From positions 1 through 64,000 of the forward strand of contig JAODLY010000044.1 of assembly GCA_025464445.1 (NCBI GenBank): 64,000 bases of DNA, in the 5' to 3' direction. This document shows, piece by piece, positions 1 through 64,000 of the stretch (position 1 is its first letter; each line of letters opens with the position of its first letter). The position numbers and the translations under genes are program-made. Under the pieces are notes generated by a model. It was not told the DNA's origin, did no database searches, and worked only from the letters and a program-made list of their open reading frames with translations. This stretch comes from Rhodoglobus sp. (GTDB lineage: Bacteria > Actinomycetota > Actinomycetes > Actinomycetales > Microbacteriaceae).

Positions 1-748
1 CATGGCCGGCGCGCCAGCCGGCGACGGAAATCGAGGTCTGCGGGATGCTCGCGTGGGAGTCGGCGGGCGAGACTCCGTGGCCGGGGAAATGCTTCAGCGT
101 GGAGAAGACCTCGCCGCTCTCGCCCGCGACTGCCGCGGCCACCCGTGGCGCGGCATCCGCTGCTGTTGCGCCCATCGAGCGCTCGAAGATGAACGAAGAG
201 GGGTCTGCGGTCACATCGGCGACTATCCCGAAATTCACCGTGATGCCCAGCCCGCGCAGCAATCCGCCGCGGGTCGCGAAAGCGTCGGAGGCCGCCCCGG
301 GTGGCAGGCCACGCAGTTGCTCGGCCGCCGGCCCGTCATCGGTCCAGACGCGGCTCACGATGCCGCCCTCCTGGTCGGTCGCGATGAGCACAGGCAGGTG
401 CGGATCCGCGCTCATGCCCGCCGTCATGCCCGCGAGCGCCTCGGGCGGATCAGGGATATTGTCTGCCATCAGGATGAGCCCGCCGACCCCATTGGCTGAG
501 GCAAAGGCGCCGAGCGCGGCCGAGTCGAGCCCCGCCAGGTGCACCATGAGCATGCTCTCGATCTTCTGGTCGAGAGTCATGACGCTGAGCTTCGCGTTCG
601 CGTAGGCCAGCACGGGATCGACTGCCGGCGGGGCCGGCCGCGGAGCAGGCGGTTGCGCGGCCGGAGGTGGGGGTGCCGAGCATCCGGTGAGAATCACTGC
701 GAGCACCGCGACGGATGCCGCGAGGCGCCTGGCGCCGATGCGGGGCAT
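1..748 (-). CDS. Beta-N-acetylhexosaminidase (GH3, NagZ-like) lipoprotein, C-terminus cut by window edge
   Basis: The frame is open from an ATG at 748 to the window edge (249 codons visible). The N-terminus is a lipoprotein signal peptide: basic start, hydrophobic core and LTGC lipobox with Cys23, followed by a Pro/Ala-rich linker, so the enzyme should be anchored outside the membrane. Residues 219-225 read KHFPGHG, the GH3 N-acetylglucosaminidase signature, followed by DSH at 230-232, the loop holding the Asp/His acid-base dyad of NagZ. Known family members remove GlcNAc from muropeptides or chitooligosaccharides; which substrate applies here is not visible. The barrel's last strands lie outside the window. 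Family assignment is firm; substrate is inference. Confidence 0.9.
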   Translation of the reverse strand, partial: MPRIGARRLAASVAVLAVILTGCSAPPPPAAQPPAPRPAPPAVDPVLAYANAKLSVMTLDQKIESMLMVHLAGLDSAALGAFASANGVGGLILMADNIPDPPEALAGMTAGMSADPHLPVLIATDQEGGIVSRVWTDDGPAAEQLRGLPPGAASDAFATRGGLLRGLGITVNFGIVADVTADPSSFIFERSMGATAADAAPRVAAAVAGESGEVFSTLKHFPGHGVSPADSHASIPQTSISVAGWRAGH

Positions 749-757
749 GCCGCGATG

Positions 758-1243
758 CTAGCGGGTGTGGGCGCCCACGAGCCAGCTCAACGACCCGAAG
801 TCTTCGGGCGAGAGCCCGAATTGCTCGGTCGCCCTGGCGACAGTCGCGCGCAACTCCGGCACCTGCGCCCCCTCACGCACGACGACGTCGAGCCCCGCGG
901 GGGTGGCCAGGGACTTCGAGAACCTGAGCACCGCGATGGTGCCGTCCGCGCTGGCGCCCGAGACGGACCACCGGCTGCCTGCGAGGCCGAGCAGCCCCTT
1001 TCCGCGCCAACGGAATTCGTCGCGGTCCCAGGTGTCACGGCCCACGATGTGCTTCTCCTCGCCGTCCACAGTGAGGTACGACACGTCGTCGGAGAGCACG
1101 AGAGGATGCTCGCTGATGACGTCGTAGCTGAATCTCGGCTGCAAGCGCTCGCCGGTCAACCACATCGGAAAGTTTGTCGCGGCGACCACCCAGCTTCCGG
1201 GTAGCACGCCGGCCAGTGTGGTTTCGTCAATTGTCGCGTGCAT
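758..1243 (-). CDS. Conserved-looking protein of unknown function (161 aa)
   Basis: I do not recognise the family. The protein starts at an ATG (1243), has no signal peptide or membrane segment, and is rich in beta-prone stretches with several Trp residues (WDRDEFRWRGKG near residues 72-83), suggesting a small beta-barrel such as a lipocalin-like fold. It ends 10 nt before the start of the NagZ-like lipoprotein gene on the same strand, so the two may be co-transcribed. Codon use matches its neighbours, supporting a real gene. Confidence 0.7.
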   Translation of the reverse strand: MHATIDETTLAGVLPGSWVVAATNFPMWLTGERLQPRFSYDVISEHPLVLSDDVSYLTVDGEEKHIVGRDTWDRDEFRWRGKGLLGLAGSRWSVSGASADGTIAVLRFSKSLATPAGLDVVVREGAQVPELRATVARATEQFGLSPEDFGSLSWLVGAHTR

Positions 1244-1313
1244 TCTTCAAACCTACCCGCGCTGGGGACAAGACGTTCTATCCCCGGCGCGGGTCGGGCA
1301 GTGAAGCGCGCAG

Positions 1314-2264
1314 CTATCCCTTGATGGCGCCGCCGAGGCCGGCGCTCTTGAGGAACGCGCGCTGGAAGACCAGGAAGAAGACGATAGGGATGATCGTGGC
1401 TATCGCGAGCGCTGCGAGATAGACATCGAGCTCGATTGCCTTCTGCAGCGTCGGAAGGCGCACCGACAGGGGCTGCACCGACGGATCACGCAGCACAAGC
1501 AGCGGCCAGAGGTAGTCCTTGTACGCGGCGATGATCGCGAAGACCGAGATCACCCCGAGGATGGGGCGGGACATCGGCAGCACGATCGACCAGAACAACC
1601 TGAACGGCCCGGCACCCTCGGTGCGAGCGGCCTCGAAGACCTCCCGCGGAAGGTTATCGAAGAATCGCTTGACCAGCAGGATGTTGAAAGCGTTCGCGCC
1701 CGCCGGCAACCAGACAGCCCAGAACGTGTTGATGAGCGAAGTCTGGATCAGCGGCGGGTGGATGATCACCAGATACAACGGCACGAGCAACACGACAGCC
1801 GGGACGAACAGCGTCGCGAGCACGAGCCCGTTGAGGATGCCCGCATAGCGCGGTTTGAGCACCGACAGCGCGTAGCCGGCGGTCGTCGCGACGATGATCT
1901 GCACGATCCACGAGCCGAGCGCGACCCAGATCGTGTTGACGAACTGCACGTCGATGTGAACCTCTGTCCACGCCGTGACGATGATGCCCCAGTCCACGCC
2001 GTGGGGGAAGAGCGCCATCGGGCTCTGCAGCGTGTCCTGCGTCGGAGTGATAGCCGATTTCGCGAGCCACAGGATCGGGCCGAGGCCGAAAACGACGAGT
2101 ACGAGCAGCAGCACGCCGTTGAGCACGGTGAACGTGCCGCGAGTGCCGCGTCGACGCCAGTCCGATGCGGAGATGATGCTGCGCTCGTTCGCGTCCACAA
2201 CCTTGGCGCCGCGGCGCCTGCCTGCCCTCGGGAGGATCTTCGGGATGGTCATCATGAGCTCCAT
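1314..2264 (-). CDS. Carbohydrate ABC transporter permease, MalG/UgpE type
   Basis: Inner-membrane permease of a CUT1 sugar importer. After a basic cytoplasmic N-terminus there are about six membrane segments, and near residues 205-230 the EAA loop (EAARTEGAGPFRLFWSIVLP) that docks the ATPase. It overlaps the end of the upstream permease gene by 13 nt, so translation is probably coupled; ATG codons at residues 1, 4 and 5 all lie near the overlap and the exact start is open. It is the last gene of the glucoside operon. No ATP-binding subunit is encoded nearby, as is common in actinobacteria where a shared MsiK-type ATPase serves many importers. Confidence 0.93.
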   Translation of the reverse strand: MELMMTIPKILPRAGRRRGAKVVDANERSIISASDWRRRGTRGTFTVLNGVLLLVLVVFGLGPILWLAKSAITPTQDTLQSPMALFPHGVDWGIIVTAWTEVHIDVQFVNTIWVALGSWIVQIIVATTAGYALSVLKPRYAGILNGLVLATLFVPAVVLLVPLYLVIIHPPLIQTSLINTFWAVWLPAGANAFNILLVKRFFDNLPREVFEAARTEGAGPFRLFWSIVLPMSRPILGVISVFAIIAAYKDYLWPLLVLRDPSVQPLSVRLPTLQKAIELDVYLAALAIATIIPIVFFLVFQRAFLKSAGLGGAIKG

Positions 2265-3235
2265 CGCTTGGTGAGCTGGAAGTAGATCAGGGACAGCGCG
2301 GCGAGGAACAGCGCGAGCATGACGCTGAGCGCCGTCGCCGCACCGTAGTTGCCACCCAGGCTGTTCTGGAACGCGTAGCGATAGATCAACAGCAGGATCG
2401 TGATCGTCGCGTTCGCCGGCCCTCCCCCGGTGAACAGGAAGGGTTCGAGGAACACCTGCGACGTGCCGATTATCTGCAGGATGAGGGTGATGATCAGCAC
2501 CCCGCGCAGCTGTGGCAGCGTGACGTGCCAGATTTTCTGCCAGATCGATGCGCCGTCGACTTCAGCGGCGTCGTAGAGCTCCGGCGGCACGCTCGTGAGC
2601 GCGGCCAGGTAGATGATCACGGTGCCGCCTGCGGCAGCCCAGGTCGCCTCGAGCACGAGGGAAGGCATCGCCTCTATGGCGTTTTGGATCCATGGTTGGG
2701 GCGGGATGCCCACCCAACCCAGAATCGTGTTGAACACACCCTCTGGGCGCCCGTCGTAGAAGAATTTCCAGAGCAGCACCGCGACGACCGGCGGAACAAC
2801 CACTGGTAGGTAGGCGAGCGCGCTGAACAGGCCTTTGCCCCTGCGCACCTCGCTCATGAGCACGGCCGCGACGAGCGGCACCGGGTAGCCGAAGATGAGG
2901 GCCAGCAGCGCGAAGTATCCGGTGTTCTGGATCGCGACGTAGAGGTTGGGGTCGTGCAGCACGCGGGCGAAGTTGTCCCAACCCACGAAGATCGCCGGTG
3001 TGACGAGGTTTGTCTTCTGGAAGCTCATGACGAGCGCCTGCACGATGGGGTACCAGGAGAACGCCCCGAAGATCACGAGCATGGGCAGCAGGAATACGAG
3101 GTTGGAGACTCCACCACCGCGCACCCAGGTGCCGAAATTCCGCTTGCGGGTGCGCTGCACGATCACCCGCTGCGGGCTGGCGGCGGCAGATGCCGCGGCC
3201 AGGTCGATAATCGGTGGCGTCTCGACGGTGGTCAT
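2252..3235 (-). CDS. Carbohydrate ABC transporter permease, MalF/UgpA type
   Basis: Partner permease of the CUT1 importer. A ~45-residue cytoplasmic tail rich in Ala, Arg and Lys precedes about six membrane helices. The EAA loop is visible as AAEVDGASIWQKIWHVTLPQ in the C-terminal half. I chose the ATG at 3235 because AAGGGA lies seven bases upstream; an in-frame start 60 nt further upstream would lie inside the intergenic hairpin and looks wrong. The gene sits 72 nt after the binding-protein gene and overlaps the next permease, the usual order of such operons. Confidence 0.93.
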   Translation of the reverse strand: MTTVETPPIIDLAAASAAASPQRVIVQRTRKRNFGTWVRGGGVSNLVFLLPMLVIFGAFSWYPIVQALVMSFQKTNLVTPAIFVGWDNFARVLHDPNLYVAIQNTGYFALLALIFGYPVPLVAAVLMSEVRRGKGLFSALAYLPVVVPPVVAVLLWKFFYDGRPEGVFNTILGWVGIPPQPWIQNAIEAMPSLVLEATWAAAGGTVIIYLAALTSVPPELYDAAEVDGASIWQKIWHVTLPQLRGVLIITLILQIIGTSQVFLEPFLFTGGGPANATITILLLIYRYAFQNSLGGNYGAATALSVMLALFLAALSLIYFQLTKRWSS

Positions 3236-3260
3236 GCTCTTTCCCTTGGATCGAAGGAGT

Positions 3261-3293
3261 GCCGCCGGCGGCTGGAGACCAGCCGCCGGCGGC
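3261..3293 (-). terminator. Perfect GC-rich hairpin between binding-protein and permease genes
   Basis: GCCGCCGGCGGCTGG (3261-3275) and its exact complement (3279-3293) form a 15-bp stem with a 3-nt loop, 15 nt after the binding-protein stop codon. There is no following U-run. In CUT1 operons a hairpin here typically stabilises the binding-protein mRNA and reduces read-through into the permeases, which would explain unequal expression within one operon. Confidence 0.7.
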
Positions 3294-3307
3294 AATTGTT
3301 TAGCTGG

Positions 3308-4669
3308 TTATCCTGCGTCGACGAGCGCCTGGACGTCGGTGTTGACCTGCTTGAGCAGGGCATCGATGTCGGCGTTCGGGTCGGTCAGGACGGACTGCAC
3401 CACGACATCCAGGGCAGCGTACAGCTCCTGGGTGTGCGAGATGGGCTCAGCGACTGTCGGCTGGTCGAAGATGTTGTCAAGGAAGAACGACACCTGGTTC
3501 TGAGGAACGTTGATGTAATCCTTGATCCATTCCTGCGACTGCGTAAGCGTGGCCTTGTCGAAGATCGGCAGGGCCGGCACGCCGACGGGCTGGTTTGCCT
3601 CAGACAGCGTCTTGGCATCCAGGATCGCAGCGTCCTTGTTGAGCAGCTTCTGCATGTAGTAGAAGTCGATCCACTTGACAGCTGCGGCCTTGACCGCGTC
3701 CGTTGCCTTGATGTTCACCGTGGCGATGGTTCCACCAGCGAGAACACCGGCATCCTTACCCTCGAGCGGGAGGCTCGCGAGTCCGTAGTTTGCCGGGTCC
3801 ATTGCCTGCGACTGCACCAGGTTGGTGAAGATGTCAGAACCGCTGGTGTACATGCCGATCTGGCCTGCACCGAACGCCTGGTTGATGGTGCCCCAGTCGA
3901 GCAGGAAGTTGGCTCCCATGGAGTTGTCTTCCCAACGCAGCGCCTTGAGGTACTCAAGAGTGGCCTTGGTGCCGGCGTTGTCAGCCGTGACCGTGACCGA
4001 GTCGCCGTTCTTCACTTCGAGGCGTCCGCCACGGGTGGCGCTTCCGACAGCGAGCTGCCATCCACCGGTGTTGCTTGCCGCCATCTGGGCGAAACCGGTA
4101 AGACCGGTCTTGTCCGCGATGATCTTGGCGTCGGCGCGAACCTCGGCCCACGTCGTCGGCGGCTTGTCGGGGTCGAGGCCGGCCGCGGTGAAGATCGCCC
4201 GGTTGTACTGCAGGCCGTTGCCATAGGCAGCGGTCGGCAGGCCGTAGATCTTGCCGTCGGTACCCTGCGCCTGTGAAAGCACGTTCGGGTTGAACTTGCT
4301 CGAGTAGTCGAGGCCGTTCACCAGGTCGGTGATGTCTGCAAGCTGGCCGTTCTCGATGAGCGTCTTACCGTCCGTGAACGGAATGGTGAAGACATCGGGA
4401 AGGGTGCCGCCGGCGAGCTGAGCCGCGAACGTCGGGCCGGTCCACTCGTACTCCTGCGACTTCACAGTGATGTTCGGGTTGGCCTTCTCGAACTGAGCGA
4501 CCTGAGCGTCGAAAGCGTCGAACGCCGACTGGTCGCTTCCGGGGATGAGGCTCACGACCGTGATCGTGACCTTTCCGTCGCCGGCAGCAGGGGTGCTGCA
4601 AGCGGCCAGTGAGGCGATGACCCCAATCGCGGCGATACCCGCGATAAGAGCCTTGCTTCTTGACTTCAT
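3308..4669 (-). CDS. Extracellular solute-binding lipoprotein of sugar ABC importer
   Basis: The 453-residue protein has a basic start, a hydrophobic segment and a LAAC lipobox with Cys24, so it should be a membrane-anchored substrate-binding protein. The mature chain has the family-1 solute-binding style: an N-terminal ITVVSLIPGSDQSAFDAF strand-helix, a DVFTIPFTDGKTLIENGQLADIT region, and a Trp/Tyr-rich interior suited to stacking on sugars. AAGGCAAG precedes the ATG. It is the first transport gene after the GH13 glucosidase; context points to maltose, trehalose or another alpha-glucoside as ligand, which is inference. Confidence 0.93.
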   Translation of the reverse strand: MKSRSKALIAGIAAIGVIASLAACSTPAAGDGKVTITVVSLIPGSDQSAFDAFDAQVAQFEKANPNITVKSQEYEWTGPTFAAQLAGGTLPDVFTIPFTDGKTLIENGQLADITDLVNGLDYSSKFNPNVLSQAQGTDGKIYGLPTAAYGNGLQYNRAIFTAAGLDPDKPPTTWAEVRADAKIIADKTGLTGFAQMAASNTGGWQLAVGSATRGGRLEVKNGDSVTVTADNAGTKATLEYLKALRWEDNSMGANFLLDWGTINQAFGAGQIGMYTSGSDIFTNLVQSQAMDPANYGLASLPLEGKDAGVLAGGTIATVNIKATDAVKAAAVKWIDFYYMQKLLNKDAAILDAKTLSEANQPVGVPALPIFDKATLTQSQEWIKDYINVPQNQVSFFLDNIFDQPTVAEPISHTQELYAALDVVVQSVLTDPNADIDALLKQVNTDVQALVDAG

Positions 4670-4733
4670 TGTCTTGCCTTTCTTTGCGTTGTGTTTGGCG
4701 GTGCGGAATCGGATGGTGCTAGTGCTCCGGCGG

Positions 4734-6446
4734 CTAGTGCTGTGTCCGTAGCCACGCCGTGGAGTCCTGGGCGAGCTGGCCGGTGGGTCCGACCAGTTCA
4801 GTGCTGCTGAGCAGAATCTCTTCGTGCTCCGGCAGGTCTATGGGGTGGCCGGAGAGGTTCGTCACGTTGACGAATCCCCCGCCACGGGAGAAGGCGAGCA
4901 CGCCGGGCTCGCTGTCGAGCCATTCGAGCGCGCCGTCTCCGAGAGATTCGGTGGCCCTGCGGATGCTGAGGGCTGCACGGTAAAGGGACAGCATCGAGGA
5001 TGGGTCGTGCGCCTCCGCCTCCACGGTGTACTTCGCCCAGCCCTCCGGCTGCGGCAGCCAGGGCTCGGCGGGGGCGGTTCCCGCGTACGGCGAGAAGCCG
5101 AACGGCTCGTGCTGCCCGCTCCAGGGCAGCGGCACGCGGCATCCATCGCGTCCAGGGTCGACGCCGTTGGACCGGAAGTACATCGGGTCTTGCCGAGTGT
5201 CATCCGGAAGGTCTTCGACCTCGGGCAGGCCGAGCTCGTCACCCTGGTAGATATAGAGGGAGCCGGGCAGGGCTGCACTCAGGAGGGCGGCGGCCCGGGC
5301 CCGTCGGGTCCCGAGGTCGAGATCTGTCGGCGTGTTGAAACGCTTCGTCGCGAATGCGAACGAGCTGTCCTCACGGCCGTAGCGCGTGACCGGTCGGGTC
5401 ACGTCATGGTTAGAGAGCACCCATGTCGACGGGGCGTCGACGGGGGCGTGGGCGGCGATCATCGAGACTATCGACTCGCGCAACTGCGTGGCATCCCAGG
5501 GGCGGGCCATGAAATCGAAATTGAACGCCGTGTGCATCTCGTCGCTGCGCAGGTAGTTCGCGAAGCGCTGCGTGTCTGGCATCCAGACCTCTCCGACGAG
5601 CACACGCGTGCCCTCGTAGGAGTCGGCGATCGCCCGCCAGGAGCGGTAGATGTCGTGCACTTCGTCACGGTCGACGTTGGGGTGCTTGCCGACCTCGACA
5701 ACATCGGGAATCTCGGGCAGCTCAGGGTCTTTCTCGAGCAGGGCTGCCGAGTCGATACGAACTCCGGCCACTCCGCGGTCGAACCAGAAGCGCAGCACGT
5801 CTTCGTGCTCCTTGCGCACGTCGGGGTGGTTCCAGTTGAGGTCGGGCTGCTCGGGGGTGAAGAGGTGCAGGTACCACTGGCCGGGCGTGCCGTCAGGGTT
5901 TGTCGTGCGGGTCCAGGTCTCGCCCTGGAAGTTCGACACCCAGTGGTTGGGCATCTCGTCGCCATTCGGGCCGACGCCGTCCCTGAACCAGAAGCGTTCG
6001 CGCTCCGGTGAACCCGGTCCCGCCGCCAGGGCAGCCTTGAACCACTCGTGCTCGTGGGAGATGTGGTTCGGCACGACGTCGATGATCGTGCGGATGCCCA
6101 GCTCGAGTGCCTCGCGGATCAGGGCCTCGGCCTCGGCCAGGTCGCCGAACGCCGGGTGGATCGCGCGGTAGTCGGATACGTCATAGCCGCCGTCGGCCAG
6201 TGGGCTCGGGTACCACGGGGTGAACCACAGCGCGTCGACACCGAGGTCGCGCAGGTAGCCCAGGCGGGATCTCACGCCTGCGATGTCGCCCGTGCCGTCG
6301 CCGTTGCCGTCCGCGAAACTGCGGATGTACACCTGGTAGATCACGGCACTGCGCCACCACAGGGGGTCCGCGGTGCTCGGCGAGACAAGCCCGGCGGCGA
6401 CGATTCGGGTCTCGTCGACCTGTGGGGCGAGGACGGGTACGTCCAC
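4734..6446 (-). CDS. GH13 alpha-glucosidase (oligo-1,6-glucosidase/alpha-glucosidase type)
   Basis: A 570-residue cytoplasmic GH13 enzyme, the usual length for the alpha-glucosidase subfamily. Conserved regions are visible in order: DVVPNH (123-128), GVRIDS with nucleophile Asp232, VGEVW with acid/base Glu286, and NHD with transition-state stabiliser Asp348. It has no signal peptide, so it should hydrolyse alpha-glucosides after import by the downstream transporter. The start is GTG at 6446 with GAGAGAAG about six bases upstream. The intergenic stretch before it carries a paired CTTGCG site, implying repression by the LacI protein encoded just upstream. Linkage specificity cannot be read from sequence alone. 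Confidence 0.93.
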   Translation of the reverse strand: MDVPVLAPQVDETRIVAAGLVSPSTADPLWWRSAVIYQVYIRSFADGNGDGTGDIAGVRSRLGYLRDLGVDALWFTPWYPSPLADGGYDVSDYRAIHPAFGDLAEAEALIREALELGIRTIIDVVPNHISHEHEWFKAALAAGPGSPERERFWFRDGVGPNGDEMPNHWVSNFQGETWTRTTNPDGTPGQWYLHLFTPEQPDLNWNHPDVRKEHEDVLRFWFDRGVAGVRIDSAALLEKDPELPEIPDVVEVGKHPNVDRDEVHDIYRSWRAIADSYEGTRVLVGEVWMPDTQRFANYLRSDEMHTAFNFDFMARPWDATQLRESIVSMIAAHAPVDAPSTWVLSNHDVTRPVTRYGREDSSFAFATKRFNTPTDLDLGTRRARAAALLSAALPGSLYIYQGDELGLPEVEDLPDDTRQDPMYFRSNGVDPGRDGCRVPLPWSGQHEPFGFSPYAGTAPAEPWLPQPEGWAKYTVEAEAHDPSSMLSLYRAALSIRRATESLGDGALEWLDSEPGVLAFSRGGGFVNVTNLSGHPIDLPEHEEILLSSTELVGPTGQLAQDSTAWLRTQH

Positions 6447-6563
6447 TCGGGCTTCTCTCTGTCAACGCCGGTGTTGGCAGGGCACGACAGTACGTCAAGC
6501 CCTCAGAGACTGAATGTAGCTTTATTAACAGATTGATGCAAGAACTCAACAGATAGTAAGTAA

Positions 6564-6579
6564 CTTGCGTATTCTTGCG
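6564..6579. promoter_or_regulatory. Operator-like direct repeat upstream of the glucosidase operon
   Basis: CTTGCG occurs at 6564-6569 and again at 6574-6579, ten bases apart on the same face of the helix, between the LacI gene stop and the glucosidase start. The same hexamer in reverse complement (CGCAAG) occurs three times upstream of lacI with the same 10-bp period. That pairing with a LacI regulator makes it a good candidate operator. Confidence 0.55.
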
Positions 6580-6583
6580 CTGC

Positions 6584-7594
6584 TTAGCGGGGCACTGCCG
6601 GTGCCGTCGACCCCCGCACGACAAGTTCAGGTTCGAATAGATACTCGTCTGTCGCCGTCGCAGCGCCCTTGATCTGGCTCACCAGGAGCTCGATGATCAT
6701 GCGCCCCATCGGTTCGATCGGTTGGCGGACTGTCGTGAGTGGCGGGTCCGTGGCGTTCATGAGGGCCGAGTCGTCGAAGCCGACGATGGACACGTCGCCA
6801 GGCACAGTCAGTCCTGCCCTGCGCACGGCCCTGATTGCACCGAGCGCGATCGGGTCTGACATGCAGATGATGCCGGTGACCCCGGAGGCCAGCAACCGCG
6901 TTGTCGCGGCCTGGCCGGCCTCGAGCGAGTAGTGGGAGTGCACCACGTGCTCGTCGGGCAAAACGGTGCCAGACGCCTCAGCCGCAGCCAGTGCCGCCGC
7001 GAGTTTTCGCTGCGAGGGGATGTGGTCCTTCGGCCCGAGCACGAGGCCGATCCGCTCGTGCCCGAGTTGGCGCAGGTGGTTCCAGGCCTGTTCGGTGGCG
7101 ACCGCGTCATCCGTGGATACCGTGGGAAAGTCGAGTTCTGCGATGGGCGCGTTCACGAAAACGGTGGGCAGGTTGAGCTCGGCGAGACGGGCGTAGTGCT
7201 CGTGCGGGGCATCCTGCTGGGTGTACTGGCCACCCACGAACACGACGCCGGACACCTGCTGCTGCAGCAGCAGCTCGACGTAGTCGGCCTCGGAGATGCC
7301 GCCGGCAGTCTGCGTGCACAGCACTGGGGTGTACCCGTTTTGGGCGAGGGCAGCGGCGATGAACTCACCGAATGCGGGGAATATCGGGTTCTGCAACTCC
7401 GGGAGGAAGAGCCCGACGAGGCGTGCCCGTTCTCCCCTCAGCTTTGTCGGGCGCTCGTACCCGAGCACGTCGAGCGCCGTGAGCACCGCCTGCCTGGTGA
7501 CATCCGATACCCCGGGTTTCTCGTTGAGTACCCGGCTTACGGTGGCTTCACTGACCCCGACCTTGCGTGCCACTTCGGCGAGTCGCTTCGACAT
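6584..7594 (-). CDS. LacI-family transcriptional regulator of the glucoside operon
   Basis: A 336-residue LacI/GalR repressor: N-terminal helix-turn-helix and hinge helix (LAEVARKVGVSEATVSRVLN near residues 4-23), then a periplasmic-binding-protein-like sensor domain with the typical VGLFLPELQNPIFPAFGEFI opening and VSIVGFDDSALMNATDPPLTTVRQP near the end. I used the ATG at 7594; an upstream in-frame start would put the operator repeats inside the coding region. It lies 137 nt from the GH13 gene on the same strand and probably represses it and the importer, with an alpha-glucoside as inducer (inference). Confidence 0.92.
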   Translation of the reverse strand: MSKRLAEVARKVGVSEATVSRVLNEKPGVSDVTRQAVLTALDVLGYERPTKLRGERARLVGLFLPELQNPIFPAFGEFIAAALAQNGYTPVLCTQTAGGISEADYVELLLQQQVSGVVFVGGQYTQQDAPHEHYARLAELNLPTVFVNAPIAELDFPTVSTDDAVATEQAWNHLRQLGHERIGLVLGPKDHIPSQRKLAAALAAAEASGTVLPDEHVVHSHYSLEAGQAATTRLLASGVTGIICMSDPIALGAIRAVRRAGLTVPGDVSIVGFDDSALMNATDPPLTTVRQPIEPMGRMIIELLVSQIKGAATATDEYLFEPELVVRGSTAPAVPR

Positions 7595-7608
7595 GCCGCA
7601 ATAGTAGT

Positions 7609-7641
7609 CGCAAGAACGCGCAAGATCACGCAAGAACTTGC
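7609..7641. promoter_or_regulatory. Three helically phased CGCAAG operator repeats upstream of lacI
   Basis: CGCAAG begins at 7609, 7619 and 7629, exactly 10 bp apart; the last copy extends into GCAAGAACTTGC (7630-7641), a palindrome with GCAAG/CTTGC half-sites around AA. The array lies between lacI (minus) and the ubiA-like gene (plus), so it could autoregulate lacI and possibly affect the divergent gene. Confidence 0.6.
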
Positions 7642-7677
7642 AGAACAGCCTCTCACTTTGGGCCGTAACATTCAGGG

Positions 7678-8508
7678 ATGCCCAATAAAGTGGTAGCGCT
7701 CGCCCGGTCGACGCACCCGGGGCCGAGCATTTCGGTGGCGGCGATCGCCGTCATCCTCGGTTTCGGCGTCGGCCTGGAGCCTTGGCGCCTGGTGCTGTTG
7801 GGTCTCGCATTCCTCGCGAACCAGGTCTCCGTGGGCCTCTCCAATGACTGGATCGACGCCGACCGGGACCGCGCCGTCGGCCGCACCGACAAGCCGGTGG
7901 CCCTCGGCCAGGTGGGTGTCGGCGCGGTGCGGACCACCGCTTTCGTCGCGGCCGGGCTCGCGATTGCGCTCATGATCCCGCTCGGCTGGGCGGCGACCGC
8001 CGCCCAGTTGGTCTTCCTCGCCGCCGGCTGGACGTACAACACGGTGTTCAAGAGCACCCCGCTCTCGGTCGTGCCGTACATCGTGGGTTTTGGGGCTCTC
8101 CCCCTCGCTGTGACCCTCGCGCTGCCTTCCCCGTCGCTCGCCTCGCCGTGGGTTCTGCTCACCGGTGCGCTCCTCGGGGTCGCGGCCCATTTCGCGAACG
8201 TGCTCCCCGACCTCGACGATGATCGTGCCACCGGCGTGCGCGGGCTGCCCCACCGGGTCCGCGCGCGGGCGTCTGGCCTCGTGATCGCCGCGGCACTGGC
8301 CGCGGCATCCGCGAGCATCGTGCTCGGCCCCGGGCCGGCACCCGCGTTCAACTACGTCGGCCTTGTGCTCAGCCTGCTTCTCGCGATCGGATGCGCCGTG
8401 CTCGTGCTGCGCGGGCGCTCGACCCGCCTCGTCTTCCGCCTGATCATCGCCGGCGCGCTCATCGACGTGCTGCTGTTGGCGCTCTCCGGGGCGCGGCTGC
8501 TGCAGTAG
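7678..8508 (+). CDS. UbiA-family prenyltransferase, integral membrane
   Basis: A 276-residue, all-helical membrane protein with about eight to nine hydrophobic segments. Both Asp-rich motifs of the UbiA superfamily are present: NDWIDADRD (56-64) for the diphosphate-Mg site and LPDLDDDR (176-183). The family transfers prenyl groups to aromatic or sugar acceptors (quinones, heme, decaprenyl-phosphoribose). No quinone or carotenoid genes adjoin it, so the acceptor is unknown. The start lacks a clear ribosome-binding site; TAACAT six bases upstream of the ATG suggests a leaderless message. Confidence 0.88.
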   Translation: MPNKVVALARSTHPGPSISVAAIAVILGFGVGLEPWRLVLLGLAFLANQVSVGLSNDWIDADRDRAVGRTDKPVALGQVGVGAVRTTAFVAAGLAIALMIPLGWAATAAQLVFLAAGWTYNTVFKSTPLSVVPYIVGFGALPLAVTLALPSPSLASPWVLLTGALLGVAAHFANVLPDLDDDRATGVRGLPHRVRARASGLVIAAALAAASASIVLGPGPAPAFNYVGLVLSLLLAIGCAVLVLRGRSTRLVFRLIIAGALIDVLLLALSGARLLQ

Positions 8509-8833
8509 GACTGCCCCCTGCGCGGCCGCCCACCCGCGCGTGCGCGGCCCGCCTCGCCCGGCCCGCGCTGCCGCTCGCGGGCTCCGTTTTGAAGGTGTCC
8601 GCCGCTGCCGCTGCCGCGGCCAGCGAGGTCGCGCGGGCTCCGGCGCCTCCTTCTTTGCACTCCTGAGAATCAGCACATTAGTAAGGGCAACGTACAAATA
8701 GTAAGGGCAACGTACAAATGTGCTGATTCCCAAGAGCGTTTTGAAAGTGTCTGCCGCTGCCCCGCCGACGAAGAACCAGCGTGCCTAGGCGAGGCCGCTT
8801 CCCCGCCGACGAAGCGGGCGAGGCCGCGAGGCC
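8509..8833. repeat. Repeat-rich intergenic region between convergent genes
   Basis: No gene is seen. A 25-bp direct repeat starting CGTTTTGAA and ending CCGCTGCC occurs at 8585-8609 and 8737-8761 with two differences. Between the copies is a 13-bp perfect inverted repeat (GAATCAGCACATT at 8667-8679; complement at 8717-8729) enclosing two identical 20-bp tandem units (8680-8699 and 8700-8719). Further short GC-rich repeats (CCCGCCGACGAAG) follow. The location between the convergent ubiA-like and efflux genes fits transcription termination, but the nested structure is more elaborate than a terminator. Confidence 0.75.
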
Positions 8834-10231
8834 CTAGCCCGCGGGCGTGGTGGGCGAGGCCGGCGCGGGAACGGCCGCGGGGTTGCGGATACCGACGAAC
8901 GAGACGACGCCGCCGACGATCAACAGCACCGCCGTGACCAGTATCACGCGGTGGTAGCTGTTGGTGTCGAGGGTTCCTGCCACGATCACGCCGATCATGG
9001 CGGTGGCGACAAGCCCCGCGACACGGGCGACGGCGTTGTTCACTGCCGAACCGATCCCGGCCTGGGCCGAGGGGATCGAGCCCAGGATCGCCGAGGTCAG
9101 TGGCGCCACGGTCATCGACAGCCCGATGGCGAACACGATGACGCCCGGAAGCACCTGCGTCCAGTAGTTCACGTCCTTGCCCATCGTGAGGAAGAGCAGG
9201 TAGCCGATCCCGGCGATGATCGGGCCCAGCGTCATAAACAGCCGAGGGCCGTATTTGCCGCTCAGGGAGCCGAACAGGCCCGAGAGGAGCACGTTGCCGA
9301 GCGAAACCGGCAGGAACGCCAGGGCCGCGATGGTTGCCGGGAAACCGGCCACCTGGATCAGGAACACGACGACGATGAATCCGCCGATCGAGAGTGCCGC
9401 ATAGACGAACACCGTGGCCAGGTTGCCCCAGGCGAAATTGCGGGTCGAAAAAATGCCGAGCGGCAGCATGGGCATCTTCGCTCTGCGTTCCCACCAGATG
9501 AAAACCGCGAGGCAGACCAACCCGATCGCGAAGGGCAGGTAGATTGCCGGGCTGCCCCAGCCGTAGTTGCCCTGCTCGATGAGCGCGAAAACGGGTCCGC
9601 CGAGGCCGACAACGCCGAGCGCAGCACCCAGGTAGTCGATGCGCCGGCCGGGCTCCCGAACGTCCTGCTGCTTGAGCACGAAGAGCATCCACAGCGCGAC
9701 AGCTATCGGGATCACGTTGATCACGAAGACCAGCCGCCAGCTCAGGTAATCCACGAACAGGCCGCCGAGGATTGGCCCGGCGAGGAACGAAGCGCTCGTC
9801 CAGGCTGTCCACTGGCCGATCGCTTTCGACTGTGCGGCATCCCGGAATGTCGACACGATGAGCGCGAGCGAACTCGGCACGAGGAGTGCTCCGGCGATCC
9901 CCTGCACCCCACGCAGCACGATGAGAAACTCGGCCGACGGCGAAAGGGCGATGAGCTGGGATGCCACGCCGAACCCGATCAGCCCCACCCGCAGCACCAC
10001 GATGCGCCCGTACACGTCGGAGAGCGACCCCGCGAGCAGGATCAGCGAACTCAAGGTAATCAGGTACGCGTCGACCACCCACTGCTGCGTGCTCAACCCA
10101 CCGCCGAGCTCCCGGCTGATCGCAGGCAGCGCCACGTTGATGACCGACGTATCGAGGAACGCCACGAACGAGGCGAGGATCGCGATGATCAGGACGAGAC
10201 GCTGTTGGCGGGTCACCTGATCATTCAACAC
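8834..10231 (-). CDS. MFS drug-efflux transporter, DHA2 (EmrB/QacA) type
   Basis: A 465-residue membrane protein with about 14 hydrophobic helices. Visible motifs are FLDTSVINVALPAI in helix 1 (family motif D1), GSLSDVYGRIVVLR (motif A) and the GVQGIAGALLVPSSLAL stretch (motif C, antiporter). It should expel drugs or other amphiphiles in exchange for protons. It overlaps the upstream lipase-like gene by 11 nt on the same strand, so the two are probably one operon. The tail is Ala/Pro rich. Substrate unknown. Confidence 0.9.
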   Translation of the reverse strand: MLNDQVTRQQRLVLIIAILASFVAFLDTSVINVALPAISRELGGGLSTQQWVVDAYLITLSSLILLAGSLSDVYGRIVVLRVGLIGFGVASQLIALSPSAEFLIVLRGVQGIAGALLVPSSLALIVSTFRDAAQSKAIGQWTAWTSASFLAGPILGGLFVDYLSWRLVFVINVIPIAVALWMLFVLKQQDVREPGRRIDYLGAALGVVGLGGPVFALIEQGNYGWGSPAIYLPFAIGLVCLAVFIWWERRAKMPMLPLGIFSTRNFAWGNLATVFVYAALSIGGFIVVVFLIQVAGFPATIAALAFLPVSLGNVLLSGLFGSLSGKYGPRLFMTLGPIIAGIGYLLFLTMGKDVNYWTQVLPGVIVFAIGLSMTVAPLTSAILGSIPSAQAGIGSAVNNAVARVAGLVATAMIGVIVAGTLDTNSYHRVILVTAVLLIVGGVVSFVGIRNPAAVPAPASPTTPAG

Positions 10232-10910
10232 CCGGCCGCAACGCGAAAACCACCGCGTCGACGACGGCGGGATTCGACAGGATGCGGAAGTGCCCGACGA
10301 GTGGCAGGGTCACATTGGCCGCCCCCTCGAGAAAGCTCCCGTTGGGGATGACCTGGTCGGTCTCCGGGTAGATCGAGGTGATGCGGGAGTTGATCTCCAG
10401 ATTTGCCGCGAGCGTCGAGAGCAACTCGTTGCCGGGGATGAAAGGGCGGATCGGGCGCACCGGCACATACTTTGCACGGGTCGAGCCGGAGAACGGGCTC
10501 GCAATCGCCACCAACCGGTCGATCCGCTGTGCGACGTCATCGACGGTCATCATGTGCTTGCCGACGAGTCCGCCCTTGCTGTGGCCGACGATCGCGACGT
10601 GCTCGAGACCGTGCTCGTCGAGGTAGCGCTGGGCGGTCGCCGCGGTATCCGGGATGGGGGCGAGGTTGTAGCCCAGCTGCGGGAGCATGTGCACGGGATG
10701 TCCAAGAGCGCTCAGGCGTCGGCCGATGGGCAACAGGAAGCGCCACGGCTCGTACACACCGGGGATGAGCAACACGGGCGTGCGGGTGCCCTCGGCCAGG
10801 GCATCCGGAATGCTCCCGTTAAGCAGGTTGCCCACCCTCGCGGAGGTCGCGTAGACGTAGTCGAGACCCGTCTGCCAGGCGAGATCACGGAAACTCCTGG
10901 GCTCGCGCAT
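10221..10910 (-). CDS. Alpha/beta hydrolase, lipase/esterase-like
   Basis: A 229-residue hydrolase resembling short triacylglycerol lipases. The nucleophile elbow GHSKGG is at 109-114 (Ser111), Asp185 lies in ETDQVIP, and His207 in VGHFRI completes the triad. The oxyanion-loop segment LLIPGVYEPW is at 47-56. There is no signal peptide, so it appears intracellular. It is translationally coupled to the DHA2 efflux gene downstream, so hydrolysis of an ester compound and export of product or drug may be linked; this is inference. Confidence 0.85.
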   Translation of the reverse strand: MREPRSFRDLAWQTGLDYVYATSARVGNLLNGSIPDALAEGTRTPVLLIPGVYEPWRFLLPIGRRLSALGHPVHMLPQLGYNLAPIPDTAATAQRYLDEHGLEHVAIVGHSKGGLVGKHMMTVDDVAQRIDRLVAIASPFSGSTRAKYVPVRPIRPFIPGNELLSTLAANLEINSRITSIYPETDQVIPNGSFLEGAANVTLPLVGHFRILSNPAVVDAVVFALRPGVE

Positions 10911-10943
10911 GCAGTCATTTTAGGTTCGCCCGCGGGGTAGAGA

Positions 10944-12200
10944 ATGGAATCCATGTCGACCTCCACGAACCTGCCCGGATCGAACTGGTCGCAGCACCAC
11001 GATTACCGCGCGACGACGCTGCACCGCCCCACGACTCTCGAGCAGCTGCAGGATGTCGTGGCGAATGCCCCGAAGATCCGCGCGCTCGGCAGCCGCCACT
11101 CCTTCAATGACATCGCGGACTCCGCCGAGCTCGTCACCCTCGAGGGGATGCCGCCGGCCATCGTCATCGACGCGGAGAGCGAGACCGTGTCATTCTCGGC
11201 CGGGCTCAGGTACGGCGACCTGGGGATCGTGCTGCAGCGCGAAGGCTGGGGGCTGCGCAACCTCGCATCCCTCCCCCACATCTCGGTCGCGGGCGCTGTC
11301 GCGACCGGCACCCACGGCTCCGGAGACAGGAACGGGACGCTCTCGAGGGCGGTGTCCGGGATCGTGCTGGTCACGGCATCCGGAGCGTTGCGTTCGATCA
11401 CCCCGGCCGACCCGGAGTTCGACGGGGCCGTCGTGTCGCTCGGCGCGCTGGGCGTGGTCACGCGCATCACGCTCGACATCGAGCCGACATTCCAGGTGCG
11501 CCAGGACGTCTACACCGGCCTGACCTGGACGAAACTACTCGACAGCTACGAGAAAATCGTCTCCCGCGCGTACAGCGTGAGTGTCTTCACCGACTGGGCT
11601 GGCGAGTCGGTCGGCACCGTCTGGCTGAAGAGCCGCATGGATGGCGCCAAGCCGCCGCAGGACCTGTTCGGTGCGACTCCCGCCCACACCGCCCTTCATC
11701 CGCTGCCCGACATGCCGGCGACCAGCACGACCGAGCAGCGCGGCATCCCCGGCGCCTGGATCGACAGGCTTCCGCACTTCAAGCTCGGTTTCACCCCCAG
11801 CAACGGCGACGAGCTGCAGACCGAGTACATCGTGCCCCGGCGGCACGCGGTCGACGCGATCACCGCCGTGCGCGCCCTGGGCGAGCGGATTACCCCGCAC
11901 CTCTACGTCACCGAACTACGCACGATGGCCGCCGATTCGCTGTGGCTCAGCGGTGCCTACGAGACCGATGCCGTGGGCATCCACTTCACCTGGAAGAAGG
12001 ATCCCGCGGCCGTGCTCCCTCTGCTGCCCGTCATCGAGGAGGCGCTTGCCCCGTTCGACGCGCGGCCGCACTGGGGCAAGCTGTTCCACTCGGTGCGCAA
12101 AGAGCTGTACCCGCGGCTGCCGGACTTCGTGGCGCTGGCGGAGGAGCTCGACCCGGAGGGCAAGTTCAGGAACGAGTACCTCGAACGGCACGTGTTCTAG
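10944..12200 (+). CDS. Alditol/xylitol oxidase, FAD-dependent (AldO/VAO family)
   Basis: At 418 residues it matches the length and motif order of Streptomyces AldO. LGSRHSFND (48-56) contains the His (His52) that covalently binds FAD in that family; NLASLPHISVAGAVATGTHGSG (from residue 110) is the FAD-binding core, and the C-terminal HWGKLF and LDPEGKF blocks are shared. The enzyme oxidises the C1 hydroxyl of sugar alcohols with O2, giving aldose and H2O2. ATG codons at 10944 and 10953 are both plausible; the second has GGA at better spacing. It ends convergent with, and four bases into, the helicase gene. Confidence 0.9.
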   Translation: MESMSTSTNLPGSNWSQHHDYRATTLHRPTTLEQLQDVVANAPKIRALGSRHSFNDIADSAELVTLEGMPPAIVIDAESETVSFSAGLRYGDLGIVLQREGWGLRNLASLPHISVAGAVATGTHGSGDRNGTLSRAVSGIVLVTASGALRSITPADPEFDGAVVSLGALGVVTRITLDIEPTFQVRQDVYTGLTWTKLLDSYEKIVSRAYSVSVFTDWAGESVGTVWLKSRMDGAKPPQDLFGATPAHTALHPLPDMPATSTTEQRGIPGAWIDRLPHFKLGFTPSNGDELQTEYIVPRRHAVDAITAVRALGERITPHLYVTELRTMAADSLWLSGAYETDAVGIHFTWKKDPAAVLPLLPVIEEALAPFDARPHWGKLFHSVRKELYPRLPDFVALAEELDPEGKFRNEYLERHVF

Positions 12201-14743
12201 AGCATCCCCACCGCTGTCACCCGCACCACCGCAATCCCCTGCTCCGCTGACTCCGCGAGGTCGACGGTCGCGCTGATGCCCCAGTCGTGGTCGCCCGCCG
12301 GGTCGTCGAAGATCTGGCGCACGCTCCACTGCTGCGGGGCTTCCGTGACCATGATCATGGCTGGCCCGCGGGCGTCGCCGTCGGTGCCGAGGGAGCCGTG
12401 CTGGTCGAAGTAGGCGTCCATCGCGTCGGCCCAGCCGTTGGCATCGAAGCCGGATGCCGCATCCAGTTCGCCGAGCGAAGCCCAGTCCTCGAGCGCGGCC
12501 AGCTGCACCCGCCGGAACAGCTCGTTGCGCACGAGCACCCGGAACGCCCGCAGGTTCGTGACCACGGATGGCGGAGGCGGCGGCAGCACATCAGCGGGCC
12601 GGTCGGGCTTGTCGAGACCTCCGCCCGAGATCATCGACTCCCATTCGTCGAGCAGGCTCGAGTCCACCTGGCGGACGAGCTCGCCCAGCCACTCGATGAC
12701 ATCCAGCAACTCTTCGGTCTTGGCGTCATCCGGAATCGTCTGCCGTGCGGCACGGTAAGCGTCGGACAGGTAGCGCAGCACGAGCCCCTCGCTACGGGCC
12801 AGCTTGTAGTAGCCGACGTAGTCCGCGAACGTCATCGCCCGCTCGTACATGTCGCGCACGACGGTCTTGGGGCTGAGCTCGAAGTCGCCGATCCACGGTT
12901 GCGTGGCGCTGTAGGTGTGGAACGCGGCATCCAGCAACTCTTCGAGGGGTTTGGGCCAGGTGATCTGCTCGAGCAGTTCCATGCGCTGGTCGTACTCGAT
13001 GCCCTCCGCCTTCATCGAGGCGACCGCCTCGCCGCGCGCCTGGAACTGCTGCTGCGACAAGATCGGCCTCGGGTCGTCGAGCGTCGACTCGAGCACAGAG
13101 ACCATGTCGAGCGCATAGGTCGGGGATGCCGGGTCGAGCAGCTCGAAGACGGCGAGCGCGAACGGCGACAAGGGCTGGTTCAGCGCGAAGTTCGCCTGCA
13201 GGTCGACCGTCAGCCGGATCTCGATGATCGAGCGTGTGGAGATCTTCCCGTCGCGGGTCTCGACAAGCTCGACCGGCGTTTGTTCCACGACACCGGCGGT
13301 ACGCAGGGTGCGGTAGATGCTGAGGGCGCGGCGGGCGAGGTCGAGTTTGCGGTGCCACGGCTCATGGCTGTCGAAGATCAGGTCGCGCATGTTCTGGAAC
13401 GAGTCGCCGCCGCGCGCGATCACGTTGAGGATCATCGAATGGCTCACCTGCATGCTCGAGGCCAGCAGCTCCGGCTCGGCGTTGATCAGGCGGTTGAAGC
13501 TCGGCTCACCCCACGAGACGAATCCCTCAGGCGCCTTCTTGCGCACGATCTTCTTGATCTTCTTCGGGTCGTCCCCCGCCCGGGCCAGCAGCCGGGCGTT
13601 CTCGGCCTCGTGCTCGGGCGCCTGGCACACCACGGTCCCGGCGGTGTCGTAGCCCGCACGGCCGGCCCGGCCCGCGATCTGGTGGAATTCGCGGGCGCTC
13701 AGCTGGCGCATCCGGGTTCCATCGAACTTGGTGAGCGCGGTGAGCAGCACGGTGCGGATCGGCACGTTGATGCCCACACCGAGGGTGTCGGTGCCGCAGA
13801 TGACCCGCAGCAGGCCACGCTGGGCGAGCTGTTCGACGAGCCGCCGGTACTTGGGCAGCATGCCCGCGTGGTGCACGCCGATGCCGCTGCGGACGAGGCG
13901 GCTAAGGGTCTGCCCGAACACCGTCGTGAAACGGAAGTCGCCGATCGCGTCCGCGATCTCGTCGCGCTGCTCGCGGCTGATGACCTTCACGCTCGTCATC
14001 GCCTGGGCACGCTCGAGGGCCGCCAGCTGCGAGAAGTGCACGATGTAGATCGGGGACTGCCCGGTGCCCAGCAGGTCTTCGATTGTCTCGTGCACCGGCG
14101 TCGTCGCATACGAATAGTGCAGGGGCACGGGCCGGTCTACGCCCGTGATGAGGGCGGTCTCGCGACCGGTGCGCTTCGACAGGTCGTCTGCAATCGGCTT
14201 CATGTCGCCCAGGGTCGCCGACATGAGCACGAACTGCACTTGTCGCAGGGTCAGGAGCGGCACCTGCCAGGCCCAGCCGCGCTCCGGGTCCGCGTAGAAA
14301 TGGAACTCGTCCATCACGACCTGGTCGACGGGGGCGTCGGCCCCCTGGCGCAGGGCGAGGTTCGCGAGGATCTCCGCCGTGCAGCAGATGATCGGGGCAT
14401 CCGCGTTCACGCTCGAATCGCCGGTGACCATGCCGACGTTCTCGGCGCCGAAGATGTCGACGAGGGCGAAGAACTTCTCGCTCACCAGGGCCTTGATCGG
14501 AGCGGTGTAGAAGCTGCGCTTTCCCTGCGCGAGGGCGGCGAAGTGCGCAGCGATGGCGACGAGCGATTTGCCGGTTCCGGTGGGCGTGCTCAGGATGAGG
14601 TTCGCACCGGACACGATCTCGATGAGCGCTTCATCCTGCGCGGGGTATAGCGGCAGCCCGCGGGCCTCGGCCCAGTCGGCGAACGCCGTGTACGCGGCAT
14701 CCGGGTCCCACGGCGTCGGCGCGAGATCGAGAAGGGATGCCAT
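12197..14743 (-). CDS. DEAD/DEAH-box RNA/DNA helicase with DUF3516 C-terminal region
   Basis: An 848-residue SF2 helicase. Walker A TPTGTGKS is at 53-60, motif II DEFH at 145-148, motif III SAT at 175-177, and motif VI QIAGRAGRAGY near residue 350. The long C-terminal half corresponds to the DUF3516 module of the Ski2-like helicases found across actinobacteria. The role is probably RNA metabolism; function in this family is poorly established. There is no obvious ribosome-binding site before the ATG. No operon partner. Confidence 0.9.
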   Translation of the reverse strand: MASLLDLAPTPWDPDAAYTAFADWAEARGLPLYPAQDEALIEIVSGANLILSTPTGTGKSLVAIAAHFAALAQGKRSFYTAPIKALVSEKFFALVDIFGAENVGMVTGDSSVNADAPIICCTAEILANLALRQGADAPVDQVVMDEFHFYADPERGWAWQVPLLTLRQVQFVLMSATLGDMKPIADDLSKRTGRETALITGVDRPVPLHYSYATTPVHETIEDLLGTGQSPIYIVHFSQLAALERAQAMTSVKVISREQRDEIADAIGDFRFTTVFGQTLSRLVRSGIGVHHAGMLPKYRRLVEQLAQRGLLRVICGTDTLGVGINVPIRTVLLTALTKFDGTRMRQLSAREFHQIAGRAGRAGYDTAGTVVCQAPEHEAENARLLARAGDDPKKIKKIVRKKAPEGFVSWGEPSFNRLINAEPELLASSMQVSHSMILNVIARGGDSFQNMRDLIFDSHEPWHRKLDLARRALSIYRTLRTAGVVEQTPVELVETRDGKISTRSIIEIRLTVDLQANFALNQPLSPFALAVFELLDPASPTYALDMVSVLESTLDDPRPILSQQQFQARGEAVASMKAEGIEYDQRMELLEQITWPKPLEELLDAAFHTYSATQPWIGDFELSPKTVVRDMYERAMTFADYVGYYKLARSEGLVLRYLSDAYRAARQTIPDDAKTEELLDVIEWLGELVRQVDSSLLDEWESMISGGGLDKPDRPADVLPPPPPSVVTNLRAFRVLVRNELFRRVQLAALEDWASLGELDAASGFDANGWADAMDAYFDQHGSLGTDGDARGPAMIMVTEAPQQWSVRQIFDDPAGDHDWGISATVDLAESAEQGIAVVRVTAVGML

Positions 14744-14770
14744 GGGTCAACCGTGCCACAGTCTTGTGGC

Positions 14771-14799
14771 TTGACAGACTTGGCTAACATCATTAGCTT
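14771..14799 (+). promoter_or_regulatory. Sigma-A-type promoter for the alpha/beta hydrolase gene
   Basis: TTGACA (14771-14776), a 17-nt spacer and TAGCTT (14794-14799) match the -35/-10 consensus. Initiation about seven bases downstream would fall on the ATG at 14807, giving a leaderless message. Confidence 0.6.
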
Positions 14800-14806
14800 T
14801 GGGGCT

Positions 14807-15616
14807 ATGAACCTTTCCCCCACGCTCAAGCTCGCCGTGGACGGCGGCTCCCTCTCCTACGAGATCGCCGGCGATGGCCCCCTCGTCGTCTGCGTGCCCG
14901 GCATGGGCGACCTGCGCTCCACCTTCCGGTTTCTCGCCCCCGCTCTCGTCGAAGCCGGCTACCGCGTCGCGGTGATCGACCTGCGCGGCCACGGCGACAG
15001 TGACACGACATTCGACTCCTACGACAACGAGGGCAACGCTCGGGATGTCACGGCTCTCGTCGACCACCTCGGCGGCCCCGCGGTCATCGTCGGCAACTCG
15101 ATGGGCGCCGCGATCGGCGCCCTCATCGCGGCTCACCGCGCCGAGCTCGTGTCCGGGCTGGTGCTCGTGGGACCCTTCGTGCGCGACGGCAAGGTCGGCG
15201 CGGTGCTCCAAGCAGTCATGAATGTGCTCACCTCCCCCGCACTCGTCGCATTCACCTGGAAGAACTACCTGCCGAACCTCTACAAGGGCACGAAGCCCGC
15301 CGACCTGCCGGAGTACGTCGCAGCGGTGGTCGCCGGCATGAAGGGCCGCTCCCGGGCCATCTCGAAGACGATGTCGACGAGCCACGCCTCCGCCGAGCTC
15401 GCACTACCCGACGTGCACACGAACGTGCTCGTCGTGATGGGCGAGCTCGACCCCGATTTCCCCTCCCCCGCCGGCGAAGCCCAGTGGATAACGAGCCAGC
15501 TCGGCGGCGAGGTACTGATGGTCCCCGACGCGGGGCACTACCCGCAGTCGCAGCGGCCCGACATCGTTGTGCCTGCCATCGAGGCGTTCCTGGCGAAGGC
15601 CACGAAGCGTGCCTAG
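14807..15616 (+). CDS. Alpha/beta hydrolase
   Basis: A 269-residue hydrolase with the PGMGDLRSTF oxyanion loop (31-40), a DLRGHGDSD turn (58-66) and nucleophile elbow GNSMGA with Ser98. A late ELDPDF segment supplies the probable acid and DAGHYPQ the catalytic His. I chose the ATG at 14807 rather than an in-frame one 54 nt upstream because the latter would lie upstream of the promoter -10 element. The coding end overlaps the following TetR gene by 8 nt, so the hydrolase is probably co-transcribed with its regulator. Substrate unknown. Confidence 0.9.
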   Translation: MNLSPTLKLAVDGGSLSYEIAGDGPLVVCVPGMGDLRSTFRFLAPALVEAGYRVAVIDLRGHGDSDTTFDSYDNEGNARDVTALVDHLGGPAVIVGNSMGAAIGALIAAHRAELVSGLVLVGPFVRDGKVGAVLQAVMNVLTSPALVAFTWKNYLPNLYKGTKPADLPEYVAAVVAGMKGRSRAISKTMSTSHASAELALPDVHTNVLVVMGELDPDFPSPAGEAQWITSQLGGEVLMVPDAGHYPQSQRPDIVVPAIEAFLAKATKRA

Positions 15617-16175
15617 GGCCGGGGTCACCACCGCGCGGGTTGTGGAGACCGCCGAAACGCTCGCCGACGAGGTGGGACTTGCCGACGTCAGCCTCGCCAG
15701 GATCGCCGGCCGCCTGGACGTGAAAGTGCCCAGCCTGTACAAGCACATTGCCGGGCTCGACGCGCTGCACTCCCTCGTCGACGCGAAGGCCAAAGCCGAG
15801 CTCGGCGAGGTGATGGCCCGCGCAGCGGTGGGACGTGCGTCGGGCGACGCCGTCGACGCGCTGGCCGACGCCTACCGGGCGTGGGCGAAGCGGCATCCCG
15901 GGCGGTACAGCGCAACGCTGAAGGCTCCCGATCCGGGCGACGAGGCCGCGCTCGCCGCGTCTGACAAGACTGTGCAGGTGGTCTTCGACGCGCTTGCCGG
16001 TTACGGGCTCAGCGGCGACGACGCCATCGACGCGACGCGGGCGCTGCGTGCGGCGCTGCACGGCTTCGTGGCGCTCGAGGCAGTGGGCGGCTTCGGCCTG
16101 CCCCAGGATGTGGACCGCAGCTTCCACCGCCTCGTCGGCGCGCTCAAGCGGGCCCTCACGAACTGGGGCGACTAG
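15609..16175 (+). CDS. TetR/AcrR-family regulator with WHG-type C-terminal domain
   Basis: A 188-residue regulator. The N-terminal helix-turn-helix (DVSLARIAGRLDVKVPSLYKHI, about 25-46) is typical of TetR, and the C-terminal part (RAALHGFVALEAVGGFGLPQDVDRSFHRLV) matches the WHG ligand-binding domain. The GTG at 15609 overlaps the stop of the hydrolase gene, implying coupling; longer in-frame starts would run deep into the hydrolase gene. It probably controls this two-gene unit. Confidence 0.88.
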   Translation: MPRAGVTTARVVETAETLADEVGLADVSLARIAGRLDVKVPSLYKHIAGLDALHSLVDAKAKAELGEVMARAAVGRASGDAVDALADAYRAWAKRHPGRYSATLKAPDPGDEAALAASDKTVQVVFDALAGYGLSGDDAIDATRALRAALHGFVALEAVGGFGLPQDVDRSFHRLVGALKRALTNWGD

Positions 16176-17104
16176 GCAGTGTGCTCGACAGCTACCCTCG
16201 CGTACACGCTCTCCACGTAGGCCCAGAAGCCGTTCACGTCGAGCTTCGTTGCGACGAGGGCGTTCGGGGCTGGCGCGTCGAAGTCGACGACAGTCATGCC
16301 CGAGGTGAACTCCCCGGCTGTCTCGACCTCGACCCGCGCGGGCTGGGTGAGGAACAGGTCGGGGCGCGCCACGTACGCGACAGCACACACGTCGTGCACG
16401 GCCTGCCCATCCCAGTCGGGCATGTTGGGGTTGAAGTAGAAGGTCGCGAGCGGCACGATGAGCTCGTCGGCGAGCTTTCCGAGGGTCTTGAGCCTGTCGA
16501 CGACTATCGAGTTGGCCTGGGCCTGCAGCGTGAGGTCGAGCCCGATCATCGTGACCCGCCAGTCGGCGGCGAACACGATCTTCGCCGCCTCGGGGTCTGC
16601 CCAGATGTTGAACTCGGCAGCGACTGTCGCGTTGCCGCGAGTGTACGACCCGCCCATGATCGTGAAGGATGCCGCCCAGCGCGCGATCGCCGGCTCGCGT
16701 TCGAGGGCTATCGCGATGTTCGTGAGCGGACCGGTGGCCACCAGGTGGATAGCTCCCGGGGTCGCCCTGAGGGTGTCGATGATGAAGTCGGCCGCATGCT
16801 GCCCCGTGACCGGGAGCGTGGCCTCGGGGAGCACGACATTGCCGAGCCCTCCGGCGCCGTGCACGTGCGCGGCATCCCGGACTTCGCGCGTGAGCGGCTC
16901 GGCCGCCCCGGCCGATACGGGCACCGCCGGAAACTTGAGGTACTCCCGCAGTTGCAGCGCGTTGCGCGTGGTGTTCTGCAGCCCGACGTTGCCGCCGACA
17001 GTGGTGACGCCGACGAGCACGAGGTTCGGGTCGCCGTGCGCGAGCAGCAGGGCGAGGGCGTCGTCGAGCCCCGGGTCACAGTCGAGCAGGATGTTGTGGG
17101 CCAT
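16172..17104 (-). CDS. Nucleoside hydrolase (inosine-uridine preferring type)
   Basis: A 310-residue cytosolic hydrolase. The N-terminal DCDPGLDD (8-15) is the Ca2+-binding Asp cluster of the family, GVTTVGGN follows at about 32-39, and MGGSY and AEFNIWADPEAA blocks contribute the nucleoside pocket, with VHDVCAV near residue 240 carrying the last Ca2+/ribose ligand. It splits ribonucleosides into base and ribose for salvage. It converges with the TetR gene (4-nt overlap) and follows the PrmC-like gene by 3 nt on the same strand. Confidence 0.92.
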   Translation of the reverse strand: MAHNILLDCDPGLDDALALLLAHGDPNLVLVGVTTVGGNVGLQNTTRNALQLREYLKFPAVPVSAGAAEPLTREVRDAAHVHGAGGLGNVVLPEATLPVTGQHAADFIIDTLRATPGAIHLVATGPLTNIAIALEREPAIARWAASFTIMGGSYTRGNATVAAEFNIWADPEAAKIVFAADWRVTMIGLDLTLQAQANSIVVDRLKTLGKLADELIVPLATFYFNPNMPDWDGQAVHDVCAVAYVARPDLFLTQPARVEVETAGEFTSGMTVVDFDAPAPNALVATKLDVNGFWAYVESVYARVAVEHTA

Positions 17105-17107
17105 GCC

Positions 17108-17869
17108 TCAACCGTAGCTTCGTCGGACAACGACAACGGTCGCGTCCAGGTCGTCGTCGCGGATGACGGTCGACTCGAGCCCGGCCGCCGCGACGAGTTC
17201 GACGAGCGCGCGCACCTGCCCTTCGCTCACCTCGGTGGCGAGCAGTCCCGCCGGCGCAAGCCACTCCGCGGCCGCGGATATCACGCGCCGCAGCACATCC
17301 AGCCCGTCGGCGCCGCCGTCGAGGGTGGATAGCGGCTCGAAGTCGCGCGCTTCGTGGGGCAGGAGCGCGATCGCGTCGGTCGGGACATATGGCGCGATGA
17401 CCACGAGTACGTCGACCCTGCCCCTGAGGCTCGCGGGGAGGCCGTCATAGAGGTCGCCTTCGTAGACGTTCTGCACGTTTTGCCGCGCACACGCGACCGC
17501 GGCGGGGTCGTCGTCAGATGCGTGCAGCTCGCCCGCACCGATCGCCTCGGCGAGCGCCGCGCCCACGGCGCCAGAGCCGCAGCACAGGTCGAGCACGACA
17601 GCTTTCTCTGGGGCCAGCTTCGCTACCTCCCGCACCAGGAACTCGGTGCGGGGCCGCGGCACGAACACCCCGGGGCCGATGCTGTAGCGGCGTCCTGCGA
17701 ACTCGACCCAGCCGAGCACGTGCTCGAGCGGCAGGCCTTGGACCCTCCTCGCGACCATGCTCTCGAGTTCTTCGTCGTCCCGCGCGGTCTCCAGCAGCAG
17801 GGCGGCCTCATCCTCGGCGAACACGCAACCGGCCGCGCGCAGGCGGATCACGATCTCCTCGGATTCCAT
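17108..17869 (-). CDS. PrmC/HemK-like putative protein N5-glutamine methyltransferase
   Basis: From the ATG at 17869 the protein has 253 residues. QGLPLEHVLGWVEFAGR (44-60) matches the PrmC N-terminal signature, and LDLCCGSGAVG (93-103) is SAM motif I. The catalytic NPPY motif that binds the substrate Gln is replaced by IAPY (158-161), so the otherwise invariant Asn is Ile. It ends 3 nt from the nucleoside hydrolase gene. A shorter, atypical PrmC paralogue of this kind is common in actinobacteria; because the key Asn is missing, activity on release factors is doubtful. Confidence 0.85.
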   Translation of the reverse strand: MESEEIVIRLRAAGCVFAEDEAALLLETARDDEELESMVARRVQGLPLEHVLGWVEFAGRRYSIGPGVFVPRPRTEFLVREVAKLAPEKAVVLDLCCGSGAVGAALAEAIGAGELHASDDDPAAVACARQNVQNVYEGDLYDGLPASLRGRVDVLVVIAPYVPTDAIALLPHEARDFEPLSTLDGGADGLDVLRRVISAAAEWLAPAGLLATEVSEGQVRALVELVAAAGLESTVIRDDDLDATVVVVRRSYG

Positions 17870-18007
17870 CGGCTCAACGGTACCGCCGGCTGGCGCGCCC
17901 GTCGCGACGGCCTCCCTCCGGCACTCGACCAGCACTCGACCGCCACCGACCGGCACCGGATCGGCACCGGAAAGTCGCCAGCCGCCTCCCCCATCGGCGG
18001 ACCTCCT

Positions 18008-18067
18008 CAAAACGTTCGCGATCTCAAGGAACGCTGTCGGCAACTCCTTGAGATCGCGAACGTTTTG
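18008..18067. repeat. 23-bp perfect inverted repeat with 14-nt loop between divergent genes
   Basis: The left arm at 18008-18030 begins CAAAACGTTCGCGATC; the right arm at 18045-18067 is its exact complement. The 60-nt element sits between the divergent PrmC-like and SDR genes, where a terminator for either would make no sense. It could be a mobile palindromic element, a cruciform operator or a small RNA; only the symmetry is observed. Confidence 0.85.
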
Positions 18068-18166
18068 GGTGCAGCCGCCGAACCGGGAGCGGCCACGCGG
18101 GTGCAGCTGCGCGGCGCGAGCGCGCCCTGCGAAGGAGTCGAGAGAGCACCCGGCGTACAATCTCGT

Positions 18167-19738
18167 GTGCCCTCCGAGACCCCCGACACCGAGCAAGCAG
18201 CCGCCGACGAGGCGGCCACCGTCCGCGCCGCGAACGAGCAGGGCGTCGACCCGGCCGAGCTCGAGGTCACGCTTCGGGTGCTCGCGGGGCTATCCGAACT
18301 CGACGAGGAACACCCCGACTTCGTGGCCGTGCGCCAGGCCACCGCGAAGATGTTCAAGGCGGTCAAGAAGGAGCGCCGCCTCGAGAAACGAGCGGTCATC
18401 GCCGACGCGGACCGCAGCGTGATCGCAGCCACGGCCACCGGCGCACCGGACAGGATCGACGACGAGACGCGTGGCATCCCGTTGGGTTCCCCTACTCTCA
18501 CGGCCGCCAAGTCGCTTCGCGACTCGTCGGAACCGGAGAGCGGGGACCCAAACACAAGGCAAAGCGCGGGCACCCTGCTCAAGGCGCGCGCCTGCTACAT
18601 CTGCAAGCAGCAGTACACGCAGGTCGACGCGTTCTACCACCAACTCTGCACAGACTGCGCCGCGATGAGCCACGCCAAACGCGACGCGCGCACCGACCTC
18701 ACCGGCAAGCGCGCCCTGCTCACCGGCGGCCGCGCGAAGATCGGCATGTACATCGCCCTGCGGCTGCTGCGGGATGGCGCACACACCACGATCACCACCC
18801 GCTTCCCTCGCGATGCGGTGCGAAGGTTCACCGGGTTGCCGGACTCCGCCGAATGGATCCACAGGCTCAAAATCGTCGGCATCGACCTGCGCGACCCGGC
18901 GCAGGTCATCGGGCTCGCCGACTCCGTAGCGGCGGCAGGGCCGCTCGACATCCTGGTCAACAACGCGACGCAGACCGTGCGGCGCTCCCCCGGTGCCTAC
19001 CAGCCCCTCGTGGATGCCGAACTCGCGCCGCTGCCAGACGGCCCGCTCCCCGAGCTGGTCACCTTCGGCCACACCAACGACCCGCACCCGCAGGCGCTCG
19101 CCCGCAGCGTCACCGCGCACCCGATCCTCGCCGCAGCAGCAGCCAAGGCGGACGAGTTGACCGAGCAGGCGATGACCGCGGGCTCGAGCTCGCTCGAACG
19201 GCTCGCAGCAGGTACCGCTATCGACGCGGGCGGGCTGCTGCCCGACCTCGCCGACGAGAACTCCTGGACCCAGTACGTGGACGAGGTGGATCCGCTCGAA
19301 ATGCTCGAGGTGCAGCTCGCCAATACGACGGCGCCGTTCATCCTCGTGTCGCGGCTGCGCCCATCGATGGCCGCGTCCACGGCCCGGCGCAAGTACATCG
19401 TCAACGTGTCGGCGATGGAGGGCGTGTTCGGACGGGGATACAAGGGGCCGGGGCATCCGCACACGAACATGGCCAAGGCGGCTGTCAACATGCTCACCCG
19501 CACGAGCGCGCGCGAGATGTTCGAGGCCGACGGCATCCTCATGACGAGTGTCGACACCGGCTGGATCACGGACGAGCGGCCTCATCCCACGAAGGTGCGC
19601 CTAGCCGAGGAAGGATTCCACGCCCCGCTCGACCTTGTCGACGGTGCGGCGCGGGTCTACGACCCGATAGTTCGTGGCGAAGCGGGTGAGGACGTGTTCG
19701 GCGTCTTCCTCAAGGACTACGCCCCGGGCTCGTGGTAG
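18167..19738 (+). CDS. SDR-superfamily oxidoreductase with long Cys-containing N-terminal extension
   Basis: From the GTG at 18167 the protein has 523 residues, about twice a classical SDR. Residues 1-140 are helical and charged, then two Cys pairs (Cys143/146 and Cys161/164) may bind a metal. A Rossmann domain follows with TGGRAKIG (186-193), NNA (265-267) and a Ser415-containing NVSAMEG. The usual YxxxK is TxxxK (Thr433, Lys437). TACAAT ends six bases before the GTG, so the message may be leaderless; the frame is open far upstream but crosses the large palindrome. The reaction is unknown. Confidence 0.82.
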   Translation: MPSETPDTEQAAADEAATVRAANEQGVDPAELEVTLRVLAGLSELDEEHPDFVAVRQATAKMFKAVKKERRLEKRAVIADADRSVIAATATGAPDRIDDETRGIPLGSPTLTAAKSLRDSSEPESGDPNTRQSAGTLLKARACYICKQQYTQVDAFYHQLCTDCAAMSHAKRDARTDLTGKRALLTGGRAKIGMYIALRLLRDGAHTTITTRFPRDAVRRFTGLPDSAEWIHRLKIVGIDLRDPAQVIGLADSVAAAGPLDILVNNATQTVRRSPGAYQPLVDAELAPLPDGPLPELVTFGHTNDPHPQALARSVTAHPILAAAAAKADELTEQAMTAGSSSLERLAAGTAIDAGGLLPDLADENSWTQYVDEVDPLEMLEVQLANTTAPFILVSRLRPSMAASTARRKYIVNVSAMEGVFGRGYKGPGHPHTNMAKAAVNMLTRTSAREMFEADGILMTSVDTGWITDERPHPTKVRLAEEGFHAPLDLVDGAARVYDPIVRGEAGEDVFGVFLKDYAPGSW

Positions 19739-19932
19739 CCCTCACCCCGGGGAAGCGCGTCGTCGTGCGCTACCGCCTGCCGGACGGACGCGCGACGGAT
19801 GCCCTGGGCGAACTGCTCAGCGCCGACGAGACGCATCTCGTGGTCGACGGCAAGCACGGCGTGGAGACGATAGCTGTCGACGATGTCATTGCGGCGAAAG
19901 AAGTACCGCCGCCCCCGATTCGGCGCCCCTGA
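19732..19932 (+). CDS. Small SH3-like protein related to the N-terminal domain of Rv0428c acetyltransferases
   Basis: A 66-residue protein starting at GTG 19732, overlapping the SDR stop. The pattern VVVRYRLPDGRATDALGELLS...VAAKEVPPPPIR is the SH3-like barrel that precedes a GNAT domain in Rv0428c-type proteins. Here it ends in a stop directly after the Pro-rich linker and no acetyltransferase follows, so it is a free-standing domain. Function unknown; overlap suggests co-translation with the SDR. Confidence 0.7.
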   Translation: MVALTPGKRVVVRYRLPDGRATDALGELLSADETHLVVDGKHGVETIAVDDVIAAKEVPPPPIRRP

Positions 19933-20736
19933 TCAGGTCGCCGATGCCCGTTGGATGTTCTTGACATCGACAGGCCCGAGAACCGGGGAACCCTTCTTGC
20001 GGCGCCCGTCGACGACGAACCAGATGATGTTCTCGAGCAGCACGTACGGCAGGTAGGCGGACACCTGCAGCACCACGACCGGCAGCAGCAGCGCCCCGGC
20101 ATAACTGGCCCAGATGAGCAGCAGCCATTGCCCCCCGATTGCACTCGTGGCGAGCGGGATGAGCACCATGAGTACCCCCGTCCACAGCGGCAACCCGAAC
20201 CCGAAAACGGCCACCGGCGCGCCCGCGACGAGGGCCAGGCCGAGGATCGCGACGAGCAGCAGCCCGATGAAACTGCCGACCGCGTGCTTCTGGTAACGCT
20301 CGAGCGACACGAATGTCCACATCAGCCAGGAGCGGAACGGGGCAACTTCGAGCTCGCGCAGCCCGAGCCGGAATGCGCGGTCGATGCGCACCCGCCTGGC
20401 GATCGCCGCCCTGCTGTCGATCACCCCGGCCTTCTGGTCTGCGTAGACCATCCAGCATTCACTGTCATGGATGACCGCCGGTGCGGTCTGCCTGCCGTAT
20501 GAGGCGATGAGGCTCCAGAACAGGCTCGGCACGGATGCCAAGTCGGTGCGGTTGCCCGGCTGCGGATGGGTATCCGGCTCATGCCGGTGGGCCCAGGTGA
20601 TCTCGGAGTGCGGCGGAGCCTCACCGGTGCCTTCGTAATACCCGATGGTGTGGCGCAACTGGAACGTGGGTGCGGCGACCGGCACCTGGGCAAGTTCGAT
20701 TGTTGTGAGTTTGACGCGGTCGTAGTCGACGAACAC
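19933..20736 (-). CDS. DUF1353 domain protein with C-terminal membrane segments
   Basis: A 267-residue protein. The N-terminal half contains the DUF1353 signature: NRTDLASVPSLFW (62-74) and VIHDSECW. The C-terminal half has about three hydrophobic stretches, so it appears to be a fusion of a DUF1353 domain with a membrane module. GTG start at 20736 with GGGAG six bases upstream. Convergent with the small SH3-like gene, with the stop codons adjacent. DUF1353 is frequent in phage and bacterial genomes without a settled function. Confidence 0.8.
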   Translation of the reverse strand: MFVDYDRVKLTTIELAQVPVAAPTFQLRHTIGYYEGTGEAPPHSEITWAHRHEPDTHPQPGNRTDLASVPSLFWSLIASYGRQTAPAVIHDSECWMVYADQKAGVIDSRAAIARRVRIDRAFRLGLRELEVAPFRSWLMWTFVSLERYQKHAVGSFIGLLLVAILGLALVAGAPVAVFGFGLPLWTGVLMVLIPLATSAIGGQWLLLIWASYAGALLLPVVVLQVSAYLPYVLLENIIWFVVDGRRKKGSPVLGPVDVKNIQRASAT

Positions 20737-20825
20737 GGATGCTCCCTCAGTCGGTTACCGGGAGGCTAGCGGGTCACGCACGACCGCGCATCCCCCCTCC
20801 CGGCAACCGAGAGGGCAGCATCCGG

Positions 20826-21086
20826 TTAGAGCACCGGAGGCAACACCGCGGCGGGAACGTACAAGGCCCTCGGAATGCTGTGCCTCGCCCCCGATCGCGG
20901 ATTCTTCAGCCAAGTGCGCAGCACCGAGATCAGCTCGACCGCGATTCGCTCCTGGGCCATCGTGCCGAGGGCAGGCATAGGTAACCAACCCGCGCTGTGG
21001 GCGCCAAGGATATCCGTCTCATCGAACAAGCGCGGAACCTCGACGAGCCCCGAATCAAACGGGACGTTGACGTAGTGAATGCTCAT
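20826..21086 (-). CDS. Hypothetical small protein (86 aa)
   Basis: No family recognised. The ATG at 21086 has GGGGAG four bases upstream, supporting a real gene. The sequence contains one amphipathic helix (ERIAVELISVLRTWLKN) and no signal or membrane segment. It stands alone between the DUF1353 gene and the GAF-ANTAR gene on the same strand. Confidence 0.55.
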   Translation of the reverse strand: MSIHYVNVPFDSGLVEVPRLFDETDILGAHSAGWLPMPALGTMAQERIAVELISVLRTWLKNPRSGARHSIPRALYVPAAVLPPVL

Positions 21087-21184
21087 GATGCTCCCCTTGG
21101 CTGCGTGGACAGGACGGCCACCGGGGACTAGAGCAACTGAGCGGAGGTTATCACCGAATAGTCTCGGCGAACCAAAGCTGGGAG

Positions 21185-21958
21185 TTATTGGGACTTTGAC
21201 TTGCCGGAAGACCCGACCGCGCCCCGTGCGAGAACGTCGACCGACCGGTCGATGACACCCTCGGCCACGACTCGCAACGAGGTGTTGTTGTGGCGAGCGT
21301 ATTGCCTCAAAGCGGTGAACGCGGCATCCACCCCAATGTGGCCTACTGCCGAAAGCACGCCCTTCGCCTGCTCGATGATGATCCTGCTCTCGAGGGCCCG
21401 CTGCAGCTGTTCAGTCACGATTCCGGTCTCGCGGATGCTGCGCTCCTGCAGGATCCCGATGGTCGCGACATCCGCGAGTGCTTGCGCCACGGCGGCGTCC
21501 GGCTCGTTCAACTCTCCGACCTTCGTGCTGAACAGGTTCATGGCACCCAGCGTCTGGCCACGCAGCCGCAGCGGCGTCGCGTAGATGGAGCGGAAACCCG
21601 CGCGGAGTGCCGCCACCTGGAAACCGGGCCACTCTCCGCCCGACTTCTCGATGTCTCCGACGGCAACGGCCAGGCCCGTCGTGAAGCATTGGATGCACGG
21701 ACCGATGCCTGCATTGAGCTGCATCACCTCGACGAAGTCGGCCTTCTCGCTTGTCGAGGCGATGAGCTGCAGCGCCCCGCTCTCGTCGGCGAGCACGAGG
21801 CCCCCGGCATTCACGTCGAGAATGCTCGTGCACTCTTCAACAAGCGTGTGAAGGAGGTCGATGACGTCGTAATCATCGATGAGCGTGTCTGCGACCGTAA
21901 CGAACGCCGCCGTGATCCGCTCTTCCCTCGACAACTCGCCCATTGGCCCTGTCCTCAC
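21185..21958 (-). CDS. GAF-ANTAR transcription antitermination regulator (257 aa)
   Basis: An N-terminal GAF sensor domain (about 20-165; GLVLADESGALQLIASTSEKA and GFRSIYATPLRLRGQTLGAMNLF) is followed by a C-terminal ANTAR three-helix RNA-binding domain (about 190-245; RIIIEQAKGVLSAVGHIGVDAAF). ANTAR proteins bind tandem hexaloop hairpins in nascent RNA to block termination. It is divergent from a second GAF-ANTAR gene 169 nt away. The signal sensed is unknown; a Cys pair (GPCIQC) in the GAF domain could respond to redox or metal. Confidence 0.9.
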   Translation of the reverse strand: MRTGPMGELSREERITAAFVTVADTLIDDYDVIDLLHTLVEECTSILDVNAGGLVLADESGALQLIASTSEKADFVEVMQLNAGIGPCIQCFTTGLAVAVGDIEKSGGEWPGFQVAALRAGFRSIYATPLRLRGQTLGAMNLFSTKVGELNEPDAAVAQALADVATIGILQERSIRETGIVTEQLQRALESRIIIEQAKGVLSAVGHIGVDAAFTALRQYARHNNTSLRVVAEGVIDRSVDVLARGAVGSSGKSKSQ

Positions 21959-22127
21959 GGAGGTCTGCTTACCAAAGCAGGACTGTTGGATGCCGCCGCC
22001 GTCCGAGGGGACGACTCATGCAGTCTACGCCCGCCGCACATCGGGTGTCGCGGCGTACACTGGGCTGCGCGGCGCCGTGAACGACTGCGACGCCAGCCTC
22101 GGCTCGGCCAATACGGGAAAGCTCGCG

Positions 22128-22817
22128 ATGATGGATGAGCACGCCGCATCCCCGCACCGGCAGCCCCAGCCGGCCCGCTCATCCGGATTGTGCGCCGCCT
22201 TCATCGAGTTGCTCCCGATCTCCGGGGTGTCGATTTCGGTCTTCGACGGTGCGGGGCGGCAGTCGACGATTTGCGCGAGTGATGCCCTCGCCGCTCGGCT
22301 CGACGAGTTGCAGTTCGAGCTCGGCGTCGGCCCGCACTGGGATGCGATGCACACCGCGGCACCGGTGCTCGTCCCGCAGCTTCAGCTGGCTTCGCCGGCG
22401 CAGTGGGCCCCGTTCGCATCGGCCGCAGTCGAGCTCGGTGTCGGGGCTCTATTCGCGTTCCCCATGGTTATGGGCGCCGTGACCGTTGGCGTTGTAGACC
22501 TGTACGCCTCTGCGCCCCACGAACTGGACACACACGACCTGGCAACAGCGATCAGGCTGACGTCGGGAGTTGTCAGGCAGGCTGTGCACGCCGGCATGCA
22601 ATCGGCGTCAGACGCCTCGATCGCCGAGCAATCGGCCCCGGCGATGCGGCGAGAAGTGCACCAGGCCACCGGCATGATCCTCGTGCAGTTGAACTCGACA
22701 GCGACCGAGGCGTTCGCGCGGCTGCGGGCCTATGCGTTTGCGACAGAACGCACCGTGCAGGATGTCGCGCACGACGTCGTCACCTGGACCCTGGACTTCG
22801 GCGACCTCCCCGACTGA
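22128..22817 (+). CDS. GAF-ANTAR transcription antitermination regulator (229 aa)
   Basis: A second GAF (about 20-145; VSISVFDGAGRQSTICASD, FAFPMVMGAVTVGVVDLY) plus ANTAR (about 165-225; RREVHQATGMILVQLNSTATEAFARLRAYAF) protein. The ATG at 22128 (or 22131) has GGGAAAG upstream; the frame is open earlier but without a good start. It has no Cys pair, unlike its divergent neighbour, so the two probably sense different cues. Its 3' end overlaps the convergent ice-binding gene by 38 nt. Confidence 0.88.
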   Translation: MMDEHAASPHRQPQPARSSGLCAAFIELLPISGVSISVFDGAGRQSTICASDALAARLDELQFELGVGPHWDAMHTAAPVLVPQLQLASPAQWAPFASAAVELGVGALFAFPMVMGAVTVGVVDLYASAPHELDTHDLATAIRLTSGVVRQAVHAGMQSASDASIAEQSAPAMRREVHQATGMILVQLNSTATEAFARLRAYAFATERTVQDVAHDVVTWTLDFGDLPD

Positions 22818-23880
22818 GCCGCCCCGGTCCGTCAGCAATCCGTGATCGCATTCGCCGGGACTGCGCGAGCAGCGCCACCCCGACCAGGAACGCGAATATC
22901 GAGATGGCGAGCGGGCGTAATGAGTCGGTGCCCGTCGCCGCCAGGAGTGCCGCCGCCGCGGCCGCAGCTGCTGCGCTCGCGGCTGCGGCGGCTGCGGCTG
23001 CAGCGGCCACTCCGGCGGGCGTGAGGGTTCCTGGGGCCCCCGGGGTGAGGCCGCCGGTCGCGGTCGCGCAAGTCGACGGCGTGGTGATCGTGTTGGTGTC
23101 GAGAGTCACCGCCCCGTCAAGGGCGAGCAGCCGACCCGGGAGCACGTTCGCGCTGGTGGTGGCGCTTACGGAGGTGCGCGCGATGACCGTTCCGACGAAT
23201 GTCGAGCCGGTGCCGAGAGTGGCCGAGCTGCCCACCTGCCAGAAGACGTTGCAGGCCTGCGCGCCACCGATCAACTGCACGCTGCTCGCGGACGCCGTGA
23301 TCAGCGTCGAACTCGTCTGGAATACGAAGACGTCGTTGGCCGTGCCGTTGAGCACGAGGGTGCCGTTGATCTCGAGGGTGTTGGCCGCGGGCGCACCATG
23401 GTAGACGCCTGGTCCGTACTCGTACCCGCCGAGGTTCGTCGGCACGGATGTCGCACCGAGGGCGGCGAGAGTGTCGTACGCATTGCTCGCGTCGATCTTT
23501 CCCTGCGTGGCCGGCACGTCGGGCGGCGAGTAGAACGTGCCCGTCACCACCGCAGGCGGGCCGAACCCGGTGATCGACGAGAGGGAGTTCGGCGCGATGG
23601 CGACGTTCCCATTGACCACCGACGGGCCGGTGTTCGTCACTGCGAGGGCGCCGAGCACCGAAAGGTCTTGCGCCGCCCCGAGAAAGTCGGCATCGCCGAG
23701 CACAGCCGGGGTGGCATTCGCCCGCAATCCACCGGACCCGAGCGCGAGTGCCAGGCTCGCGGCGAGACCGAACGCGACGATTAGGGGCCTGGGAAAGAAA
23801 TGGGTTGCGTGAACGGCCAAGGGATGATGCCTGCTTTCATGAATGCCAACGCACCGTTCATGATCAGCAAGAGTGTGCAC
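22780..23880 (-). CDS. DUF3494 ice-binding-family protein with poly-Ala stalk and LAxTG sorting signal
   Basis: A secreted protein: signal peptide core about 33-50, then the DUF3494 beta-solenoid domain (about 56-270; LSVLGALAVTNTGPSVVNGNVAIAP, YGPGVYHGAPAANTLEINGTLVLNG, NVFWQVGSSATLGTGSTFVGTVIA). A nearly pure alanine run (291-312) leads to LAATG (313-317), a hydrophobic segment and RRMRSR, the layout of a class E sortase substrate. It should coat the cell wall and bind ice or adhere to surfaces. The start is unsure: GTG at 23880 has AGGAG too close, and a downstream TTG is possible. Confidence 0.88.
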   Translation of the reverse strand: MHTLADHERCVGIHESRHHPLAVHATHFFPRPLIVAFGLAASLALALGSGGLRANATPAVLGDADFLGAAQDLSVLGALAVTNTGPSVVNGNVAIAPNSLSSITGFGPPAVVTGTFYSPPDVPATQGKIDASNAYDTLAALGATSVPTNLGGYEYGPGVYHGAPAANTLEINGTLVLNGTANDVFVFQTSSTLITASASSVQLIGGAQACNVFWQVGSSATLGTGSTFVGTVIARTSVSATTSANVLPGRLLALDGAVTLDTNTITTPSTCATATGGLTPGAPGTLTPAGVAAAAAAAAAASAAAAAAAAALLAATGTDSLRPLAISIFAFLVGVALLAQSRRMRSRIADGPGRLSRGGRRSPGSR

Positions 23881-24035
23881 TCCTCGGGTATTTCAGCCGG
23901 TCCTGAATTGAGGCTGAACCTGTCTACCCCCTTTGTCAAGCGCGCGCCCCGTTCGGGGGGTGCGCAGTTGTGGCCACGTATCATTGCAGCACGAGCGGAA
24001 ATCGCGGCCCCTGCCGTGGCGGAATCGGAGGCACG

Positions 24036-24605
24036 GTGAGCCAGGCGACTGCGGCTCGCGCCCCGCGGCATCCGGAGGTCGACAACAGGATCTTCGCCGC
24101 AGCACTCGCGATCCTGCGCAGTCGCGGACCGCTGGCGGTGAGCGTCGAGTCCGTCGCCGCGGCATCGGGTGTGGCCAAGACGACGATCTATCGTCGCTAC
24201 GAGAATCGCGACTCGCTGCTCACGGCGGCGATCACCTCGGCGACCACGACGATCGACTATCCGTCGGGTCTAAGCGCCCAGGACTCGCTGCGCTGGGTAC
24301 TCAGGCATGCCCGCGACACGATCGAGCACGTCGTCGGCCGGGGCACGGTCGCGGCGGTGATCATGAACGAGGATCCGCAGTTCACGCAGCTGCTGCTTGG
24401 CATGATCCGCGCGACATCCCGGCCGCTGCGCGAAGACCTGCGTGAGCGCGCGGGCGCTGGCGAAATCAAGTCCGATGTCGACGTCGAGCTTGCGATAAGC
24501 ATCCTGCTCGGCGTCGTTGTGGCAGAGCTCATCCGCGGCAGGCCGACTGATGACGACTGGGTCGACTCCGTGCTCGCCCTGCTCTGGCCGGCATTCGCGG
24601 CCTGA
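24036..24605 (+). CDS. TetR/AcrR-family regulator
   Basis: A 189-residue repressor. I chose GTG at 24036 because GGAGG lies five bases upstream. The HTH is in VSVESVAAASGVAKTTIYRRYENRDSLL (about 34-61); the C-terminal part is a helical ligand domain. It is divergent from the ice-binding gene with an imperfect GC-rich inverted repeat (about 23943-23965) between them, so it might control either. It ends 6 nt from the convergent MarR-GNAT gene. Confidence 0.88.
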   Translation: MSQATAARAPRHPEVDNRIFAAALAILRSRGPLAVSVESVAAASGVAKTTIYRRYENRDSLLTAAITSATTTIDYPSGLSAQDSLRWVLRHARDTIEHVVGRGTVAAVIMNEDPQFTQLLLGMIRATSRPLREDLRERAGAGEIKSDVDVELAISILLGVVVAELIRGRPTDDDWVDSVLALLWPAFAA

Positions 24606-24611
24606 GGAGCT

Positions 24612-25481
24612 CTACAGCACCTTCTCGAACCAGTGACCCGCGTAGGGATTGTCGTTGTAGCGCGGGATCTCGGCGTAACCCGCCCGCCGGTACATCGCGA
24701 TGGCGTCGGTGAGAGTCGGGTTGGTGTCCAGTCGCACGACGGTGTTCCCGTCGGCGGCGGCGAGGGACTCCAGTTTGCGGAGCATCCGGCCCGCAAGGCC
24801 CCGCCCACGCCACTCGGGGTCGACCCACATGCGCTTGATCTCGGCAATGCCTGCTGACAGTTGCTGCACCGCCCCGCACGCGACGACGCCGCCGTCCGAC
24901 AGCGCGACGATGAAGCGACCTCGCGGCGGCCGATAGGCGTCAGGATCTTGTGCACCGGGGTCGAAGCCCCCGGGGAACCGCAGGTCGAGTTCGGCGAAGT
25001 AGGCCGACAGCGCCGCCCGTGCGGGCGGTGACGACAGCTCCACCTCGACGAGTTCCGCCGTCGCCGCGCGCATGAGGGCGTCGGCAGTGCGGAGTGCTTC
25101 GGCAAGCCTGACGCGCTGCGAGGGCGGAAGGGGCTCGACGATCCGACGTGCGACATCATCCGAGCGCTGCTCGAGGTCACTCCAGGCCTCCCGCCCGGCC
25201 GCGGTCAACGTGGCGGATCGGCGACGCGCATCCTCACCGTCCGGCGATGTCGTGACGAGCCCCTCGCGCTCGAGGTTGCGGAGCAGCCGGCTGACGTAGC
25301 CCGCGTCGAGCCCGAGTCGCTCCCGCAGCTGGCGTACCCCGATGCCGTCGGGACCGATCTCGAACAGCATCCGTGACGGGCCGAGGGGTCGGCCGGAGCC
25401 GAGGAAGGACTCTTCGAGCACCCCTACGCGCTGCGACCACGCCCGGTTGAAATGGCGGAGCACCGCCATCGCTTCGTCCAT
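24612..25481 (-). CDS. MarR-type HTH fused to GNAT acetyltransferase
   Basis: A 289-residue fusion. Residues 1-140 are a MarR winged helix (IGPDGIGVRQLRERLGLDAGYVSRLLRNLEREGLV) and residues about 145-289 a GNAT domain with the acetyl-CoA P-loop IKRMWVDPEWRGRGLAGRML. Such fusions are known in many bacteria; targets are usually unknown. A perfect 16-bp palindrome directly upstream of the start overlaps the ribosome-binding AAGG, suggesting tight autorepression. Confidence 0.9.
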   Translation of the reverse strand: MDEAMAVLRHFNRAWSQRVGVLEESFLGSGRPLGPSRMLFEIGPDGIGVRQLRERLGLDAGYVSRLLRNLEREGLVTTSPDGEDARRRSATLTAAGREAWSDLEQRSDDVARRIVEPLPPSQRVRLAEALRTADALMRAATAELVEVELSSPPARAALSAYFAELDLRFPGGFDPGAQDPDAYRPPRGRFIVALSDGGVVACGAVQQLSAGIAEIKRMWVDPEWRGRGLAGRMLRKLESLAAADGNTVVRLDTNPTLTDAIAMYRRAGYAEIPRYNDNPYAGHWFEKVL

Positions 25482-25483
25482 TC

Positions 25484-25499
25484 CTTGACTTTAGTCAAG
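25484..25499. promoter_or_regulatory. MarR operator-like palindrome overlapping the ribosome-binding site
   Basis: CTTGACTTTAGTCAAG is a 7-2-7 perfect palindrome starting two bases upstream of the MarR-GNAT ATG. TTGACT...AGTCAA spacing is typical of MarR sites, and on the minus strand its TTGACT could also serve as a -35 element for an antisense or upstream promoter. Confidence 0.65.
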
Positions 25500-25533
25500 T
25501 AAACGGCATCGGGCCAGCGACGGCGCCCCCACG

Positions 25534-27294
25534 TCAGGACTTCGCCGCGACCGGCCTTCTCTTCGCGACCGGTGCGGAAGTCGTTGTGCCCACAGTTCCG
25601 GCCGCCGCCCTCGCGAGCGACTCCTTGCGGGGCAGGATCTTGCCGGGATTGAAATTCTCGCCCGGGTCGGCGCTGGTCAGCAGGCCGGTCATGACCTTCA
25701 CGCCCTCCGACGAGATGTCTTCCGCGAGCCAGGGCGAGTGCTCGAGGCCGACGCCGTGGTGGTGCGAGATCGTCGCGTCGTTGTCGACGAACGCCTGCTG
25801 GATCGCGCGCTTGACGGTGTTGTACTCGCCGATGGGGTCTTTGCCGAATACGAACGCGAAGGTGAAGTACAGGCACGCGCCGGAGTGGTACGAGTGCGAC
25901 ATGTGGGACATGATCCATCCCTTGATGCCAATCTCGTCGAAGGCCTTGTTGGCCGCGGCGTAGACGGCCTCGTGCACGCCGACGAGCTTCGACCAGGGAG
26001 CCGCCGTCTCCGAGACATCCCCCGCAGCTCCCATGTCGAGCAGGAAGTCGCGCAGGTACGGGGTGTCGAACTTCTTCTGGTCGTACAGGATGCCCGGGCC
26101 CTTGCCCACGCCCATGCCGCCGTGCTTCTTGACGATGGCGTCGACGAGCGACTTCTGGCGCTTGGCGTGCGAGACGCTGCCCTCGTAGCCGATGAACGAC
26201 AGGCAGATGTCCTCCAGCGTCCAGCCCTTGGACTTCATAAGACCGGGCAGCACGGTTCCGGCGAGGAACTTGTCGAAGCCCTTGCGGTCTTTGCTCGTCG
26301 CGAGCGAGAAGCCCGTCTCCCGCGAATCGGAGATGCGGGTGATCGTGGGGGCTGCATCCGATTCGGCGATTGCCTGCATGGCGGCCATGCCCGCCTTCCA
26401 GTTCGGGAAGAAGTAGGCGTAGACGTCACGCTTGGCCGGAGTGCGGTGCACCTGCACGGTCACCTCAGTGATGACGCCGAGACGGCCCTCGCTGCCCAGG
26501 ATCATCTCGCGCACCGACGGCCCGCTCGACGTCGAAGGCAGCGGGCGAAGCACGAGCACCCCGCCAGGGCGCACCACCCGCAGGCCGCGCGCGATATCGG
26601 CGATGTCGCCGTACTTGTCCGACTGCATGCCGGAAGAGCGGGTGGCGACCCAGCCGCCGACAGTCGAGTGGGTGAAGCTGTCCGGGAAGTGGCCGATGGT
26701 CCAGCCCTTCGCGTTGAGCTGCTCCTCGAGGTCGGGGCCCTGGGCGCCGGCCTGGATGCGGGCGAGACCCGACTCGGTGTCGATGGCGATGACCTTGTGC
26801 AGCCGGCCGAGGTCCAGCGACACGATGGTGCGCTTCTCCTCGGGGATCGGCTCGAGGCTTCCGCCGATGTTCGAGCCGCCGCCGAACGGGATGATGACGG
26901 CGTTCGCCGCGATCGCGGCATCCACGATTCCCTGCACTTCGGCCTCGTCGGCCGGGTAGACGACCACGTCGGGGCTGCGCAGGATCGTGTTGCTGCGCAC
27001 CCGGATCAGGTCGCGGATGCTCTTGCCGTAGGTGTGGATGACGCGATCCATGTCGTCGACGGTGACGTAGCCTTCGCCGACAACGGCCGCGAGCGACTTC
27101 GTGAATGCCGCACTCGCGTTCGACTTCGGCACGTTCAGGTCGGCGAAGGACGGCTCACCGGCACGCTCCGCGGTGAGCAGGTCGAGGCCGACCGCGTACT
27201 GCACGAATGGCGCGAACCCCGGCTTGTCTTCGAAATGGAACCCGACGCCGTCGACTCCCCAGCCCCACCACTTCATATGCTTGACGGCAGTCAT
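25534..27294 (-). CDS. FAD-linked oxidase of the alkyldihydroxyacetonephosphate synthase family
   Basis: A 586-residue VAO-family flavoprotein. PFGGGSN (136-142) is the FAD pyrophosphate loop and HSTVGGWVATRSSG the second FAD block. The C-terminal half has YHSGACLYFTF and the triple-His ISHHHGVG (His511-513), both active-site features of eukaryotic ADPS, which swaps an acyl for a fatty alcohol on DHAP to make an ether bond. A Lys/Ala-rich tail ends the protein. The start overlaps the acyltransferase stop (ATGA). Related actinobacterial proteins lack proven ADPS activity, so the function is inferred from motifs and neighbours. Confidence 0.87.
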   Translation of the reverse strand: MTAVKHMKWWGWGVDGVGFHFEDKPGFAPFVQYAVGLDLLTAERAGEPSFADLNVPKSNASAAFTKSLAAVVGEGYVTVDDMDRVIHTYGKSIRDLIRVRSNTILRSPDVVVYPADEAEVQGIVDAAIAANAVIIPFGGGSNIGGSLEPIPEEKRTIVSLDLGRLHKVIAIDTESGLARIQAGAQGPDLEEQLNAKGWTIGHFPDSFTHSTVGGWVATRSSGMQSDKYGDIADIARGLRVVRPGGVLVLRPLPSTSSGPSVREMILGSEGRLGVITEVTVQVHRTPAKRDVYAYFFPNWKAGMAAMQAIAESDAAPTITRISDSRETGFSLATSKDRKGFDKFLAGTVLPGLMKSKGWTLEDICLSFIGYEGSVSHAKRQKSLVDAIVKKHGGMGVGKGPGILYDQKKFDTPYLRDFLLDMGAAGDVSETAAPWSKLVGVHEAVYAAANKAFDEIGIKGWIMSHMSHSYHSGACLYFTFAFVFGKDPIGEYNTVKRAIQQAFVDNDATISHHHGVGLEHSPWLAEDISSEGVKVMTGLLTSADPGENFNPGKILPRKESLARAAAGTVGTTTSAPVAKRRPVAAKS

Positions 27295-27989
27295 GTCGTT
27301 CCCTTCTGAGCGTGCACCGGCCGCGATGCCGGATCTACTGATGCGTGCAACCGCCTGACCTCATCGGTCAGTCGTCCCGAAAACTCGTCTGCCGTCTCCC
27401 CCGTCGCTGGGCTCATTGGCGAGCCAAAGACTATCGCGACAGGCAGTCTTCCGCGCTTGGGCCAGTTGACCCCGCGCGGCATCGCGAGGTTCGCCCCGAC
27501 GAGCGCGATCGGCAGGCATGGCACCCTGGTGGCGATCGAAAGCGCAGCGGCGCCGGGCTTGAAGCGGCCGATTACGCCGGTCTTCGAGCGACCGCCTTCC
27601 GGAAAGATCAACAGCGGCACTTTGCGCTCGAGCAGTGCGCGCGACGACCCGCTGCGCTTGCCCTCCGAATTGCGCTCGATCGCGAAGGCATTGAAGAACA
27701 ACGTCGTGAGCCATTTACGCCACCGCACGTCGAAGAAGTAGTCGGCGGCGGCTCCTGCGGCGAGAAACCGGGAGAGGCGGCGGGGAAGGCCCCCGATGAT
27801 GAGCGGGGCGTCGAGGTGGCTTGAGTGATTGGCCACGACGATGAACGGGGCGTCGAGCCCGGTGAGCTCATCGGTGCCGTGCACAGTCACCTTGACGAGT
27901 CGCCAGACGAGCGGCCTGAGCAGGCCACGCTGCGCCACGAAGCGCACGCCCGCGATCGTCGGGGACGTAAAGCGATCGACTTTTGTCAT
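27291..27989 (-). CDS. 1-acyl-glycerol-3-phosphate acyltransferase (PlsC) family protein
   Basis: A 232-residue acyltransferase. NHSSHLD (54-60) is the catalytic HX4D motif and FPEGGRS (129-135) the glycerol-phosphate binding motif; LPIALVG follows. It should transfer an acyl chain to lysophosphatidate or a related acceptor at the membrane. ATG at 27989 overlaps the SDR stop and its own stop overlaps the ADPS-like start, so SDR, acyltransferase and ADPS-like gene are translated as one coupled unit. It may acylate an alkyl- or acyl-DHAP-derived backbone. Confidence 0.9.
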   Translation of the reverse strand: MTKVDRFTSPTIAGVRFVAQRGLLRPLVWRLVKVTVHGTDELTGLDAPFIVVANHSSHLDAPLIIGGLPRRLSRFLAAGAAADYFFDVRWRKWLTTLFFNAFAIERNSEGKRSGSSRALLERKVPLLIFPEGGRSKTGVIGRFKPGAAALSIATRVPCLPIALVGANLAMPRGVNWPKRGRLPVAIVFGSPMSPATGETADEFSGRLTDEVRRLHASVDPASRPVHAQKGTT

Positions 27990-28807
27990 GGTTGTCCGTC
28001 GGCTTTCACGTGGTGTTCTGGCGCCTGGGTCGCTGGGGTTGCTTCGCCGCGGCTGGAGGAGATTCCAGCGGAGATCCAGCGGATTGTGCGCATCGGCAGG
28101 TGCCGGGCGAACCAACCGAGCACGCGGTAACGGACAGTGGGGACGGAAATCACCCGGCCGCGGGCGGCATCCCTGAGAGCGATGCGGGCGACGTCGTCGG
28201 GCTCGGTCCACAGCCAGCCCGGGATGGAGCTCCTGCGCACCCCGGCGCGCTCGTGCCATTCGGTGCGCACCCAACCGGGCAGCACCGCAGTGACCTTCAC
28301 TCCGGTCCCGCGCAGTTCGACCGCGAGCCCCTGGCTGTAGGCGGTGACCCAGGCCTTGATCGCGCCGTACGACCCGGTCGCGAGAAAGCTCTGCAGGCTC
28401 GAGATGTTGATGATCGTGCCGCCGCGTTGCCGCATTGCCCGCCCGGCCGCCCCGCCGAGCACGAGGATCGCGCGGCACATCACATCGAAGGCGCGCTCGT
28501 GCAGCGAAGCGTCCACGGCGGTGAGGGCGACCGGCACGGCGAAGCCGGCATTGTTCACGAGCATGTCGATCGGTCGTGCGGCGTCTTCGATCCGGGATGC
28601 CACGCGCGCGACATCCGCCCGGTCCGCGAGATCCGCGCGCAGCACTTCGACATCTATGCCCGACGCGGCATGCAACTCGGCGGCGACGCTCACGAGGCGG
28701 GACTGGTCACGGGCTACGAGCACCAGATCGTATCCGGCAGCGGCGAGTTGCCGGGCGAATGCGGCTCCGATGCCGGATGTGCCGCCCGTGATAAGAGCCG
28801 TTGCCAT
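27986..28807 (-). CDS. Short-chain dehydrogenase/reductase, membrane-associated type
   Basis: A classical SDR of 273 residues: TGGTSGIG (7-14), NNAG (85-88), catalytic Ser136/137, Tyr147 and Lys151. The C-terminal extension (VLGWFARHLPMRTIRWISAG) is amphipathic and could touch the membrane, as in lipid-active SDRs. It leads the coupled operon with PlsC and the ADPS-like gene. In animal peroxisomal ether-lipid synthesis the acyl/alkyl-DHAP reductase is also an SDR, so reduction of a keto-lipid is a reasonable hypothesis. Substrate unproven. Confidence 0.88.
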   Translation of the reverse strand: MATALITGGTSGIGAAFARQLAAAGYDLVLVARDQSRLVSVAAELHAASGIDVEVLRADLADRADVARVASRIEDAARPIDMLVNNAGFAVPVALTAVDASLHERAFDVMCRAILVLGGAAGRAMRQRGGTIINISSLQSFLATGSYGAIKAWVTAYSQGLAVELRGTGVKVTAVLPGWVRTEWHERAGVRRSSIPGWLWTEPDDVARIALRDAARGRVISVPTVRYRVLGWFARHLPMRTIRWISAGISSSRGEATPATQAPEHHVKADGQP

Positions 28808-28820
28808 GCTGGATACATTA

Positions 28821-28839
28821 CGCTACGGGCACCGTAGCG
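28821..28839. promoter_or_regulatory. Palindromic operator candidate in the divergent lipid-operon promoter
   Basis: CGCTACGG-GCA-CCGTAGCG is a perfect 8-bp inverted repeat with a 3-nt centre, 14 nt upstream of the SDR start and 53 nt before the ferritin-like gene. Its form resembles TetR-family sites. One bound regulator could control both operons. Confidence 0.6.
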
Positions 28840-28891
28840 ACGATTGGGTAGACTTTACCCTGACCCACTTCAGATCTCGGAGGTAATGCGG

Positions 28892-29710
28892 ATGCCCGAT
28901 CACAAAGAGGCATCCGCGCGCGGCGAAGCCGACCTCATGCACTTCCCAGCTCCCGGCTTCGACGTGCGCGAATATGCACGCAATGCCGCGGCCAGCCACA
29001 GGGACGACCTGGGCCTGGACACCTACCGCTCGAACCCGCTCGGGGCCGAAGCGCTACGAATCATCCGCTACCTGCAGGTCATCGAGCGCGCCACGATGAC
29101 CCACCTGCGCAGCGTGCTCGTGACCGCGACGCACAAGGATGCGCGCATCACCGCATTCCTCACCACCTGGGCCTTCGAGAAATACTGGATAGCCGACGCG
29201 TTCGAGCAGATCAGCCTCGCCCACCGGCCTGAGGGCACCGACGTCGACCGTGCGCCGTTCATCACCCCGAGCGAGCGGACGATCCGGGAATCGATAGTCG
29301 CGAACATCATCGGCGTGCCGATGATCGCCGTGCACATGACGCTCGGCACGATCGACACCTGGTTGAGCCAGGCCGCATACCGGCGTCTCATCGCGCTCGA
29401 GCCCAACGCGCAGCTGCAGAAGACGATCCAGACATTCCTCGCCCTCAAAGAGCGGCAGCTCGAGTTCTTCGAAGCGCAGTCGCGCTATCGGCTCACCGAG
29501 TCGAAGCAGGCGCGCGCGATCACGCGCAGGCGCCTGAAGAGAATCCCCTGGCCCATCGGTGCGAAAGCCGAACCGCGCGAGGAGACCCACTTCTTCTTCG
29601 AGCGACTGTTCGGCTCCGCACGTGACCTTGTCGCAGAGCTCGACGCCCGCATCGATACCCTGCCCGGACAGTCCGGGCTCTCACTCATCCGAAAGGCCGC
29701 CCACCAGTGA
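28892..29710 (+). CDS. Ferritin-like protein with degenerate diiron site
   Basis: A 272-residue helical protein homologous by eye to the ferritin-like protein encoded at 32087, sharing NPLxxxxLRxxRY and the WxxxxYW and RLxxSK stretches. In that paralogue six diiron ligands are intact; here only the first Glu (Glu65) remains and the others become Lys97, Ile100, Thr156, Lys186 and Gln189. It is probably catalytically dead and may serve as partner or scaffold. The ATG at 28892 has GGAGG eight bases upstream. Its stop overlaps the reductase GTG. Confidence 0.8.
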   Translation: MPDHKEASARGEADLMHFPAPGFDVREYARNAAASHRDDLGLDTYRSNPLGAEALRIIRYLQVIERATMTHLRSVLVTATHKDARITAFLTTWAFEKYWIADAFEQISLAHRPEGTDVDRAPFITPSERTIRESIVANIIGVPMIAVHMTLGTIDTWLSQAAYRRLIALEPNAQLQKTIQTFLALKERQLEFFEAQSRYRLTESKQARAITRRRLKRIPWPIGAKAEPREETHFFFERLFGSARDLVAELDARIDTLPGQSGLSLIRKAAHQ

Positions 29711-32097
29711 CGACCGAAGGCACCACAAAACCCCGCACCACGACCCGCAAGGTCGCTGTGGCAGGGATCCTGACCAACGAACATGTCTTTCTGACCGGCG
29801 GCACCGGGTTCGTGGGACAGGCGATCCTCGAGCGGCTGCTGTCGTCGCATCCCGGCACGCGTGTCACCCTGCTCGTGCGCGGCAAGGGCAGCCAGACCGG
29901 CCAGGCCAGGCTCGAGGGCCTGCTGCGCAAGCCGGTGTTCGCATCCTGGATCGAAAAACTCGGCGAAGACGAAGCCCGTCGCCAGTTCGCAAAACGCGTG
30001 ACTGCCCACGAGGGCAGCCTCGGGAATGTCGGGACGCTTCCGGACGACATCGACGTGGTCATCCACAGCGCGTCGACTGTGTCATTCGACCCGCCCATCG
30101 ATGAGGCGTTCGACACAAACGTGGGAGGAGCCCACGGCGTGTACGGGGCGCTCCTGGCCAGCAAGAGCGACCCGCACGTCGTACACATCTCCACGGCGTA
30201 CGTCGGCGGCATCCGCAAAGGCATCGCGCCCGAAGCATCCCTCACCCATGTCGTCGACTGGCGGGCGGAGTACGAGGCCGCGAAGTCGGCGCGGGCGCGG
30301 GTCGAGCTCGAGTCGCGCGAGCCGGAAGCACTGCGCGCCCAGCTGGACAAAGCGAAAGCCAGGCACGGCAAGACCGGGCCCCAGGCTGTCGCGCAGTTCG
30401 CGGAGACCGCCCGCACCGAGTGGGTGCGCGAGCGCCTCGTCGACCACGGTCGCACGCGCGCGGAGAGCCTCGGCTGGACGGACGTGTACACGCTCACCAA
30501 GGCGTTCGCGGAGCGCGCGGCGGAGGAGCTGTGGGCGCAGGCAGGTCACCGGCTGTCGATAGTGCGGCCCTCAATCATCGAGAGCTCGCTGCACCACCCG
30601 TTCCCCGGCTGGATCGACGGCTTCAAGGTCGCCGATCCGCTCATCATCGCGTATGGCCGCGGCCAACTGCCCGACTTCCCGGGCCTGCCCGACTCGATCC
30701 TCGACGTCATCCCCGTCGACTTCGTCGTCAACGCCGCCCTCGCCGTCGCCGCCCGCGACGCGAAACCGCGCGAGCCGAAATACTTCCAGGTCGTCTCCGG
30801 TGCAAGCAACCCGCTGCCGTTCCACCGCATGTACGAGAACGTCAACGCATACTTCACCAAAAACCCGCTGCCCGACGAAAAGGGCGACATCAAGGTGCCG
30901 CTTTGGCGCTTCCCCGGTGGCCAGAAGGTCGAGAAGGCGCTCGCCAAGCGGGAGCACCAGGCTGTGCGGGCGGAGAAGGTCATCCAGCGCCTGCCCACGA
31001 CAAAACGCACACGGGAATGGCTCGACACGATTTCCAAGGGCAAGCACGGCCTAACCCAGCTACGCGCTTTCACCGAGCTGTACCGCGCTTACGTGCAGAC
31101 CGAGATCATCTTCGATGACACCAACACCCGCGCCCTGCTCGCGTCACTGCCCAGGAGCGTGCAGGAGGTCGAAGGATTCGACGTCACCGAGATCGACTGG
31201 GAAGACTACTGGCAGAACGTCCACTTCCCCGCAGTCACAACACTCACCCGTGCCTTCGGCAAGCGGCCATCCGCCAAGGCCAGGGCGGCCAAGGTGTTGC
31301 CGGTGCGCAGTGACGTGCTCGCGATCTTCGACCTGGAGGGCACAGTGCTCGAGTCGAACCTCGTCAAGCAGTACCTGCAGCTCTGGGCGGCGACAGTCCC
31401 CCGCTCGAAGGTCGCCCACGACCTCGCAAACTTCTCGTTCTCGCTGCGCAAGTACCTGCGGGCAGAGCGCCGCGACCGCGGCGAGTTCATCCGCACGTTC
31501 ATGCGCCGCTACGAAGGTTTCCGGGTCAGCGAGATCGAGCGCCAGGTGCGCGGAGGATTCGGCCGCGCCATGATGCGCCGAGCGCTACCGGACGCCCTGC
31601 GCCGGGTGCAGGAGCACCGGGATGCCGGTCACCGCACGATCCTCGTAACCGGCACGATCGACCTCATGGTGCAGCCCTTCCTGCCGTTCTTCGACGAGGT
31701 GGTCGCCGGCCGCATGCACGAGCGCGACGGAGTGCTCACCGGCTTCCTCGCGGATCCCCCGCTCGTCGACGAGGCACGCGCGGCGTGGCTGCGCCACTAC
31801 GCGGACAAGAACGGCTTCAACCTCGAGCACTCCTACGGCTACGGCGACAGCCACGCCGACCTGGTCTGGCTCCAGCTCGTCGGCAACCCGAGCGCCGTCA
31901 ACCCCGACCTGAACCTGTACCGGCACGCGCGGGAAAAGCACTGGAACGTGCTTGACTGGAAGCGCCGCGGTGCTGCAAGCCGTGCCTCCGGGTCCCCCCG
32001 AGAAGAAAGCTCAACGCCCGAAACACCGAGCATCACGGAAGGAGTCGGACCTGCACCTGTGAAAAGAGTGCGGTCCGCGGCATCCCATGGCATTTGA
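29707..32097 (+). CDS. Fatty acyl reductase-like SDR fused to HAD-IB phosphatase domain
   Basis: A 796-residue fusion. Residues 25-370 are an extended SDR of the male-sterility/thioester-reductase type: TGGTGFVG (30-37), IHSASTVSFD, and YTLTK (Tyr261, Lys265). This class reduces acyl-CoA or acyl-ACP to fatty aldehyde or alcohol. Residues about 535-740 are a HAD-IB domain with IFDLEGT (second Asp of DxDGT replaced by Glu544), VTGT (647-650) and GDSHAD (713-718). A low-complexity tail follows. It is coupled to a ferritin-like gene on each side. Mycobacterial FAR-HAD proteins share this layout; product chain and role here are inferred. Confidence 0.87.
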   Translation: MTTEGTTKPRTTTRKVAVAGILTNEHVFLTGGTGFVGQAILERLLSSHPGTRVTLLVRGKGSQTGQARLEGLLRKPVFASWIEKLGEDEARRQFAKRVTAHEGSLGNVGTLPDDIDVVIHSASTVSFDPPIDEAFDTNVGGAHGVYGALLASKSDPHVVHISTAYVGGIRKGIAPEASLTHVVDWRAEYEAAKSARARVELESREPEALRAQLDKAKARHGKTGPQAVAQFAETARTEWVRERLVDHGRTRAESLGWTDVYTLTKAFAERAAEELWAQAGHRLSIVRPSIIESSLHHPFPGWIDGFKVADPLIIAYGRGQLPDFPGLPDSILDVIPVDFVVNAALAVAARDAKPREPKYFQVVSGASNPLPFHRMYENVNAYFTKNPLPDEKGDIKVPLWRFPGGQKVEKALAKREHQAVRAEKVIQRLPTTKRTREWLDTISKGKHGLTQLRAFTELYRAYVQTEIIFDDTNTRALLASLPRSVQEVEGFDVTEIDWEDYWQNVHFPAVTTLTRAFGKRPSAKARAAKVLPVRSDVLAIFDLEGTVLESNLVKQYLQLWAATVPRSKVAHDLANFSFSLRKYLRAERRDRGEFIRTFMRRYEGFRVSEIERQVRGGFGRAMMRRALPDALRRVQEHRDAGHRTILVTGTIDLMVQPFLPFFDEVVAGRMHERDGVLTGFLADPPLVDEARAAWLRHYADKNGFNLEHSYGYGDSHADLVWLQLVGNPSAVNPDLNLYRHAREKHWNVLDWKRRGAASRASGSPREESSTPETPSITEGVGPAPVKRVRSAASHGI

Positions 32098-32899
32098 TAT
32101 CGACAAGTACACGAGCACATCGAAGAAAGTCGTCTGGGGCGACCTGGACTTCGGGTCGTTCGAGACCAACCCGCTGCCGCAGTCCACGCTGCGCAGCCTG
32201 CGCTACATGGCCGATGTCGAGTACCACACCGTCTGCTACCTGCGCGACCTGCTCGTGACCCCCTCCCACAAGGAGGCGGATGTCAGCGCATTCATGACCA
32301 TGTGGAACCGCGAAGAGTTCTGGCACGGCGAGGCCCTCTCTGCTGTGCTCGCGGCGCACGGCGTCACCCTCGACTTCGACCAGCTCAAAGCCACACGCCT
32401 CAAGCTCGGCTGGAAAGACCGTCTCGACCCGATAAAGCAGTCGCTGCTGGGCAACATCGTGGGCAAAGACTTCATCGCCGTGCACATGATCTGGGGTGCC
32501 GCCAACGAGTGGTCTGCCGTCGCCGCATACAACAGGATGGCCGACCTCGAGCAGCACCCGGTGCTCGCCGAACTGCTCCGGCGCATCGCCAAACAGGAGG
32601 CGCGCCACGTCGCGTTCTACGCCACGCAGGCCCGCGACCGCCTCGCCAAGAGCAAGAAAGCCCAGGTGCTCGCACGTTTCGCGCTCAAGAACGCCTGGGG
32701 GCCGGTCGGCTCGTCCATCATGGAACCCGCTGAGGTCAACCACGTCATGGGCCACATCTTCGCCGGCGAAGAAGGGCTGCGTGAGATCCGCAAACTCGAC
32801 GAGCACATCTCCCGCATGCCCGGCCTCGATGGGCTCACGATCGTCGAGACCTCGATGAAGAAGTACGGCATCACCGCGGGAGCACCGCTCGCCGCCTAG
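32087..32899 (+). CDS. Ferritin-like diiron protein, acyl-ACP-desaturase-like fold
   Basis: A 270-residue helical protein with a complete set of diiron ligands in the order of soluble desaturases: Glu45, Glu77, His80 (EEFWH), Glu141, Glu171 and His174 (EARH). This predicts O2-dependent oxidation, possibly of a fatty acyl, aldehyde or ether-lipid chain. Start ATG lies inside the end of the reductase gene (11-nt overlap). Its degenerate paralogue opens the operon, hinting at a hetero-oligomer. Specific reaction unknown. Confidence 0.85.
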   Translation: MAFDIDKYTSTSKKVVWGDLDFGSFETNPLPQSTLRSLRYMADVEYHTVCYLRDLLVTPSHKEADVSAFMTMWNREEFWHGEALSAVLAAHGVTLDFDQLKATRLKLGWKDRLDPIKQSLLGNIVGKDFIAVHMIWGAANEWSAVAAYNRMADLEQHPVLAELLRRIAKQEARHVAFYATQARDRLAKSKKAQVLARFALKNAWGPVGSSIMEPAEVNHVMGHIFAGEEGLREIRKLDEHISRMPGLDGLTIVETSMKKYGITAGAPLAA

Positions 32900-32908
32900 C
32901 CGACCCCT

Positions 32909-33445
32909 CTACTGCTCGTAAGTCCCGACAAGGCGCCCGCGAGCCACGACGTGGCCTACCATCGACTCGATCGCGGCCTTCTGTGAACTCGTGTCGACAT
33001 CCGCGTCCACCGCGAACAGCATGAAACGGTAGTGGTGCGGGCCGTGTCCCGGAATCGGGCGCGGGCCGCGGTATCCCTCCCCCATGAAACCCCTGAGCAG
33101 GTGCACGCCGGTCGCGCCGCGAGCCAGGTCGCCCTCGGCGAGCGCCGTGGCATCCGGTGGCACTATCGCCATGGTGTGGATCAGCGGCCGGGCGAACGGC
33201 ACGTCGATGTCTTCAAGCACGAACACGAGGTGGCTGGCCGTGACGGGCACACCATTCCAGGCCAGTGCCGGCGAGACGTTCTCGCCCACTCCGCTGCCCG
33301 CGTGCTTCTTGGGGATGCTGCCACCCTCGTCGAACGACGGGCTCGCGAGCGTGATTCCCGCGTCTGACACAAGCTTTTCCCACACGCTGAGCGACCGGTC
33401 GGCCCTGCGGTTGCGCAAAAGGTGTCCGATGAACTCGAGGGCCAT
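32909..33445 (-). CDS. YbhB/YbcL (PEBP, Raf-kinase-inhibitor-like) family protein
   Basis: A 178-residue PEBP-fold protein: LASPSFDEGGSIPKKHA at 33-49, the NVSPALAWNGVP block, VLEDIDVPFARPLIHTMAI for the anion-binding pocket and PGHGPHHYRFMLFAVD at the end. No signal peptide. The bacterial family binds small anions or phospholipid head groups; physiological role is generally unclear. It converges with the lipid operon. Confidence 0.92.
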   Translation of the reverse strand: MALEFIGHLLRNRRADRSLSVWEKLVSDAGITLASPSFDEGGSIPKKHAGSGVGENVSPALAWNGVPVTASHLVFVLEDIDVPFARPLIHTMAIVPPDATALAEGDLARGATGVHLLRGFMGEGYRGPRPIPGHGPHHYRFMLFAVDADVDTSSQKAAIESMVGHVVARGRLVGTYEQ

Positions 33446-33595
33446 ACCGCAAGTCTAAAGAGCAATTCGAGCCGCAAACCCTACAGTTGCGGCATGACCT
33501 GTGATGCTCGCGATCGCGTTGCGATCGGCCGCGTCATAGCTGACCGTTTTCGCGGTCTCTCGTTGCAAGAGCACATCGCATTGGAGGCCGTGTAA

Positions 33596-33784
33596 ATGGA
33601 AACCAACCGTTGGACGAAACGCTTTCACGACGAGGATCGGGATGCCGAGCGCGCCGCCGCCAGGACGACCGACGTCATGGCGCGCATCCTCGAAGACCTG
33701 CGCATGCTCGACTCCGAAGAGCTGGGTCTCCGTACCCTCGGCCAGGCCGGCGCTCCCGAGATCTTCGCGAGCCGGGTCGGATAA
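33596..33784 (+). CDS. Hypothetical small charged protein (62 aa)
   Basis: No family recognised. TGGAGG eight bases before the ATG and a helical, charged sequence (RILEDLRMLDSEELGLRTL) argue for a genuine small gene. It lies in a run of short plus-strand genes. Confidence 0.6.
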   Translation: METNRWTKRFHDEDRDAERAAARTTDVMARILEDLRMLDSEELGLRTLGQAGAPEIFASRVG

Positions 33785-33820
33785 CCGCGGTCGAATAATG
33801 CACCGGCGTAGTCTCGTGAA

Positions 33821-34213
33821 ATGACGTACACCTTCGAGTTGTCAGACACGATCGAGGCTCCCGCGGAGCGAATCTACGACGCGTGGCTGTCGAGCGAAGG
33901 CCATGCCGCGATGACCGGCGGCGCGGCGCACATCGACGCGTCGATCGGTGGCGAGTACGACGCCTGGGACGGCTACATCACCGGCAAAACGCTTGAACTG
34001 GAGCCTGGCCGTCGCATCCTGCAGACTTGGCGCACGTCGGAATTCGCTCCGGATGACGCGGACTCGACTATCGAGGTGCTGTTCGAGCCATCCGAGGCCG
34101 GCACCGTCGTGACGATCCGACACTCCGGGGTGCCGGACGGCCAGCTCGCCTACGAAGAAAGCGGCTGGCGCGAGAACTACTTCGAGCCCATGCGGGACTA
34201 CTTCGAGAGCTGA
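33821..34213 (+). CDS. SRPBCC/AHSA1 (START-like) domain protein
   Basis: A 130-residue single-domain protein. The opening TIEAPAERIYDAWLSSEGHAAMTGG, central GGEYDAWDGYITGKTLELEPGRRILQTWR and final HSGVPDGQLAYEESGWRENYFEPMRDYF match the AHSA1 group. The fold makes a hydrophobic cavity for lipids or polyketides. No partner gene indicates a ligand. Confidence 0.9.
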   Translation: MTYTFELSDTIEAPAERIYDAWLSSEGHAAMTGGAAHIDASIGGEYDAWDGYITGKTLELEPGRRILQTWRTSEFAPDDADSTIEVLFEPSEAGTVVTIRHSGVPDGQLAYEESGWRENYFEPMRDYFES

Positions 34214-34361
34214 GGCCCGGGTCCTGCGGGCATAACGCACGTACCAGACCGTCATTACCCGCTCCGACAAGCGCTGGCAACCCGTCGATATCGAAGTACG
34301 ATCGGGCGTTGAGTGGAGGAAATGGAAAGGAGCCCCAAAGGATGCTGCAGGAGGTTGTCGC

Positions 34362-34604
34362 TTGAGTTACTCTCTGCGTGTCCAGGCCCGGTCGACTGAC
34401 TACGACATCATCGATGAGTCCGGGGGCGCGCTCGGCCAGGTCATTCAATCCGCGAGCGGATTCACCACATACCTGTTTGGCGATTTCGAGGCACTACTCC
34501 CCCCGTGCGCGACCGCCGACGAGGCTCTTGACGCTTTCGAAGATTGGGCCGCGAGCAATACCACCGACAACACCCTCGTCATTCCCGAAGCACCCCCGGA
34601 GTAG
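34362..34604 (+). CDS. Hypothetical protein (80 aa)
   Basis: No family recognised. TTG start with AGGAGG at about 34349, suitably spaced. The protein is acidic with a Thr/Tyr-rich core and lacks membrane segments. It converges with the polyphosphate-kinase gene. Confidence 0.6.
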   Translation: MSYSLRVQARSTDYDIIDESGGALGQVIQSASGFTTYLFGDFEALLPPCATADEALDAFEDWAASNTTDNTLVIPEAPPE

Positions 34605-34625
34605 TAGCGGCACGCTCTATCTCCG

Positions 34626-35438
34626 CTACTTCAATAGCGTTGCGGCGTGGTCGGGCACGTACCGGAATTGTTCTTTGGGAGGGCGTTCATAGTCATCCGC
34701 GCTCGGCCGATCGGGGACCTTGAGATCTTCCGGGTCGAGGTGCTCGTAGGGGATCATCGAGAGAAGGTGATTGATGGTGTTGAGCCTGGCGGCGCGCTTG
34801 TCGTCGCTTTCGACTGTCCACCAAGGGGCCTCGTGCGTGTCAGTGCGCTCGAACATCTCGTCTTTCGCTCGGGAGTAGTCCTCCCACTTGCTGATCGACT
34901 GCATATCGGTCTTCGAGAGCTTCCAGCGGCGCAGCGGATCCTTCTTGCGGGACTTGAAGCGTCTCTCCTGCTCCTCGTCCGAGACGGAGTACCAGTACTT
35001 GATCAGGATGATGCCGTCTTCGACCAGTAAACGCTCGAGAACGGGGGTTTGCTTGAGGAAGCTTTCGTATTCCGACGGCGTGCAGTAGCCCATGACCCGC
35101 TCGACGCCGGCCCGGTTGTACCAGGACCGGTCCATGAGCACAATCTCACCCTTGGTGGGAAGCCGCTCGATGTAGCGCTGGTAGTACCACTGTCCGCGTT
35201 GCCGCTCGCTGGGTTGCGGCAGCGCCACTACGCGAGCGGAGCGCGGATTCAGGTACTCCGTCACGCGCTTTATGGCACCGCCCTTGCCCGCGGCATCCCG
35301 GCCCTCGAAGATCACGAGCACCCTGGCGCCCTTCTCCGTGACCCAGCGCTGCATGTTGACAAGCTCCACCTGCAGCTTCTCGAGCTCCTTCTCGTACGCC
35401 TTCCTGGGCACCCTCTTGCTCGTCGCGGCCTTACTCAT
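34626..35438 (-). CDS. ppk2: Polyphosphate kinase 2 family protein
   Basis: A 270-residue PPK2, class I length. GRDAAGKGG (46-54) is the Walker A, DRSWYNRAGVERVMGYC carries the Walker B Asp and the adjoining lid, and KYWYSVSDEEQERRFKSR the basic lid region. It transfers phosphate between polyphosphate and nucleotides. ATG at 35438 overlaps the end of the DAG-kinase-like gene by 8 nt, so the two are translated together. Confidence 0.94.
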   Translation of the reverse strand: MSKAATSKRVPRKAYEKELEKLQVELVNMQRWVTEKGARVLVIFEGRDAAGKGGAIKRVTEYLNPRSARVVALPQPSERQRGQWYYQRYIERLPTKGEIVLMDRSWYNRAGVERVMGYCTPSEYESFLKQTPVLERLLVEDGIILIKYWYSVSDEEQERRFKSRKKDPLRRWKLSKTDMQSISKWEDYSRAKDEMFERTDTHEAPWWTVESDDKRAARLNTINHLLSMIPYEHLDPEDLKVPDRPSADDYERPPKEQFRYVPDHAATLLK

Positions 35439-36441
35439 CGGCCGGCACCTTAAGGCGCAACGCACCGGCCTGAACCTTGGTCGTGAAGGCCACCGCCTCG
35501 CCGAACGGATCGCCGTCCAGTTCGATTTCATCGCCGCGGCTCAAGCGCACCTCGAACTCGGGGAGTTGCGCGAAGTCGACTGCGTCTACGTCGATGCCGT
35601 CGACTTTTCGACCGAGCTTCGTTCGCTTGATGATGCCGTTCTCCCAGAAGACTTTGAAGATCACCTGCAGCCAGCCGCGGAAGGACTCTGGTTTCAGGAT
35701 CACGACGTCGAGTAGCCCGTCGTCGAGGACCGCGTCGGGAAGAAGGAGGATGTTGGCGGGGAGCGAGCCGCAATTGCCCACAATCACCGATTGCGCGCGG
35801 GCGGGCCTCCTCTGCACCTGATCGGAGCGATATCGGATGCGAAGCGAGTTCCTGTCCCTGAGTACGGTCGCGAGGGCCCTCGCATAGGCGAGCCACCCGA
35901 CCTTCTCCTTGAGTTCGGGATCGGTGTTGCTCATGATCTTGGCGTCAAGGCCGACGCCCGCCATGACGAGGAAGGTGTGTGTTTCTGTGCTGCCGTCGGC
36001 CCTGGCAATCTCGATGGACGCGGCGTCGATCGCCCGATCGATGCCGCTGAAGGCCGCGCTCATCGAGCGCTCCAGGTCGTCGACAGCGAGATTCAGGTTG
36101 CGAGCCAGGAGGTTACCGGTTCCCGAAGGTACCAGGCACAGCGCTACGTCGGTGTCCACCAGGACTTCGGCGACGGCCCTGACCGTGCCATCCCCGCCCG
36201 CGACGATCACAACGCTGGCGCCGGCCTCCATGGCTTCGGTCGCCTGTCCGCCTCCTGGGTCGTCGCTCGTGGTCTCGAGCCACAAGGCCGTCCAACCCCT
36301 CGCATGCTCACTGGTCTCGACCACCCGCTTGATGTCGGAGACATCCACCTTTGTCGGGTTGTACACGACCGCGACGAGGTTTGCGGCGGCCGTAGCATCC
36401 GAAAGACTCGCGCCTGTTGGCTCGATCTGGGCAGGCGACAT
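35431..36441 (-). CDS. Diacylglycerol/lipid kinase family protein (DagK-like)
   Basis: A 336-residue lipid kinase. GGDGTVRAVAE (82-92) is the nucleotide motif, PSGTGNLLARNL (105-116) follows, and LPDAVLDDGLLDVVI is the usual C-terminal active-site segment. It phosphorylates diacylglycerol or a related lipid. Coupled with PPK2 downstream. The N-terminal 20 residues are poorly ordered, and a shorter start is possible. Confidence 0.9.
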   Translation of the reverse strand: MSPAQIEPTGASLSDATAAANLVAVVYNPTKVDVSDIKRVVETSEHARGWTALWLETTSDDPGGGQATEAMEAGASVVIVAGGDGTVRAVAEVLVDTDVALCLVPSGTGNLLARNLNLAVDDLERSMSAAFSGIDRAIDAASIEIARADGSTETHTFLVMAGVGLDAKIMSNTDPELKEKVGWLAYARALATVLRDRNSLRIRYRSDQVQRRPARAQSVIVGNCGSLPANILLLPDAVLDDGLLDVVILKPESFRGWLQVIFKVFWENGIIKRTKLGRKVDGIDVDAVDFAQLPEFEVRLSRGDEIELDGDPFGEAVAFTTKVQAGALRLKVPADE

Positions 36442-36518
36442 GTCCCGATCCTAGGCGGCGAGGTCCCGTCGAGGCTCGCCCTTGACTTTGACGCGGAAAT
36501 GGCCGTTAAGCTGCCAAC

Positions 36519-37322
36519 ATGAGCCCTGAAGTCGAGAGTGCCATAGTCGAAGCGCGGAGGATGCGCCCGCTTCGATTCCTCGCTCGCCTGGGATTCGCCG
36601 TCAACGGTCTTCTCCATGCCGTCATCGGGTTCCTCGCCATCAGCGTTGCAGCCAACGGCGGCGGCCAGGCGGATCAATCCGGCGCGCTGGCCCAGATCGC
36701 AGCCGGCCCGGGAGGAGGTGTCATCCTCTGGACGGTGTCAATCGGTCTCGCAGCACTCGGGCTCTGGTTGATCATCGGCGCATTCCTGGCCCCCTCCGCG
36801 GATCGTTCGAAATGGGTTACCCATCTTCTGGTGGAGGTAGGCAAGGGCCTTGCCTACCTATTCCTCGCGGGCACCGCATTCACGTTCGCACGAGGGGGTT
36901 CGACCAACAGCGAGGGAGATGCCCGTTCGATCAGCTCAACCCTGCTGGCCGCGCCCGGCGGGGTTTTCGTCTTGGTTCTGATCGCAGTCGCGGTTGCCGC
37001 GATCGGCGTCTACTTCGTCGTGAAGGGCGTCCGAAAGCGATTCACTCGCGACATCGCGGTGCCGGCCGGAGCGAACGGCCGGGTGGTGGTCATCCTCGGC
37101 GTGTTCGGATACGTCGCGAAAGGAGTCGCGCTGCTCATCGTTGGTGTACTACTTGCTGCCGCGGCCTTGACGGTTGATCCGTCGATGGCGTCGGGACTCG
37201 ACGGAGCGCTCAAATCGCTCGTCGCGCTGCCCTTCGGCCAACTCATCCTCACCCTTATCGGCGTCGGGTTCATCGCCTACGGCGCCTACTCGCTCGTGCG
37301 AGCACGGATCGCGCGGCTTTAG
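36519..37322 (+). CDS. DUF1206 integral membrane protein
   Basis: A 267-residue protein with six membrane helices arranged as three similar pairs (LARLGFAVNGLLHAVIGFLA, KGLAYLFLAGTAFTF and FGYVAKGVALLIVGVLLAAA begin alternate units), the DUF1206 pattern. Function unknown. TTGACT (36482-36487) and TAAGCT (36507-36512) may be its promoter, with a near-leaderless start. Its end overlaps the convergent PAP2 gene. Confidence 0.9.
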   Translation: MSPEVESAIVEARRMRPLRFLARLGFAVNGLLHAVIGFLAISVAANGGGQADQSGALAQIAAGPGGGVILWTVSIGLAALGLWLIIGAFLAPSADRSKWVTHLLVEVGKGLAYLFLAGTAFTFARGGSTNSEGDARSISSTLLAAPGGVFVLVLIAVAVAAIGVYFVVKGVRKRFTRDIAVPAGANGRVVVILGVFGYVAKGVALLIVGVLLAAAALTVDPSMASGLDGALKSLVALPFGQLILTLIGVGFIAYGAYSLVRARIARL

Positions 37323-38047
37323 CCACGAACACGCGTGGTGCGGTGTGTGTCGATGGCGATCACTGCACCGAGGATGACCAGCGAAAGCGAGAGCGAGGCG
37401 AGGGCGTCAGTCGGCCAGTGATAGCCGAGGTAGATGCGGCTCACGGAGGCCACGGCGATCAGCACGAGCGCCACACAGTACGCGAGAGCCGCAATTCGCG
37501 GGGTTCCCCGGCGTGAGAACACGAGGTATGCCAAGAGCAGGAGAAAGTCGGCAGCTCCGAGAACATGCCCCGAAGGAAACGAGAACGTGGTGTCGGTGCC
37601 GAACAGCATCTGGTCCACCGGAGGTCGCGCTCTGCCCACAAGTCTCGTGACGATCTGCACGATAATGAGCCCGGTCAGCATCCCGCCTGCGAGCAGGAGG
37701 GGGCGCCAGAGGTGCCGTGCGAAGAAGCTCCAGGCGACGATGACGATGAGCACCACGATCGGCAACACCACCGGCCCGAAGATGATGGCCAGCCAAATCA
37801 TCACCGAGGTGAGCGTGGGCGAGTGGGACTTTGCCAACCACGCCGCGAACGGTGCGTCGAGCGCGGAAGTCTGGTGCTGCAGCACATCGATCAAGAGGAT
37901 CAGGAAGAAGACCAGTCCCGTGATGGCCAAAGCCGCGGCCCAAATGTAAAGCGATCTCCTCGTCGACGCCGGGAGTTGCCGCACTTCGACGATGAATTTT
38001 TGATTGAACCCGCGCATTCGCTCGCGGCGGCTCAACGCTTGCTGCAT
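37319..38047 (-). CDS. PAP2-family membrane phosphatase
   Basis: A 242-residue, six-helix protein with the three phosphatase motifs: GRARPP, FPSGHVLG and SRIYLGYHWPTD. It dephosphorylates lipid phosphates such as phosphatidate or undecaprenyl pyrophosphate at the outer face of the membrane. GGGAG lies six bases before the ATG at 38047. The neighbouring DAG kinase and PAP2 could cycle one lipid phosphate in opposite directions (inference). Confidence 0.92.
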   Translation of the reverse strand: MQQALSRRERMRGFNQKFIVEVRQLPASTRRSLYIWAAALAITGLVFFLILLIDVLQHQTSALDAPFAAWLAKSHSPTLTSVMIWLAIIFGPVVLPIVVLIVIVAWSFFARHLWRPLLLAGGMLTGLIIVQIVTRLVGRARPPVDQMLFGTDTTFSFPSGHVLGAADFLLLLAYLVFSRRGTPRIAALAYCVALVLIAVASVSRIYLGYHWPTDALASLSLSLVILGAVIAIDTHRTTRVRG

Positions 38048-38310
38048 CTCCTGCTCCCATCCATGCGCCTCAGCACTAGGGCGCCATCGTAATACAGCAC
38101 CTCCAGGCCGCGCGATCCTGGGCGCAGGGCAGCCGCGTTGCCGAGATCGGTCAGCACAAGAGTGGCAGGGCGTTCAACGACACGTACACTCCCTTGGCTC
38201 GGCACCTTTTTCGACGCTTCAGCCACACGACGAGGAGCGCAAGCATTTCTTGACATGGGTGGGCAAACCGGTCGCCGGTTCCTACTATGGAAATCACGGA
38301 GGTAGGGAAC

Positions 38311-39216
38311 ATGAGCGAAGTCATCCATCCTCATCATCGCCACGGCTGGTGGTGGAAAACACTTCTCGCCGGTCTCGGGCTCTGGATTCTCACCATCGCC
38401 ATCACGGTGCTGACCTCCAACGCGAACCTCATCCCCACGCTCATCCTGGTTGGCAGCTTCCTGGTTCCGTTCTGCGTGGTCCTGTTCGTTATCGAGCGAG
38501 TCACGGGCAGCATCAGCACGCTGCAGGTCGTGCTGCTGTTTTTCGTGGGCGGCATCTTCGGTGTGCTCGGCGCCTCCGTGCTCGAGGTCAACCTGCAAAC
38601 GAGTATCTGGACGTTCATCGGGGTCGGTTTCATCGAAGAATTCGTCAAAGGCGTCATCCTCGTGATCGGCGGGCGCCACGTCACGCCGAGAACGCCGGTG
38701 CAGGGGGCCTTGCTCGGCGCGACCGTCGGTGCCGGGTTCGCGGCCTTCGAATCCGCCGGCTACGCCTTCAACGCGGCGATCAGCGCCCAGGGCATCAACC
38801 TCGTCTCCCTCGTGCAGACCGAAGTGCTTCGGGCGATCCTCGCCCCCGTCGGCCACATTCTCTGGACGGCGATTCTCGGCGCCGTGATCTTCGGAGCGGC
38901 GCGCTGGAGCTCCCGCATCAGGTGGGTGCTCGGCGTGATCGTGGCCTACGTCGGGGTCTCCTTGCTGCACGGCCTCTGGGACTCGCTGAACTTCCTCAGC
39001 TCGATCCTCGCGCTGGTCTTCACGGGCAACATCATGGTCGCTCTCGAGCGCGGATTCCTGCCGGCTTCCACCGCAGCGACGGTCACCGCGTTGGCCACGG
39101 TGCTCTACATCATCGGGCTCGCCATCGCCGCGGTCATCGGCCTCTTCGCGCTGTGGATGGTGCTGCGTCGAGCCAGGAAGCGCGCTGGCGTAGGAACCCA
39201 CGACCGCGTGGTTTGA
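38311..39216 (+). CDS. PrsW-family glutamic-type intramembrane protease
   Basis: A 301-residue protein with about eight to nine membrane helices. Conserved motifs are present: EEFVK (109-113), FxxxE with Glu147, and HILWTA with His182. Family members cut anti-sigma factors or similar membrane proteins. The ATG at 38311 has GGAGG eight bases upstream; an earlier ATG does not. No anti-sigma gene adjoins it, so its substrate is unknown. It marks the last clearly core-type gene before the accessory region. Confidence 0.9.
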   Translation: MSEVIHPHHRHGWWWKTLLAGLGLWILTIAITVLTSNANLIPTLILVGSFLVPFCVVLFVIERVTGSISTLQVVLLFFVGGIFGVLGASVLEVNLQTSIWTFIGVGFIEEFVKGVILVIGGRHVTPRTPVQGALLGATVGAGFAAFESAGYAFNAAISAQGINLVSLVQTEVLRAILAPVGHILWTAILGAVIFGAARWSSRIRWVLGVIVAYVGVSLLHGLWDSLNFLSSILALVFTGNIMVALERGFLPASTAATVTALATVLYIIGLAIAAVIGLFALWMVLRRARKRAGVGTHDRVV

Positions 39217-39331
39217 CCCGCATGATCGCCGTGCTCGTGCCTGCCTCGATCCCTTAGCGCTCCGGTCGCCGAGCGGGCCGAGATGAGTGACTGTCCCGTG
39301 GACTAAACGAACTGGAACCGGGTTGTGCCGG

Positions 39332-40198
39332 CTAGATATCTCCGATCGCCATCTTTATCGATTGCACGCTCGGCACGTACTTCTTCCGGGCCGTCATCCG
39401 TAGTATCCGGAGTCGGCTCAATGCGGCGATGGGTGAGAGGTCACCGTCGAGTATGTCGGTCGATCCCCACATGTATACCTGCTCGACCAAGGGTAGGCGG
39501 AGAAGGGGTCTCACCGTCGCGATCTCACCACATTCACTGAAATCGATCCCCGTAAGTTTCGAAAGAACCTCGATCGGCTTCAGATCCGTCAACTGCTTGC
39601 AGTAGCTGAAATCCAGCACCTCCAAGAGGATGTTCGACTGGAGCGGGCCGAGGTCGGAAACTCGAGCCATCGGCATCGTGAGTTTCCTCAGCTTCGGGAG
39701 GTACTCGACACCCTCCAGGCTTCCGACCCTGGGGCGATCTTTCATGCGCAGGGACAGAAGCTCCACGTTCGCGTTCAGAGGCAGGAGATCTGAATCGCCA
39801 TACGCGAGGAGGAACAGGTCGTTCAGTTTCGGTGCACCTGACACCGACTCCCGAACCTGCGCCCATGCTGCCCCCAACCCCAAAAGCCTCGGAAAGCGCG
39901 ACACATCGATCGCAACCGCCGCCGTCTGTAGGTTGAGATCCTCCAACGTCTCCGCCAACGAGTAGATGGGGTCAAGCTCAGCGTGCGTCCGCGCCAGGAT
40001 GTCCAGACGCTTGAGAGGCAGGTGCTCCAGAAAGCGAAGGTCTCGCTCCCGAAAGCCTTTGGCATAATTGAGCACCAATCCGTCGGCAAGCCCGGTCGTA
40101 ATCATCTCTCGAGCTTGCTGAGACCAGTCGCCGGTCACCACCAAATCTGTGCCGTCCGGACCCTGCACGAGCTCGTATCCGGCGTCGGTGTTCAGCAT
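39332..40198 (-). CDS. Leucine-rich-repeat-like protein (288 aa)
   Basis: Repeated LxxLxL units with 22-25-residue spacing run from about residue 55 to 275 (KRLDILAR, LEDLNLQ, VELLSLRM, LRKLTMP, LEVLDFSYC, LTGIDFSECG, VEQVYMWGS, LRILRMTA), a solenoid of cytoplasmic LRR type without signal peptide. LRR solenoids bind proteins; here no partner is obvious. Located at the edge of the accessory region. Confidence 0.75.
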   Translation of the reverse strand: MLNTDAGYELVQGPDGTDLVVTGDWSQQAREMITTGLADGLVLNYAKGFRERDLRFLEHLPLKRLDILARTHAELDPIYSLAETLEDLNLQTAAVAIDVSRFPRLLGLGAAWAQVRESVSGAPKLNDLFLLAYGDSDLLPLNANVELLSLRMKDRPRVGSLEGVEYLPKLRKLTMPMARVSDLGPLQSNILLEVLDFSYCKQLTDLKPIEVLSKLTGIDFSECGEIATVRPLLRLPLVEQVYMWGSTDILDGDLSPIAALSRLRILRMTARKKYVPSVQSIKMAIGDI

Positions 40199-40415
40199 GA
40201 ACCTAGGGTCGCACGTTACCCGGGAGGCATGAGGTCAAACGGGCTGCCCCGATCGGATTGTTGTTGCTCAACAGGCCTTCGCTTCTTCCCCCGCCCAAGG
40301 AGCCGACCTTCAGCTGTTCAAAGTGACCGGAACAGCGGAGCGCCGGGTGCGACGGTGGGAGAACGACGATTCTCGGGAGCTTGGATGCTCAGCCGTGTGG
40401 CTTTGTTCTTTTCAT

Positions 40416-40543
40416 GGATCCAAGGGGATTCGACGCCCCACCCTGCGCACGGCCGCCACACCGCGGGTGACTCGATGACACGCTGATCTTGGTGCGCAGT
40501 GCGTCGGAACCGGCGGGGACCCCTAGGTAGTTCTCAGGGCACT
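40416..40543. repeat. Copy 1 of a duplicated non-coding block upstream of the HTH gene
   Basis: This block, starting GGATCCAAGGGGATTCG and ending CTCAGGGCACT, is about 90% identical to 46059-46189. Just upstream, 40384-40418 resembles 40588-40621, so the block is also framed by degenerate ~35-bp direct repeats. The interval 40199-40415 shows no other feature. Confidence 0.8.
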
Positions 40544-40553
40544 TGAAGCGACG

Positions 40554-40616
40554 AAAATCAAGAAGCCACACGGGTACTGGGCGGTGAATGCTCAGGCCGC
40601 GTGGCTTCTTGATTTT
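40554..40616. repeat. Long hairpin immediately before the HTH gene (copy 1)
   Basis: AAAATCAAGAAGCCACACGG (40554-40573) pairs with 40597-40616 with one mismatch. The right arm ends one base before the GTG of the HTH gene. Copy 2 has a hairpin in the same position with unrelated sequence. Confidence 0.8.
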
Positions 40617-40617
40617 G

Positions 40618-40941
40618 GTGGAACTAAGAGGACAACTTTCCAACCCGCCCTTTTTGCTGGCGAAAGTACTCGACCGCAAGTGGCGATTCGCCAGCAACCA
40701 TCAGGGATCAATGGGAGCGAAGAACCAGGGTTACAAGTCGGAGATTAGTTACGAAGATTCGCCAATCCGGCCGAGCCAACAGAAACGATTGAAACCCGCA
40801 GATGTCGACGCGATCGTTGCTGGCTACGAGGGCGGAATCACGCTGGTGGAACTCGCCCACCAGCTGGGCGTGCACAAACGCACCGTCAGCGAAGCACTCA
40901 GGCGGCAAGGTGTCCCTCGCCGTGAGCATCCGAGTCGATAG
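40618..40941 (+). CDS. Small helix-turn-helix protein, recombinase-like HTH (copy 1)
   Basis: A 107-residue frame, same length and start codon context as the copy at 46264. Residues about 55-100 (RLKPADVDAIVAGYEGGITLVELAHQLGVHKRTVSEALRRQGVPRR) form a resolvase/invertase-type HTH with an AT-hook-like basic end. The N-terminal half is not recognised. No ribosome-binding site precedes the GTG because the hairpin arm is there. It may be a real DNA-binding protein or the 3' remnant of a serine-recombinase gene. Confidence 0.6.
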   Translation: MELRGQLSNPPFLLAKVLDRKWRFASNHQGSMGAKNQGYKSEISYEDSPIRPSQQKRLKPADVDAIVAGYEGGITLVELAHQLGVHKRTVSEALRRQGVPRREHPSR

Positions 40942-41327
40942 CGCCATGAAGAGAGCGGGGACCAGTTCGCTTGAGCAAATAGCGTTCAGTTCAGATGCTT
41001 TTGGAGCCAGTCGTTGTCGCCAGTGCGCTTCCAGGCGACCGGTGCGCTGGCGACTGTCACTAAGATTTTGTCGTTCGCGTCCATGAATGCAACCCACAGC
41101 CGTCTCGCACATCCGCAGCAGATTTGCTCGTGAGGATCAGCTAATGACTTTCCAGTACATGAAAATAGGTGCCGTAGGTTTTCAGATATTGATCAGGTCA
41201 TCGTAATTCTTGCCAGGTGCGCGCAAGTCATAGTTCACCATGTAGGTAGTCAGCCCGTCTCCAACCTGACCACACTCGTTCATGTTCCAGGCCAGTACCT
41301 CACCAGATCTAAAGGAGCACGGCGGTC
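40942..41327. other. Intergenic stretch, no feature recognised
   Basis: Lower-GC sequence without a convincing gene; a promoter for the following gene is expected here but no clear -35/-10 pair was identified. Confidence 0.5.
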
Positions 41328-42083
41328 ATGAGCGGAAGAACCGCGAAGGCGGCACGCCGCATTGAACGGGCTCGCCCCGCCCATGAGGTCAACGCCGCAT
41401 TCCTCATCGAGACGGCGGAGCGGATACTACGCCTCGATCTGCGCGGGGTCCCCCTTACCCGAGTCGCCCAGTTCATTGTCGGCTGGCTCCGCGCGGCGTT
41501 TGAGGAGTCTCGCGCGATCGCGCTCCTCACGCGCGCGGGCGTTGCGCATGCAGCGGCCCCGAACAGGCGGAGCTTCGCCGAGATCGTGGTGCGCCTGCAG
41601 TGGCTTCATGGCATCGCGTCCGTCGATCGAGCTGGCGCTCTGGACGCCATGCTTGAAGACGAGAAGGACCTGACACGGAAGTTCTTCAAGCACCTAAGTG
41701 AAATGGGCTATGACAGCGATGCCGACCTCACCGCGATGGATGAACTGGTGACCGAGGTGATCGAGGAGGGAAGAATCGCCCACCAGGCCAAGCGCTTCGT
41801 CGATGCGGCCAAAGCGACGAACGGTGCCAGTGTCGGCCTCTATTACGCCTGGCGCGAGGAGACTCAGTACACTCACGCCACCGGCGCCCTCGCCTCCTCC
41901 TACGCACCGGACGAGGGCGGGATGCTAGGAAAGGGAACGCCCCCGGTCGTTGACCCCGATCTCGACTCTCATCGTCTGGTAACGATGCTTTCGGTTACCT
42001 TGGTCTATCACCTGCTCATCGAGGAGGGCGTCGAATCGGACGTGGCCAAGTCGATCGTGTTGGCGTTTTTCGAGTCAGCCTGA
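41328..42083 (+). CDS. DUF5677-like protein (251 aa)
   Basis: An all-helical soluble protein. The stretch NRRSFAEIVVRLQWLHGI followed by a long helix and YYAWREETQYTHAT resembles the DUF5677 pattern (an R-S-F-E helix then a later Tyr/His element). The family is frequent in defence and mobile regions but its activity is not established. GGAG is present before the ATG. Standing alone on the plus strand among minus-strand genes. Confidence 0.6.
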   Translation: MSGRTAKAARRIERARPAHEVNAAFLIETAERILRLDLRGVPLTRVAQFIVGWLRAAFEESRAIALLTRAGVAHAAAPNRRSFAEIVVRLQWLHGIASVDRAGALDAMLEDEKDLTRKFFKHLSEMGYDSDADLTAMDELVTEVIEEGRIAHQAKRFVDAAKATNGASVGLYYAWREETQYTHATGALASSYAPDEGGMLGKGTPPVVDPDLDSHRLVTMLSVTLVYHLLIEEGVESDVAKSIVLAFFESA

Positions 42084-42185
42084 TCGCCTACCTGGTTGCG
42101 ATATCGCCTAGGCGTGAACAAGGCGAGACGCGGGTCACAACAACATCTTTGTCATAAACACCCTCGACTGCATGCTTGAGATCAG

Positions 42186-43616
42186 TCACGTCGTGGCGCT
42201 CGACTCTCGTTCGTCTTTGAAATCGAAGGCCTTAAAGGCCTCGGCCAGGAGCGGATTGCGCACTGGTGTCGCGATTTTGGACATGTCTTTGAAGGTCGTC
42301 GCCAAATTCCAGTGCTTCTGATCGGCGTCGTCGATGACGCGTAGCAAGTGCGGCATTGCAACTTCGATAGGAAAGCAGACCAATTGCTCCAGCTCACGTA
42401 GGGATACAACCAGCATCGGCGTATCCGGAGTGGGACCGTTCTCGGCGGTGTTCACATTCCCGATGTAGAAGGGCTCGCTGGTCACGAGCAGACCCACGAG
42501 GGGCCGATCGGTCGGGATGTGAGCAAACTCCGGCTGGCCCTGGCGGATGCAAGCGGCTGTCCTGTCAATTTGACTGCGGCCCTCCTCAAGCCTGCTGGCT
42601 GCAACGACGAGTCCTTGATCACCCGCCTGAGCACTGAGGCTCATCCTCGCCGACTTGCTTTCGACGAGAACTACCGCAGCAGGCGTCACCCAGATCCAGT
42701 CGATACTCTCGCTGTTCGACTTGTCGTACGTGATCGCCCCAAGCACCTGTGTGCCCGCGGCCACCCTCAACAAGTCGCCCACGTACTTCTCCGTTCGGTG
42801 GCCTAGATCATTTGTAAAGGCTGGTCCCCAAGTGCTCGCGCCCGCGTAGTAGAGGCTGCTAACCGAGATCGCGCGGCGTATGAGACGTGATTGGGGCGCC
42901 CAAACGCCATGATCACCAAGATCGACGAGCGGCCGTTCCCAGAGCGGGTTGTATGAATACCTCCGGAGAGCTGCGGGCAGTTTGGGCGAGGCATCTGTTC
43001 GGAGGCGGGCCTCCTCGACGGTCATTGTCAGATAGCTGACCAACGCCTCTATCGAACTTCGGGGCGAGATTTGTTCGAAGACCTCTTGGAAGTGGGGCAT
43101 GTCCAGAATGGAAGAGTCATACCTACCACCGTTGTTGCCAACCCAGGCGCCGACGACAATGCTCGCCCGAATGGCGTCGGGAATTGGGAGGCCGAGAATG
43201 TCTTCCCACGGGAAGGGGGGACCATACTCGGCGCTGGCCATCAGGATCTGGAGCCGAGCCATCTCTTCGAACTGCGATTCTTGATACGGGAATTGTTCGT
43301 AAAACAAAGGGGCAACTAGAGCCGCCAGAGTCGAGTTGAGCGGCTCGTCATGCGACGAGACAAACAAACCGTACAACCGCCTGAGGGAGGCCTGGGTTGG
43401 GCCCGGCGCCCCCGTCTCTGAGCCTTCGAGCAGGCTTTCCCGGGCGAGCGCCGCATAGACCCACGGAGCATCTACCTGAAGGTCAAGAGGTTTTCCGTAC
43501 CCGACGTCAACAGCGGCACTATGCGCGGCTATCAACGGGATAAGAGCAGACGGGCGGAATTTTTTTGCGGCGCTGACGACTTTCGAGTATCGGGGACTGC
43601 GGGGCTTGGCGAACAC
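42186..43616 (-). CDS. Protein with PD-(D/E)XK nuclease-like motif (476 aa)
   Basis: Residues 276-325 contain a nuclease-fold core: Glu276 in HRTEKYVG, Asp306 in SIDWIWVTPAAVVLV and Glu319-Ser-Lys321, matching the E...D...ExK order of PD-(D/E)XK enzymes such as NERD or restriction-related domains. The N-terminal 270 residues are helical and not recognised. It follows an RHH gene by 45 nt on the same strand. Likely DNA processing or defence; family unnamed. Confidence 0.65.
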   Translation of the reverse strand: MFAKPRSPRYSKVVSAAKKFRPSALIPLIAAHSAAVDVGYGKPLDLQVDAPWVYAALARESLLEGSETGAPGPTQASLRRLYGLFVSSHDEPLNSTLAALVAPLFYEQFPYQESQFEEMARLQILMASAEYGPPFPWEDILGLPIPDAIRASIVVGAWVGNNGGRYDSSILDMPHFQEVFEQISPRSSIEALVSYLTMTVEEARLRTDASPKLPAALRRYSYNPLWERPLVDLGDHGVWAPQSRLIRRAISVSSLYYAGASTWGPAFTNDLGHRTEKYVGDLLRVAAGTQVLGAITYDKSNSESIDWIWVTPAAVVLVESKSARMSLSAQAGDQGLVVAASRLEEGRSQIDRTAACIRQGQPEFAHIPTDRPLVGLLVTSEPFYIGNVNTAENGPTPDTPMLVVSLRELEQLVCFPIEVAMPHLLRVIDDADQKHWNLATTFKDMSKIATPVRNPLLAEAFKAFDFKDERESSATT

Positions 43617-43661
43617 AGTTGAACGGTAGCCCCAACCACAGTCGCTCCCACCCGAGGGTGG

Positions 43662-44027
43662 CTATTGGCGAAGCCGGTCCTCGGCATTTTGCACATCAAT
43701 GCCTGGATAGACGCCGCGACGGACAAGGATGTCCTCCAGGCGCGAACTCATCACCGGCTCCCAAATCGATTCGAGGGTCGCCATTCCCTTTGGTGCAGGG
43801 TCGTCGCGCTGAGTCACGAAGACACGATGGTTCTGGAGATACATCTCGTAGAGGGTGTCCGAGTCGAGCTTTTCGAGTTCATGCTCTGGCATGGGCGGCT
43901 TGATCGCTTCCCGAAGCAGGTCAGAGATGGTGATCCCACGCGCCTCGGCGACTCGGGTCATGGCTTCGATCTCATCAGGAGCAAAGCGCACGGCTACGGG
44001 TTGTCTACGGGGTCCTGGACGGGGCAT
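43662..44027 (-). CDS. Ribbon-helix-helix (CopG-like) DNA-binding protein
   Basis: A 121-residue protein. The N-terminus PVAVRFAPDEIEAMTRVAEARGITISDLLREAI is an RHH fold of antitoxin type; the rest (LYEMYLQNHRVFVTQRDD...) is not recognised. AAAGGAAG precedes the ATG at 44027 with proper spacing. It may regulate the nuclease-like gene behind it; no toxin partner of a known family is adjacent. Confidence 0.75.
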   Translation of the reverse strand: MPRPGPRRQPVAVRFAPDEIEAMTRVAEARGITISDLLREAIKPPMPEHELEKLDSDTLYEMYLQNHRVFVTQRDDPAPKGMATLESIWEPVMSSRLEDILVRRGVYPGIDVQNAEDRLRQ

Positions 44028-44160
44028 CACGCTTCCTTTCTTTGTGTTACACACTATGGCCGCACGGTCGTAGTGTCAAACACTAAGGAAGTCAGGACCG
44101 GCGTCATTCCCGGCGCTGGTCCTGCTCTACTAACCCCGATGTACATCAGCTCGAGCAAGG

Positions 44161-45732
44161 CTAGCTAGGAGGTGCAGGAACCATCATGTGTGCCCGAGCC
44201 CTCCCACGATGGGGCCATAACGAATGCCGCTGCGCTTTGGTGAAGAGGAGGTGGATTGCCGAACACTCGCGACATCCGCATTCCTCTTGCATCAATGGGA
44301 ACAGGGCGCGCAGTTCGTCGATATGGCGGAGGTGCTCGCCGGTGTAGGCATCGATGGCCAAAGTACGTTCGTGGGGCGTGGTCGGTGCCTCGCCGACGGG
44401 CGCCGGTGGTGGCGTAGCGAGAGGGGGGTCGTCACTCCCCCATTTCAAATGCGGACGTTGCAGATGAGCCTTGGAAATTCTCCGCGCTTCAGCTTCCGCG
44501 GACCTTGCCAGACTGCGCATTTCTGCTGCTCGTTTCCCCTCTTCCTCAGCTTTCCGCTCCGCCTTGCGCAGGCTCTCACGGTGCTCCGCGGCCGTAATGA
44601 GCTGTTCCCCAGACAGACTCTCGGGGCGCCGGGGCGGCCGATGCTGCACGTACTCACCAGAGAGGAAGCTCGTCACGTCATGGGCGTGACACAACATCTG
44701 CTGCGGAGCGCACCAATGCGCCGGCAAAGCGGCGAGACCGAGATTCCCCACCGCCCTCTCTCCGCCTGAGGTGAGCCATTCAAGATGAGATCGATAGAAC
44801 GGCGCGTAGCACGATGGGCAGGAGAAGCCGAGCTCGGGTGTAGCGCTTCTGACAGTCGGTCGAGGATGCCAGGTCGCGACCGGAAGCTCCAACTTGAGGG
44901 CCGCCATAGCTCGCAGCGGCGGGAGCATCTTTCCGCTGTATCGTCCACCCGGTGCGGTGTACTCGCAATCGTCGCAATGGACCTCGAGAGCCTCGTCCGG
45001 TTCAAATACGACGCTGAGCGCGTCGCAGCGGTAGCACTGTTGGGAGCCCCACCGCATTGTGGCCTCGATATGCGCGGAAGGCTTTGCATTCCAGCGGAGC
45101 TTGGGTTGGAGAAGCGCGGTGATGAAAGAGGACAGGTGTACTCGCGTGCTCTGGTTGTGAATCCTCCCGCCCGACCAAACCGCGAGGATTACGCCCGTGA
45201 AGTCGATCTCGAGCGCCGGGACACTGGCGAGCCGGTACCCGTCGTATCGCTTGACGAGCCACATCGCCTCGACACCATCCGATTCGTATCGATCCTGGCG
45301 GAATTGAAATTCCTCAGCAGTCTGCCCAGCAAGCTGAACCTCGAAGGCGATGCGCCGGTCACCCTTTGAAACAAGAACGTCAGCGATCCAGCGGCGCTCT
45401 GGCCCGGCCTCCTCGTCGCGGGCGTCCCAACCCAGCCGCTGAGCAGCGATCATGATCGCGGCCTTCACCTGGAGGTGCTCGGGCGATTCGCCTTTGTGCT
45501 CATCGCCCTCGGAGCGTCGATAGTGGGCGAAGAACTGCGTCCCGATAGCGGAGGTTTTTACAACAGCTTCTGCACCGCATTTCAGCCTGGGTCGAGGAAG
45601 TCTGCCCTTGAGCGCTGCCCATTCATCGGGCGCGACGAACGGAGCTTGAAGCAGTCGTTCGTCGAGACATGCGGTGAGTGGCAAAGTGTCCTCCGGCCGG
45701 ACGCGCTCAATCCCAAGAATGGTCTCGGACAC
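44161..45732 (-). CDS. CoiA-like nuclease-domain protein (523 aa)
   Basis: Residues 48-165 resemble CoiA: KCGAE, FFAHY, ESPEHLQVKAAI, then Asp118 in IADVLV and Glu131-Val-Gln133 in IAFEVQ, the D...ExQ nuclease core. A zinc-finger-like pair CYRC...CDDC lies near 237-262, and the C-terminal 100 residues are a charged helical region with CGCREC. CoiA proteins act in DNA uptake, but in actinobacteria similar proteins sit in mobile regions. No competence genes are nearby. Confidence 0.72.
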   Translation of the reverse strand: MSETILGIERVRPEDTLPLTACLDERLLQAPFVAPDEWAALKGRLPRPRLKCGAEAVVKTSAIGTQFFAHYRRSEGDEHKGESPEHLQVKAAIMIAAQRLGWDARDEEAGPERRWIADVLVSKGDRRIAFEVQLAGQTAEEFQFRQDRYESDGVEAMWLVKRYDGYRLASVPALEIDFTGVILAVWSGGRIHNQSTRVHLSSFITALLQPKLRWNAKPSAHIEATMRWGSQQCYRCDALSVVFEPDEALEVHCDDCEYTAPGGRYSGKMLPPLRAMAALKLELPVATWHPRPTVRSATPELGFSCPSCYAPFYRSHLEWLTSGGERAVGNLGLAALPAHWCAPQQMLCHAHDVTSFLSGEYVQHRPPRRPESLSGEQLITAAEHRESLRKAERKAEEEGKRAAEMRSLARSAEAEARRISKAHLQRPHLKWGSDDPPLATPPPAPVGEAPTTPHERTLAIDAYTGEHLRHIDELRALFPLMQEECGCRECSAIHLLFTKAQRHSLWPHRGRARAHMMVPAPPS

Positions 45733-46058
45733 GTCCGACAGTGCACGCCGCCATTAGCTGAGTTGGTAAGGGACGTCTACGTTGAGGCGGAGAACTTGCT
45801 GGGCGCCCGACTCATCAAACCAGCCGGCCGAGGGACTTCGAGATCACCACCTAGGTCCGAGACCGTCGGTGGGCGGCTGCACACTCAGAAGCTTGCGTCC
45901 CGCATGCTCACGCAGAATATGAGACCCCGCCTGGCGCGATCACCGACGATTCTGCTTCCCCGACCGTGCGCGTCCGCACAGAAACCCCTTCGAAGGGGTT
46001 CTCTTCGGCCCGATCTTTCCCTTTTACGGGAAGGGTTTTGATAAGGCTATTTTGATGG
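45733..46058. other. Intergenic stretch with palindromes
   Basis: No gene seen. AACCCCTTCGAAGGGGTT (45983-46000) is an 18-bp perfect palindrome, and TTCCC/GGGAA arms follow at about 46018-46034. These could form terminators or be remnants of the duplicated element upstream boundary. Confidence 0.5.
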
Positions 46059-46189
46059 GATCCAAGGGAATTCGACGCCCCACCCTGCGCACGGCCGCCA
46101 CACTGCGAGTGACTCGATGACACGCTGATCTCGGTGCGCAGTGCGTCGGAACCGGCGAGTGGGGACCCCTAGGTAGTTCTCAAGGCACT
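46059..46189. repeat. Copy 2 of the duplicated non-coding block
   Basis: Matches 40416-40543 closely, with a 3-base insertion near GGCGAGTGGGGAC. Followed by a different hairpin and the second HTH gene. Confidence 0.8.
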
Positions 46190-46195
46190 CGGGTG

Positions 46196-46266
46196 CACGA
46201 TTCGAGAACGCCGCCCCTGCAAAACGAAGAACGCCGCCTCAGCTGGGGCGGCGTTCTCGAATCGTG
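46196..46266. repeat. 22-bp perfect hairpin covering the HTH start (copy 2)
   Basis: The arm 46196-46217 (begins CACGATTCGAGAACGCC) is exactly complementary to 46245-46266. The loop contains a second partial left arm (AGAACGCCGCC at 46228-46238), so two alternative stems are possible. The right arm includes the GTG (46264-46266). Confidence 0.85.
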
Positions 46267-46587
46267 GAACTGAGAGGACAACTTTCCAGCCCGTCCTTCT
46301 CCCTCGCGAAAATACTCGGCCGCAAGTGGCGATTCGCCAGCAACCATCAGGGATTAGAGGAAGCGAAGGTACGGGGTTACAAGTCGGAGATCAGTTGCGA
46401 AGAATCCCCGATCCGGTCGAGACAACAAAAACGATTGAAACCCGCTGAGATTGAGGCGATCGTGGCTGGCTACGAAAGCGGTCTGACTCTAGTGAACCTC
46501 GCCGAACAGCTGGGGGTCCACAAACGCACCGTCAGCGAAGCACTCAAGCGGCAGGGTGTCCCTCGTCGAGAGCGCCTGAGTCGATAG
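46264..46587 (+). CDS. Small helix-turn-helix protein, recombinase-like HTH (copy 2)
   Basis: A 107-residue paralogue of the protein at 40618. The HTH region (RLKPAEIEAIVAGYESGLTLVNLAEQLGVHKRTVSEALKRQGVPRR) is preserved with conservative changes, suggesting selection on the protein rather than decay. The start codon lies in the hairpin arm. Confidence 0.6.
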   Translation: MELRGQLSSPSFSLAKILGRKWRFASNHQGLEEAKVRGYKSEISCEESPIRSRQQKRLKPAEIEAIVAGYESGLTLVNLAEQLGVHKRTVSEALKRQGVPRRERLSR

Positions 46588-46800
46588 CTCGACAAGATAC
46601 CTGCGAGCGGGTCAACCCTTCACAGAACGCGCGGCTGGTAGTTGCCCGCACCCCCTTTGGAGTGCCTGCGTAACCCTTCCATTGTCGCGAAGCGTTCCCG
46701 CGAGCTCTTCTTGGCTCAAGTCGAGCGCTGGCGTCGCCCTCGCCTCTGCCCGGCTTGCCCCGATGCGACGAAGGAAAGCTCGCTAATTGGTGGACCGATA

Positions 46801-47252
46801 GTGTGCTGCGTGTCGCATTGGATCGATTGGATGCTTGGTCAGCTCACGCCTGCGCAGTGGGATTCCTGGAGCAACTGGCTGGCGACCATTGGCGGGATTG
46901 TCGCGCTGAGCTTCGCAGCGCTCACCTACCGGCGCAATGTACGCATCAAGCGCGAAGAGCAGGCCCGGATGGTCTACGCCGAGGCGACCCAGATATCGCG
47001 GCACGAGGCGGGGTTCCCCGTGAGTTACCTCAACGTTCTGCCGCAGCGATCATCGGCGTCGGTGGCAAGTCCGTACCCGGTATCGACCCTAGAGACGGCA
47101 GCCCAGGCCAGGTGCCGGCGAACGCCGAACTGCAAGTCACTATCACTGTGTTCAACGAGAGCAAGGAAATCATCGGTCCAGTCCGTGTTGAAGTCGTCGA
47201 TCCGATGCGCGGCACGTTCGCGGACAGAGATGCGTGCACCTTCGCTCCGTGA
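46801..47252 (+). pseudogene. Frameshifted remnant of a single-pass membrane protein
   Basis: The first part encodes a short N-terminus, one membrane helix (WLATIGGIVALSFAALTYRRN) and a charged segment RIKREEQARMVYAEAT. The continuation ELQVTITVFNESKEIIGPV is in another frame, so a frameshift lies about 47020-47100, and the end is truncated. The same C-terminal module is found at 53567-54010. The intact family is a small membrane protein of actinobacteria with unknown role. Confidence 0.65.
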
Positions 47253-47286
47253 CTAGCGCCGATCCACTCTTGACGGGACGAATCTC

Positions 47287-49215
47287 TCAAGTTGTATGAA
47301 GCTCCAAGGAGGGCTGAATCGACGCAGACCTCGAAGCGGGAACAATCGCCGCGAAGGCGGCAACCGCCAGCCCAACAATTGGGCCCACGATCAGGACCAG
47401 AACGGGTATCGCGGGCGTCCAGCCTAGAACGACCGATCCGATCGTCACAACACCCTCGCCAACTGCGACTCCCAGAAAACCTCCCACCAAGCCGATGATC
47501 GAATTCTCGAAGGTGAACAGGAACCCAATCTCAGTGCGTCGCGCACCGACAGCTCGACGCAGGGCAATTTCGGATCGTCGCGCATTGACTCCTGCCATCG
47601 TGATCGCAGAGGTAACCAGCACGGCCAAAAGTACGAGAACTAGGGAGATCGCCGCGATGAGTTGTTCAAATTGCGCGCCAACGGTCGCCCGAAGTGTCTT
47701 GAGCTGCGCGGCCGTTTCAACCTGTACCCACTCCGGATGAATTGGGTCGAGAGCTAGAGGGAGCACACCTGAGATCTCAGTTGCCAAACCGGGCTCCGTG
47801 GCCACGACATATCGACCAGGCGGAACGCTGTTCGAAACAATCGCCCCCGTAGGAGGTCCGACAAGAAGGGCATCGTCCAGATTCTCATTCCCCGTGGCGG
47901 ACTCCCGCAATATCCCAACAACCGTGAGAGGGTGAGCCCCAATCCATATCACCTGTCCGGGACCAGCTCGCTGGACGCCAAGAGAAGCTGCAGCTTTCGC
48001 TCCCAAAACAACCGTGTCGTACGACACGTTGTCCGGACCCGTAATGATGGCAGCAGCCGTCACTGGAATCGTCAACGCGTTATAGACGTCGAAGAAATGC
48101 CCCGAAACGACGACAAGTCGAACTTGGTGCCGAAAATCAGGTTGAGTTTGATCGGAAGTTCTTAACACCGGCCCTGCCATCTCGGCTACATCCCAACGAA
48201 TCGCGACGCTCGCAACACCGTCTACTGATGCGATGCGGGCGAGGTCCTGCTTCACCAGAGTCAGAGACTGGGTATGGTCATGACCCTCATCGAATGAAGC
48301 TCGGACAATGCTGCCGGATGCGGAGCGGATCGACGCGTCCACCTGACGGGACGCAGTCGCGCTCAGTCCGCTGGCCACGACCAGTCCCGCTATTCCCAGA
48401 GCCACAATGGCGCACGCAATGACAGCCCTGAATGGCTTGGACAGAATTCCGAACAGCGCATCTGCGCTCACAGCCCGAATACCCAGGCGCGGGCGATGCA
48501 CTCCTGCCGGAGGCGCTTCGATCATAGGCACTGGCGCACTGCGGTCCAGCTCTGTTAGCAGGCCTTCTCCGAGCCTGAGCCTCCTGTCAGCACGAGACGA
48601 GACTCGATCGTCGTGCGTAACGACGACGATCGTTGCCCCGTCTCGACTTAGGTCCTCAATGAGCGAAACCACCCTCTCAGTGTTGGACTCATCGAGGTTT
48701 CCGGTTGGTTCGTCCATAAATATGACCTGGGGCCTGTGAGACAGTGCGCGCGCTATAGCTACCCGCTGGCGCTCGCCTCCCGACAATTGGTCCACAGGGG
48801 CGTTTACTTTGTGAGCCATGCCAACCCTCGCGAGGCTGGCGGCGATTACATTGGTTCGCTGCGCCATCGAAACGTCGGAGTACTGAAGTGCCGCGTTCAG
48901 GTTCTGGGCCACGGTCCTGCCCGAAATGAGATGGGACGCCTGAAAGACAAATCCGAAAGTTCTCCCTCGGAACTGATCCCGCTCCGCATCGGACATCCCA
49001 TCCACGGCCGTGCCATTCACCAGATAGGTCCCCTCGTCGGGGCGATCGAGCATTCCCAATATGTTCAACAAGGTCGACTTGCCGGCGCCTGACGGACCGG
49101 TGATGGCTATGAACTCACCGGTGCCGGCCGCAAAGTCGATGCTCTTGAGCGGATGATTCTGCGCGTCGTAATGGCGGGCGACCCCCCTACACTCAAGCAA
49201 ATAGGCCAAGGTCAA
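47287..49215 (-). CDS. MacB-like ABC transporter: fused ATPase and FtsX-type permease
   Basis: About 642 residues. The ATPase comes first with Walker A GPSGAGKST, signature LSGGERQRVAIARAL and Walker B VIFMDEPTGNLD. A linker leads to a membrane helix, a large extracellular domain (about 300-520) and three C-terminal helices, the MacB/FtsX layout. A TTG at 49215 overlaps the adaptor stop (TTGA), so translation is coupled; the longer ATG start would extend into the adaptor gene. With the adaptor and lipoprotein it should export or sense a peptide at the envelope. Confidence 0.87.
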   Translation of the reverse strand: MTLAYLLECRGVARHYDAQNHPLKSIDFAAGTGEFIAITGPSGAGKSTLLNILGMLDRPDEGTYLVNGTAVDGMSDAERDQFRGRTFGFVFQASHLISGRTVAQNLNAALQYSDVSMAQRTNVIAASLARVGMAHKVNAPVDQLSGGERQRVAIARALSHRPQVIFMDEPTGNLDESNTERVVSLIEDLSRDGATIVVVTHDDRVSSRADRRLRLGEGLLTELDRSAPVPMIEAPPAGVHRPRLGIRAVSADALFGILSKPFRAVIACAIVALGIAGLVVASGLSATASRQVDASIRSASGSIVRASFDEGHDHTQSLTLVKQDLARIASVDGVASVAIRWDVAEMAGPVLRTSDQTQPDFRHQVRLVVVSGHFFDVYNALTIPVTAAAIITGPDNVSYDTVVLGAKAAASLGVQRAGPGQVIWIGAHPLTVVGILRESATGNENLDDALLVGPPTGAIVSNSVPPGRYVVATEPGLATEISGVLPLALDPIHPEWVQVETAAQLKTLRATVGAQFEQLIAAISLVLVLLAVLVTSAITMAGVNARRSEIALRRAVGARRTEIGFLFTFENSIIGLVGGFLGVAVGEGVVTIGSVVLGWTPAIPVLVLIVGPIVGLAVAAFAAIVPASRSASIQPSLELHTT

Positions 49216-50444
49216 CCCACGCGTACTGTCTCGCCAACCGCAAGTTTGGTCGAACCGTCCAGGAGGGCCCAACCATCGCTCATGCGACGAACCTTGACCG
49301 ACACGCGCGTCGAGGCCGCTCCAGAAATTCTCAGCACGTATGACTGGGTTCCGTCTTGCTGGATGGAGGTCGCTGGCACCGCTAGGAATTTCTCGTCAGT
49401 GGGGTTGAACTCCAAGGTAACGGCTTCTCCATCTTGCATAGGCTGAGCTGCGTCACCCAATGAAACCACGACGTCATAGCCCGAGGGGCTGGCCGACAAC
49501 CGGGCAGTTGCATCGGTCGCAGCTGGTGGGACGTCAGTAGGCGTATCCCGAAAGTCGCTAATTTTAAGCACAGATCCAGCAATGGTCTTGCCCGTCCCAG
49601 GAAGCCTCACGGTCACGTCTTGTCCGACCGTAATCTGCCGAACGTCGAGCGCGTTTACGCGCGCGATTGCGGAAGTAACTGGCGAAGACAATTTGATAAC
49701 GATGTCGCCATTCTGAACGACTTGGAGTCGAGGAACCGCTGAGGCGACGACCATGTCGGAGGTGATAAGTGCCGCCACCTCCGAGAAGGGTAACAAGCTA
49801 CCCTTCGGTAGTTGCGAGACAACTGTCGTTCCAGGAGAAGACGTATCTGGAGTTGGTGTAGCACGCTTGGCTTCAAACCCGTGAGCTTCGTACAAACCCG
49901 CCACGGCCTCTGCTGTACTCCATCCAAACTCGTTGTCACTAGGATCAGCAGGCAGCCCCAATGTCGCCAGGGCAGCATTCAACGCCAGGACGTCAGGGCC
50001 GCTGTCATACAAAGAAAGGTCTCTAAAGTAGGGCCCTGAAATTGGCAACGCGAAAATGGGACGACCGGATATCGCGGTGAGAACCGATCCAGGTGCCACG
50101 ACTGTTCCAACTGCTTGAGGGTCAATCGAGACTTGAGCGATGGATGCCTCTTTCGGTTGCACGGCCGACACGTCCAGAGTGGCTCCTCCCTGTGCCATCC
50201 CAGAGGCGGTGACAGGGGACTCCGCACGGAACTCCACACTCGCAGTAGCGAATACGTCCTTCTGACTGTTTTGGAACGCCTGCTCGTCCGAACCCCGAAA
50301 TGCGACTCCCACCCAAAAGGTCGTCACCATGAGAGCTGCGGTTCCCACCGCAACGAGAATCACAATCCATAGTTTTGGGCGCAATCTCGGCTGCTCCACC
50401 CCCTCGACCAACTCTGCAGACCTTCGGGTTTTCAATGGCCCCAA
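49212..50444 (-). CDS. HlyD/MacA-type adaptor with peptidoglycan-binding insert
   Basis: After one membrane helix (WIVILVAVGTAALMVTTFWVGVAF) the extracellular part contains a peptidoglycan_binding_1-like region (SGPDVLALNAALATLGLPAD), then beta-rich lipoyl/barrel segments ending in AVPATSIQQDGTQSYVLRI. Such adaptors partner with MacB-like permeases in actinobacteria. The start is uncertain; TTG codons at 50444, 50435 and 50411 are candidates, because the ATG at 50549 would overlap the upstream gene by 83 nt. Confidence 0.78.
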   Translation of the reverse strand: MGPLKTRRSAELVEGVEQPRLRPKLWIVILVAVGTAALMVTTFWVGVAFRGSDEQAFQNSQKDVFATASVEFRAESPVTASGMAQGGATLDVSAVQPKEASIAQVSIDPQAVGTVVAPGSVLTAISGRPIFALPISGPYFRDLSLYDSGPDVLALNAALATLGLPADPSDNEFGWSTAEAVAGLYEAHGFEAKRATPTPDTSSPGTTVVSQLPKGSLLPFSEVAALITSDMVVASAVPRLQVVQNGDIVIKLSSPVTSAIARVNALDVRQITVGQDVTVRLPGTGKTIAGSVLKISDFRDTPTDVPPAATDATARLSASPSGYDVVVSLGDAAQPMQDGEAVTLEFNPTDEKFLAVPATSIQQDGTQSYVLRISGAASTRVSVKVRRMSDGWALLDGSTKLAVGETVRVG

Positions 50445-50466
50445 CTCACTGCTAGCACCCGCGCGC

Positions 50467-51312
50467 CTAAGACTTACTCGAGATGATCTTGTCCGCAAAG
50501 TCCAACTTGGCTTGCTGCATTTTTTGCTCCTCCGCAAGTGCAGCCTCATTCGAAACGATAAAGGAAACCTCGTAGGCAGCGACGATATCTGTCAGTCCCT
50601 GTATGAGGTTTGCTTGCTGCTTGCATTGGACGTCATCAATGGCGACCAAGATGCTTTGCTCCCCGACCGCGGAATTCGCACCATCCGGCACAAACGGCTG
50701 ATCCTTTGTGAACTTGTATCCGAGATCAGACATGCATTGTTGGTACTGGTTGACGATGTTCGCCCACTCTTTCGTCTGCTTGGCCCATCCGAAGCTCTCA
50801 CGTTCCCCTCTAACGGACGCGCCCAGATTCATGAGCTCGGTAATGTCAAGAGACCGCCACTCGTCCGAATCCATGCAGCCGCCTGAAGCATCTGCTAGTG
50901 CGCTAGTGAGGCTCGATTACCAGTCCTTGATAATGCCCGCCCCAGCTGGCGCGGGCGGCAACGCGTATCCATACTGGGCCGCAAAATCTGGAACCCAGAC
51001 GCCGAAATATGTAAACAACGGCTCAACCGAAGGTTCATCAAGCCTGTTTGGGATCTGTGTCCCAATACCGCTGGCATTCAAACACTCCTCGAGAAGGAGG
51101 TCTTGAGCACGCGCGAGGCGGTTCTGATCCTCGGCTGTCAACATGTACGACGACAACGGCAAAGTCACTGATCCACTCGATTCATCGAGTGTCGCGACGT
51201 TCTTCTCAAACTTGACATTTGGGGCTGCCCCGCCAATGACGGAGCAGCCCGTTGTCAAAAGAGCGAGCGAAATCACCGATGCAAGGAAAACTCGACTCAC
51301 AATCTTGTCCAT
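50467..51312 (-). pseudogene. Lipoprotein gene split by an in-frame TAA
   Basis: The first part (51312-50917) has a signal peptide with LTTGC lipobox (Cys23) and LTAEDQNRLARAQDLLLEECL; the second (continuing in the same frame to 50467) has GGCMDSDEW, CMSDLGYKF and VQCKQQ. The two together match the layout of Streptomyces-type lipoproteins that accompany MacAB-like exporters. A single TAA at 50919-50917 separates them. It may be inactivated, or two shorter proteins may be made (second from ATG 50874). Confidence 0.7.
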
Positions 51313-51354
51313 TCTTTTCAGGAGTCGCCTCCTGGGTGGTCGATCAAGGCGCCA

Positions 51355-51717
51355 CTATACCCACTGAAAACTGGTAATGACGTCGTTGAAGCTGTAGTTG
51401 CGAAGATCAGCGATTGCCGACCCCCGTCCTACGAACAAGGATGAGCCGGTGTAGTTGGCGTCCGCATAGGCGCGGATATTGGATGAGACACCGTGGTTAT
51501 AAACCGACGTGATTTGGTCGTTGGGAACAAGGCCGATATAGAACATGTCTCCCGCAGACCCGTAAGGACCGTTACCTGTGTACGTAAGGTCGAACCAACC
51601 GCAAAAGTAGGACGAAGGACAAGCGCCAAGGGTCGCGTTCGCCGCAGTTGCGCTACCCGCGATCAGACCTATGGACAGCAGCCCAGTCGCTGAAATGACT
51701 GCCAATGTTTTCTTCAC
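51355..51717 (-). CDS. Secreted peptidase-inhibitor family I36-like protein
   Basis: A 120-residue protein with a Sec signal peptide (KKTLAVISATGLLSIGLIAGSATAANA) and a mature domain starting ACPSSYFCGWFD, followed by Tyr/Gly-rich repeats (DANYTGSSLFV, YSFNDVITSFQW) as in the I36 (beta-gamma-crystallin-like) inhibitors. GTG at 51717 has GGAG upstream. It precedes the lipoprotein, adaptor and MacB genes on one strand and could be their cargo or simply a neighbour. Confidence 0.8.
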   Translation of the reverse strand: MKKTLAVISATGLLSIGLIAGSATAANATLGACPSSYFCGWFDLTYTGNGPYGSAGDMFYIGLVPNDQITSVYNHGVSSNIRAYADANYTGSSLFVGRGSAIADLRNYSFNDVITSFQWV

Positions 51718-52302
51718 TGTAGCTCCAATCGTGAGTTCTAGTCGGAATTGACTATGACTCATGATGGTGGCACAAGGTTGAGATCTCGTCAAGACAATAC
51801 GTTCTGCCCCCGTGTGGGAAGACCAGAAAGGCGGCCCTCTGCTGAACCGGATCTGATCCAGTTCTCGTCCCTCAAGCCAAGTCACTAGAGCAAGCTCAGC
51901 CGTGAGCGATAGGACACCGTTCAGCTACTCCCCGCCCCACGGCCAGGACGTCCTTGCCCAGCTCAACGACTGAACAGTCACCGAAGAGACGTCTTGCGAT
52001 CGAGGCGTGGATCGAGGCGAGCGAATCCGACCCGAGCGTGCTGAAGCGCGTCGAGTACGAGCCAGATCGAGCGTGAGGCAGCGATCATCTCGTCGATCTT
52101 CGATCGCAAAGGCGCCCGCCGGCGGGTGAGGTAATCCTGTCAAGCGGCTGGGAAGCTCTCCGAAGTCAGCTAAGCCAAGAGGCAAGACGCGGTCCGACGA
52201 CTAACGCGAACAGGCGGCGAAACAGTACTATGTCTCAACCTAACAAACGACCCTCCCCGAACGTTTGGTGACTCAAGGTGAGCGAGGTGAGCGAAGCCGT
52301 TC
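51718..52302. other. Intergenic/degraded sequence
   Basis: No intact gene seen. Short coding-like fragments interrupted by stops occur on the plus strand around 51900-52130. The region separates the exporter operon from a broken oxidoreductase gene and looks like gene decay. Confidence 0.5.
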
Positions 52303-53436
52303 GCCACCCGTATCGACGTCAGCGCGCGCCGCCTCGAAGTCCGCGACCCCGACGGCAGCCAGTCCATGATCGACTACGGCGAACTCATCGTCGGAACGGG
52401 TGCCCTCCCGTCGAGCGCGGGCATCAATGGCCTCGATGACCTGGGCCCGGCTGACGGCGTGCATGTCCTGCACTCGATGGGGCGACACCTTCGCCCTCGA
52501 GCGTGACCTTGACGAGCGGCAGCCGAAATCGGCGATCATCATTGGCGCCGGATATGTCGGCCTGGAGATGGCCGAAGCGTTCATCGCCCGCGGCATACAG
52601 GTCACCCAACTGCAGCGCGGGCCCGAAGTGATCTCCACGACCCCGAACTCGGTAGCCTCATCCGCGATGAACTCATCCGCCACGGAGTCGACGTAGTGAC
52701 GGACTCCCGTGTCGAGTCCGTCACCCGAGGACCTGGCGGCCTCGCGGTTGCGGGCGCCCGCCCCGGTGAACCGTTCGAACGCACCACTGATCTAGTCCTC
52801 GCGGTCGTCGGCGTCAAACCCAATACCGATCTCCTCGAGCGCGCCGGAGCGACGCTCGGCGCCGGCGGTGCAGTCGTGGTCGACGAGTACATGCGAACCG
52901 GGCTGCGGAATGTCTGGTCGGCCGGCGACGGAGTCGTCACTCACCATCGGCTCCTAGGCGTCACCTATCTACCTCTCGGCACGACCTCCCACAAGCAGGG
53001 TCGGATCGCGGGCGAGAACGCTCTCGGAGGCTCCGCGCGGTTCGCTGGAAGCCTTGGCACCCAGGTTGTGAAGGTGTTCGACCTCGTTGCCGCCCGCACC
53101 GGACTCCGCGAGCACGAAGCCATCCCCGTCGGATTCAACCCCGTTAGCACTGCGGAAACGGCGAACGACCACAAGGCGTACTACCCGGGTGCGAAGCCGA
53201 TCACCATTCGCGTGACCGGCGACGCCGACACCGGCCGACTGCTCGGCGCACAACTCGTTGGGTCGTACGGCACCGAAGTCTCCAAGCGGGTCGACACGTT
53301 CGCGACAGCGCTACACCACGAGATGAAGGTGAACGCATTCAGCGAACTCGATCTCTCATACACGCCGCCGCTCGGCTCCCCCTGGGACGCCGTACAGGTC
53401 GCCACACAGGTATGGAGTCGCGATCACTCGCGCTGA
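52303..53436 (+). pseudogene. CoA-disulfide-reductase-like FAD oxidoreductase, truncated and twice frameshifted
   Basis: Three segments read as one protein when frames are joined: RIDVSARRLEV...YGELIVGTGALP...HVLHSMG; DTFALERDLDE..SAIIIGAGYVGLEMAEAF; and DPELGSLIRDELIRHGVDVV...SAGDGV...KVNAFSELDLSYTPP. The first break is an extra G in a G-run near 52483, the second a small deletion near 52640. The N-terminal FAD motif and redox Cys are missing. The C-terminal 246-residue frame (52696-53436) is intact but should not fold as an enzyme. Confidence 0.85.
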
Positions 53437-53492
53437 ATCGCCGCCCGCAACGATGCGCCGAAATGGGGCTTTTGTGGCGAAAAACGTGTCCC

Positions 53493-53547
53493 CGGTTTCG
53501 AGGTAACTACCCCGCTGAGCAGCTAATTCTAAGCCAGGCGCGTGTCG
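53493..53547. repeat. Dispersed 55-bp repeat, copy 1
   Basis: About 85% identical to 54331-54385; begins CGGTTTCGAGGTAACTACC. It is the remnant of the 3'-half of the same small minus-strand frame that is intact at 54161-54439. Confidence 0.7.
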
Positions 53548-53566
53548 CATCGGGGCGTCGTATCGG

Positions 53567-54010
53567 TTGGCGAACGCCGAGCTGCAAGTCACGATCACTG
53601 TGTTCAATGAGAGCAAAGAAGTCATCGGGCCAGTGCTTGTTCAGGTCATCGACCCAATGCGTGGCACGCTCCACCGCTATCCGAGGATCGAATTGAAGTC
53701 GATTCGGCCCGCGCAGTCTGCGATCTGCGAAATTCGAGTTAACGCGGTCGATCAATGGTCGAGCGCCGCCCCTAGCATCGTGTTCAGGGATGCGGGCGGC
53801 GAGTGGTGGAGGCGTACGGTGTTTGAGCCGGTCGAGCACATCCACGACGACCCCGCAAACTTCGCCTGGAACTCTCCAAATCGTGGACCGACCGCGCGCA
53901 CAACCGGAAAGGTATGGGCGCTCACCGAGTCGGCCGACTTCAAGCCTCGGTTGTCGACACGATGGCACCGATTCTGGCGCAAGCGACGCGGCAAGAGCTC
54001 CCTCCCCTGA
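53567..54010 (+). pseudogene. C-terminal remnant of the small membrane-protein family
   Basis: ELQVTITVFNESKEVIGPVLVQVIDPMRGT is nearly identical to the end of the broken gene at 46801, but here the downstream part (HRYPRIELKSIRPAQSAICEIRVNAVD...) is kept while the N-terminal membrane helix is absent. A TTG at 53567 opens the frame but no ribosome-binding site is seen. A 147-residue soluble fragment may or may not be expressed. Confidence 0.6.
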
Positions 54011-54160
54011 CTTACTTAAGCAAGGGTCGTCGGGCTCGAGTTGCGCAAGCGCGTTGGCGGTGGGGGCGCTGATCCTAGGTGCCCGCTACGAACACGGCGA
54101 TGAGCGCAACGGCCATCGACGCCACAGCGACATCGAGCGATGCGATAGCAATGCCTGTGC

Positions 54161-54439
54161 TTAAGCACTGCGAACGGTCAGCATCGGCCTTGGCGTTACG
54201 AGCGATCTCGAGGCTGGCGCGCAACGCTCGACCACCTGGTCGAGCGTTGCGCTGGTGTTTTGGATGATTTCGGATACCTCCGACAGTGCACCGGCGACCA
54301 TCTGAGTCGGTAGGGATGCTCTACGCGCCCCGGCTTCGAGGTAGCTACGCCGTTGATCAGCTAATTCTGGGCCAGACGTGTGTCGTTCCACCAGCATGCG
54401 AAGGGCCAACGCCAACTTCTTGAGATCTGGGTTTGGCAA
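54161..54439 (-). CDS. Hypothetical small protein, duplicated as remnant nearby
   Basis: A 92-residue frame from TTG 54439; helical sequence with no recognised domain. Part (RHTSGPELADQRRSYLEAG) is repeated as a fragment at 53440-53560, so the family has been duplicated in this region. No clear ribosome-binding site. Confidence 0.4.
   Translation of the reverse strand: MPNPDLKKLALALRMLVERHTSGPELADQRRSYLEAGARRASLPTQMVAGALSEVSEIIQNTSATLDQVVERCAPASRSLVTPRPMLTVRSA
54331..54385. repeat. Dispersed 55-bp repeat, copy 2
   Basis: Pairs with 53493-53547. Begins CGGCTTCGAGGTAGCTACG and lies inside the hypothetical gene above. Confidence 0.7.
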
Positions 54440-54526
54440 GACGGCCGGATGAACCGCAATCCTTCGCTGGGAGGGTTGATCTTCCGAGTGCAGCGAGCTC
54501 GACGGCGCGACAGTTCTCGCCAGCCG

Positions 54527-55063
54527 TCATTGAGTGAGCACAAACGGAAAAACCTTATTGCGAAGGAGCATGTAGATCTTCTGCTGTTGCCGCGTGCTTA
54601 TCGTGTCTTTGTTCCGCTTATTGAACATTTTTGCGAGGAAATCATAGTCCCTCTCGCCATCGCTGAAGTTCCATTGATCGGGAGTGAATGCGCCGCTATC
54701 GAGCAGGTACTCAAGCAGTGCGCGCGAGAAGAACTCAGAGGTAAGCGCGACGTCTTGGCCTTCGACAAGCGCCTTGCGAAGCGCGTGAAGATCGCTGAAC
54801 ACACTGACCTGACGGTCGAGGTCTTCTCGACCGAACTTGTTCACGCAGACGCTACCGATCGGGTAGAGCACCGCTCCGTTTAGCTCGTTCTTGATGGTGA
54901 AGAGCTTCACTAAGTTCGTCTGACCGCACACGCATACGCCAGTGCCCGCAGGTTCTTCTTCGAGGTCCACGACCACCCACTCGTTGACCGCCCGCCTCCA
55001 ATCGTTCGATTTGGACGAAGCGAGGACTGCCTGGACAAGAGACTCAAGACTGTGAACGGTCAT
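54527..55063 (-). CDS. Hypothetical protein with zinc-ribbon-like Cys motif (178 aa)
   Basis: VCVCGQTNLVKLFTIKNELNGAVLYPIGSVCVNKFGR (43-79) resembles a recurrent uncharacterised bacterial/phage motif with CxC...C and an I-G-S-x-C-x-x-K-F element, probably a small zinc-binding module. The C-terminal part is helical (TRQQQKIYMLLRNKVFPFV). ATG at 55063 with GAGGG upstream. Function unknown. Confidence 0.65.
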   Translation of the reverse strand: MTVHSLESLVQAVLASSKSNDWRRAVNEWVVVDLEEEPAGTGVCVCGQTNLVKLFTIKNELNGAVLYPIGSVCVNKFGREDLDRQVSVFSDLHALRKALVEGQDVALTSEFFSRALLEYLLDSGAFTPDQWNFSDGERDYDFLAKMFNKRNKDTISTRQQQKIYMLLRNKVFPFVLTQ

Positions 55064-55181
55064 CGCTGGGCCCTCCTTCAGCGGTGAAGGCGGCTGCCGA
55101 CTGCGGCACTAACTCCTTGCCATCCCTGCCGTGAGGTCTCCGTACCGAATCTATAGCTCGCGAAAATTTGTTGCTCATCCC

Positions 55182-55787
55182 TTAGCCGTTCGCATCTGCC
55201 AGCAGTCGAGCACCCACGCCCTCAAGCCACTTATCAAGGTCGATTGAGCTGCCGACCGTGCTCGACCACGCGTTTCCGCGGCGCACGTCGACGAAAGTCG
55301 CGATCGCTCTTCCGGATGTATCGGCACGCAGGAGCAGTCGCAATGCGCCCTGCACCGCCTCGGCGCTAGGCGCCTCGAGGTTCATCCAGACTGCGACGTG
55401 CTCGATAGTTCCATCGGGCCACTCTTCTGAGAAGAGCGGCTTGACGGCGACATCCAGCCCGCCGATGAGCAGATCCACACTTGCCGGGCGGTGAAACCGC
55501 GCACCATTCCAGCGCTCCGCGATGCTTGGCCAAAGCTCGGCGATCGTGGCGTAGCTTGCCCTGCGCTTCGCGCTCGCTTGGGCTGCCGCGGCTTCGATTA
55601 CCGACCCGTCTCGCATCGTGCGGCGATCGTTGTAAATGGCCACACGCATCTGTTTCCAGAAGTCCCCCGGCAGAAAGTACTCACTGTCGGCTTGGTCTCG
55701 GATCTCCACCGCCTTGGCGCGTCGCTTCGATTCACCCGCGCTCATGTACCGGACGAAGGCGCTCAAGTTGACCTTAAATGCACTCAC
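55182..55787 (-). CDS. Hypothetical protein (201 aa)
   Basis: No family recognised. Basic N-terminus (SAGESKRRAKAVEIRDQ), then an alpha/beta region with RFHRPASVDLLIGGLDVAVKPLFSEEW and VAVWMNLEAPSAEAVQGALRLLLRAD. No signal peptide. It follows the DUF2188 gene by 63 nt on the same strand, forming the end of the small-protein cassette. Confidence 0.6.
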   Translation of the reverse strand: MSAFKVNLSAFVRYMSAGESKRRAKAVEIRDQADSEYFLPGDFWKQMRVAIYNDRRTMRDGSVIEAAAAQASAKRRASYATIAELWPSIAERWNGARFHRPASVDLLIGGLDVAVKPLFSEEWPDGTIEHVAVWMNLEAPSAEAVQGALRLLLRADTSGRAIATFVDVRRGNAWSSTVGSSIDLDKWLEGVGARLLADANG

Positions 55788-55850
55788 GATGGAATCCTTT
55801 CGCTGGAGCTGGTCGAGGGCTTTTCGCGTGAGCCCCTCGACCAGCCAGTC

Positions 55851-56096
55851 CTACTTTCGGTCGCGCGGCGGGTTCGGGTCGTGACCGCCGCCCACCGTGT
55901 CGGTGTCGCGGATCTCGCCCTGCCGGTTGTGGATCCGGACCTCGCCGCCCCCCAGGTTGGTGACGATGTCACGCGCGCGGTCAATGGCTTCGCCCTGCGT
56001 GGGCAAGTGCGCCGAGGCGCGGTCCGCGTTGGGCTTGACAATGTCCCAGCCCCCATCGGGGTTCGGCACGACGTGCCGGTTGTTTTCTTCGGCCAT
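55851..56096 (-). CDS. DUF2188 family protein (81 aa)
   Basis: A small protein with the DUF2188 pattern: HVVPNPDGGWDIVKPNADRASAHLPTQGEAIDRARDIVTNLGGGEVRIHNRQGEIRDTDT. GGAGG sits eight bases before the ATG at 56096; an earlier ATG is part of that site. DUF2188 folds as a small beta-alpha-beta unit; role unknown. Part of a tandem cassette with two even smaller genes. Confidence 0.85.
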   Translation of the reverse strand: MAEENNRHVVPNPDGGWDIVKPNADRASAHLPTQGEAIDRARDIVTNLGGGEVRIHNRQGEIRDTDTVGGGHDPNPPRDRK

Positions 56097-56166
56097 CTTC
56101 GGGGCCTCCATTTCTCTAGTTGAACAATGAACTCAGCGTCCGAGCGACAGCGCCTCCTACTGCGAG

Positions 56167-56322
56167 TCACTTCTCGTTTCGAACGCCCTTGTGCTCGTGC
56201 GAGCTGCCGTTCATGATGCGGCCCGTGGTCGTGTCGCGCTTGAACCAGGTCTTGCCAACCTTGAATTCACTGCGGCGCTTGACTGTGCCGAGACGATGTC
56301 CATGTCCGGTATTCTTTGCCAT
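56167..56322 (-). CDS. Small basic protein (51 aa), HGHRLGTVKRRS-type
   Basis: ATG at 56322 has a strong GGAGG eight bases upstream. The protein is basic, with AKNTGHGHRLGTVKRRSEF, then KTWFKRDTTTGRIMNGSS. The pattern of a G-x-R-x-G-x-V-K-x-R-S segment followed by W-x-K-R-D-T-x-T-G-R is one I have seen next to DUF2188 genes. Probably a nucleic-acid or protein-binding peptide; unproven. Confidence 0.75.
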   Translation of the reverse strand: MAKNTGHGHRLGTVKRRSEFKVGKTWFKRDTTTGRIMNGSSHEHKGVRNEK

Positions 56323-56363
56323 ATTTTGTTCACCTCCTCTCGAGTCGATGACGGTTTTTCGGG

Positions 56364-56504
56364 CTACTTCCTCTTGCCGGAGGGCGTCTGCGACAGTGCG
56401 CTGGCAGCCGCCGTCTTCTCGGCCTTCGTTGACGTCGGGTTGGACAGGACCTTGCTCGCAGCCGAGGCGGCCTTTGAACTGGTCTGGCGGGAGTTTGTTC
56501 CCAT
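56364..56504 (-). CDS. Small Ser/Ala/Thr-rich protein (46 aa)
   Basis: Reads MGTNSRQTSSKAASAASKVL then SNPTSTKAEKTAAASALSQ, ending SGKRK. Codon use and compositional pattern suggest a genuine conserved peptide; the SD before ATG 56504 is weak (AGCGAGA). It leads the cassette with the 51-residue and DUF2188 genes (41- and 70-nt gaps). Confidence 0.65.
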   Translation of the reverse strand: MGTNSRQTSSKAASAASKVLSNPTSTKAEKTAAASALSQTPSGKRK

Positions 56505-56588
56505 TTGTATCTCGCTGTTCTTTCTGCCACAGAACGCCGGCGGCGGTCTATTGGCCGACCATTTCTGGTCTCAGTAGGTACAGACGAG

Positions 56589-57644
56589 CTAACTCAGGCA
56601 CTCCCGACATACCTCGGAGTCACCCTTAAAGAGTTGGGCCGGCTTGATCGTGAAGCAGTTTCTGCACGTGCGTTCGGACACACGGCTGGGGCACGCGCAT
56701 CGACCACACTCTCCGCACTTCGGGTCGCCGCAGGTCGGACAGATCTCTGCCCCGTAGGTGCGCATGACGTGACCGCAGTTGACGCAAGAATGCCACTCCT
56801 TGTAGTAGGCACTCTTCGGCGCGGAAAGTGCGATCCTTTCCCAGGGAGCTCCGTCGACAACGGAAACGACCACGAAGTAGTCACCCAGTCGCGTGACCTG
56901 GGCATACATCTCTTGTCCGGGCACATCATTCGCGTAGAGCCAAGACGTCTTTCGCGATACAAGCCCAGCGTTCGACGTTCGGACCGCTCGCACGATCTCG
57001 GTTTGCGATTCATCGAGTCCGCGACGAAGCGGGTAATCGGCATAAGACGCACTGAAGACAATCACGCCGTCGGCATCAAGCAAGACGACATGACCAGGAC
57101 TGGCGAGATTCTGGACGGCCCGGACACAAACCGCCGCCCTAGACGCTTGTCCAGCTCTCCACAAGCGAGCTACTTGCGCGGCCGTCGGCGTTGATCCGCC
57201 CAGATGTTCGGTGGCAAGAGCCGGGGGAATCAGGATGGCAGCGGCGAATGCATCACTAGTCATCTCCTCCAGCTGACGCCCGCGATCTGGCTGACCAGGG
57301 AGGTCCTCGGCGAGTTCGATCTGAGTGCGCTGCAGGTGATGCCCCAACTCATGGAGGGCAGTAAACGCCTCCCTCCTCGAAAAAGTACCCGGAACTATTC
57401 CGATCCGAGGCGGCTCGATTGTGTCCACGTAGGCACCCGCAATCGTGCAATCGGGTGACTGCGCCGCGAAATCGATATAGGCAATCTCAAGGTCGGACCA
57501 GGTGCCCAACTCAGCCACTGGTCCAGCCTCGAGCCGATCTCGGATTGCAGGATCACGAGCATCGAGAAGCTCAAGCATTCTCGCGACCCGCTCAGCAACC
57601 TTTTCCCGCCCAAGGATTCGGGCCCGGCGACTAGGACCGCTCAC
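56589..57644 (-). CDS. ImmA/IrrE-family metallopeptidase with C-terminal zinc ribbons
   Basis: A 351-residue protein. HELGH (98-102) and the downstream EEMTSDAFAAAILIP (about 126-140) give the gluzincin zinc site. The last ~70 residues hold several CxxC units (CVNCGH, CPTCGD, CGECGRCAC, CRNC, CREC), probably zinc ribbons. Family members cleave repressors on phage or SOS signals, or activate stress responses. GTG start overlaps the upstream gene by 14 nt. Here no XRE repressor adjoins it. Confidence 0.9.
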   Translation of the reverse strand: MSGPSRRARILGREKVAERVARMLELLDARDPAIRDRLEAGPVAELGTWSDLEIAYIDFAAQSPDCTIAGAYVDTIEPPRIGIVPGTFSRREAFTALHELGHHLQRTQIELAEDLPGQPDRGRQLEEMTSDAFAAAILIPPALATEHLGGSTPTAAQVARLWRAGQASRAAVCVRAVQNLASPGHVVLLDADGVIVFSASYADYPLRRGLDESQTEIVRAVRTSNAGLVSRKTSWLYANDVPGQEMYAQVTRLGDYFVVVSVVDGAPWERIALSAPKSAYYKEWHSCVNCGHVMRTYGAEICPTCGDPKCGECGRCACPSRVSERTCRNCFTIKPAQLFKGDSEVCRECLS

Positions 57645-58542
57645 CGAATCTCATTTCGAAGTACAGGTCAACTCGAGCGTCCCAGACGCTGAGATCCCCC
57701 TCCTTCCTGGCGGCAAGCGCGAGCGCTCCCTGCGTAAGCTCCAGCAGCGCCTCGCTATCGGCGGCCTCGAGGGATGCCAATCGAGGACGGACAGAGAGCC
57801 TTGTGACAGCCGCCGTAAGACCTTCCTCGATGACAGGATTGCTCGCCAAAATGACGCCAACCTCGACGTCCATTAGTGGTGACAACGCTCTAGCTTGGAC
57901 GACGCCTACAAGCCCCGTGCCGTTCGCTAGCTTGAGCGCAGCAGCTGGATTAACGCGAAGCACCTCCGCGATCGCCTTTACGGTCAGGTTCGCAGCAGCG
58001 ATCATGTCGGGCAGAGCTCCGTTGCCCGAAATGAGATTCACAGCATTGCTCAAGGCCTCCATGACCAAGGCAAGCTCTCGGCGCGTCTGCGCCCGCCGAC
58101 TACTAAGGTTCAGGACCGGAAGTCCGCGGGCGAGTGCGCCCGCATCTGACGCCTCGAGAAGTGCGGCGAGTGAACCGTATTGGCCGGCGTTCGAGATGAG
58201 ACGCTCAAGGACCACCTCGGCCACATCAGTCGCAAGTTCTGTCCAAACGCTCAAAGCCACTGATAGCGAGGTCGATCCTGCAGGCAGGATCACAGTCATG
58301 TTGTCAGCCATGTCCTGACCCACTGTTACGGGCGCGACTCGGACCAGATTACGGAAACTGCCAATCCTCTTATCGACGAAAACCATTGAGACCACGTCAT
58401 CCCACCGTGCCCGCCAGACTTGGCCGGCAGCGAGCTCATTGCCCTCGTCCCACGATTCGTAGAAGTGGGGCACACGCATGTTGACGTACTCGATCCAAGG
58501 GTTCGTCACGCTATCCCCGTTATCCATTCTCTCCTTGACCAC
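57631..58542 (-). CDS. Hypothetical helical protein, operon partner of the ImmA/IrrE peptidase
   Basis: 303 residues, no recognised family. It begins with a short acidic segment, a compact Trp-containing part (WRARWDDVVSMVFVD), then a long Ala/Leu-rich helical region (VALSVWTELATDVAEVVLERLISNAG...). Start is GTG 58542 or ATG 58527. It overlaps the peptidase start and follows the next upstream gene by 36 nt, so the three are one operon. It may be the peptidase target. Confidence 0.7.
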   Translation of the reverse strand: MVKERMDNGDSVTNPWIEYVNMRVPHFYESWDEGNELAAGQVWRARWDDVVSMVFVDKRIGSFRNLVRVAPVTVGQDMADNMTVILPAGSTSLSVALSVWTELATDVAEVVLERLISNAGQYGSLAALLEASDAGALARGLPVLNLSSRRAQTRRELALVMEALSNAVNLISGNGALPDMIAAANLTVKAIAEVLRVNPAAALKLANGTGLVGVVQARALSPLMDVEVGVILASNPVIEEGLTAAVTRLSVRPRLASLEAADSEALLELTQGALALAARKEGDLSVWDARVDLYFEMRFGERS

Positions 58543-58578
58543 CTTCTTGTTTCACTACTTACGTTATGTATTGACGAG

Positions 58579-59628
58579 CTAACTAACATCGAGAAGCTCA
58601 AGACAGCTAGCAAGCGCGACCTTAACCGCTTCCTTAGATGGCTTCTGGGTTGCGACTCGCTCGCGGAATCTGGCCAGAACCGACTTGACATACGTCGCGC
58701 TGACACTCGTACCCGGCAACAGAGTGACGGTTTCGGACAGATCTTCGTCGCCGACTGCGATCGAAAGTCGCTCGACCCAGACGAACCCCTTGAGCAACGC
58801 GTCGGCCTCCGCCAACATAACAAGCCACTCGGCGGGCGCCATGTGCTCGATTTCGCTATACCAACCGTTGTCCCAGTCGAGAGCAATTTCGACACGCTCA
58901 ATCGCGCGTTCAGCTGCGGGATCGATGTCCAGCTCGGTGAGACCGTACGGTGCGAGCTCGTCGAGCTCGAAGACCCGGACAATTGCAGTGGCGAGCACCT
59001 GGTCTGTAAGCGCTCCACCGGCGAAAGAGATCAGCGTGCGGGCGGCCCGCACGAGCTTCTCGATGTTCTCGGCGGAAGTGGGGCCGGCCGCGTTGAGCTT
59101 CTCGATGGGCTCGATAGCCGCCAGACCAGGCGCGCGGAGCAGCTCCTCGAAGTCACCGGCCCAAATCTCCGTCAGGCCGACCAAGCTCCACGCGGCGGTC
59201 CCCGCGAACTCCTTGGTGTGGTCGACGAAGTCAGGCTGCTTCATGAGGAGACCACGCATGCGCAGCCGCATTAGCCCCGCGGTGGTACCGCGCGCCTCGT
59301 CGATCATGGCGTTCTTGATGCTGCGGCGGGCGAGACGCGTATACGACGCATCATCCGTCGCTGTCGCGCCAACGCGAACGAAGAATTCGGGTCCCTTCGT
59401 TCCGCTGAGCTGATCCGCCAACCAGTGGCGCGCTGCATCGCTGTTCCAAGCCGCTCCACTCGGAGGAGGAAAGCCGCTCGCCCGTCCAACCTGCCGAACG
59501 AGCTTGATCACCCAGGCGTACTGGACCGGCCCCAGCTGGCCGAGGGCACGTAGTTCCTCGTACGGCGAAAGTCCGCCGTGCGCCGAACCTGCCTGATGAT
59601 CGTCGTCATCGTCCTCTACCGCTGTCAC
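58579..59628 (-). CDS. Hypothetical protein with sigma-factor-like segment (349 aa)
   Basis: No family recognised with certainty. The stretch SYTRLARRSIKNAMIDEARGTTAGLMRLRMRG (about 95-126) resembles sigma-70 region 2-like sequences (R-x-x-x-x-x-N-x-x-I-D-x-x-R). N-terminus is acidic. Leads the operon with the helical protein and the ImmA/IrrE peptidase; an anti-sigma or sigma partner cleaved by the peptidase would fit. Weak inference. Confidence 0.65.
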   Translation of the reverse strand: MTAVEDDDDDHQAGSAHGGLSPYEELRALGQLGPVQYAWVIKLVRQVGRASGFPPPSGAAWNSDAARHWLADQLSGTKGPEFFVRVGATATDDASYTRLARRSIKNAMIDEARGTTAGLMRLRMRGLLMKQPDFVDHTKEFAGTAAWSLVGLTEIWAGDFEELLRAPGLAAIEPIEKLNAAGPTSAENIEKLVRAARTLISFAGGALTDQVLATAIVRVFELDELAPYGLTELDIDPAAERAIERVEIALDWDNGWYSEIEHMAPAEWLVMLAEADALLKGFVWVERLSIAVGDEDLSETVTLLPGTSVSATYVKSVLARFRERVATQKPSKEAVKVALASCLELLDVS

Positions 59629-59719
59629 GAATTCTCCTTACCTTTGGGCGTGCACTGATAGCAGATACGCGTCGCTGGCGACACCAGCTTTTGCAGCGCC
59701 TCAAAAGGCCCTAAGGTCG

Positions 59720-59794
59720 AAGTGTCTTCCTACAGACACACAAGGACCCCGATCTGTCCGAAGAGCCTCGCTCGACGGATCGATCGGGGGCCTT
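59720..59794 (+). ncRNA. Candidate small structured RNA or attenuator (two hairpins)
   Basis: GTGTCT-TCCTAC-AGACAC (59722-59739) is a small stem-loop. It is followed by a long imperfect stem: AAGGACCCCGATCTGTCCG (59742-59760) pairs with 59776-59794 with three mismatches, then CGTCTTTACTTTT. The layout resembles an sRNA with an intrinsic terminator. It lies between divergent genes, so it is not the end of either. Confidence 0.5.
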
Positions 59795-59918
59795 CGTCTT
59801 TACTTTTCAAATCTTGTGAAGCCGAGACCATCACAATATCCGATCAGGGTGACCTTTTTGTAAGAAACGCGCAATTATTAAGAATTGATCGCTATTCTTG
59901 GGGCAAAAGGGGATCCGC

Positions 59919-61253
59919 ATGCTGCTTGCTTTCAGACTGACCAACTTCCGCTCGTTCCTGGATGAGCAGGTTCTTCATCTCGTGCATTCGCCGCGGGAAC
60001 GGTCCGAGGGGATGCTGCACCCAGAAATCCTTCCGGCGCTCGCTGTCCTCGGCGCGAACGCCTCGGGTAAGTCGAACCTATTGAGAGCCATTGAGCTGAT
60101 GTTCGGAATGATTCGTAATTCGGCCGCGCAACCTACCGAGACGCTCCCCTACCAGCCCTTTCTCCTCGGAAGCGGCGAACCGGGGCCAACGCTCTTTGAA
60201 GCGTCCGTTCAATTCGAGGGGGTGCGTTACGACTACGGATTCGAGTACGACGCTGAACGGATCATCAGCGAGTGGCTCTACTCATCGCCCCACGGCCGGC
60301 AGCGCACCATCTTTGAACGGGGCCTGGGAGCAGACTGGTACTTCGGAGATTCTTTGAAGGGTGCAACGCAGGCGCTGGCCGATGCGACACGCGATAACGC
60401 ACTTCTTCTATCCACGGCCCGCCTGATCAACCACAAGGTGCTCACGCCGCTCCACGAGCAATTTGGCGGACTGGTCAAGGTGCTTCGTTCAGACACACTC
60501 GACATGACCTTGCAGGTCACTTTGGACTCGCTGTCACGCGATCCGAAACGACGCGACGATGTCGCGAAGTTGCTCAAGAGAGCCGATCTAGGCGTTGCGT
60601 CCCTCTCAATTGATGAGGGAGGTGTCCCCGCGGTGGTGCAGGAGGCGACGAAACGCTTCTATGAGACGGTGATGCCCGATGCCACTCCTGAAGAGATCCA
60701 GGCGCAGATCATGCTGTCTATGTTGCGGCCCAAGCTCACCCATAGCGGCGAAGGCGGCGTGGCCGTCGGCATTCCATTCGAGTGGGAATCGGTCGGAACG
60801 CGCAACCTCCTGGCAATACTGGGCCCAATCCTCGATCGACTCGCCACCGGTGGCGTGCTCGTAGTAGACGAGCTCGACACCAGTCTCCATCCGAGGCTCG
60901 TTAGTGAACTCGTGAAACTCTTCGTCTCCCCCAGGACAAATCCCCTTCAAGCACAGCTGGTGCTGTCCACTCACGACGTGACTGTGATGATGAACGTCAA
61001 CGGATACGGTGCACTCGAACGGGACGAGTTGTGGCTAGTCGAGAAGGACCGTCAGGGACGAAGCGAGGTCTATTCCATCTGGCGCTACAAACCCCGCAAG
61101 GACGAGGTCTACAGCCGAAATTACCTGATGGGCCGCTACGGCGGACTCCCAAGAATGGACGAAACGAATTTCGTTGACATCCTGAGTGAAGATGAGCCGG
61201 GTTTCGTGGATCTCTCGAGTGCGGAACCAAATGCCGAACAGAACCACGATTAG
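59919..61253 (+). CDS. AAA ATPase of the RloA/OLD-like (AAA_15) type
   Basis: 444 residues from the ATG at 59919 (AAAGGGG upstream). FRLTNFRSF is the usual opening; Walker A GANASGKSN (45-53), a long coiled-coil-like middle, signature-like SVGTRNLLA, Walker B VLVVDE (313-318) and the switch His352 in LSTHD are all present. It overlaps the RloB-like gene by 26 nt. In RloAB/AbiL-type systems such an ATPase pairs with RloB to block phage. Confidence 0.92.
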   Translation: MLLAFRLTNFRSFLDEQVLHLVHSPRERSEGMLHPEILPALAVLGANASGKSNLLRAIELMFGMIRNSAAQPTETLPYQPFLLGSGEPGPTLFEASVQFEGVRYDYGFEYDAERIISEWLYSSPHGRQRTIFERGLGADWYFGDSLKGATQALADATRDNALLLSTARLINHKVLTPLHEQFGGLVKVLRSDTLDMTLQVTLDSLSRDPKRRDDVAKLLKRADLGVASLSIDEGGVPAVVQEATKRFYETVMPDATPEEIQAQIMLSMLRPKLTHSGEGGVAVGIPFEWESVGTRNLLAILGPILDRLATGGVLVVDELDTSLHPRLVSELVKLFVSPRTNPLQAQLVLSTHDVTVMMNVNGYGALERDELWLVEKDRQGRSEVYSIWRYKPRKDEVYSRNYLMGRYGGLPRMDETNFVDILSEDEPGFVDLSSAEPNAEQNHD

Positions 61254-61839
61254 TCTTCGGCGCACGGTCGCCAGCCGCAGGCAGAAGGAGCTCTTTCTGA
61301 TCCTCCATGACCCTGGCACGCTCGGCGAGTACCTTGCCTGGATGCGGCGTCTGCTCGAGCACAACAACGCAGACCTGGAGGAAATGACGGCGGGATCGGC
61401 GGTGGCCGAAGTGGAGCGCGCAGCCGAAATGCGAGCGACGGCACGCAAGAAGAATGCCGCGTACGACGAGGTCTGGTGCGCGTTCAACCGAGAAGGAAGA
61501 TACGACCTTACCGACGCAAGGGAGCTGGCCGCCGCGAAGGGAATTGGCATCGCGATCTGCGATCCAACGGTAGACGTATGGTTCCTGCAGCACTTCGAGG
61601 GAATCACGGGCCTCTCGCCGGAGGAAATTGCTGAGCGGCTCGCAAAGCGCTTCGACAAGGATCTGACGTCACTGCGGCATCAAGAGAACAGGCTCTTCGG
61701 CAAATACGATCTGGCTCGGAGTAGAGCCATCTCGCCTGGCGAAGATGCTAACCCGGGATCCAGTCTCCACCGGCTCGTAGACGCGATGCGGACATCCAAG
61801 CAAGCGTTCTCTGGTTCCGCTGATCAGCCCAAACTCTAG
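61228..61839 (+). CDS. RloB-like protein with degenerate TOPRIM motifs
   Basis: 203 residues. YDEVWCAF, then a helix and GIGIAICDPTVDVWFLQHFEG match RloB-family blocks by eye (usually yDevwcvfDrD... SnPcFElWlllHF). The first catalytic segment, usually IvcEGekTE, is LILHDPGTLGE (Glu replaced), and DrD is NRE (Asn86-Glu88). So catalytic residues look altered. ATG at 61228 lies within the ATPase gene, implying translational coupling. Confidence 0.8.
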   Translation, partial: QMPNRTTISLRRTVASRRQKELFLILHDPGTLGEYLAWMRRLLEHNNADLEEMTAGSAVAEVERAAEMRATARKKNAAYDEVWCAFNREGRYDLTDARELAAAKGIGIAICDPTVDVWFLQHFEGITGLSPEEIAERLAKRFDKDLTSLRHQENRLFGKYDLARSRAISPGEDANPGSSLHRLVDAMRTSKQAFSGSADQPKL

Positions 61840-61918
61840 GAGCGTCGGGCACGATCGCTCTTCTCGCTCGCCGTCAACGACCGTCAGAACGCGCGGCCGG
61901 CGGGCACAGTTAGCAGTT

Positions 61919-63019
61919 CTACGGAACTCGAAGTTCCTTGAGCGGATCCCGCCTCGAAGCGAGGATGGCTGGGACAAGGGCTGCCAGAGTTCCCACCCCT
62001 ACAGCAAGCAGGCCAACCGAAAGGGTGAAGCTCAGACTGGGTAGTGGATCATTACCTATCGCCAGCGAAACCTCTGCGATTATGGTGCCCAGGGCTGCAC
62101 CAACTGCGCTAAGTCCAGCCATCTGAGTCAGTAACAAGGCAACGATCAGCCTCTGCGACGCTCCGAGAGCACGGCGTCGTCCGAAGTCTTTGCGGCGCAG
62201 CATTACTAGGCCGTAAAGGATTGCGGCGACAAGAATTGCGGTCACTCCGAATATGAAGATCACCAGACCTCTCCCAAAGGTTCCTAGCTGTCCCTGTACT
62301 AAGGCCCTCAGGCTTGCAAGCTCCTCGCTCGTCGCGATCTTTACCTTGTTTGGGTCTTTGACACCCAAGACGGATTGGACGGCCTTGGATACCGAGGCCA
62401 CCAAATCCGGTCGGGTCGCGATGACCACCACCACGCTGACCGTCTGCGGATCTTTGATATCCATCTTCTTGGGTACTAGCACAAGAGGTTCCAGGAATTG
62501 CAAATAGTCGGGTACCGCGATCTCGCCGGCGATGGCAAAATCACCCCCGGATGTTGAGGTGACGCCTCCTATTCCGTCAGGCATGCCAAGTTGTGACAGG
62601 GCGCTCGCGGAAGCCCACCCAATGTGATTCGGAAGTGCTTGACGAGTTGGAATCCCTATCGCGGGGAGATCGTCGCTCCAGACCATACGAATTGGCACTC
62701 TTGGGCCGTCCGGGATTGCGGCGTTGACAACGTCTTCTGGCGGCCCAAACGCGCTCGCCCATTCGATGCCTTCAATACTCGCGAGTCGTTGAAGGACGGA
62801 CGTGTCGAGACCGGAATCTGTATCGGCTCGGATAACGATGGAACGGGTGCCGACAGAGTCGATTGATCCCAATACCGCTTCCTCGGCACCAACGGTTCGC
62901 CCCGTAGTGAGGAGAATCGCGGCGCACATACCCGTGACCATCACGATCGAGATAAGGCTTGCTACCGGTTGAGATCTTGCAGTAGCGATCGCCTCTCGAA
63001 CCACGGGAATCGCCCTCAC
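61919..63019 (-). CDS. FtsX-family ABC permease of a MacAB-like exporter
   Basis: 366 residues: an N-terminal membrane helix (PVASLISIVMVTGMCAAILL), a large extracellular domain (about 45-235), and three C-terminal helices (GRGLVIFIFGVTAILVAAIL, LLTQMAGLSAVGAALGTIIA, LSVGLLAVGVGTLAALVPAI), the FtsX/MacB permease form without a fused ATPase. Its start overlaps the ATPase stop, so the two are coupled. Confidence 0.87.
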   Translation of the reverse strand: MRAIPVVREAIATARSQPVASLISIVMVTGMCAAILLTTGRTVGAEEAVLGSIDSVGTRSIVIRADTDSGLDTSVLQRLASIEGIEWASAFGPPEDVVNAAIPDGPRVPIRMVWSDDLPAIGIPTRQALPNHIGWASASALSQLGMPDGIGGVTSTSGGDFAIAGEIAVPDYLQFLEPLVLVPKKMDIKDPQTVSVVVVIATRPDLVASVSKAVQSVLGVKDPNKVKIATSEELASLRALVQGQLGTFGRGLVIFIFGVTAILVAAILYGLVMLRRKDFGRRRALGASQRLIVALLLTQMAGLSAVGAALGTIIAEVSLAIGNDPLPSLSFTLSVGLLAVGVGTLAALVPAILASRRDPLKELRVP

Positions 63020-63648
63020 AGTTCAATCCTCCGAGTGCATCGCTCGACCAGGGTGGGATCGTGCGTGACGACCACGACGGTTGCCCCGGACCGAGCCTGC
63101 GCGTGGAAGGCCTCAACCACGATGTCCGCCGAAGCGGGATCGAGGTTGCCCGTGGGCTCGTCCGCCAGCAGCACGCGAGGGTCATTGAGCAGTGCCCTGC
63201 ATAGCGCGATTCGCTGGGCTTGCCCTCCGGAGACCTGACCCGGCTTGGCGCCTGATTGTAGTTCGACTCCGAACTGTTGAAGCAATTGCAGAGCTCTACC
63301 TGTCGCCGCATCTCGCGGTTCATCTCGATAGAGTGCTGTCTCAATCACGTTGTCCAAGATGGTCCGGCTTGCATCCAAAGCCGCGTCTTGAAAAACGAAC
63401 CCGAAATTGCTAGCGCGTAGAGCTGCTCTCCTCGAATCGCTCAGACGGGTGACATCGATTCCGTCCAGAAGAATTTGTCCTTCGGTCGGACCCAGCATCA
63501 GGCCCAACAAGTAGAGCAGCGTCGATTTACCTCGACCAGACGGCCCGGTGATGGCAACAACCTCCCCCGGCAGAAAGACCGCATTCCACTCCTGGAGGAT
63601 CGGATCCCCACCGTCGTAGGCGAAGCTCAGACCGCGCGCCTCGAGCAC
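63016..63648 (-). CDS. ABC transporter ATP-binding protein (LolD/MacB type)
   Basis: 210 residues: Walker A GPSGRGKST (35-43), Q-loop FVFQDAALDASRT, signature VSGGQAQRIALCRALL and Walker B LLADEPTGNLDP, all typical of LolD-class ATPases. GTG start at 63648, 3 nt after the adaptor stop. Drives the permease encoded downstream. Confidence 0.92.
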   Translation of the reverse strand: MLEARGLSFAYDGGDPILQEWNAVFLPGEVVAITGPSGRGKSTLLYLLGLMLGPTEGQILLDGIDVTRLSDSRRAALRASNFGFVFQDAALDASRTILDNVIETALYRDEPRDAATGRALQLLQQFGVELQSGAKPGQVSGGQAQRIALCRALLNDPRVLLADEPTGNLDPASADIVVEAFHAQARSGATVVVVTHDPTLVERCTRRIEL

Positions 63649-63651
63649 GAA

Positions 63652-64000
63652 CTACTGTCCTGCGGGAACGCGAACCCGGGCGCCAGATGCCATTCCTTCA
63701 ATCACAGAGATGCCTTTGGCGCTGGCCTTTACTGTAACAACGTGCTCCTTGCCATTGTCGTCGATGACGACAATGGAGCCATCGGCTTTACTAAGGAGAG
63801 CGGCACTTGGAACCGTGAGCCCGTTGACCGATTCGACAATGACAATCTGTGAGTGCAAGAAACGCTGCCCGGACACGGGGATGCTTCCACATTTCTCGCC
63901 GCAGATTGGCGCACTGTCCTTTCCATCGAGGGCGATTGTGACATTCCCTTTGTCATCAGCCTTCTGCTCGGTCACATAGGACTCCCAGAGATCCCCGTCG
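63652..64000 (-). CDS. HlyD/MacA-like adaptor, C-terminal part (runs off the window)
   Basis: Only the last ~116 residues are inside the window; the frame is open to the edge. The visible part has VIVESVNGLTVPSAALLSKADGSIVVIDDNGKEHVV and ends with GMASGARVRVPAGQ, as in MacA/HlyD proteins. A Cys pair (CGEKC) is unusual. It leads the second exporter operon. Confidence 0.7.
   Translation of the reverse strand, partial: DGDLWESYVTEQKADDKGNVTIALDGKDSAPICGEKCGSIPVSGQRFLHSQIVIVESVNGLTVPSAALLSKADGSIVVIDDNGKEHVVTVKASAKGISVIEGMASGARVRVPAGQ

Follow-up and report, generated by a model that had tools for sequence, protein, structure and literature searches.

Six genes of Rhodoglobus sp. are likely to encode an aerobic, DHAP-based pathway for ether lipids, the usual end product of which would be a plasmalogen-type lipid. 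The genes occupy positions 25534–32899 of the window, the whole stretch of 64,000 nucleotides that was analysed, and this reading draws on their content, catalytic residues and co-conservation, on the predicted fold of the ferritin-like protein FerB, and on dimethylacetals (DMAs) published for relatives. The original prediction, that the cluster could make alkyl-glycerol lipids from fatty alcohol, is supported by sequence, context and the published lipid data of relatives; to it we add an end product that is probably a vinyl-ether lipid (plasmalogen), beyond the alkyl ether alone.

All six genes were found where they had been predicted, in two coupled operons that diverge across a short gap: SDR–PlsC–ADPS on the reverse strand and FerA–[FAR-HAD]–FerB on the forward strand. 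The predicted ATGA coupling of the first operon was borne out at both junctions. The SDR reductase gene (27986..28807, 273 aa) stops at 27986, while that of the PlsC-type acyltransferase (27291..27989, 232 aa), which lies within a longer open reading frame (27291..28478) and whose product begins MTKVDRF, starts at 27989 and in turn overlaps the gene for the ADPS-like flavoenzyme (alkyl-DHAP synthase; 25534..27294, 586 aa). On the forward strand, the FerA gene (28892..29710) meets the gene for the FAR-HAD fusion (29707..32097, 796 aa; FAR at about residues 16–511 and HAD-IB at about 538–750) in a GTGA overlap, and the fusion gene overlaps that of FerB (32087..32899, 270 aa) by 11 nt; the overlaps in both operons were read from the sequence. 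The start of FerA is uncertain (28844, 28886 or 28892); judged by eye, it is probably one of two ATG codons that follow GGAGGT, at 28892 and 28886, and not the TTG at 28844. With 28892 as the start, the divergent intergenic region (28808..28891) measures 84 bp, and no sigma-70-like promoter was found in it.

The assignment of the flavoenzyme as ADPS-type is supported by its domains, full-length similarity and catalytic residues. Among the Pfam/NCBIfam families it matches PF01565 (E 4e-34) and PF02913 (E 2e-32), and it aligns over its full length with solved ADPS structures (PDB 2uuu, E 9.3e-113; 4bby, E 1.9e-81), the best match among non-ADPS structures being to dehydrogenases at E 5e-18. Residues R320, Y476 and H511–H513 of the window protein correspond to Arg419, Tyr578 and His615–His617 of guinea-pig ADPS, which we take to have catalytic roles in that enzyme. 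Their equivalents are present in 143/143, 142/143 and 142/143 actinobacterial homologues, respectively, the misses being gaps (10 of 153 loci, with an aligned stretch below 430 residues, were left out of this count, and some genomes were counted twice). The HHH and YxxGxCxYF motifs named in the original prediction are accompanied by the Arg419 equivalent. Of the catalytic residues tested, a 28%-identical flavoenzyme encoded in this genome has just the last His. In a tree that included the ADPS proteins of the PDB, the actinobacterial ADPS clade has support of 100/98, and the PDB proteins join outside it, on long branches and at an open fork. The enzyme would exchange the acyl group of its substrate for a fatty alcohol, yielding 1-alkyl-DHAP.

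The FAR domain of the fusion protein (PF07993, E 2e-46, with PF03015 below threshold; structure 7eoz, E 9e-46) keeps Gly31 of TGGTGFVG and the YxxxK motif in 78/78 rows, and would convert a (branched) fatty acyl thioester to the fatty alcohol. PlsC (PF01553 in Pfam/NCBIfam, E 3e-17) has the HX4D residues in 76/77 rows, with one gap, and the Glu of FPEG in 75/77; it is proposed as a candidate DHAP acyltransferase, in the role of GNPAT, and would acylate DHAP or act later at the sn-2 position. The SDR protein (PF00106, E 8e-40; YxxxK in 73/73 rows) is the proposed alkyl-DHAP reductase, which would turn 1-alkyl-DHAP into 1-alkyl-glycerol-3-phosphate. The HAD domain (PF12710, E 9e-31; TIGR01490 just below its cut-off) has an unusual motif I, D-x-E in 69/78 rows and D-x-D in 6, and may act on a phosphorylated intermediate or regulate flux. 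We infer the substrates, the order of the steps and the roles of the HAD domain and of FerA/FerB.

Conservation of the neighbourhood among relatives, on which the original prediction had been made to depend, was found for the core of the locus. ADPS, SDR, PlsC and FAR occur together in 68/68 mapped Microbacteriaceae neighbourhoods from 28 genera, HAD is present in 67 of the 68 (the exception, L027, ends at a contig edge), and FerA/FerB stand alongside ADPS–SDR–PlsC–FAR in 26 genera. Across compared neighbourhoods of 8–19 kb, none of the 24 other genes that the gene caller placed at about 14.7–45.7 kb of the window recurs in more than 7/28 genera, so the recurrence of the cluster lies above chance. 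Two genes were rejected as members of the unit: a MarR-GNAT fusion gene (24612–25481), with a similar gene near only 1/71 loci, and a lipid-kinase-like gene (35431–36441), seen at 15/71 loci in 4/28 genera. A TetR-like gene, named by eye (23970..24605, forward strand; 18/71 neighbourhoods, 7/28 genera), recurs more often than any other window gene outside the unit and is a possible regulator. In a set of 249 genomes of Microbacteriaceae, ADPS of the cluster type (61% identity or more) was found in 69, FAR-HAD in 70 and both in 69, while FerB was found in 75 and together with ADPS in 67; Fisher p values, with genomes taken as independent despite their kinship, are 2e-61 for ADPS/FAR-HAD and 7e-49 for ADPS/FerB.

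The FAR/HAD fusion was expected to lie between two coupled ferritin-like genes, which holds for the layout and the overlaps; the full di-iron ligand set is present in FerB only, FerA having lost two ligands. FerB has a complete two-ExxH di-iron site and a predicted fold closest to acyl-ACP desaturases. It shares this fold and the ExxH ligands with the soluble members of that group (PF03405; castor desaturase, mycobacterial DesA2), but differs from them in that the window protein falls below the Pfam cut-off (20.7 bits against 22.7) and in its association with FerA, a paralogue poor in ligands that is encoded within the same locus or close by. By Foldseek alone, neither protein had a match at E <= 0.001. 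FerA and FerB are homologous (hhalign probability 100, 29% identity), and in a 67-row alignment of FerA the two-ExxH site is absent: the first metal-binding His is replaced by W in 67/67 rows and the helix-4 Glu by K or R in 65/67. FerA is a degenerate paralogue of FerB, and FerB is apparently the active protein. FerB would serve as an O2-dependent desaturase, most simply converting the alkyl ether to the vinyl ether, with FerA as a degenerate partner that stabilises or guides it. A role for FerAB as vinyl-ether desaturase is put forward tentatively. It is conceivable, rather than likely, that FerA–FerB is a soluble, asymmetric di-iron desaturase (one active and one ligand-degenerate subunit) that forms the plasmalogen vinyl-ether bond, a convergent replacement of CarF/TMEM189 completing a self-contained aerobic pathway in one locus. 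An apparent lack of FerA/FerB in some genera (g38 loci L076, L078 and L081) was discarded, as a whole-genome search found FerB there, with the pair about 7 kb beyond FAR-HAD. FerB is absent from an intact site only in G149 (85% complete); G161 stops at a contig edge.

DMAs are a signature of vinyl-ether lipids (plasmalogens). For Subtercola boreus, S. frigoramans, S. vilae and S. lobariae, i16:0, a15:0 and a17:0 DMAs are reported, and in the genus that we infer to be Subtercola ADPS was found in 12/12 genomes and the full set in 8/8 mapped neighbourhoods, a match to DMA at genus level. Kineococcus rubinsiae B12T is reported to contain 2.9% a15:0 DMA by GC-MS, at first sight a surprise to its describers, and its genome carries an ADPS of 59% identity and FAR-HAD followed by PlsC; no FerB orthologue was found in it, though DMA is made. 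For the type strain of Frigoribacterium faeni a15:0 aldehyde/DMA is reported, and the full cluster is present in AS3.2, a strain other than the type.

The match between phenotype and locus has exceptions. Besides K. rubinsiae, which lacks FerB, these are Frigoribacterium endophyticum (cluster present in strain AS3.20; reported without DMA), Herbiconiux (cluster present; DMA unmentioned in the one paper searched) and S. endophyticus. In K. rubinsiae, C14:0 2-OH is reported to be a MIDI mis-call of a15:0 DMA. The prediction that S. endophyticus, without this 2-OH-C14:0 marker, would be without the cluster proved wrong, all six genes being present in the genome taken to be that of AK-R2A1-2. In the paper on this strain, C14:0 2-OH is not detected and summed feature 8 makes up 76.7% of the profile; the values given there for other species differ much from earlier data. 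The cluster without the marker counts, though with uncertain weight, against a simple match of presence and phenotype. No assignment of genes to the DMAs of aerobic actinobacteria was found in the titles and abstract openings of open-access literature among the matches listed.

We consider doubtful a reading in which the products are saturated (plasmanyl) ether lipids, FerA/FerB is an ordinary acyl desaturase or hydroxylase travelling along, and the DMAs arise from an unlinked desaturase. Such an arrangement would agree with the predicted fold of FerB, with DMA in K. rubinsiae, where no FerB orthologue was found, with the distance of about 7 kb between FerA–FerB and FAR-HAD in three genomes (L249–L251), and with 7/249 genomes that have FerB without FAR-HAD or cluster-type ADPS, six of them with FerA as a called neighbour of FerB. 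These seven genomes, one of which (G190) has a distant ADPS class, may however have lost the rest of the cluster, and FerB accompanies ADPS in 67/69 genomes; of the two exceptions, one is explained by a contig edge. The CarF/PEDS1/TMEM189 desaturase (PF10520) was found in 0/199 and 0/26 genomes, in searches where no control matched either. PF09989, presumably part of PlsA and used as a marker of the anaerobic route, was found in 0/16 genomes, with controls matched in 4/14. Quite improbable is a locus for fatty alcohols or wax esters, in which the ADPS-like enzyme would dehydrogenate some other intermediate of lipid metabolism: functions differ among VAO flavoenzymes, FAR enzymes are associated with fatty alcohols and we know of no assayed member of the actinobacterial ADPS clade, but the catalytic residues tested are kept in 142–143 of 143 homologues and only as the last His in the 28%-identical flavoenzyme, ADPS structures match at E 1e-81 to 1e-113 against 5e-18 for dehydrogenases, and relatives contain DMAs. 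Least probable of all is a hydrocarbon cluster, in which a FAR-derived aldehyde would pass to FerB as an aldehyde-deformylating oxygenase.

The preferred aerobic ether-lipid pathway shares its four enzyme types, here in one locus, and the ADPS catalytic residues with the animal/Dictyostelium AGPS/ADPS pathway (FAR1, GNPAT, AGPS, acyl/alkyl-DHAP reductase, PEDS1). It differs in being conserved as one locus and not peroxisomal, in the fusion of FAR to HAD, in its PlsC-type acyltransferase, and in its soluble FerA/FerB pair, a CarF/TMEM189-type membrane desaturase not being detected (no control matched). Among aerobic plasmalogen makers, Myxococcus xanthus has FAR, acyltransferase, AGPS, HAD and NAD-dependent reductase genes in its elb operon and in the MXAN_1676-1674 operon with CarF (PMC9131029), gene types in common with the actinobacterial locus; there, in contrast, the multi-domain ElbD (FAR/ACS/ACP/AT) is reported to carry the main flux, AGPS (MXAN_1676) is minor and the desaturase is CarF (PMC9131029). 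The anaerobic clostridial PlsA/PlsR pathway leads to the same class of end product, but by a reductive route from diacyl lipids (PMC9702350).

Plasmalogen-type lipids of relatives had been noted earlier, and their proposed tie to genes is, as far as we have found, new. What taxonomic descriptions list as 'C14:0 2-OH' may in some cases derive from plasmalogens. The enzyme that forms the vinyl ether was long sought in animals; if FerA/FerB makes this bond, it would represent a second, unrelated solution for that reaction. The locus provides a concrete, testable genetic basis for the DMAs of aerobic actinobacteria, Subtercola and Kineococcus among them, and ether lipids are predicted in the carrier members of 28 Microbacteriaceae genera.

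Two short divergent operons are separated by an 84-bp gap (28808–28891) in the window sequence. The leftward (−) operon contains an SDR gene (27986–28807), a PlsC-type acyltransferase gene (27291–27989) and a gene for a flavoenzyme resembling alkyl-DHAP synthase (ADPS; 25534–27294). The rightward (+) operon contains FerA (28892–29710, start uncertain), a fusion of a fatty acyl reductase (FAR) with a HAD domain (29707–32097) and FerB (32087–32899), a di-iron ferritin-like protein of which FerA is a degenerate paralogue. Family scans are in line with the original prediction, and the coupling that it described within each operon is seen in stop/start overlaps of ATGA (SDR/PlsC and PlsC/ADPS), GTGA (FerA/FAR-HAD) and 11 nt (FAR-HAD/FerB).

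Judged from its sequence, the flavoenzyme is ADPS-like. Solved ADPS structures align to it over 492 (2uuu, E 9e-113) and 524 (4bby, E 2e-81) query residues, while the top non-ADPS flavoenzyme reaches E 5e-18. The histidine triplet and tyrosine of the motifs noted earlier are present as H511–H513 and Y476, together with R320; by alignment these correspond to guinea-pig His615–617, Tyr578 and Arg419, residues that we take to be catalytic. Equivalents of Arg419, Tyr578 and His615–617 are kept in 143/143, 142/143 and 142/143 actinobacterial homologues, the misses being gaps; 10 of 153 loci with fewer than 430 aligned residues were excluded, and some genomes were present in both collections. The sole other flavoenzyme aligned from the window's genome (L002, 28% identical) retains the last histidine alone. 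In a 50-sequence tree, cluster-type actinobacterial ADPS forms one clade (support 100/98), with the two PDB synthases outside it in a position left unsure by their long branches. The window's host belongs to the Microbacteriaceae, and the closest named ADPS, at 85% identity, comes from a Rhodoglobus MAG. There is also a second, more distant class of ADPS (L088–L092, about 35% identity), which carries the tested catalytic residues, and the other cluster genes are unmatched in its mapped stretches.

Within the Microbacteriaceae, ADPS at 61% identity or more occurs in 69 of 249 genomes, and five more have a different ADPS at 35–38% identity. FAR-HAD is found in 70 genomes, covering all 69 with cluster-type ADPS, and FerB in 75, covering 67 of the 69 (Fisher p for co-occurrence with ADPS, uncorrected for kinship, 2e-61 and 7e-49, respectively). 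The original prediction had proposed such a survey, with a non-conserved neighbourhood as its refuting case; what was found is ADPS–PlsC–SDR divergent from FAR in all 68 mapped neighbourhoods, the window itself being the 69th. Across these 68, HAD is absent solely at L027, where the contig ends, FerA adjoins in 64 and FerB falls inside the mapped stretch in 62. Three of the six FerB misses (genus g38) have a FerA–FerB pair about 7 kb past FAR-HAD, two lie where a contig ends (L024, L027), and in the last (L036, genome G149) FerB is truly lacking.

The six genes form a true unit with sharp boundaries. When the 68 neighbourhoods are joined by three Subtercola loci (71 loci, 28 genera), counterparts of the ADPS, SDR and FAR-HAD genes of the window are found in 71/71 loci and 28/28 genera, and those of the Fer genes in 67/71 loci and 26/28 genera; none of the 24 other called window genes, nor any other gene family found among the 71 loci, is shared by more than seven genera. 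PlsC was tallied from the mapping of the 68 neighbourhoods and not from the 71-locus gene calls, because the gene caller overlooked many PlsC genes. Just downstream of ADPS, the gene at 24612–25481 encodes a fusion of a MarR-type regulator and a GNAT acetyltransferase; one alone of the 71 loci has a similar gene nearby. A lipid-kinase-like gene, so named by eye, lies 2.5 kb past FerB (35431–36441); a similar-looking gene immediately follows FerB in S. endophyticus (L269 from 19013), and such genes occur at 15/71 loci in 4/28 genera. Outside the family, a pattern scan returned at least 118 stretches. Among the matches listed, ADPS is present in all 80 loci, which include Brevibacterium, Georgenia, Brachybacterium, Streptomyces, Frankia, Kineococcus and Solirubrobacterales, and the cluster parts beside it vary within the sequence examined, at most 8 kb per locus.

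Dimethylacetals (DMAs), the signature of vinyl-ether lipids (plasmalogens), are reported from several relatives. According to one study, Subtercola vilae, S. frigoramans, S. boreus and S. lobariae contain i16:0, a15:0 and a17:0 DMAs, and its numeric DMA rows, summed here, give 20.7–28.6% of total peak area (PMC5945732). ADPS is present in 12/12 genomes of genus g8, inferred to be Subtercola, and the full gene set in 8/8 of its mapped neighbourhoods, a comparison with the lipid data at genus level. Kineococcus rubinsiae B12T has 2.9% a15:0 DMA identified by GC-MS, which its authors consider indicative of plasmalogens and which the MIDI system had called C14:0 2-OH (PMC7472656). Its genome carries ADPS with SDR 2 kb off, and FAR-HAD followed by PlsC at another site. 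An a15:0 aldehyde/DMA is recorded for Frigoribacterium adelgis and the type strain of F. faeni (PMC12823222); the full cluster is present in F. faeni AS3.2, a different strain. A MIDI study of five Subtercola species lists 2OH-C14:0 in S. vilae, S. frigoramans, S. boreus and S. lobariae and not in S. endophyticus (PMC9287328). What is reported as 'C14:0 2-OH' in Frigoribacterium, Frondihabitans, Glaciihabitans and Subtercola could likewise be anteiso-15:0 dimethylacetal, the identity shown for this peak in K. rubinsiae.

Other findings run counter to this match. The cluster is present in S. endophyticus and F. endophyticum AS3.20, species for which the marker is unreported in PMC9287328 and PMC12823222, respectively, and in Herbiconiux, where a text search of one paper found no mention of DMA (PMC10011130). 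In Subtercola, two further genes lie between FAR-HAD and FerB (L269:15789–17815 in S. endophyticus), one LarA-like (PF09861, E 4.5e-27) and the other a second PlsC-like gene; L085 (genus g55) shows a weak PlsC match and, by eye, a gene similar to the LarA-like one. Strong producers of dimethylacetals may thus have an additional step.

FerA/FerB as the desaturase forming the vinyl ether is the leading proposal, and a tentative one, with somewhat less than an even chance of being right. The K. rubinsiae genome has no FerB orthologue; its sole match (28% over 173 residues, E 8e-4) lies in a protein that has no Pfam match and, judged by eye, resembles ferritins. Seven of the 249 genomes (L242–L248) have FerB without FAR-HAD or cluster-type ADPS, in differing gene contexts; FerA was called next to FerB in six of them, and one, G190, has the distant ADPS class. 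FerA/FerB therefore cannot be the only actinobacterial way to the vinyl ether, and the pair may act on another or a broader substrate. As to other routes, PF09989, which we take to be a domain of the anaerobic plasmalogen enzyme PlsA, matched 4 of 14 controls and none of 16 genomes, including those of the window, K. rubinsiae and F. faeni AS3.2. For PF10520 (the CarF family), searches of 199 and of 26 genomes gave no match; since no control matched either, the family cannot be called absent on this basis.

Among the literature matches listed, we found none that connects a locus of this kind with the DMA-yielding lipids of aerobic actinobacteria. The cluster is very likely an aerobic, DHAP-based ether-lipid pathway that operates along the same lines as those of animals and myxobacteria, with a compact divergent layout, a FAR-HAD fusion and a soluble FerA/FerB pair as features of its own. 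It can be expected with good confidence to make ether lipids, and plasmalogens are, on balance, the favoured candidate for its usual product.
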